Below are positions 1 through 26,724 of a stretch of 26,724 bases of DNA, piece after piece. The notes below the pieces were generated by a model. The model saw nothing but the letters and a program-made list of their open reading frames with translations. It was not told where the DNA came from and did not search any database. Positions within the stretch are counted from its first letter, which is position 1. Each line of letters begins with the position of its first letter. The translations under genes and the position numbers were made by a program. The DNA comes from a virus, in the IMG/VR virus record IMGVR_UViG_3300010883_000359, positions 1 through 26,724 of that record; one strand, written 5' to 3'.

Positions 1-144
1 TGTAGTAAGTGCCATGATGTAATCGACAGACGAAATAATACCAGAGCAGTGACAGAAGAAGATAGAGAGTTTTATATGCGACGTGCTATGATTCGGACAT
101 GGCGAATCTGGATAGAGACAGGACTGTTAAAAATTGCAAATTAA
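1..144 (+). CDS. YbcO-like (DUF1364) nuclease, C-terminal part
   Basis: An open frame runs from the window edge to a TAA at 142-144, giving the last 47 residues of a protein whose start is outside the window. It opens with a Cys-x2-Cys-His (CSKCHDVID) followed by an acidic stretch and a basic end with RTWRIWIETG. This matches what I know of the end of the YbcO/DUF1364 family, small zinc-containing HNH-type nucleases of lambdoid phages. The RusA-like gene that follows fits, since YbcO, RusA and NinB genes often share one late-early recombination region. Only the C-terminal half is visible, so the call rests on a short motif and the neighbourhood. Confidence 0.5.
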   Translation, partial: CSKCHDVIDRRNNTRAVTEEDREFYMRRAMIRTWRIWIETGLLKIAN

Positions 145-240
145 AAATAGAGTTACCATTCCCATTGCCAACGTGGAACAGAATCTTAGCCATGCACCAT
201 TGGCAACGAAAAGCATTACGAGACTCACTTCACCGATTAG
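99..240 (+). other. N-terminal RusA-like segment in a different frame
   Basis: From an ATG at 99, frame 3 encodes a segment containing LPFPLPTWNRILAMHHWQRK (about residues 19-38). This looks like the start of phage RusA-like resolvases: a hydrophobic strand, a Pro-Pro/Ser-Trp-Asn motif, then a basic helix. The frame continues to 407, but beyond about 240 it reads as a low-complexity Lys/Arg shadow of the real resolvase core, which lies in frame 2. An intact protein would need a -1 shift near 225-240. The first 46 bases overlap the upstream gene. The cause could be an assembly or sequencing indel, a true inactivating deletion, or recoding. Confidence 0.45.
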
Positions 241-421
241 TATTCATGTCCACTCAATACGCAAAAGACTCACAGACGTTGACGGTATCTCCGCTAAAGC
301 AGTCATTGATGGACTCGTACATAGCGGAATACTTATTGATGATTCGCCCATCTACGTCAAAGAAGTTACCTACTCGCAGGAAAAAGGCAAAGTTGAGAAA
401 ACGATAATTTCTATAAAATGA
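134..421 (+). CDS. RusA-like Holliday junction resolvase (catalytic part)
   Basis: RusA-family enzymes cut four-way DNA junctions during phage recombination and before packaging. The acidic core is present at residues 48-70: LTDVDG, a Lys at 55, an Asp at 59 in the helix KAVIDGLVHSG, and the pair DD at 69-70, followed by EVTYSQEKGK and a final EKT strand. The usual DN of the family is DG here. The only start in this frame is TTG at 134, just after an in-frame stop at 128-130. The roughly 30 residues it yields before the core do not look like RusA, whereas frame 3 just upstream does. The gene is therefore probably split by a frameshift. It overlaps the upstream gene by 11 bases and the next by 4 (ATGA). 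Confidence 0.7.
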   Translation: MQIKNRVTIPIANVEQNLSHAPLATKSITRLTSPISIHVHSIRKRLTDVDGISAKAVIDGLVHSGILIDDSPIYVKEVTYSQEKGKVEKTIISIK

Positions 422-636
422 AAACAATAATACACGTTAATCAACATAAGATTAAAGCCAACACAAAGAACGGTACTAATGAGCCTGTACTGACAGTAAA
501 GACTTATAAAGATAATCGGTACTGCCATGAAGCAATAATTCATGGTGAATCAAAAGTAGTTCACAGTCCCCATAAACCTTTACCTTGTGGGGCAAGAGTT
601 TGGATTGAAACACAAGCACAGGTAGAAACAAGATAG
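418..636 (+). CDS. small hypothetical phage protein
   Basis: A 72-residue protein starting at an ATG that overlaps the stop of the resolvase gene (ATGA), so translation is probably coupled. It is rich in Lys, His and Thr, with a predicted beta pattern (TIIHVNQHKIKANTKN, then VLTVKTY) and a CGARVWIET end. There is no signal peptide, membrane segment or cofactor motif. The sequence type is familiar to me from environmental phages beside RusA genes, but no function is known to me. Position in the recombination region suggests early or middle expression. Function unassigned. Confidence 0.65.
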   Translation: MKTIIHVNQHKIKANTKNGTNEPVLTVKTYKDNRYCHEAIIHGESKVVHSPHKPLPCGARVWIETQAQVETR

Positions 637-645
637 GAGATAAAC

Positions 646-810
646 ATGATAGGATTTAGCGTTGACCATAATGATATTATTATTAGCCTTAACATCAGAA
701 TGAGTATTCCCGAGTTCTTACAAAGGATTACTGAAGTTTACAAATATGCGATAGATTATAATGTCACCACAACGAAAGAAACCGAATCGCTCACGCACCA
801 AAAGGACTAG
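646..810 (+). CDS. 54-residue hypothetical protein
   Basis: A short frame from ATG at 646 to TAG at 808-810, preceded by a good ribosome binding site (AGGAG, 635-639). The product begins MIGFSVDHNDIIISLN, looks like a small two-strand then helical protein, and contains no Cys or membrane segment. Its 3' end overlaps the next gene by 50 bases in another frame. That is unusual and means one of the two could be wrong, or the next gene starts later than its ATG. The strong ribosome binding site is the main support here. Confidence 0.5.
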   Translation: MIGFSVDHNDIIISLNIRMSIPEFLQRITEVYKYAIDYNVTTTKETESLTHQKD

Positions 811-985
811 AAACTTATGGAGTGGTGGCGGAGGGAAGTATTATATTGAACATTACAAAAGAGAGGACACGACTATATCTTGGAATGATAATAAAGATAG
901 ATTTTTATTAACTGTAAATAATAAACCTATTGGAGCATTTCCAAGTTTGGAAGGTGCTAAAAAATATTATGAAAGAGAATGTTAA
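761..985 (+). CDS. small basic hypothetical protein
   Basis: A 74-residue protein with a very basic N-terminus (MSPQRKKPNRSRTKRTRN), a Gly run (WSGGGGKYYIEHY), and a C-terminal part with alternating strands and a helix (FLLTVNNKPIGAFPSLEGAKKYYEREC). The latter resembles a small beta-beta-alpha DNA-binding or AP2-like fold, but I cannot assign a family. There is no good alternative start downstream, although the first 50 bases overlap the preceding gene. It overlaps the next small gene by 17 bases. A nucleic-acid-binding role is inferred from charge only. Confidence 0.5.
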   Translation: MSPQRKKPNRSRTKRTRNLWSGGGGKYYIEHYKREDTTISWNDNKDRFLLTVNNKPIGAFPSLEGAKKYYEREC

Positions 986-1073
986 AGATTTTATTAAAAT
1001 AATATTTTTACTACCAATCCTAATAATTGTATTTATATTATCTATGATAATTTGTTATGTTGCAGATAGATAA
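969..1073 (+). CDS. 34-residue single-pass membrane peptide
   Basis: An ATG at 969 opens a frame ending with TAA at 1071-1073. The product is MKENVKDFIK, then about 20 strongly hydrophobic residues (IIFLLPILIIVFILSMIICY), then VADR. This is one membrane-spanning helix with short charged ends. It overlaps both neighbours (17 bases with each), as expected for coupled phage genes. It could be a small holin-like or membrane-modulating peptide, but it lies far from any lysis gene visible here. No lysin is in the window, so no lysis role is claimed. Confidence 0.4.
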   Translation: MKENVKDFIKIIFLLPILIIVFILSMIICYVADR

Positions 1074-1245
1074 AATTGAAAATTCATGCACTTTTGAACT
1101 GTGCTTTGTTTGCGAAAAGTCTGAGCCAGATAAGAAAGTATTTGCCAAAAGAACCGAAAGACCCCAACTAACAGAAATCTTTGTAATGCACGGAAAATGT
1201 ATTCCTAAGTTCAGGGAGAAGATAGATGAAAATAACATATGTTAA
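1057..1245 (+). CDS. small Cys-containing hypothetical protein
   Basis: A 62-residue protein with a Cys-x2-Cys pair (CFVCEKSEPDKKVFAKR) followed by HGKCIPKFREK. This spacing suggests a small treble-clef or HNH-like zinc site, with three Cys and one His in about 35 residues. Start ATG at 1057 overlaps the previous peptide by 17 bases, and the end overlaps the ParB-like gene by 20 bases. No catalytic residues can be named. It sits immediately before the DNA-modification cassette and could belong to it or to the preceding small-gene group. Confidence 0.5.
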   Translation: MLQIDKIENSCTFELCFVCEKSEPDKKVFAKRTERPQLTEIFVMHGKCIPKFREKIDENNIC

Positions 1246-1708
1246 GACAGATGATAATGTAATAAAGGAATATGAAAATAATCCAAGAATAAATAATAAG
1301 GCAATAGATGCCGTTGCACACTCGATAGAAAAATATGGATTTAAGCAACCCATTGTATTATCTAAGGACGGAACTATCGTTGTTGGTCATACTAGGTATC
1401 TTGCGGCAAAACAATTAGAGCTTGATAAGGTACCAGTTATATATTCGGACTTAACTGAGGAACAAGAAAGAGCATATAGAATAGCTGATAACAAAACAAA
1501 TCAATTCTCAGCTTGGGATTATATGTTATTGGAAGAAGAATTTAATAAGTTGAATCTTCTTAACTATGAGCCTTCCGATTTAGGTTTTACAAAAATGGAA
1601 CTAGAAAATATGTTCCTAGAAAAAAATACAGACAATGACTTTGAAGAAATATCCGAAACCTTAAAGACAAAAAACAAATGTCCTTCTTGTGGTTTTGAAT
1701 ATGATTAA
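1226..1708 (+). CDS. ParB/IbrB-like nuclease-fold protein with Cys pair at C-terminus
   Basis: A 160-residue protein with the ParB/Srx fold: ENNPRINNKAIDAV (residues 17-30), SIEKYGFKQPIVL, the phosphate-binding loop GHTRYLAAKQL (54-64), VPVIYSDL, then the helical section YRIADNKTNQFSAWD. This is the phage type usually seen alone or fused to DNA methylases, not the chromosome-partition type with a helix-turn-helix. It ends in KNKCPSCGFEYD, half of a zinc ribbon. The ribosome binding site AGGGAGAAG lies just before the start. It overlaps the PP-loop gene by 8 bases. ParB-like and PP-loop proteins occur as the pair IbrB/IbrA elsewhere, so it may act with the next gene, for example as a DNA- or nucleotide-binding partner. 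Confidence 0.8.
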   Translation: MKITYVKTDDNVIKEYENNPRINNKAIDAVAHSIEKYGFKQPIVLSKDGTIVVGHTRYLAAKQLELDKVPVIYSDLTEEQERAYRIADNKTNQFSAWDYMLLEEEFNKLNLLNYEPSDLGFTKMELENMFLEKNTDNDFEEISETLKTKNKCPSCGFEYD

Positions 1709-2486
1709 TAAAATTATAGAAGAAGTTATTAATAATAAAGTAAATAGTAAAAATGTTGCAATATTACTATCTGGTGGAGTAGATAGTATATCTGTTGCTT
1801 TTGCTTGTGATAATCTTAAAAAAAAAATATCAGCACATTCATTTAAAATTAATAATATAAAAAATTATGATTCTGAAATGGCTGAAATAATATCAAAAAA
1901 ATTTAATTGGTTATTCCATTTACATGAAATAGATAAAAAAAATTTAGAGAAAGATTTTCATAAATTGAAAGAACTTGGTTGTTATAAAAAAACTCACTTT
2001 GAGTGTATATATCCTTTTTTACATTTATTTCAAAAAATTAAAGAAAAATATATTATTACAGGTTGGGCGGCAGACGGGTATTATGGAATCAGTAAAAGTG
2101 CAATGATAAATTTTAGAGAACCAAAAAAAAAGTTTGATTATTTTAGAAATAAATATTTTATGGAACATAATAGAGCAGGATTTTTTTTATTAAAAAAATT
2201 ATCTAAGTTACATAATAAAATTTTAGTTGCACCATATTTATCAGAGGAGGTAAAAGAATTTTTTTATAAAAAAGATTGGCATGAATTAAATAAACCTTTT
2301 CAAAAACATCATGTAAGAAAATCATTTAATCAATTTGAAAAATTACCGTTTATAAAAAAACATATTAATTTACAAATTGGTTCGGGTATTAATAAATTAT
2401 TTGAAACATTAATAGATAATAAAAAAATAAATTTTAAGAAAAGAAAAAGAGTTATGGATATTTGTAGGGATTGGTCAAAAATATGA
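1701..2486 (+). CDS. asparagine-synthetase-type PP-loop ATP pyrophosphatase, no glutaminase domain
   Basis: The 261-residue product has the PP-loop ILLSGGVDSISVAF (residues 21-34), a second motif TGWAADGYYGIS (120-131) in the place of TGDGADELFGGY of asparagine synthetases, and the later pattern LVAPYLSEEVKEFF...KPFQKHHVRKSF, like their C-terminal domain. Such domains adenylate a carboxylate and let an amine attack it. The N-terminal glutaminase domain of AsnB is absent, so ammonia or an amine must come from elsewhere. The start is ATG 1701 (8-base overlap with the ParB gene); a GTG at 1689 is possible but weaker. The gene is far more AT-rich than its neighbours (11 G/C of 60 bases at 2161-2220). 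A thiolation role is an alternative. In context I infer amidation of a modified base. Confidence 0.75.
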   Translation: MINKIIEEVINNKVNSKNVAILLSGGVDSISVAFACDNLKKKISAHSFKINNIKNYDSEMAEIISKKFNWLFHLHEIDKKNLEKDFHKLKELGCYKKTHFECIYPFLHLFQKIKEKYIITGWAADGYYGISKSAMINFREPKKKFDYFRNKYFMEHNRAGFFLLKKLSKLHNKILVAPYLSEEVKEFFYKKDWHELNKPFQKHHVRKSFNQFEKLPFIKKHINLQIGSGINKLFETLIDNKKINFKKRKRVMDICRDWSKI

Positions 2487-3460
2487 GATATGGTGTTTCA
2501 TTCTTTTCTGGTTGTGGCGGTTCAAGTCTGGGATATAATCTTGCAGGCGTAAAGATATTGTATGCGAATGAGTTTGTTCTCAAAGCATCTGACACATATA
2601 AATTAAATTTTCCAGATACCTATATTGATACAAGAGATATAAGGACAGTAGATGCTCAGGAAGTATTGGATATTATTAAACTTAAAAAAGGCGAGCTCGA
2701 TTTTTTAGATGGCTCCCCTCCATGCGCATCATTCTCAACAGCGGGTAGAAGGGAAAAGAGTTGGGGGAAGGTAAAAAATTATTCTGGTACAAAACAAAGA
2801 ACAGATGATTTATTTTTTGAGTATATAAGAATGGTAGACGGCATACAACCTAAAGTATTTATTGCTGAGAATGTAAGAGGACTAATTCAGGGGAAAGCAA
2901 AAGGACACTTTAATATATTTTTAAGGGAGTTCAAAAAATTAAATTATAATGTTAAAGCATCATTGCTTGATGCGAGTTATCTTGAAGTGCCGCAGGCAAG
3001 AAAACGTGTTTTTATAATTGGGGTAAGAAAAGATTTAAACAAAGAGCCTAGTTTTCCTAAGAAACATAAGCAGATGATAGTTAAACCTATACACGATAAA
3101 AATTATCCTATTGAACCAGAGGCATGGAAGTTACATAAATGTTATTTACCATACCTTGAGTATTTAAAAATGGGAGAGCAACCGCAAAAGAAATTCTTTT
3201 CTTTAAAAAGAAATCATTTTTATAGACCTAGTTATACAATAACAGCTACCTATGCTAAAGGTGCTTGTGTTATGCACCCTACTGAAGACAGACATATGTC
3301 CATTGCTGAGTTAAAAGATATTTGTTCATTCCCTCAGAGCTTTAAATTAATAGGAAAATATGAGGATAAGTGTGAAAGACTAGGTAGAAGTGTACCTCCG
3401 AACATGATGAAGAATATTGTTTTAAATTTAAGAAGGAAAATATTTAATGAAAATCCCTAA
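2483..3460 (+). CDS. cytosine-C5 DNA methyltransferase with Arg in motif X (possible carboxymethyltransferase)
   Basis: A 325-residue enzyme with all main C5-methyltransferase motifs: I FSGCGGSSLG (residues 8-17), IV GSPPCASFS with catalytic Cys81, VI AENV (128-131), VIII QARKRVFIIG (171-180), the variable target-recognition part (about 181-247), IX RPSYTITAT (248-256) and X. Motif X reads RLGRSVPPNMM, with Arg302 where nearly all relatives have Asn (GNS). That Asn lies by the methyl donor. As I recall, replacing it with Arg or Lys in engineered enzymes permits carboxy-SAM as donor. The start is ATG 2483, overlapping the previous stop (ATGA); TTG 2471 is less likely. It overlaps the CmoA-like gene by 14 bases. 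Transfer to cytosine C5 is secure by family; carboxymethyl transfer is inferred. Confidence 0.93.
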   Translation: MRYGVSFFSGCGGSSLGYNLAGVKILYANEFVLKASDTYKLNFPDTYIDTRDIRTVDAQEVLDIIKLKKGELDFLDGSPPCASFSTAGRREKSWGKVKNYSGTKQRTDDLFFEYIRMVDGIQPKVFIAENVRGLIQGKAKGHFNIFLREFKKLNYNVKASLLDASYLEVPQARKRVFIIGVRKDLNKEPSFPKKHKQMIVKPIHDKNYPIEPEAWKLHKCYLPYLEYLKMGEQPQKKFFSLKRNHFYRPSYTITATYAKGACVMHPTEDRHMSIAELKDICSFPQSFKLIGKYEDKCERLGRSVPPNMMKNIVLNLRRKIFNENP

Positions 3461-4100
3461 AAACTGGACTTTTGAGGATAAAGATGTAGCAAAGAACTTT
3501 GATAATCATGTCAGAGAGCAGTTACCGTGGTATGACCTAGCCACGCAGAGTATCGTACATATATCAAGACACTATATACCCTACAAAGGACTGGTCTATG
3601 ACCTCGGTGCAAGTATAGGTAATATAGGAAATGCTATTAAAGATATACTAAAAGAAAGGAATTGTGAGTTTATTGCTATTGAAAAGAGCAAAGAAATGGC
3701 AGAAATATATAATTGTGACTACGGAGAGCTTGTTATCCAGAATATTAATGGGTACAACTACAAAAAGTTTGATGTTTGTATATCTTTTTTAACATTAATG
3801 TTCTTAGAACCTAAGTATAGAGCCGATTTTTTAGACAATTTATACTCAAATCTTCACGAAGGAGGCGCAATAATCATCTTTGATAAGATAGAAAGTGATG
3901 GAGGATATATAGGAACGATAAATTTAAGACTAACGCTTGCTGAAAAGATTAAAAAAATAGAAAATTATAAGGAAATAATAGATAAGGAACTGAGTTTATC
4001 TGGTATACAAAGACCGATTAAGTATAAATTATTAGAAAAATACAATCCTAGCCTGTTTTTTAGGTTCGCAGACTTCGTAGGATATATTATTGAGAAGTAA
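3447..4100 (+). CDS. CmoA-like carboxy-SAM synthase / class I SAM enzyme
   Basis: A 217-residue Rossmann-fold SAM enzyme. It follows CmoA closely from the N-terminus: WTFEDKDVAKNF (7-18), QLPWYD with Tyr29, VYDLGASIGNIG (50-61), FIAIEKSKEM (75-84), LMFLEPKYRADFLDNLY (117-133) and GGAIIIFDKIE (139-149). CmoA turns SAM and prephenate into carboxy-SAM for the tRNA enzyme CmoB; no CmoB-like gene is present here. E. coli CmoA binds the carboxylate through an Arg (199, from memory). That segment is shorter here and has no obvious match, with Arg189 in SGIQRPI the best candidate. It is coupled to the methyltransferase gene by a 14-base overlap. Alternatively it is an ordinary SAM methyltransferase. 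Confidence 0.75.
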   Translation: MKIPKNWTFEDKDVAKNFDNHVREQLPWYDLATQSIVHISRHYIPYKGLVYDLGASIGNIGNAIKDILKERNCEFIAIEKSKEMAEIYNCDYGELVIQNINGYNYKKFDVCISFLTLMFLEPKYRADFLDNLYSNLHEGGAIIIFDKIESDGGYIGTINLRLTLAEKIKKIENYKEIIDKELSLSGIQRPIKYKLLEKYNPSLFFRFADFVGYIIEK

Positions 4101-4101
4101 A

Positions 4102-4527
4102 ATGAAGTGGATAATCAATAAAAACAATAAAAAACAATGTTTAGACTATATAAATGAGCTAAAAACAGATGAAAAGTATACTGTTGAGGTCAAAAAACCA
4201 AGCAGAAGTGATATGCAGAACAATACTGTGTTCATGTGGTATAAGGAAATAGCATTAGCAAAGGGAGATGAGACAGCTACAGACATAAGAGCGTACTGTA
4301 AACTCCATTTTGGAGTAGGAATATTAAGGGAAGATAATGAAGAATTTAGAATTGCATATGATAAAGTAATAAAACCATCACATTATAATAATAAATTATT
4401 AGCTATGGTTGAACCTTTGGACTTTCCCGTTACCAGAATGATGACAACCGACCAGATGCAAAGATATATGGACTGTGTTCAAGAGTTTGGCTATTCAGTT
4501 AATGCGGAACTAACTATACCTATTTAG
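4102..4527 (+). CDS. ninB: NinB-like recombination protein
   Basis: A 141-residue protein matching NinB, a DNA-binding recombination mediator of lambdoid phages (part of the Orf family). Visible family features are KKPSRSDMQNNTVFMWYKEIA (from residue 31), with the RSxxQN motif and aromatic helix, a conserved Lys in AYCKLHFG (64-71), and the C-terminal MMTTDQMQRYMDCVQEFG (113-130). The start chosen is ATG 4102, one base after the preceding stop; TTG 4090 would run back into the CmoA-like gene. It marks resumption of the standard nin-like order after the modification cassette. Confidence 0.72.
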   Translation: MKWIINKNNKKQCLDYINELKTDEKYTVEVKKPSRSDMQNNTVFMWYKEIALAKGDETATDIRAYCKLHFGVGILREDNEEFRIAYDKVIKPSHYNNKLLAMVEPLDFPVTRMMTTDQMQRYMDCVQEFGYSVNAELTIPI

Positions 4528-4529
4528 AT

Positions 4530-4922
4530 ATGACTACAGCGAAGGACGATATAAAACGTATTGACGCTGTGCTTTACTCTTGGGCTAAATGGGTCAAGTC
4601 AGGCGGTTCATTGAAGTTCTTAGGTTACCCAACAAGTTCACCATTTGTCATTAAAGGTTCTGGTGTCAGACTTGATGAATTAATGATGACAGAAGTTGAC
4701 CATGTGATAGGAAGATTAGAACAACCATACAAAAGAATAATCAGACGAGCATACTTAGACGAAAGACCATTAAACTCCACAAGAAAAGATAGCCATTATT
4801 ATAGTTATGACAGAACACAGAAAGAAATGGCTAAGACAGAGAAGATGACAGTAGCTAACTTCTCAGATGTGTTAAGAATGGCAAGGCATAGATTGATTGG
4901 TGCGTTACAACATTTATTGTAA
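4530..4922 (+). CDS. late antitermination/Q-like regulator
   Basis: A 130-residue protein with an N-terminal WAKWVKSGGSLKFLGYP segment (18-34), a middle VDHVIGRLEQPYKRIIRRAYLDE (56-78), and a C-terminal helix-turn-helix-like stretch (KMTVANFSDVLRMARHRLIGAL, 105-126) resembling sigma region 4. This arrangement (Trp-containing start, RxxIxxxYLD middle, C-terminal recognition helix) is that of phage Q-type antiterminators and ArpU/RinA-like late activators. It lies after NinB and before the late genes, where Q sits in lambdoid phages, so control of late transcription is likely. Assignment is by pattern and position. Confidence 0.5.
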   Translation: MTTAKDDIKRIDAVLYSWAKWVKSGGSLKFLGYPTSSPFVIKGSGVRLDELMMTEVDHVIGRLEQPYKRIIRRAYLDERPLNSTRKDSHYYSYDRTQKEMAKTEKMTVANFSDVLRMARHRLIGALQHLL

Positions 4923-5005
4923 AAGCATTGTATCTAAATAATTATGATGGTAGTATTTTATGCCAAGATAGTGTTACTCCCGATATAAATTCACAGGAAC
5001 TAATT

Positions 5006-5281
5006 ATGATATATAAAGCGATAACGACAGGTCAGGTTACAACGACAGCAGAAATACCTTGCCCGTCAGGTCTATTCGCAGTATCACTCGTGGCTGATGG
5101 CTCTAACTCTGCCAACGCTATAGTAAAGAAAGATACATCAAGTGGTGCCGTAGTCTTTGACGCTGATGCAGTTCAATCTGTTTGGTACGCAGGTCCATTC
5201 CATGCTGATGGTGCTACTGAGTTACATCTAACTGTAGCAGGGACAGGCGCAACTGCTCAACTCTTTGAGGTTAAGCCATAA
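5006..5281 (+). CDS. small virion-type beta protein, unknown
   Basis: A 91-residue protein rich in Ala, Gly, Thr and Val with alternating strands (MIYKAITTGQVTTTAEIPCP...FHADGATELHLTVAGTGATAQLFEV), a composition typical of small capsid or fibre-associated proteins. ATG 5006 is chosen because AGGAAC stands just upstream; a TTG at 4928 would add 26 residues of unconvincing sequence. The gap from the Q-like gene (4923-5005) holds nothing I can name. It is the last gene before the inverted-repeat region and terminase. Confidence 0.55.
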   Translation: MIYKAITTGQVTTTAEIPCPSGLFAVSLVADGSNSANAIVKKDTSSGAVVFDADAVQSVWYAGPFHADGATELHLTVAGTGATAQLFEVKP

Positions 5282-5300
5282 TGTATATATACCTCTATAG

Positions 5301-5347
5301 CCCTATGGAGGGGTGTACCCCCTACTAGGGGGCGGTCTCGAAAACCC
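5301..5347 (+). promoter_or_regulatory. nested GC-rich inverted repeats upstream of terminase
   Basis: In an AT-rich genome this stretch is nearly all G and C. It contains CCCT-ATGG-AGGG (5301-5312), GGGG-TGTA-CCCC (5310-5321) and CCCCCTA-C-TAGGGGG (5318-5332), which overlap and so exclude one another, followed by GGGCGGT...ACCCCGC (5330-5350). The two CCC-TA-n-(T)A-GGG palindromes have centres about 18 bases apart. Location between the Q-like gene and the small terminase gene suits a packaging site (cos/pac) bound by the small terminase, a late-gene operator, or an antitermination/attenuation signal. No T-run follows, so a simple terminator is unlikely. Confidence 0.5.
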
Positions 5348-5395
5348 CGCACGCTCACAATTCTTGAAAAGAAACATAATCAAGCTATATAACAC

Positions 5396-5773
5396 ATGAG
5401 TACTGGTCCTAAAACAGGTTGGGGTGGCACAAGACCGAACTCTGGTAGGAAAACAGAGACATTATCAGGCAGACAAGTACAAGTAATGCTTGATAAGGCT
5501 ACTGAATACGAAAAAAAATCAGGTCACTCATTAGATGACATTCTTCTTATGATAATTTATGGGGATAAATTTCAAGGAGACAAAGTACCATTAAAAGATA
5601 GGGTTGCGTGTATCAAATTATTTAAAGAATACACAATGGCAAGATTAACTGAAGGTGGGGATATAGATAACCAAATTGAAATGCCTGTCTGGCTACCAGA
5701 GAAAAAACAAGACCCTGCTAAGTTAATCAACATTGATGACCACAGGGATAAAGATGACGTGGAAACCACATGA
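5396..5773 (+). CDS. terS: terminase small subunit (probable)
   Basis: A 125-residue protein opening with GWGGTRPNSGRKTET (8-22), the Gly/Arg/Pro-rich start typical of small terminase and related DNA-binding packaging proteins, followed by helical sections (RQVQVMLDKATEYEKKSGHSLDDILLMII) and an acidic tail. Small terminase subunits bind the packaging site and hand DNA to the large subunit. It overlaps the large terminase gene by 20 bases and follows the inverted-repeat region. Its ribosome binding site is poor. Family assignment rests on position, length and the N-terminal motif. Confidence 0.65.
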   Translation: MSTGPKTGWGGTRPNSGRKTETLSGRQVQVMLDKATEYEKKSGHSLDDILLMIIYGDKFQGDKVPLKDRVACIKLFKEYTMARLTEGGDIDNQIEMPVWLPEKKQDPAKLINIDDHRDKDDVETT

Positions 5774-7211
5774 AGGTAAGCAGACTGAATTTTGTGAGCT
5801 AGGAACTTTCGAGGCTCTTTACGGTGGTGCGGCAGGTGGTGGTAAAACAGATTGTCTAATCGCACTTGCCACAAGAAATATAAACCACCCAAAATATAAA
5901 GGTGTAATACTTAGAAGAACATTCCCAAGACTACAAGAAGTCATAGATAGATGTTGGGAGCAATACCCTGCTCTTGGTGGGGTTTATCGTTCAACGCAGC
6001 ATAGATGGTTCTTTCCTTCTGGTGCGACTATTCTTTTAGGACATATGCAACATGAAGATGACATGTATGACTATCAGGGTAAACAATATCACTTCATTGG
6101 ATTTGACGAACTAACTCAGTTTACACAAAAACAATATGAGTATCTTGTTCTATCAAGAGCAAGGTCTGTTGAACCAGAGTTACCAGTTGAGGTAAGGGCA
6201 ACAACAAATCCTGGCGGCATTGGTCATATGTGGGTTAAGGATAGATTCATAAATGTAACTGCTCCGAATCAGATTTTTATAGACCCGACAACAAATACTT
6301 CAAGAATATTTATTCCGGGTTTGGTTTATGATAACCCAACATTAATCAACAACGACCCTCAATATGTAAAACGTCTTGAAGGTTTACCAGAGATTGAAAA
6401 GAAACGATTACTGTATGGTGATTGGGAAATATTTGAAGGGCAGGTGTTTAGTGAGTTATCTCAATCCACTCATGGGTGCGAACCTTTTGACATTCCACCT
6501 GATTGGGAAAGGTACTGTCTTTTTGATTGGGGATTTGCAAAACCATTCTCCGTAGGTTGGTATGCTGTTGACTATGATGGTAACATCTATCGTTATCGGG
6601 AATACTATGGAATAAAAACTGTTGATGGTAGGACAGAGGCAAATATTGGTGTAAAAAAAATTGCTCAAGAAGTCGCACAGCAAATTTTACGACTTGAAGC
6701 ATTAGATGGGGAAACTCCAAGAATGAGAATTGCAGACCCTTCAATATTTAATGCGCAACCCTCCTTTAGAAAAAGAGAGTGCAGAGGAGAAACTATTGCT
6801 GATGATATGTCTGGTCAAGGATTATTTTTTCTAAAAGCAGATAATGATAGAATCAATGGGAAGCAACAGGTTCATAGAAGATTAGCATTGGTTGAAAGCA
6901 TTAACCCAGATACAGGGGAAATGGAAGAACACCCACAGTTTTACGCTTTTAATAACCAGACACATTTCTGGCGAACTATGATGGAAATACAGGAAAATCC
7001 TAGTAACCCAGAAGATGTAGATACAAAACAGGAAGACCATATTTATGATGAGTTTCGATATATGTGTATGTCACGGCCTGTTAAACCACCGAAAGTTGAA
7101 AGAATACCTGCAGGAACATTCCAAGCAGAACGAAGAAAATTAATCAAGGCAAGACGATATGCTTCCACTCATGGTGTCAGTCTTTCCGTTGCATATAGGC
7201 GAGTAAGATAA
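5754..7211 (+). CDS. terL: terminase large subunit
   Basis: The DNA-packaging ATPase-nuclease, 485 residues. Walker A is YGGAAGGGKT (23-32), Walker B FIGFDE (114-119), and the coupling motif RATTNPGG is at 148-155. The RNase-H-like nuclease part follows: CLFDWGFAKPFSVGWYAVD (255-273), with its first acidic residue at Asp258, RIADPS (325-330), and HIYDEFRYMC (429-438). Length and motif order are normal. ATG 5754 is chosen after AGGGATAAAG; an ATG at 5736 and a TTG at 5733 are in frame but would add only a few unusual residues. It is immediately followed by the portal gene with no spacer. Confidence 0.95.
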   Translation: MTWKPHEGKQTEFCELGTFEALYGGAAGGGKTDCLIALATRNINHPKYKGVILRRTFPRLQEVIDRCWEQYPALGGVYRSTQHRWFFPSGATILLGHMQHEDDMYDYQGKQYHFIGFDELTQFTQKQYEYLVLSRARSVEPELPVEVRATTNPGGIGHMWVKDRFINVTAPNQIFIDPTTNTSRIFIPGLVYDNPTLINNDPQYVKRLEGLPEIEKKRLLYGDWEIFEGQVFSELSQSTHGCEPFDIPPDWERYCLFDWGFAKPFSVGWYAVDYDGNIYRYREYYGIKTVDGRTEANIGVKKIAQEVAQQILRLEALDGETPRMRIADPSIFNAQPSFRKRECRGETIADDMSGQGLFFLKADNDRINGKQQVHRRLALVESINPDTGEMEEHPQFYAFNNQTHFWRTMMEIQENPSNPEDVDTKQEDHIYDEFRYMCMSRPVKPPKVERIPAGTFQAERRKLIKARRYASTHGVSLSVAYRRVR

Positions 7212-9089
7212 ATGGCAAGAAAAAGCAAAAGTAACGCATCTCAAGAAATTCAGGCTAAGTGGGAAGAAAGAATTAAAAAAGCCAAGAAGTTCAGAGAGGA
7301 AGATTTTGAAAATAAATTTCAAACCAAATTAGGTCTGAGTTATTATGAAGGGAATCAAAGACCTGCGGGTTGGGCATCTCATGAATGGATAACTGTCAAT
7401 AAAATATTTTCTCATCTTAGGAGTCAACTGCCTTCTCTTTATTCAGTTAATCCATATTTCTATATTAAACTGAAACGCTCTTACAAACCTAATCCTACGG
7501 ATATTGCCGCTTTAGAATTAAAAGCAGAAAAACGTCAAGCCATGCTTAATTACCTAAAGAATGAGTTGGACTTAAAATCAAAAGCAAGACTTGGAATACA
7601 AGATGCTCATTTTGAATACGGGGTTATAAAAACTCACTATTCAGCAGACATGGTCGATAACCCAGATAGAGGAAAACCCATGATGTCTGAGGAGGCTGAA
7701 GAAGAAAACACTCCTTTACTCGGAGAAAATAATCAGCCACTAATAGAACCAAACGAAATACCAATTAATGAAAGATATAACATCACAAGAGTCAGAGCAT
7801 CAAACTTCTTATTTAGTGCAGATGCAGGGACATTAGAGGACAAGTGGCATTGGGTTGCTGAAAAAATAGTTTTAACAGAGACAGAGGCAAAAAATAATAA
7901 ATGGATTTCAGATTCAGCGTTAAAAGATGCCCCTAAGAAACAGATAGAAAAGATAAAAGATGAAGACGGACATATCAGTTCAAGTTTTATTCGCTCACAG
8001 GAAGAACATAAGAAAGACCCTGATTCAGAGGTATATGTTGGTTGGGAAATATATGACTTAGATAACAAAGAATGGCTAATTATTTTAGAAGATGCTCCCA
8101 AGTGCGTAATGATGCCAAGTCCTTTACCTGCAGGAACTGAAAAACACCCATACTCTATTCTGCGTTTTGCATTAAGAGAAAATTCACCTTACCCGATACC
8201 AATGGTTTCTCAGGCTCTTGACGTTCAAAAAGAATTAAACTTGGCTCGCTCAAGAATAATGACTCATAGAAAACGATTTAATCGAAAGTACGTTATGGCA
8301 AGACCTGCTTTCCAAGATGTTGAGGCGGAAGCGGCTAAATTAGAACATGGTGAAGATGGTACAGTTATCATAACTGACTCCCCAGATGCAAGAGCAGGTG
8401 TTGACCCGATTAATGAGGCATCACTTGACCAACAATCTTTCCAAGAAATCGCATTACTTTCAAATGATATTGTCGAGGAATTAGGTAGTACAGGAGAATC
8501 AAGAGGTATTGCACAATCTGAAACTGCTACTCAGGCATCTCTCTTAGATAGACAAATGGAAGTCAAAGAAGGTGATATGATGGGCAACGTCATTGACTGG
8601 ATAACTGATGTAGCCAAAAAATTAGACCAATTAGTTCAGGCTCATATTAGTCAAGACGAGGCGGTTAAAATAACAGGAGTTAATGGAGAAGAATCTTGGC
8701 AGATGATTAGCACGGGAGACTTTAATGATATTGAAGGCGAATATGAATACTCAGTTAATACAGGTTCAACCATGCCTCGATTACCGTCAATGGAAAGACA
8801 ACAATGGATGGCGTTCCTACAGGTTCTAGGTTCTTATCCTCAGTTAATGTCTAATAAAAGGTTAATGACCAAGATGGCTGAAATGCACCACATAGAAGAT
8901 GAGCCAATGATTGATGAAATGGTTAAACTCGGACAACAGGCATTACAAGAGGCAGGTGCTATGCCTCAGGGTGGACAAGGTTCTGCGGCAGGAGTTCCTG
9001 TTGATAACCCAATAGCAAATGTAATAGGTGCTGCCGCAGGAGTACAAGGCGGAACGAATAACGGAGGTGGAGGAGGAGAGATAGGATAA
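7212..9089 (+). CDS. portal protein
   Basis: A 625-residue protein placed directly after the large terminase. It carries the pattern of large podovirus-type portals: YYEGNQRPAGW...ITVNKIFSHLRSQLPSLYSVNPYF near the start (about 44-84), the helical stretch ARLGIQDAHFEYGVIKTHY, RVRASNFLFSADAG (beta clip region), ALDVQKELNLARSRIMTHRKRF (long helix), and EELGSTGESRGIAQSETATQASLLDRQMEVKEGD. The C-terminus is Gly/Ala/Gln-rich (GGTNNGGGGGEIG), probably flexible. Portals form the dodecameric DNA channel at one capsid vertex. Its stop overlaps the next start (TAATG). Confidence 0.87.
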   Translation: MARKSKSNASQEIQAKWEERIKKAKKFREEDFENKFQTKLGLSYYEGNQRPAGWASHEWITVNKIFSHLRSQLPSLYSVNPYFYIKLKRSYKPNPTDIAALELKAEKRQAMLNYLKNELDLKSKARLGIQDAHFEYGVIKTHYSADMVDNPDRGKPMMSEEAEEENTPLLGENNQPLIEPNEIPINERYNITRVRASNFLFSADAGTLEDKWHWVAEKIVLTETEAKNNKWISDSALKDAPKKQIEKIKDEDGHISSSFIRSQEEHKKDPDSEVYVGWEIYDLDNKEWLIILEDAPKCVMMPSPLPAGTEKHPYSILRFALRENSPYPIPMVSQALDVQKELNLARSRIMTHRKRFNRKYVMARPAFQDVEAEAAKLEHGEDGTVIITDSPDARAGVDPINEASLDQQSFQEIALLSNDIVEELGSTGESRGIAQSETATQASLLDRQMEVKEGDMMGNVIDWITDVAKKLDQLVQAHISQDEAVKITGVNGEESWQMISTGDFNDIEGEYEYSVNTGSTMPRLPSMERQQWMAFLQVLGSYPQLMSNKRLMTKMAEMHHIEDEPMIDEMVKLGQQALQEAGAMPQGGQGSAAGVPVDNPIANVIGAAAGVQGGTNNGGGGGEIG

Positions 9090-9352
9090 TGTTATTATAT
9101 GATTTTAGATGTACAGAATGTGGAGTAAAACAAGAACATACTGCTGAGATAGAACAAAGAACAGTAGAATGTGTAGATTGTGGCGGATTAGCAAAAAGGC
9201 TAATTACCTCTAATCATTTTGTACACGGAGATTTAGATTTTGTAACTGATAATATAACTGGCGAACCGATTAGGATTGGTTCCAGAAAACAGTTAAAAGA
9301 GTTAGAAAAAAAACATGAGGTATCAGCCAAATACGGAAAAGGTTGGTACTGA
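9089..9352 (+). CDS. FmdB-like zinc ribbon protein
   Basis: An 87-residue protein beginning MLLYDFRCTECG, with Cys8, Cys11, Cys28 and Cys31 making a CxxC...CxxC zinc ribbon of the FmdB/CxxC regulatory type (Y-x-F-x-C-x-x-C). The rest (GEPIRIGSRKQLKELEKKHE) is polar and helical. In phages such proteins are often found between portal and scaffold or capsid genes; the role is unknown. Start ATG 9089 overlaps the portal stop by one base, indicating coupled translation with a structural gene. Confidence 0.75.
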   Translation: MLLYDFRCTECGVKQEHTAEIEQRTVECVDCGGLAKRLITSNHFVHGDLDFVTDNITGEPIRIGSRKQLKELEKKHEVSAKYGKGWY

Positions 9353-9357
9353 AGAAC

Positions 9358-9406
9358 ATCTGCATTGAAGAAAAACTGTAAAACTTTCATTCTTCAATAA
9401 GCAGAT
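9358..9406 (+). repeat. long inverted repeat / hairpin before the scaffold gene
   Basis: ATCTGC (9358-9363) and ATTGAAGAA (9364-9372) are complementary to TTCTTCAAT (9390-9398) and GCAGAT (9401-9406). This gives 15 base pairs interrupted by a 2-base bulge (AA, 9399-9400), with a 17-base AT-rich loop. There is no T-run immediately after, so it is not a standard terminator. It lies in the 98-base gap between the zinc ribbon and scaffold genes and could be an RNA processing or stability element separating head genes made in different amounts. Confidence 0.6.
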
Positions 9407-9450
9407 TTGACGCTTAGTGATAAGTGTTATTTGATGAAGGAGGTCACCAC

Positions 9451-10239
9451 ATGACCGACGAGACAGAAAGTAGTACTTCGACAGCTCAAGATTCTACGAG
9501 TGGAGATGATGCTAGTCAGGAAGTTAGCACACAATCCGCTACAGAGAATATTGAAACGGAAGAAACTGCAGGTTCAACTAAAGATGATGTTGAACAATTC
9601 ATGGATCCAAAGGACTTACCTGATGACTTGAAACCTCATTTCAAACGTATGCAATCTTCTTTTACTAAGAAGATGCAATCTGCGAAAGGGTTAAAAGATA
9701 AAGCCTCAGTGGTTGATGCGTATAACGCTGACCCACTAGGTTTTACAAGAAAACTTGCGGCTCAACATGGTTTAAATATCAACTCCCAAGCCCCACAGGG
9801 CGATACAGGGGAGAAAACTGAATTTAAACCTAATAATTGGGGCGAAGTTTTTTCAGAGTTTGAAGGGAGAATGTCCTCTTACTTATCTAATCATTTTCAA
9901 CCTGTACTGCAGGAAGTGAAAGATGTTAAACAAAAGCAAATTGAAAGTATCTTGGACGAGGAAGCACCCGAGTGGCGCGAATACGAAGATGATATGATTG
10001 AAATGCTACAAACACACCCGACACTTGCTAAAGATACACAGAAACTAATTAGACTCGCTATTCCTAAGGAAGTTATTGAGGGTAGAGCAATGCAAAAAGC
10101 ATTATCTCGAATTGATAAGAAAGGACAAGCGGCAAAAGTAAGTAAAGGTTCTACCACAACTAAACAAGTAGCCCCGAAAGGCGGTGGTGTCATGACTTTT
10201 GCTGATGCAATTAAAGCGGCAAAGTCTGAACTGTCATAG
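9451..10239 (+). CDS. scaffolding protein (probable)
   Basis: A 262-residue acidic, helical protein: a Ser/Thr/Glu-rich disordered N-terminus, FMDPKDLPDDLKPHFKRMQSSF (residues 50-71), then Gln/Lys-rich helices (TKKMQSAKGLKDKA) and a Lys/Gly-rich C-terminus with TFADAIKAAKSELS. These are common features of capsid assembly scaffolds, which sit directly upstream of the capsid gene as here. A strong ribosome binding site AAGGAGG (9435-9441) fixes the start at ATG 9451; a GTG at 9424 is in frame but precedes that site. Confidence 0.75.
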   Translation: MTDETESSTSTAQDSTSGDDASQEVSTQSATENIETEETAGSTKDDVEQFMDPKDLPDDLKPHFKRMQSSFTKKMQSAKGLKDKASVVDAYNADPLGFTRKLAAQHGLNINSQAPQGDTGEKTEFKPNNWGEVFSEFEGRMSSYLSNHFQPVLQEVKDVKQKQIESILDEEAPEWREYEDDMIEMLQTHPTLAKDTQKLIRLAIPKEVIEGRAMQKALSRIDKKGQAAKVSKGSTTTKQVAPKGGGVMTFADAIKAAKSELS

Positions 10240-10265
10240 GGATTTAAAAAAGGAGTACTAATTTT

Positions 10266-11369
10266 ATGGCTACGATTGGCGAAAGTGGTGCGCCCTCACA
10301 AAATACTATTAACTATGATGCGTTGCTTACAACAACTTTGTTTAAGTATCGTCCAACTATGGTTGATAATATCTTTAAAGATTCTGCGTTTCTTGCGGCT
10401 TTACGCGAGTTCGGTGGTGTCGAAATGCAAAATGGTGGTGAGCGTATTGCTCAACCGCTTATGTATGGCACGAACTCAACGATTAAGTCTTACTCGAACT
10501 ACCAGACTTTAGATACAACTCCACAAGAGGGAATGACCACAGCGTTCTATGATTGGCGAGAAATTGGTGGAACAATTTCAATCAGTCGAAAAGAAGAACG
10601 ACAAAACAGCGGAGAAGCGGCAATTCTTAAATTGCTCGAAAAGAAAATAGGACAAGCAGAAATGTCCATGCGTGAAGCACTTAACAGTCAACTCTTACAG
10701 GGTACTGTGTCAAGCGCAACTTTCATTCCGGGCAATGATAACAAGGACTTACACCCGCTTGGTTACTTTCTACGGAAGTTAAATGCTACCGATCCAACAA
10801 CAGGTGGAAATGTCGGCAATATTGCAGGCGCATCTAACAGTTGGTGGAGACATCAGACAGCAGTTTTAAATAGTGCTAGTGTTGATACTGGTAACTCATT
10901 TGCTCTTAATGTAACGACATACGCAGGTATGAAGGTTGCATTGCGTAGAATGTATAACCATTGCAGTAAAGGTTCAGGAGGCTCTCCTAACTTAGTTGTT
11001 ATGGATCAAACTACCTTTGAAACGTATGAAAACGCATTAGATGTAAATATTCGTTTTACTAATACGGCTCTAGGTGAACTTGGTTTTGATACAATTAAAC
11101 TCAGAGGCGCAACTTGTATCTGGGACGAAGTAGTACCAGACATTGATAATGGCACGACTTCACTCACAGGCGGAACTGCGTTCTTTTTGAACACTAAGTT
11201 CTACAAACTGGTGATTGATAGCGAAACTGATGTTGAAGTTACGCCATTTATTGAACCAGAAAACCAAACAGCTAAGACAGCTAAGATTTTATTCATGGGT
11301 AATGCTACTGTTTCCAATATGCGGAAACTTGGTGTTGCTTATGCTCCAATCTTAACTATCGCGGCATAA
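10266..11369 (+). CDS. major capsid protein
   Basis: A 367-residue protein after the scaffold and before a small decoration-type gene, with a strong ribosome binding site (AAAGGAG). It contains long-helix and strand patterns of HK97-fold shells: RKEERQNSGEAAILKLLEKKIGQAEMSMREALNSQLLQG (about 108-146, spine helix), YAGMKVALRRMYNHCSKGSGGSPNLVVMDQTTFETYENAL (A-domain), and LGFDTIKLRGATCIWDEVVPD. Base composition is richer in G+C than the early genes, in keeping with high expression. The gene lies between the hairpin at 9358 and the terminator at 11874. Confidence 0.85.
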   Translation: MATIGESGAPSQNTINYDALLTTTLFKYRPTMVDNIFKDSAFLAALREFGGVEMQNGGERIAQPLMYGTNSTIKSYSNYQTLDTTPQEGMTTAFYDWREIGGTISISRKEERQNSGEAAILKLLEKKIGQAEMSMREALNSQLLQGTVSSATFIPGNDNKDLHPLGYFLRKLNATDPTTGGNVGNIAGASNSWWRHQTAVLNSASVDTGNSFALNVTTYAGMKVALRRMYNHCSKGSGGSPNLVVMDQTTFETYENALDVNIRFTNTALGELGFDTIKLRGATCIWDEVVPDIDNGTTSLTGGTAFFLNTKFYKLVIDSETDVEVTPFIEPENQTAKTAKILFMGNATVSNMRKLGVAYAPILTIAA

Positions 11370-11389
11370 CCCCTCGGAGGTAACTTACT

Positions 11390-11863
11390 ATGTTGATGAA
11401 TAGAATTAACAGAACAGACCCTGAGAAAGTCTTCATCGTTGTAATGAACTCACAAGCCGCAGCAATGACCAATGGTCAAGCGGTTCAATGGGATTTTACA
11501 ACTGATGCAGATGGTGTCGGGGTTACAAAACCAACTGCAGGTACAGGCAGAGCAGGACATTACGGTACTGCTTTCGCAGGTATAGCGGCAGAAACGATTG
11601 CGGTTTCTGACTTTGGACTTCTTCAAGTCTACGGTTTCCATTCTGCAGTTCGTGTTAGAACAGGAACAGGTGGCAATCCTGCCATTGCGGCAGGCACAGC
11701 TTTAACTTGTGTAAATGCAATATTTTCTTTGGAGTCATATCCGCCAAACGCACCTACAACTTCAACCATAACTGTGCATAACGCACATTGGGTTGGATTT
11801 GCTCTTGCGGCACAGGCATCTTTTACTACAAAGGCAATTGCTTGTTTCATTAAGGCTCTTTAG
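11390..11863 (+). CDS. head decoration/auxiliary capsid protein (probable)
   Basis: A 157-residue, Ala/Thr/Gly-rich, beta-type protein just after the major capsid gene, with a strong ribosome binding site (GGAGGTAAC). It includes NSQAAAMTNGQAVQWDFTTDADGVGVTKP and GIAAETIAVSDFGLLQVYGFHSAVRV, resembling head decoration proteins with small beta barrels. ATG 11390 and ATG 11396 are both possible starts; the first is used. No motif proves the function; composition and position are the basis. Confidence 0.65.
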   Translation: MLMNRINRTDPEKVFIVVMNSQAAAMTNGQAVQWDFTTDADGVGVTKPTAGTGRAGHYGTAFAGIAAETIAVSDFGLLQVYGFHSAVRVRTGTGGNPAIAAGTALTCVNAIFSLESYPPNAPTTSTITVHNAHWVGFALAAQASFTTKAIACFIKAL

Positions 11864-11873
11864 AGTCTTTAGG

Positions 11874-11899
11874 TGTTGGATAGGGCGACATTTTTTTTT
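11874..11899 (+). terminator. probable intrinsic terminator after capsid genes
   Basis: TGTTG (11874-11878), loop GATAGGG, and CGACA (11886-11890) form a 5-bp stem including one G-U pair, followed directly by nine Ts (11891-11899). The stem is weak, which suits partial termination after the highly expressed capsid and decoration genes with read-through into the tail genes. Confidence 0.45.
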
Positions 11900-11912
11900 A
11901 AGGAGATAGGAT

Positions 11913-12101
11913 ATGAAATTATTAATTTATTATTCACATGACAAGTTAGAAGGAAATTTTATTCATACTTGCTCATTAAAAACATTGACAGAAAAACAGA
12001 TAAATAAGATTAAAGATGAAATAGCAACTGAAGTAGCAGACGTTAATTTTGTTCAATCTGATTCAAATAGAGTAATTATAAAAAACATAATGAAACTATG
12101 A
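11913..12101 (+). CDS. small hypothetical protein
   Basis: A 62-residue protein with a strong ribosome binding site (AAGGAGATAGG) directly after the T-run. It begins with a strand (MKLLIYYSHD) and continues with a helix (LTEKQINKIKDEIATEVADVNFVQ) and a final strand (RVIIKNIMKL), suggesting a compact beta-alpha-beta fold. No recognised family. It starts the group that includes a zinc ribbon gene and a glycosyltransferase fusion. Confidence 0.6.
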   Translation: MKLLIYYSHDKLEGNFIHTCSLKTLTEKQINKIKDEIATEVADVNFVQSDSNRVIIKNIMKL

Positions 12102-12113
12102 GGTAGGTATATT

Positions 12114-12362
12114 ATGGAAGCAACTGATAAATATAATAAAGAGGGTGCGTTTATAGAACCCGTTATAATTTGTGATTCTTGTACTAAAGTTGTCTTACTA
12201 GATGATTTACACAAGCAAGGTATGTGTCCTGAATGTGGAAATACAAAAGTTAGAAATGTAAAAATATTGAATGATGAAAATTTACTTAGAGTTAATAAAT
12301 GGATTGAAGAAGGTAAAGTTGACCCTGATTGGTTAAAACTTTTTAAAGAAGATAAAGGATAG
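12114..12362 (+). CDS. small zinc ribbon protein
   Basis: An 82-residue protein with Cys20-x2-Cys23 (CDSC) and Cys38-x2-Cys41 (CPECG), a rubredoxin-like zinc ribbon, followed by a helical tail (LLRVNKWIEEGKVDPDWLKLFKED). It has a short spacing from the previous gene and an AGGT-type ribosome binding site. It resembles other phage zinc ribbons placed between head and tail genes; no activity can be given. Its immediate partner is the glycosyltransferase-methyltransferase gene 9 bases downstream. Confidence 0.65.
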   Translation: MEATDKYNKEGAFIEPVIICDSCTKVVLLDDLHKQGMCPECGNTKVRNVKILNDENLLRVNKWIEEGKVDPDWLKLFKEDKG

Positions 12363-12371
12363 GAGACTCCC

Positions 12372-13757
12372 ATGAGAATAATGATAGGTATTCCCTGTTA
12401 TCGAGATGTAGCGGGTGAAACTTTAGAAGATTATATGCGTTTTGCTTTTCACTTAGGCAGAAGAACAGAACATGAATATGTAATGGGAATAAAAACAAAA
12501 TCTGAACAATTCAGAGCCAGAAATGGAATAGTAGAAGGTGCTTTACAAACTAAATGTGATTATCTTTTCTTTCTTGATGATGACCATGTACTCGATTGGG
12601 AACAGACACGAAATGAAACGTCTGCTTATGATATTGTTGAGAAACTATTAGAACACATGGAGAAAGATAAAAAGATAGGAGTTTGCGGTGCTGTTTATTA
12701 CCACAGAGGGTCAGAGTGCAGACCTGTACTTATGAAAGAAGGTAAAGATGGTGGTTTCTATTGGTTAAGAGATGATGAAATAACTAATGAATTACAAGAG
12801 GTAGATGTTCAGGGTGGCGGTTGTATGTTACTTAGAATGTCTATGTTTGATAAAATCAAAGCCCCGTGGTTTGAACCTGAATTTGATATGGGGACAGACT
12901 TACAAATATGTACTAAGGCTAAGAAACAAGGCTTTAAGATTTGTTGCGATACTTCTATACAAATTGGTCATGTGAAATCAGCAAGAGAAATAATTACTCC
13001 AAAGAACAGACATAGAATTGCTCAAGAGAATAATAACAGGTCTATTGGTGTTGAAGATTCGATAGACCCTGCTTATAGAGTTAGGTCAGCTACGATTCTG
13101 TACGTTATAGATGCAGAGGAATATCTAGGTGTGAAAGTAAGAGATTTTGGTACATTAGCGTGTAAGTACGATCCTGAAAATATAAAGAAGTTTGATAAAC
13201 CTCAAGATTACTATAAAAGTTTAGGGAACGAGCAATTAGCAAGACAAGTTTTATTTCATCAGCTTGACCAAATGCAGACTCAATGGCAGTTCTGGAATAT
13301 GTGCGTTAATACAGAGCTAGAAGGTTATGGTGCTGATATTGGTTGTGGTTCATCACCTATAGGTTTCGACCTTGCTATGCGAGGTCATAAAATGGATTTC
13401 ATTGACTTAGATGGATCAGGTGGGTATGAGTTTACTAAATGGAGAGTTGCAAAAAGAGAATTAAAGAATTGCGGCTTTAAGTTAAAGGGTCCTTACGATT
13501 ATCTCTTTATGCTTGATTCTATCGAACACATGGATAATTGGAAAGAAATGTTAAATAGAGTTGCTTTTTCTCTTAAAGATAGTGGTGTGATTCTAACTAA
13601 CTATTTTCAAAATGTGGATTATGATAATCCTGAACATATTAATATGGATAAAGAAGCAGTTACAAACCATCTCGTATCTTTAGGTCTTTACCCTTTAAAC
13701 GAAATGACATGGGTTAAGAGAAATCTTGCAATAATGGATAAGGAAAAAACTAACTAA
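12372..13757 (+). CDS. glycosyltransferase (GT-A) fused to a SAM methyltransferase
   Basis: A 461-residue two-domain protein. The N-terminal half is a GT-A glycosyltransferase: MIGIPCYRD (4-12), RARNGIVEGAL (48-58), the metal-binding FFLDDDH (66-72), GGGCMLLRMSMFDKI (148-162), and TDLQICTKAKKQGFKI...IGHVK (175-202). From about residue 310 it has a class I methyltransferase: GADIGCGSSPIGFDLA (320-335), DFIDLDG (342-348), FMLDSIEHMDNWKEML (379-394), and GVILTNYF. It probably attaches a sugar and methylates it or a nearby group, on a virion protein or possibly on modified DNA. Stand-alone versions of each domain are common; the fusion is less so. It lies between head and connector genes, which favours a virion target. 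Confidence 0.8.
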   Translation: MRIMIGIPCYRDVAGETLEDYMRFAFHLGRRTEHEYVMGIKTKSEQFRARNGIVEGALQTKCDYLFFLDDDHVLDWEQTRNETSAYDIVEKLLEHMEKDKKIGVCGAVYYHRGSECRPVLMKEGKDGGFYWLRDDEITNELQEVDVQGGGCMLLRMSMFDKIKAPWFEPEFDMGTDLQICTKAKKQGFKICCDTSIQIGHVKSAREIITPKNRHRIAQENNNRSIGVEDSIDPAYRVRSATILYVIDAEEYLGVKVRDFGTLACKYDPENIKKFDKPQDYYKSLGNEQLARQVLFHQLDQMQTQWQFWNMCVNTELEGYGADIGCGSSPIGFDLAMRGHKMDFIDLDGSGGYEFTKWRVAKRELKNCGFKLKGPYDYLFMLDSIEHMDNWKEMLNRVAFSLKDSGVILTNYFQNVDYDNPEHINMDKEAVTNHLVSLGLYPLNEMTWVKRNLAIMDKEKTN

Positions 13758-13766
13758 GGAAAAATT

Positions 13767-13815
13767 GAGGGTGGTAAAACCTTAAAGAACAAAGCCCTAT
13801 CCTTTGTTCGCCCTC
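13767..13815 (+). repeat. folded intergenic RNA structure (two hairpins within an outer stem)
   Basis: GAGGG (13767-13771) pairs with CCCTC (13811-13815). Inside are GGT-AAA-ACC (13773-13781) and a perfect 8-bp hairpin, GAACAAAG (13787-13794) with CTTTGTTC (13802-13809), loop CCCTATC. The structure fills the 65-base gap before the connector gene and ends 7 bases before its ATG, so it may mask or control that start, or act as a processing site. No T-run follows. Confidence 0.55.
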
Positions 13816-13822
13816 TCCTATT

Positions 13823-14500
13823 ATGAACAAATTAGAAAAACAAGTTGTATTAATGGTCGGTGACGATCCTGACAACCCTGATGTATTTAAAGATACTGAA
13901 CAGGGACTTAAACCTATCAGACGTTCTATTAATGATGCGGTGCAAGAAATAATCTTATTGAATGGTGGATTTTCTCGTTCCTTTCATATTCCATTAACTG
14001 AGGGAAAGACATTTTACTCAATTAATTTTAATGATGGATTTTTAGGTTGGGTAGATAATGTCTGGTTAGTCAATATTAAACGCAGATTATCACAGACTGA
14101 TTTACATTCATTAAGAAATTGGGATTATCGTTGGTTATCAAGTACAGGCACACCTGAGTCTTATTTTCCAATCGGTGTCAATGTAATTGGTGTTTATCCA
14201 AAACCATCTGCGACTTCTGATATTGCAGAAGTATCGGCTATGGTTATCCCTGCGCCTTATACAAATGACAAACAGAAAATAAGATTAAGAAAATCTTTTG
14301 AATGGTCAGTTATTAACTATGCTGTATCTGAATATTGGTGTAGTCGTGGTGATGTAGCTACTGCCAAAAAACATTTTCAAATATATCTTAATACATTAGG
14401 TCTAAGTACAGGTTTTAGAACATCTAAACAAAGAATACATCAAATGAGAACTCAGAAGGATAATATCAATATCAAAGAACAGTCATCTATTGCATTATGA
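13823..14500 (+). CDS. head-tail connector/adaptor protein (probable)
   Basis: A 225-residue protein, with no strong ribosome binding site apart from the structured leader. It has a helical start (QGLKPIRRSINDAVQEIILLNGGFSRSF), a central beta part (HIPLTEGKTFYSINFNDGFLGWVDNVWLVNI) and a C-terminal helical RLRKSFEWSVINYAVSEYWCSRGDVATAKKHFQIYLNTLG. The last is typical of small adaptor proteins that dock under the portal (gp6/gp4-like or T7 gp11-like). It overlaps the next gene (ATGA), and the pair forms the neck. Assignment is by position and pattern. Confidence 0.55.
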   Translation: MNKLEKQVVLMVGDDPDNPDVFKDTEQGLKPIRRSINDAVQEIILLNGGFSRSFHIPLTEGKTFYSINFNDGFLGWVDNVWLVNIKRRLSQTDLHSLRNWDYRWLSSTGTPESYFPIGVNVIGVYPKPSATSDIAEVSAMVIPAPYTNDKQKIRLRKSFEWSVINYAVSEYWCSRGDVATAKKHFQIYLNTLGLSTGFRTSKQRIHQMRTQKDNINIKEQSSIAL

Positions 14501-15537
14501 CAATAGCAAATGAAATAGAGGCAATACGCTATTACTTGCGAGACCCTAATGCTGAAATATGGAATAACTCATTACTATTCGGATTGTATACTCAGGCACA
14601 AAATGAATTACAACAAAACACAAACTTATTAGAAGGCATTTTTGGTGTAGAGTTGCCACCCGAATTTCAATGTAGTTATACCTATGATTGGGAGGCAGGT
14701 TTAGTCAAAGGTTCTAATCAGTACCAATGTTTTAGAAATCAGGGGAATACTTTTACCTTTACATATCGTTGGGAAGTTCAACAAATGTATGGAGTAGCTG
14801 ACCCTGACGTTGGTGATGATGATACTTATGCTTACACGCACCCGTGGGAGGCTTTCGTTGGGAATCCTAACAGACCGCCATCTGTACCTTTTCCTGATGA
14901 TATGCAATCAGTTAAAGAAATGTTCCATAATGGAATACCGATACTGCCGATAAGCAGTAAAGATATGCAACAACATGACCCGTCATGGAATATCCGTCAA
15001 GGTGTTCCATTAGCATATTACGTTGATTCAGACATAGAGAATCAGTTTGTTCTATATGGCAGACCAAGTACGATTACTTGGACAGATGATGTAGGCGAAG
15101 GCATGGTGACAAGTGTTAGTGGAGATACGACTAATTCTGAGACAGGTATATTTACAATAAGTACAGGTCGTTCTATTACAACTGATGATGGTATGACGAT
15201 TGATGTTATAGACACAGATGACAATGTTTTATTAATTTATGATGTTGCACCGCCAGATATTGAAGGGTTATCTGATGAACCCTACTTTCCAAAGTTTCTA
15301 CAAAAGTATGTTCGGTATCGTGTTCTTGAGTTGGCTTATATGGCAAACACAGATGGCATGAATGATGAACTTTCTCAGTATTGGGGCGAAAGGAGTCAAT
15401 TAGGAACTGAGGCAATAAAAAGATTCAGAGGTCATAGATACAGAGATAGAACTATTCGTTTACGAACACATGATGAGTCAGTTGGTATCAGAAGAATTAA
15501 GAAACCACGACTACCAGATACTTACCCGAGGCACTAA
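14497..15537 (+). CDS. neck/tail structural protein
   Basis: A 346-residue protein with an aromatic and acidic N-terminal half (IRYYLRDPNAEIWNNSLLFGLYTQAQNELQQ) and a C-terminal helix VRYRVLELAYMANTDGMNDELSQYWGERSQLG followed by basic residues (RFRGHRYRDRTIRLR). The repeat of an adaptor-like ending (helix with LAYMAN...QYW...R) suggests a second connector or tail-tube protein stacked on the first. The central part (residues 200-250) is beta-rich with Thr/Asp repeats. It is translationally coupled on both sides. Confidence 0.5.
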   Translation: MTIANEIEAIRYYLRDPNAEIWNNSLLFGLYTQAQNELQQNTNLLEGIFGVELPPEFQCSYTYDWEAGLVKGSNQYQCFRNQGNTFTFTYRWEVQQMYGVADPDVGDDDTYAYTHPWEAFVGNPNRPPSVPFPDDMQSVKEMFHNGIPILPISSKDMQQHDPSWNIRQGVPLAYYVDSDIENQFVLYGRPSTITWTDDVGEGMVTSVSGDTTNSETGIFTISTGRSITTDDGMTIDVIDTDDNVLLIYDVAPPDIEGLSDEPYFPKFLQKYVRYRVLELAYMANTDGMNDELSQYWGERSQLGTEAIKRFRGHRYRDRTIRLRTHDESVGIRRIKKPRLPDTYPRH

Positions 15538-17219
15538 TGATATTTAAACCGACAGGAACTCTTGACATTGCATCTTCTCCCTCTGAGGCGAAAGGCAATA
15601 TGACAAGAAGTAAGAATCTGAAGTATGAGCAAAATGCTATCGCCATTACAAGACATGGTTCTTCAAGACCTACAACAAATGTTCTAATGAAGGCGGCTAA
15701 TTTCTTAATTGAAATGGCAGGGGATAGATTTGCCTTTGCAGGTACAGAAGTTTATAAAAATGAATCTAATATACCTCAGAGCAAAATTGTATCTGCATTG
15801 ACAGAGGCAGATTGGGACGGCTGTGTTTATAATGCTTTTAACGATACAACAGAAAGTGTTTTCGCAACTAACGGAACTGACAGAGTTAAGGTAGCAGGTA
15901 ATGTAATGACTGAATGGGGAATAAGTCCCCCAACAATAGCACCAACAATTACAACAGGGACATCTACAGGATTATCAGGTAATTATAATGCTAAATATAC
16001 TTATCTTGTAAAAGATGGGGTGACACTTATTGCAGAGTCCAATCCATCACCTGATGCAAGTTCAGTACAAGCATTAAGTGATCAAAAACTCAGAGTAACT
16101 TGGACAGCCTCCTCAGACCCACAGGTAACTCATGTCAGAATTTACAGGACGATAGCAGGTGGACTTGTCTATTTTGACGACCAAGACATAGCCATTGGCG
16201 CAGTAACAGTTGATACAAATACAGCAGATACGTCTTTAGGGGTTTCTGCCCCTGATGATCATGACAGACCGCCAACAGGCATCTCAGTAGTCACTCCTCC
16301 TATCTTTGGTGGGATAATCTTTATGGCAAAAGATAATCTGCTGTACCATTCAAAGACTAAAGAGCCAGAGTATGTACCTGCTTTAAATTTTATTGAAGTA
16401 GGGTCAAGAAGTTTTCCAATCAAAGCATTAGTAACTCTAAATGGACAACTTCATGCTCTAACAGCAGAACAGATTTATCTGATACAAGGTACTGTTGCAG
16501 GTTCATTTATCGCTGTTCCAATGTCCTCATTAACGGGCGCACCGAATAAATATGGGGCAGTAGGGGTTAAGGGTAAGGGAATCTATCATGTAGGTGCTGA
16601 TGGTATTTATTTATTTACAGGCACAGACTCAAAGATAACAGAAACCAATTATGAACCAATATTTCCTGATGCAGGTGGGTTAGATGGAATTGAGGTTAAT
16701 GGGGTGCAGGGTGTGCCTAATGTTAAAGAAACTTTCTGGATAAAGCAGTTTCAGAATAAAGTTTATTTTCATTACTCAAATGGAAATGTCATTGTATTTA
16801 ATACTGATTCTTTAAGGTCTTATTACTATAAGTTTGACATTCGATTAACTTCTCCTGCTATTGATTATACAAACGACAGATTTATATGTGGTGATGCTGA
16901 TAAAACAATAAGAGTAATTGAAGACCCGACAGTTACAACAGATGTCGGTAATAATATAGATTGGGAAATACAATCTGAGGACTATACCGTACAGACAGAA
17001 AAGTATTTTCCGAAGTGGGTTAAGTACGATATAGATGTAAGTGATGCGAGTTCAGTTACAGGTAGTTTAGTTGTAGATAATTCGGTATATCATATCCATG
17101 ATATTACAGCATCAAGAAAAAATAAAAGAAGATTGGTAGACACGACTAACGGCAACAGGATAGCGGTTAGAATGAATGGAATAGGAAAGGCATCAATATA
17201 TGCGGCAGAGATAGCATGA
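15537..17219 (+). CDS. P22 gp10-like tail hub / stabilisation protein (probable)
   Basis: A 560-residue beta-rich protein starting MIFKPTGTLDIASSPSEAKGNMTRSKNLKYEQNA. This opening pattern is typical of P22 gp10-like DNA-stabilisation/tail hub proteins, which have a beta-propeller and close the portal. Residues about 140-220 look like a fibronectin-III-type domain (YTYLVKDGVTLIAESNPSP...LRVTWTASSDPQVTHVRIYRT). Blade-like repeats follow (GQLHALTAEQIYLIQG, KGIYHVGADGIYLFTG, NKVYFHYSNGNVIVFN). No enzyme motif is seen. It overlaps the preceding gene by one base (TAATG). Short-tail architecture for the phage is inferred partly from this gene. Confidence 0.6.
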   Translation: MIFKPTGTLDIASSPSEAKGNMTRSKNLKYEQNAIAITRHGSSRPTTNVLMKAANFLIEMAGDRFAFAGTEVYKNESNIPQSKIVSALTEADWDGCVYNAFNDTTESVFATNGTDRVKVAGNVMTEWGISPPTIAPTITTGTSTGLSGNYNAKYTYLVKDGVTLIAESNPSPDASSVQALSDQKLRVTWTASSDPQVTHVRIYRTIAGGLVYFDDQDIAIGAVTVDTNTADTSLGVSAPDDHDRPPTGISVVTPPIFGGIIFMAKDNLLYHSKTKEPEYVPALNFIEVGSRSFPIKALVTLNGQLHALTAEQIYLIQGTVAGSFIAVPMSSLTGAPNKYGAVGVKGKGIYHVGADGIYLFTGTDSKITETNYEPIFPDAGGLDGIEVNGVQGVPNVKETFWIKQFQNKVYFHYSNGNVIVFNTDSLRSYYYKFDIRLTSPAIDYTNDRFICGDADKTIRVIEDPTVTTDVGNNIDWEIQSEDYTVQTEKYFPKWVKYDIDVSDASSVTGSLVVDNSVYHIHDITASRKNKRRLVDTTNGNRIAVRMNGIGKASIYAAEIA

Positions 17220-17227
17220 GGTGAGTT

Positions 17228-17749
17228 ATGAAGGAAATAATGGTAGTGGGTTATGTAGAAATTGATGGTATTAGAACATTCTCAGATGAAGTAATGAAAA
17301 TTGTCTGGGAACAAATACAAAAAGATGGTGTAGCAAAAACTGTCTTTAATATAGAAAGTATTAAAAATTCAGATGACTTTGTACATTATATGAAACAACC
17401 AACAGTATTACCTGCATTAATTATTGTAGATGAAGAAATTGCAGGTTTAGGTTGGCTTGCAAATATGGAAAGAAATTATGCTTTCGGAAACTATGTTTTT
17501 TTCAAAAAATGGTGGGGGAGAAAGACATTATCTATGGGGAAGGCTTTGATAAAGTATTGGTTTGATTTTAAGAAAGATGACGAACCATTAATAGATGTTG
17601 TAATAGGACAAACACCAAAAAACAACCAGAGAGCGTGTAAGTTTATACAGAAGATAGGTTTGACTGTTGTAGGAACTATACCTTTTATGGACGACGGAGA
17701 TGATATGTTAATAAGTTACGCAACAAGAAAAGGATTAAATTATGGGTAA
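17228..17749 (+). CDS. GNAT-type acetyltransferase in the tail cluster
   Basis: A 173-residue protein with a GNAT fold: strand ALIIVDEEIAGLGWLANMER (63-82), YVFFKKWWGRKTLSMGKALIKYWF (89-112, acetyl-CoA-binding helix region), DVVIGQTP (123-130), and NQRACKFIQKIGLTVVGTIP (133-152), the family's motif B. GNATs of this type occur between tail genes of many environmental short-tailed phages. Targets are unknown and could be virion or host proteins. It has an AGGTGAG ribosome binding site and an 8-base overlap with the next gene. The classic R/Q-x-x-G-x-G/A loop appears degenerate. Confidence 0.65.
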   Translation: MKEIMVVGYVEIDGIRTFSDEVMKIVWEQIQKDGVAKTVFNIESIKNSDDFVHYMKQPTVLPALIIVDEEIAGLGWLANMERNYAFGNYVFFKKWWGRKTLSMGKALIKYWFDFKKDDEPLIDVVIGQTPKNNQRACKFIQKIGLTVVGTIPFMDDGDDMLISYATRKGLNYG

Positions 17750-18950
17750 AAGTAGAGCCCCTGCACCACAACAAGTAACACAAAAGATAGACCCATTTGC
17801 TCAGGCATCAGGGGATATTGCGAAACAGTTATTTGCAGAAACGACACCTTTGAGAACATCATTAACTGACCAATTAACAGCAGGTGTTCAATCTCCTGCA
17901 TTACAACAGGCAAATGATTTACAGACAAATATTGGTAGATTTTTACCTCAGGGGACTACCATTGACCCTAATGCTTTTGGTATTAATCAAGTAGGTCAGT
18001 TACAGACTACTGATATAGGTCAGCTACAAAATATTGGTAATCTGAATTTACAAGATGTATTGCAAAATGCACAAACACTAACAGTTGACCCTGCGTTTTC
18101 TCCAAACTTTGGGGCATTAAAATCTGCGGCAGAACAACAATTTGAACAGGCAAGACAGAGGGCAATGGAATCAGGAGCAACAGGTGGGGCATTGACAGGG
18201 GCATTAACTCAACTTGAAGGCGACAGAGCATTAGGAATGTCAGGTATTCTTGGTGACTTAGCTAACAGACAAGCGCAAGCAAGAGGGCAAGGATTACAAC
18301 GTGCTTTGGGGGTTGGTGTTGATGACTTATCAAGACAAGAAAGAAGCAGACAATTACAACTTGGGGCAAGAACTGGTGATATTGAAAGAAGACTTGGTGT
18401 TGACAGAGAAAATCTTGCTGAACAGCAAAGAATATCTGAAGGAAATATAAACAGACAACTGGGCTTAACTGAAGCAGGTCTTGGTAGAGGATTAGCACTT
18501 GCAGGTGCGCAAACTGATATTGACCAAAGAAATATTGACAGAGCGTTACAGGTAGCAACAGGCGGCTCGGCTCAGGCACTACAAGGTTTCGGTATCGGTG
18601 GTAACTTAGCGGCAAGTGCAGCGGCAACTCAGGCAGGACTCGCTAATGCTCAGGCTAACAGACAAGCAGGTGCAAAATCTGGAGCAGGACAAGCTATTGG
18701 TCAACTAGGTTCTGCGGCAATTAAGGCAAGTGCCTTGACACCTTGTTTTGTTGCTAGAGAAGTTTATGGATTAATGAATTTACGTTGGCTTATGTTTAGA
18801 GAATGGTTAGAAACAAAAGCACCAAGATGGTTATTAAAATTTTACTGTCGTTATGGTGAAAGTTTTGCTTTATTTATACATGATAAACCTAGAACAAAAA
18901 ATACTATTCGTTTCTTTATGAATAAAGTTATAGGGGGTTCATCATGTTAG
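17742..18950 (+). CDS. internal virion/ejection protein with CFI-box-like C-terminus
   Basis: A 402-residue protein whose first 325 residues are an Ala/Gln/Gly/Leu-rich coil (QLGARTGDIERRLGVDRENLAEQQRISEGNINRQLG), as in podovirus ejection proteins that are injected with the DNA. The last 68 residues change abruptly to a Cys/aromatic module: CFVAREVYGLMNLRWLMFREWLE (from Cys335), then LLKFYCRYGESFALFIHD, basic residues and a final ...GGSSC. This resembles the CFI-box C-terminal module seen on varied secreted and phage proteins. It overlaps both neighbours (8 and 7 bases). Confidence 0.6.
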   Translation: MGKSRAPAPQQVTQKIDPFAQASGDIAKQLFAETTPLRTSLTDQLTAGVQSPALQQANDLQTNIGRFLPQGTTIDPNAFGINQVGQLQTTDIGQLQNIGNLNLQDVLQNAQTLTVDPAFSPNFGALKSAAEQQFEQARQRAMESGATGGALTGALTQLEGDRALGMSGILGDLANRQAQARGQGLQRALGVGVDDLSRQERSRQLQLGARTGDIERRLGVDRENLAEQQRISEGNINRQLGLTEAGLGRGLALAGAQTDIDQRNIDRALQVATGGSAQALQGFGIGGNLAASAAATQAGLANAQANRQAGAKSGAGQAIGQLGSAAIKASALTPCFVAREVYGLMNLRWLMFREWLETKAPRWLLKFYCRYGESFALFIHDKPRTKNTIRFFMNKVIGGSSC

Positions 18951-20650
18951 AACATTTCATTGGTGGAGTATTGCAAGGGGCGGCAAAAGAGTCACAAGAA
19001 AAAATAAAACGAGACTATTTGAAATCCCAGAAAACGCTTATGGATTTACAGGTAAAAGCGCAAAAAGCGGCATTAGATAAAGCTGAGGCAAAAGATGCTT
19101 TAATAAAAACACTTGGCGCGGCAGGTCAACCCATTCAGGAAGGAGTAGGTGTTGAAGGTGGTTTGGGAATGGACGTTAGTTATGGGGGACAGCCAGAACC
19201 AAAAAGTTATGTAGACGCGGGAGGTGAGTCATTATCAGGTAGGATAGTTGATTATAGTAAAGGTGGTTTCGGCATGGGTGCAGGAGAACAGATGCCAACT
19301 GATATACAGACCCAAGACCAATATCTCGCAGACCAACAAGCCAGAACTGTAGGAGGGCAAAGAGACAGACTTCTTTCCCAATATAAGGGTCTATCATTAC
19401 CAGAAATTATTACGTTAAATGATGGTGATATATCAAAAGCTATGGACGTAATGGAGTCTATTAGAAAGGGTGAATTAAGCAACCAAATGATGCAATTTAT
19501 GAATCAAGAACAAGGAATGAATCTTGGTGGTGACCCTAGTAGTCTTGTAGGAAAACAACCGCCTGACCCAAGAACAGCAAATTTAGGCGGTATAATTGAT
19601 TCTAAAGGATTCCCAACTATCGGAGGATTAGGTGCAGACCAATTTGATACTGTTAAAGGAACAGGTGCAGTTCAGCCTTTGGAAACAGGAGAACCTAATA
19701 ATGCACAGCCTGACGTTAATAATTTTATAAATGATTTTCAGAATCATGAAGTTGGTGTATATATACCAAGTCCTAATTTTGACAAGAAATTTAATATAAA
19801 AAGGACAATAGATTCAAATGGAAAGATAGCATTTACATATGGAAATAATGAATTAAGAGAGACAGAAGTCGAATCCCCATACGGACAAGGTGCTAAATAT
19901 TCTGTTTTCACAGATGAAACTACTGGTCAAGAGGCAGGAAGAATGATGACATCTCCTCCTATGAATCAACAACCTGTTGATGATAATGGTTTAAAAAATT
20001 ATGTAAGCAAAACTACTGGTCGCCCTGCTTTAACAAGTAAGCATTTGTATGATGGCGGTAATATTACAGGTATAAATTTGTCAAAAGATTTTGTTTATAT
20101 GAACGAAACAACTCAAACAGATTTGAACCAAAAAATTACAGGATATAGACAAGTTGTTGATATGAATAACAAGGTAATGGCAGTTTATCAGAAATATCCT
20201 AATTTATGGGGTGATGCCTCTATTGGAGAAAGATTTAAGGAAGGTTGGAGACAAAAACTTAATCCATTTACGCAAGATGATACGGCTATGGCGGCAATAC
20301 AACAACAGGGTCAGTTAGTAATACCTATTGCAAGATCATTAGGTGAGAAAGGCAATATAACTGAGGGCGAAAGAGCAGAGGCAAAAGGATTAGTAGAATT
20401 TTTTAATGCACCACATTTCTTATCTAATAAACCAGAAGTTATTGCACGAAAATTTCAAGACTTACAGAGATTAATGTATACAGACATATCAAATAGGTCT
20501 GAGGGTGGACTAGCCGTAACGCAAGGCGAAGCAAAATGGTTGAAACTTTTACCGCAAATGAATAAATGGCAGTTAAAAAAATCTGGTGTTGGCACACCCA
20601 TAGAAACAAAAACAGAAGATAGAGTTAGTGGTGGTGATACAAGTGGCTAA
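18944..20650 (+). CDS. internal virion/ejection-type protein
   Basis: A 568-residue protein with an N-terminal amphipathic coiled coil (KESQEKIKRDYLKSQKTLMDLQVKAQKAALDKAEAKDAL, about 15-53), a long Gly/Gln/Pro-rich disordered middle, then a helical C-terminal part (LNQKITGYRQVVDMNNKVMAVYQKYPNLWGDASIGERFKEGWRQKLN...). The pattern VIPIARSLGEKGNITEGERAEAKGLVEFF is familiar from phage injection or virion proteins. No catalytic site is seen. Its position between two other large ejection-type proteins is the main argument for the role. Confidence 0.55.
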   Translation: MLEHFIGGVLQGAAKESQEKIKRDYLKSQKTLMDLQVKAQKAALDKAEAKDALIKTLGAAGQPIQEGVGVEGGLGMDVSYGGQPEPKSYVDAGGESLSGRIVDYSKGGFGMGAGEQMPTDIQTQDQYLADQQARTVGGQRDRLLSQYKGLSLPEIITLNDGDISKAMDVMESIRKGELSNQMMQFMNQEQGMNLGGDPSSLVGKQPPDPRTANLGGIIDSKGFPTIGGLGADQFDTVKGTGAVQPLETGEPNNAQPDVNNFINDFQNHEVGVYIPSPNFDKKFNIKRTIDSNGKIAFTYGNNELRETEVESPYGQGAKYSVFTDETTGQEAGRMMTSPPMNQQPVDDNGLKNYVSKTTGRPALTSKHLYDGGNITGINLSKDFVYMNETTQTDLNQKITGYRQVVDMNNKVMAVYQKYPNLWGDASIGERFKEGWRQKLNPFTQDDTAMAAIQQQGQLVIPIARSLGEKGNITEGERAEAKGLVEFFNAPHFLSNKPEVIARKFQDLQRLMYTDISNRSEGGLAVTQGEAKWLKLLPQMNKWQLKKSGVGTPIETKTEDRVSGGDTSG

Positions 20651-23600
20651 TGGTAACTCAACAGATTTTTATCAACTACTTGATACAACAGCAGGGCAAC
20701 AAGCACCCTCATTGTTAAACGCAAGTTCTCCTGATTATACTCCGCCTACTGAACCTCCAATACAAGTTCCGCCAGTAGATACTGGTTTAAAATCTACAGT
20801 TAATTTCGATTCGTTTACAAAAGATAAAGAAATAAGAAATGTTGTATTTGATTTTACAGAAGAACCAGAAGGACTTTTAAAAAAGGGAAAAGAATTAGCT
20901 GACAAACATAACGGGAAAGTAAGTGTTAAAGTCTGGTTGGGCGAAGGTCATGACTTACCTTTTAAACATGAAGATGGATCACCAATTAGTGATAATGAAA
21001 TCAAAACAACTGCTGAGAACATACTATATAAAAATGGCTATTTGACACCAACAGAACCAACCTTAGTAAGTTCAGAAGATAGAGCTCCTTCGATTGGTGG
21101 TTCTACCGAAGGTTATGAAGAATCTTTATGGGATAAGCAACCTAGCGTTGGAAGTACTGCTTTTGATGCTTTTGCTGATGTTGTTAATCCGTATTTAGCA
21201 GGTACAGAATATGGCGAAATAGGTACAGATACTCCGCAATGGGAAAAAGATGAGTTAGTACCTAAAAGATTTACTCACCCCAAAAACCCTGAACAACAAC
21301 TTACTAATGATCAAGCAGTAGAAATCTATGGTTTTCCTAATAAAGTTGAACAATACAAATCTGATTTTCCTCTATTTCATGAAGATGTTTTTGAGACACC
21401 CCCAATGTCACAAACAGAAAAATTTATGAAAGGTGTAGAGGGTCTTACATATTTGATGGGTGGTGGAGCAGGTATGGTTGTAACAAAAGCAACAGGAGCG
21501 AAATGGCTTGGTTCTGATTTTGCTAAAAAGTTATTTTCTAAAGTAACTCCTATGTCTGGTGGTAAAGTAGATATGTATGGTACATCAGTTCAAAATGTTA
21601 TGAGAAATCTATTTCCTGCTTATGGAGATTTAGTAATACAGGCAACTAAGCCTGCTGCAAAATTTGCATTATCTATTCAACCTACTGCATTATTCTCAGG
21701 AGGTGCCGCATGGCTTACAGATAAAACAGCAAAAAGAATAGCGGCAAGTGAAACAGGTTTTTATGAAAATAGCGAACTTTTTGCAGGTTATTATATAGAT
21801 GAACAAGGAGAACTGACAAGATATGATGCAGGTGTTTATGCTGATACTGTTAATGGTATAAACCCAAATCCATCACAAAGTGATGTAGAAACGCATTTTG
21901 ATAATATTACAGAACAAAATTTAGACAAAGCATCAGAGAAGGCAGTAAAAACAGGTAAACTATTTTATGGTTTTACTTTAGCAGGAGAAACTCTTTTAGC
22001 AGGAATATGGAAACTAATAAAGCCTAATGTTGGACTCATGGACGAAGAATCAAAAGCATTACAAAAATTCGCACAAGAAACTGAGTTTGGTGGTATTCCA
22101 TTACCACTTATGCCTAAAGAACTCATAGGTAAAGACCCTTTATTTTTAGAAAACTTTTCAAAAGCATTTAGAATAACAGGTGCTAATCCAAAACAAGTTG
22201 ATGCAATAGCAAATATACTTGAGGCACCGCCTAATCAAGTAAATACTTTACTTAGAGAAACTATTTTAGCAGAAATAGCAAAAGACGCGTCAGATGCAAC
22301 AGCGACAGCCGCATCTACAGCCGCAAGAGCCGCAGATGAATTTGAAAAAACAATCAAAGGAATGTTTGCCGATACAATCTCAGGCAAAATTCCAAAGACT
22401 AAAATAAGACAAGAGGTTGATATTGTTAGTCCTTCAGGCAAAGTAATAAAAACAACAGAGGCATCAAAAAAAGGATATAGAGAACCTACTACTGTGATAG
22501 AGGACGTGATTAGAAAAAGTGGTATATGGGACGAAACTGATGAAGTATTTAAAGTAACAGACAAAGCAAAAATAAAAGAAATTGAAGAACTAAAGGTACG
22601 ATTTTTAGAAAATTATAAACCAACAGGTAAACCACAAATCTTTGACCCAAGAAGTATACGAGATTATGGAATGTTTAGCGACAAAGGGAACAGAATTGTT
22701 GATGAACTTATTAGGGTAGCAGAGACAAATAAAAATACACTTGAATCACCTTATCAGGCTGTATTAGCCCAATTAGGAGTTCTTTCTAAAAGTAATCCAA
22801 AAAAATACGGAGAGGCACTAGACTCAATGATTGCCGAAGAAGTATTTGAGGAGATGGCGTCAAGAGGACTTATTAAGGCAGGTGATGATGCAGTAGGTGA
22901 TTTGCCTATAAGTCAAATGAGAACTCTTGATGACCTTATTATTAAAAATAAAGGCGAGGCTCCTTTTGGTAATTTAGATGATATTGCTATAGGTGCGGAA
23001 AGAACTAATATACCTATGGAGAGAAAATATCCAGAGATATTTGGTTTAGAAAGTAAAAACGAGTGGAAGGATTTTCATGTTACTGAAAGAATTGAAGATT
23101 TATTTTCAATGTCCACTAAAAGGATTGATGAATTAAAGCAACAAGCAACAACAAAACAAAGAAAAAGAAGTTCACATTATTTAGACGGAGAGAAGTTATT
23201 TGAAAATTGGGAAAGAATGTCAAAGGCAGGAATGTTTGACGATTTGTCTAAAGCTACAAGAGAAAGATTAAGAAATTTAGTTGTCTATGTTGACAGAGTA
23301 GGGGACAATCTTGGTGGGGAACCTGCTAGTTTATTAAAATCTATGTCACCCTCTATAAGAGATAATGCAGGTAGACTAATTACTGTTATGCCTCTTGTTT
23401 CAGAAGACCTCTTTACTGGGGGAGGTGTTGGTACACCATTCACACAAACGACTCCAGCTGATGTTGCTATTGTAGGTACGTTGATAGGTTCAGCACATTT
23501 TTTACAAAGAGCAATATCTAATCCTCGTTCAATGTTAAGCAGATGGTTAACGAAAGGATATTTAGATAGTTCTGCTACTACAGCCGCAATAAACGCTATT

Positions 23601-23822
23601 GCAAATAATGAAATTAAAGCAAGAGGAATTGGTATGTGGGGTGAAGGTGATGAACAATTTGCAAGTTCTGCGTTACTTTCAGATTTGAAATCAAATTTAA
23701 CTCCGCCAGAGCAACAATTTCCTGAGCCTAATATGTTTAATAGTGGAAAACCTTTAACAGAACAACTTGCAGAAAATGTGCTTTTCCCTGCTGTTGATAA
23801 GTTTAAAGGAGTAGAATATTAA
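20643..23822 (+). CDS. large internal virion/ejection protein
   Basis: A protein of 1059 residues, the longest in the window, at the site where podovirus-type phages encode their largest ejected protein. Visible features are a Pro-rich N-terminus, hydrophobic Gly/Ala segments (LTYLMGGGAGMVVTKATG and ADVAIVGTLIGSAHFLQRAI), an Ala-rich helical coil (ATATAASTAARAADEFEKTIKGMF), and a Lys/Glu-rich C-terminal half. No transglycosylase or peptidase motif is recognisable. The start is uncertain: GTG codons occur at 20628, 20631, 20634 and 20643; the last gives an 8-base overlap and the start VANGNSTDFYQLLD, which I prefer. Confidence 0.6.
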   Translation: MANGNSTDFYQLLDTTAGQQAPSLLNASSPDYTPPTEPPIQVPPVDTGLKSTVNFDSFTKDKEIRNVVFDFTEEPEGLLKKGKELADKHNGKVSVKVWLGEGHDLPFKHEDGSPISDNEIKTTAENILYKNGYLTPTEPTLVSSEDRAPSIGGSTEGYEESLWDKQPSVGSTAFDAFADVVNPYLAGTEYGEIGTDTPQWEKDELVPKRFTHPKNPEQQLTNDQAVEIYGFPNKVEQYKSDFPLFHEDVFETPPMSQTEKFMKGVEGLTYLMGGGAGMVVTKATGAKWLGSDFAKKLFSKVTPMSGGKVDMYGTSVQNVMRNLFPAYGDLVIQATKPAAKFALSIQPTALFSGGAAWLTDKTAKRIAASETGFYENSELFAGYYIDEQGELTRYDAGVYADTVNGINPNPSQSDVETHFDNITEQNLDKASEKAVKTGKLFYGFTLAGETLLAGIWKLIKPNVGLMDEESKALQKFAQETEFGGIPLPLMPKELIGKDPLFLENFSKAFRITGANPKQVDAIANILEAPPNQVNTLLRETILAEIAKDASDATATAASTAARAADEFEKTIKGMFADTISGKIPKTKIRQEVDIVSPSGKVIKTTEASKKGYREPTTVIEDVIRKSGIWDETDEVFKVTDKAKIKEIEELKVRFLENYKPTGKPQIFDPRSIRDYGMFSDKGNRIVDELIRVAETNKNTLESPYQAVLAQLGVLSKSNPKKYGEALDSMIAEEVFEEMASRGLIKAGDDAVGDLPISQMRTLDDLIIKNKGEAPFGNLDDIAIGAERTNIPMERKYPEIFGLESKNEWKDFHVTERIEDLFSMSTKRIDELKQQATTKQRKRSSHYLDGEKLFENWERMSKAGMFDDLSKATRERLRNLVVYVDRVGDNLGGEPASLLKSMSPSIRDNAGRLITVMPLVSEDLFTGGGVGTPFTQTTPADVAIVGTLIGSAHFLQRAISNPRSMLSRWLTKGYLDSSATTAAINAIANNEIKARGIGMWGEGDEQFASSALLSDLKSNLTPPEQQFPEPNMFNSGKPLTEQLAENVLFPAVDKFKGVEY

Positions 23823-24028
23823 TGGCTAATCCAATTTATACAGTAAGTGGTAGTGATGCAGAAACAATTAGAACTGAATTAATGATAATACTTGCGAGTA
23901 TATCAGATAGACTAGATGCTATTGAAGGTCAACGTGGGTACGGAATAATAAGCAACAGACTGGACATTGTTGATGATAACCAACATAGACTTCATGGGTT
24001 CACTAATGAATCAACACCAACATCATAA
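23822..24028 (+). CDS. small helical tail-associated protein
   Basis: A 68-residue protein with a heptad-like helix (IRTELMIILASISDRLDAIEGQ, then SNRLDIVDDNQHRLHGF), suggesting a short trimeric coiled coil. Its start overlaps the stop of the large ejection protein (TAATG) and it lies 12 bases before the fibre gene. Such small coiled-coil proteins can act as tail adaptors or fibre chaperones. Not recognised beyond that. Confidence 0.6.
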   Translation: MANPIYTVSGSDAETIRTELMIILASISDRLDAIEGQRGYGIISNRLDIVDDNQHRLHGFTNESTPTS

Positions 24029-24040
24029 TGAGAGAATAAA

Positions 24041-25870
24041 ATGGGAACAGTAACGAAAGGTAAGATATTCCGTTCAGATTTACAACAATTTGACGGGACA
24101 CTATCTAAAAGCAGAATCAACTCATCAGGTGGGAGTGAGTCAGGATTATCGGTTAATGATTATATAGACGTACTTCAGGTATTCGGTGGCGGTGATACGG
24201 ACAATATGACTGATGCAACAATATCGACTGCGATTAGTTCATTAGGTACTACAAATATTGGCTTACTATTTGCAACAGGTACTTGGACAATATCAGGTTC
24301 ACTTAGTATTCCTTCAAACTTTACTGTCATTACTCCTGCAGGTTGTATATTCAGCGTGGCATCAGGTCAGACTTTAACTATTGCAGGTGTATTTGAAAGA
24401 CAACATGGCACGTTCTCAGGCGGTAGCGGTACAGTTACTATTTCAGGAACAGATGTTTTAGCAACAAGTTCCACATCTTCTCATTTTGCGGCAGATACAG
24501 GTAATGCTGATGTCTATGTTATTGACCCTGCGGATAATCCATCAGGGTATGTTGCAGGACAGATGTTTGCTTTTAAGGCAAAGAACGATAACACAGGTGC
24601 TTGTACTCTCAATGTCGAAAATCTTGGTGCAAAGAATATTAAAAAGTACGACTCAGATGGCACATTAGATGCTTTAGAGGCAGGGGATATAATTGAAGAC
24701 CAAGTAGTTCGTGTAACCTATGACGGTACGCAATTTCAATTAGTTCCAAACATTCAGTTATCAGGAAATATAGTTACAACAACAACTGATAACGTCTATA
24801 CAAAAACAGAAACATGGAAACAGGGTGCAGATGTAGCAAGTGCTACTTCACTACCTATTGATGTTGATGGTAACTTCTTTGATGTTACTGGCACGGCTAC
24901 TGTAACGTCTTTTGCTACTAAAGGTATTGGTACATTCGTTGTCTTACAGTTTGATGGTGCTTGTACGCTGACACATCATGTTAATGATTTAATACTACCA
25001 AGTGGTGGGAATATTACGACAGCGGCAGGTGATATAGGTATTTTTTATGAATATGCGGCGGCTGACTGGAGATGTATTTCTTACACGGGAAAGAACGCAG
25101 TCTTTGGTTCAGTAACATCATCTGGAGATATTACAAGTGCAGGAACACTTAATGCGACAGGCGATACTTCAGCAGGTGATGATGCGGCAATAGGATTTAC
25201 AGCCGCAGAAGGATTAATCCTGACAGGTCAGGGTGCAACTAATGATATAACGATAAAGAATGATGCTGATACAGTAGTTGCTAAAGTCGCAACAGGCACT
25301 ACTGTTCTTGATTTAACAACTGCCCTTGCAATAGCAGATGGTGGAACAGGTGCGACTACTGCTGCGGCGGCGGCGACAGCATTAGGACAACCAACTTATG
25401 CTAAAGCGGATATAACTTCTGCTACAAATATGACAATTCCGACAACAGGTAATTACTTTGATGTCACAGCTACAAACACAATCGTTACTCTTGCTGTTGC
25501 CGCTAATCGTCATTTCTTTTTACAATTTGATGGTGTACTTACGCTTACACATGATGGGACTGATATAGACCTTCCGTCAGGGGCTAACATAACAACTGCG
25601 GCAGGGGACGTTGCGGAATTTTATAGCATAGCTACAAATGACGTAAGTTGCGTAAACTATACTAGGGCTGATGGTTCAGCAGTTGCAGGTGGTGGTGCAG
25701 GTGGTCTTGAAGATGAAGGAGGTAATGTAGTGGGAATTGAAAATCATATAACAACAGCAGGAAGTTTCACAGTAACTAATGGCAAGAACTTAGTAACTGG
25801 CGGACCCTTTACAATCGCGAGTAGCCATGTCGTTACGGTAGGTTCTGGCGAAACATGGACGGTGGTATAA
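24041..25870 (+). CDS. tail fibre/spike protein with internal duplication
   Basis: A 609-residue Thr/Ser/Gly/Ala-rich beta protein. The N-terminal part (about 80-150) has a parallel-beta look (GTWTISGSLSIPSNFTVITPAGCIFSVASGQTLTIAG). Two related segments follow at about residues 268-350 and 455-543, each running (ATSLPIDVDGNFFDVTGT / ATNMTIPTTGNYFDVTAT)...LQFDG...TLTH...LPSG.NITTAAGD. Between them is DGGTGATTAAAAATALG, the Gly/Ala-rich motif common before tail fibre ends. The C-terminus repeats strand motifs (TNGKNLVTGGPFTIASSHVVTVGSGETWTVV), also frequent at fibre tips. Likely the receptor-binding or fibre shaft protein. It is followed closely by further fibre-type genes. Confidence 0.75.
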   Translation: MGTVTKGKIFRSDLQQFDGTLSKSRINSSGGSESGLSVNDYIDVLQVFGGGDTDNMTDATISTAISSLGTTNIGLLFATGTWTISGSLSIPSNFTVITPAGCIFSVASGQTLTIAGVFERQHGTFSGGSGTVTISGTDVLATSSTSSHFAADTGNADVYVIDPADNPSGYVAGQMFAFKAKNDNTGACTLNVENLGAKNIKKYDSDGTLDALEAGDIIEDQVVRVTYDGTQFQLVPNIQLSGNIVTTTTDNVYTKTETWKQGADVASATSLPIDVDGNFFDVTGTATVTSFATKGIGTFVVLQFDGACTLTHHVNDLILPSGGNITTAAGDIGIFYEYAAADWRCISYTGKNAVFGSVTSSGDITSAGTLNATGDTSAGDDAAIGFTAAEGLILTGQGATNDITIKNDADTVVAKVATGTTVLDLTTALAIADGGTGATTAAAAATALGQPTYAKADITSATNMTIPTTGNYFDVTATNTIVTLAVAANRHFFLQFDGVLTLTHDGTDIDLPSGANITTAAGDVAEFYSIATNDVSCVNYTRADGSAVAGGGAGGLEDEGGNVVGIENHITTAGSFTVTNGKNLVTGGPFTIASSHVVTVGSGETWTVV

Positions 25871-25871
25871 T

Positions 25872-26372
25872 ATGAGTACATTAAAGGTTGACACGATTCA
25901 AACTGTTGCAGGAGCTGAACAAGCTAGATTAGTTCAAGTTGAACATACAATGTCTGTTGCAGAATCATCTGGTACAACTGTTATTGTATATGACGATACA
26001 AAAATGACGAGCAGCGAAGGAAATGAGTTCTTAACAAGAACAATTACTCCCACTAATTCAAGCAATATTCTTTATGTTGAAGGGTCTATCCAAGTCGGTT
26101 TTAATGGCTCTAGTATAGCCGCGCTAGTTGGTTTATTTCAAGATTCAATCGGGGATTCATTGGCGGCTTGGGATGGGAATATAGATGATGCGAATACCAC
26201 ACTATCAATCCCTTTTCATTATCAAATGGCGGCAGGAACAACATCTCAAATTGAATTTAAAATACGTGCAGGGTCAAACACAGGAGGGACATTTTTTATG
26301 AATAAAGGTAATGCGTCCTTATGGGGTGGTGTTGTTACTTCAATGTTAAAAGTTATAGAGGTACGTGTATGA
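25872..26372 (+). CDS. fibre-tip or receptor-binding type protein
   Basis: A 166-residue protein beginning MSTLKVDTIQTVAGA, a start shared by many environmental phage fibre proteins, followed by a beta-sandwich-like domain (FLTRTITPTNSSNILYVEGSIQVGFNGSSIAALVGLFQD...) ending in SMLKVIEVRV. It lies one base after the main fibre gene. The N-terminal motif probably attaches to the fibre or tail and the C-terminal domain forms the tip. It overlaps the next gene by 4 bases (ATGA). Confidence 0.7.
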   Translation: MSTLKVDTIQTVAGAEQARLVQVEHTMSVAESSGTTVIVYDDTKMTSSEGNEFLTRTITPTNSSNILYVEGSIQVGFNGSSIAALVGLFQDSIGDSLAAWDGNIDDANTTLSIPFHYQMAAGTTSQIEFKIRAGSNTGGTFFMNKGNASLWGGVVTSMLKVIEVRV

Positions 26373-26653
26373 AAATAAATAATCCAACATCCTTGTCATG
26401 GAAATACCCTAATGTTGGTGGTATATCAACAAGAGATGGAGTCATAACAGAATGGCCTAGTTCATTACCTGAGTTAACACAGGAATTAGTTGATTCCATA
26501 GAAGCTGAGTGGACTGCGAGTGAGGGGCATAAAGAGGATAGAAGAAAATCTTATCCACGAATTGAAGAACAATTAGACGACCTATACCATAACGGAATAA
26601 CTGGTTGGTCAGCAACTATTAAGAAAATCAAAGATCAGTACCCAAAGGCTTAG
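26369..26653 (+). CDS. small tail-assembly-type protein
   Basis: A 94-residue protein from ATG 26369 (ATGA overlap with the previous stop). It begins MKINNPTSLSWKYPNVGGISTRDGVITEWPS and ends with YPRIEEQLDDLYHNGITGWSATIKKIKDQYPK. The ending Y-P-x-I-x-x-Q-L-D-x-L-Y/W-H is common in small phage proteins next to tail fibres, often annotated as tail assembly or XkdW-like. An earlier ATG at 26321 lies inside the upstream gene and is not used. Confidence 0.65.
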   Translation: MKINNPTSLSWKYPNVGGISTRDGVITEWPSSLPELTQELVDSIEAEWTASEGHKEDRRKSYPRIEEQLDDLYHNGITGWSATIKKIKDQYPKA

Positions 26654-26664
26654 AGGAATAAAAT

Positions 26665-26724
26665 ATGAGTACATTAACAAGCACAGATTTAACAGTAGCA
26701 GATGCTAATATTACAACGCTTAAA
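26665..26724 (+). CDS. fibre-type gene, 5' end only
   Basis: An ATG at 26665 after AGAGGAATAAAAT opens a frame that leaves the window after 20 codons (MSTLTSTDLTVADANITTLK). The start matches the MSTL-x-x-D-T/L opening of the gene at 25872 and is the type found in phage fibre or tail proteins that carry a C-terminal chaperone or tip domain. Nothing more can be said without the rest of the gene. Confidence 0.55.
   Translation, partial: MSTLTSTDLTVADANITTLK

Follow-up and report, generated by a model that had tools for sequence, protein, structure and literature searches.

A probable cos site upstream of the putative small terminase gene in an uncultured podovirus-like phage lineage

Described packaging sites and the genes of the window

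In phage lambda, cosB adjoins the gene for the small terminase subunit (terS), and the large subunit (TerL) is of the GpA type. The locus described here lies just upstream of a putative terS in the window, that is, the whole 26,724-base virus record that we analysed, and it differs from lambda cos in that its predicted overhang is 11 nt long, that a stretch of G- and C-runs stands against the 7-bp cosQ of lambda, and that its TerL matches Terminase_6N. Its elements occupy positions comparable to the lambda order cosQ-cosN-cosB, although the GC-rich element is cosQ-like in position only; one conserved box was noticed on the terS side of the predicted cut. The likenesses to lambda would be a fixed staggered cut near terS, a 5' overhang of similar length (12 nt in lambda), an element before the cut and a recognition sequence on the cosB side, the lambda features being those given in PMC4669245 and PMC5557969. 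Pseudomonas phage PaP3 is described as a cos-packaging phage with the order terS-terL in PMC7672466, and the same is predicted here. However, PaP3 has a 20-nt cohesive sequence (bases 1-20 of its record) compared with 11 nt, its terS starts at position 1979 compared with 54-1081 nt past the cut here, and its TerL is only marginally similar to that of the window, the best segment being 38 aa long with E 2e-5 in a one-against-one comparison. Myxococcus phage Mx8 and Bradyrhizobium phage ppBjS10J-1 have related capsid proteins (29-30% identical), but the ppBjS10J-1 ORF taken as TerL by its position has no significant similarity to the window TerL. Packaging of the S10J prophage (ppS10JBj-1) was predicted to be headful from TerL phylogeny, according to PMC10127595.

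Profile matches in the window include a P22-like portal protein, a Terminase_6N TerL and an SU10-type adaptor, the capsid protein matches NCBIfam capsid_maj_Podo, and we take the phage to be of the short-tailed (podovirus-like) type. Its nearest phage records are distant, TerL being at most 45% identical, to unannotated gut scaffolds, and the capsid protein at most 31% identical to any record in the phage collection searched. The TerL gene (5754-7211, + strand) was assigned from its profile match and a checked start codon, and its product is colinear with, and 60% identical to, that of the relative G001 described below. The putative TerS (125 aa; 5396-5773, + strand) was assigned by its position before TerL and by membership of a family whose 16 proteins can be aligned and are similarly placed; its start at 5396 lies 61 nt past the predicted cut. 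The TerS of the window matched no named family; across the 16 members no named Pfam family was found in more than one, an unannotated PHROG (15261) matches seven of them (best E 2.5e-5), and a PHROG called 'terminase small subunit' matches two (E 0.21 or weaker). Matches of TerS in the PDB were dismissed as accidental-looking (the best, E 0.0004, is to a cytochrome construct), and its structure model is of low confidence (mean pLDDT 63).

Three + strand ORFs to the left of the site would form the right end of the packaged genome, namely, a NinB-like protein (4090-4527; phrog_7283 and phrog_72), an ORF at 4530-4922 that matches no family, and a small ORF just left of the site (4928-5281, searched as 4955-5278 and called ORF-4955 here). 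NinB was sought in 30 records without a hit, tblastn of TerS, ORF 4955-5278 and ORF 4530-4922 against phages gave nothing at E 0.1, and blastn of 5260-5800 against phages returned eight records, at E 0.2-7. Homologues of ORF-4955 are found on either side of the site: left of the predicted cos in the window and in G022 (L184 4230-4508), and right of it in G029 (L244 77-364). In G013 (L175 22-303) the homologue directly precedes terS on a contig that begins just ahead of it, and in G009, G012 and G016 it lies elsewhere. From these placements, the gene appears to shift around the packaging region.

Relatives of the phage and the ends of their contigs

Neither exact IMG/VR searches with the window's own motif nor single-sequence searches with TerS or TerL returned a relative, and a first search with a TerL alignment returned at least 80 loci, at best 44% identical among the matches listed. 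The GC palindromes of those loci were set aside as not demonstrably related to those of the window; for instance, the distant TerL relatives L072 (at 2823 and 2960) and L077 (at 2823) carry CCCCCCTAGTAGGG and then TATATATAC upstream of a putative terS, an arrangement that recalls the window spacer and is a candidate likeness. The earlier note had suggested looking for the motif upstream of other small terminase genes of the GWGGxRPNSGRK type; one contig (L090) was found, its TerS shares only 19 aligned residues, and the GC-rich inverted repeat that it carries about 340 nt before the GWGGxRPNSGRK motif (with ACGCCC arms, at 1465) does not resemble that of the window. A degenerate TerL pattern led to locus L094, the first 1129 bases of the 23,166-base contig G001, which is alike in gene order (TerS, TerL and capsid are 49, 60 and 74% identical to those of the window) and begins 88 nt before its terS. 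Searching with a capsid alignment brought the number of close relatives to 28, of which 26 are from IMG/VR (58-75% identical) and two from GTDB metagenome-assembled genomes (MAGs; 69-70%). The IMG/VR relatives are the 26 at or above 58% identity among 80 of 275 loci, the more distant ones being left out, as was one (L246, 32%) of the three GTDB loci. The relatives' lineage was sampled from 23 IMG datasets (counted by hand) and the two MAGs.

Contigs that start near terS were examined for their left ends, and those of 8 of the 28 relatives begin 20-23 nt before a box with the group pattern CRAWTHTTGA upstream of terS, which in the window reads CAATTCTTGA (5358-5367, + strand). The distance is exactly 23 nt in G003, G012, G014, G018, G019 and G029, 22 nt in G030 and 20 nt in G001; before a degenerate box, the contigs of G024 and G011 begin 23 and 18 nt away, respectively, and that of G015 probably also begins at the site. 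With ends spread uniformly over 40 kb, the number expected in a 6-nt register is about 0.008 of 56 ends. On the other side of the site, three contigs stop, those of G011 and G029 being assigned by overlap with their own left ends and that of G025 by resemblance only. Five relatives (G005, G008, G010, G016 and G022) and the window read through a single copy of the site; the contigs of the five relatives were found with the box pattern, relaxed in the case of G022. Altogether the site is seen in 16 of the 28 relatives, or in 17 counting G015. Among the 11 in which it is unseen, eight have contigs that start inside terS or terL or later (G004, G006, G007, G009, G017, G021, G023 and G026), G013 starts 21 nt before the ORF-4955-like gene that abuts its terS, and G002 and G020 have no recognised TerS ahead of TerL. 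In these assemblies, ends of the relatives lie at one fixed position; the window's own contig has its ends elsewhere, and its cos assignment is by homology.

Such ends could also arise if GC-rich runs halted sequencing or assembly, in which case there would be no physical end and the palindromes would serve otherwise. The site is indeed the GC-richest stretch of the window (the richest 50-mer, 5307-5356, has a GC content of 0.68, compared with 0.37 for the window as a whole), and assemblers are known to make errors at contig edges, as stated in PMC5557969. On the side of a cos site, the same paper states that in assemblies the cos ends come to lie at the limits of contigs and that reads spanning cos are obtained from circular or prophage DNA. 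The left-hand contigs, moreover, start past the GC runs at one register (six of them at exactly 23 nt), the right-hand contigs also end beyond the runs, the two ends of G029 overlap by 11 nt with the runs not missing, and six contigs including the window cross the site unbroken. We therefore consider an assembly artefact very improbable.

Two contigs have unusual repeats. Locus L167 1182-1280, just before the predicted cos, is repeated as the last 99 bases of the 43.6-kb contig G005, suggesting a circle of about 42.3 kb plus a 1.2-kb extra branch; and the right end of the 42.3-kb contig of G015 (L257) is a tandem repeat of the GGCGGCCCCTGGCGGGC type, possibly an assembly loop.

Predicted cohesive ends and mode of packaging

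The relative that is complete at both ends with a full 11-nt repeat, CCCCACGCGGG, is the 39,008-bp G029, where the repeat occupies bases 1-11 on the left, lies six bases from the right end, and is the only one of at least 8 nt between the first and last 300 nt. The six bases beyond it (AGATCG) are presumably the start of the usual Illumina adapter. The ends of G011 (41,646 bases) share 5 nt, GTTGG, and joining them there restores the 23-nt register before its degenerate box, with CGCTCGTTGGC as the 11-mer (read by eye). Library enzymes fill in 5' overhangs and degrade 3' overhangs, and phages with 5' cos consequently show the overhang sequence at both ends, according to PMC5557969. Since filled-in 5' sticky ends give exactly the 11-nt repeat seen at the ends of G029, we think it likely that the group has 5' overhangs of 11 nt; a shared complementary overhang of at most about 20 nt is found here indirectly, through the G029 repeat, and the 5-nt overlap of G011 is consistent with it. 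The longest repeat between the first and last 300 nt of G011 and G029 is 11 nt, and neither has a T7-like direct terminal repeat of more than about 100 bp.

The same ends bear on whether the locus is instead a pac site, where headful packaging would start and later cuts would be imprecise. Its nearness to terS, the P22-like portal and the Terminase_6N TerL would fit such a site, and terminase-6-domain TerLs have been assigned to headful packaging by phylogeny (PMC10127595). Headful genomes, however, would be permuted and redundant, whereas here there are fixed ends to the left and to the right of the site, which in G029 overlap by 11 nt, fixed right-hand ends are suggested by G011, G025 and G029, and no circularly permuted, imprecise ends were found in the relatives. 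We regard a pac site as extremely unlikely.

We aligned 15 sequences on the box, namely, those of the window, the five read-through relatives, the eight left ends and G024, leaving out G011, G025 and G015. Columns 0, 4, 7, 8 and 9 of the box are invariant in all 15; this constancy is partly by construction for the read-through contigs, but not for the left ends, which were picked by their nearness to terS. The pattern has 32 matches in the 751 kb of sequence examined (duplicates included), chance matches being among them, such as the one in G021 that lies inside the portal gene and 14 nt from the contig edge. The columns from -23 to -13 have the consensus CYCCNCGNGGG in the 15 sequences, which is partly symmetric, as a site of staggered nicks might be. 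From this homology to the relatives' left ends and the G029 repeat, the predicted 11-nt 5' cohesive overhang (cosN) of the window is GTCTCGAAAAC (5335-5345, + strand), with the cut at about 5334/5335 (+-2) and a 12-nt spacer (5346-5357, + strand) between overhang and box. However, the window departs from the group at the two most conserved columns of the overhang, -20 and -13, each of which is alike in 14 of the 15 sequences, and its cut register may for this reason be off by 1-2 nt.

The sequence left of the cut is known in nine cases, the window, the five read-through relatives and the three right ends. In all nine, a G-rich tract, mostly near GGGGAGGGG, ends 19-24 nt from the cut, and in seven a C-run comes next, 3-6 nt further on; G011, which the tract pattern did not match, and G010 and G022, where the match ended too soon, were read by eye. 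The common layout is a G-run/C-run element, about 20 nt, the 11 nt of the cut, 12 nt, the box, and then terS, either directly or after other genes. Because other ORFs can intervene, terS lies at varying distances past the cut, 54 to 1081 nt across 15 relatives; the intervening ORFs are ORF-4955-like in G029, HAD-like in G003 and ParB-like in G018 (the latter two by eye), and three in number in G014. One would expect an element that regulates terS in cis to remain beside it, which a genome end need not do.

Because the contigs of relatives have their ends at the position homologous to this one and share this layout, we propose that the cos site of this podovirus-like phage is the spacer 5301-5367, with a probability of about 0.88 on sequence comparison. 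Of the two kinds of terminase site that the earlier note had envisaged, cos is strongly favoured by the contig ends and the common layout, and pac is disfavoured by ends that are fixed and not staggered among contigs. That note had also held that genome ends elsewhere, together with palindromes unconserved in relatives, would speak against such a site; in the relatives the evidence favours cos, save for the third palindrome described below, which is absent from most of them in the aligned rows left of the cut. More tentatively, and at slightly less than even odds, the GC-rich element would be cosQ-like and the box with what follows it cosB-like, the box being the candidate recognition element of the terminase.

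A possible course of packaging can be drawn from general knowledge of cos and from the lambda cos features and cos biology described in PMC4669245 and PMC5000459. Replication would produce unit genomes joined at cos, as circles or concatemers, which is the form behind the window; the terminase would bind the terS-side element (the box and what follows) and nick the two strands at 5335-5345, some 11 bp apart, leaving 5' sticky ends. Packaging would run rightwards from the terS end to the next cos. There the GC element, entering last, would signal where packaging halts and the DNA is cut, the part that cosQ plays in lambda; once a new cell is infected, annealing of the sticky ends would restore the junction.

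A cos site is a known kind of signal, and the one proposed here belongs to a lineage without a close isolate among the phage records searched. The assignment would give the packaging mode, the genome start and the likely sticky ends of this uncultured podovirus-like lineage, whose P22-like portal and Terminase_6N TerL could otherwise invite a headful prediction, and would let its genomes be oriented and their completeness judged. It also shows that the stopping points of independent metagenome contigs can locate genome termini with a precision of a few bases.

The GC-rich element and the conserved box

The GC-rich element, the cosQ-like candidate on the right-end side of the genome, is CCCTATGGAGGGG-TGTA-CCCCCTACTAGGGGG (5301-5332, no strand assigned). 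The three overlapping inverted repeats reported in it earlier are confirmed, CCCT/AGGG (5301-5304/5309-5312), GGGG/CCCC (5310-5313/5318-5321) and the strongest perfect one, CCCCCTA/TAGGGGG with a 1-base loop, C (5318-5324/5326-5332), together covering 32 bases; so is a fourth, GGCGGT...ACCCCGC (5331-5336/5344-5350), which forms an imperfect dyad around the predicted cut (5331-5350, no strand assigned). CCCCCTA/TAGGGGG is the sole pair of perfect 7-bp arms with at least five G/C and a loop of at most 8 in the window. However, at least one pair of this class also occurs in 20 of 100 dinucleotide shuffles of the window, and the palindrome taken alone is only mildly unusual; what the palindromes mean could not be derived from the window by itself. 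The idea of paired binding sites about 18 bases apart was not borne out as such; what the group has in common is a G-run with a C-run, at 19-24 nt to the left of the cut.

An RNA element was also suggested, in which alternative hairpins would steer late transcription downstream of a Q-like gene. The site does precede late genes, and the 45 nt left of the inferred cut, in whose best fold the repeats become parts of a single long imperfect hairpin, outdo mononucleotide shuffles in folding (z -3.8 for the window; mean z -2.25 in the nine sequences, five of them below -3). The excess disappears against dinucleotide shuffles (window z -1.1, with 36 of 300 shuffles as good; mean z -0.36 in the nine, the best being G029 at -2.0), and the whole 114-nt spacer folds no better than such shuffles (z -1.36). 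Each of the four central G-C pairs holds in seven of the nine sequences, but the RNAalifold covariation term is unfavourable (+0.52), no Rfam family matches the site, and no terminator-like site was found here. A structure conserved by covariation or stability, as a regulatory RNA should have, was thus not found. Furthermore, the ORF called Q-like (4530-4922) matches no Q family in HMM searches, and ORF 4928-5281 intervenes between it and the palindromes; G029, G014, G003 and G018 have ORFs between site and terS, yet the distance from box to contig end is constant; and the site would divide the two ends of the packaged genome. We therefore find the RNA switch hardly credible. There is pairing potential left of the cut because runs of G and C adjoin, and since the fold excess vanishes against dinucleotide shuffles, it is the runs and their place, not base pairing, that seem to be kept, the hairpin being unproven.

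Under the proposed cos reading, the stop-and-cut signal of this lineage might be recognised through the shape of the DNA and not through its exact letters: a G-run and then a C-run, which in the window form an extended dyad, would bend or extrude about two helical turns from the cut, and the sequence could drift as long as the two tracts and the spacing are preserved. We regard this as improbable, its odds, low at the outset, having been lowered since the dinucleotide control took away the evidence for extra hairpin strength.

That the box is the -35 element of a late promoter, the GC part being incidental, is exceedingly unlikely: the window has TTGAAA and, 18 nt on, TATAAC (five of six matches to TATAAT), but the best -10 matches at spacings 15-19 total 43 over the 15 sequences, compared with 49.4 for shuffles, and the conserved box reaches left of TTGA.

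Three further observations concern the relatives and the rest of the window. The two GTDB relatives, G029 (L244/L252) and G030 (L245), are in MAG bins named Dehalococcoidales and Gottesmanbacteria, which is a possible host hint or else a binning error. In G020 (L182, about 389-1490), TerL is apparently interrupted near Walker A by an intein-like insertion (by eye), the TerL match resuming at residue 21-25. Finally, a ParB-like domain protein, an asparagine-synthase-like protein, a cytosine-5 methyltransferase and a methyltransferase-like ORF (by eye) lie in a row at 1226-4100 of the window, perhaps as a DNA-modification cassette.
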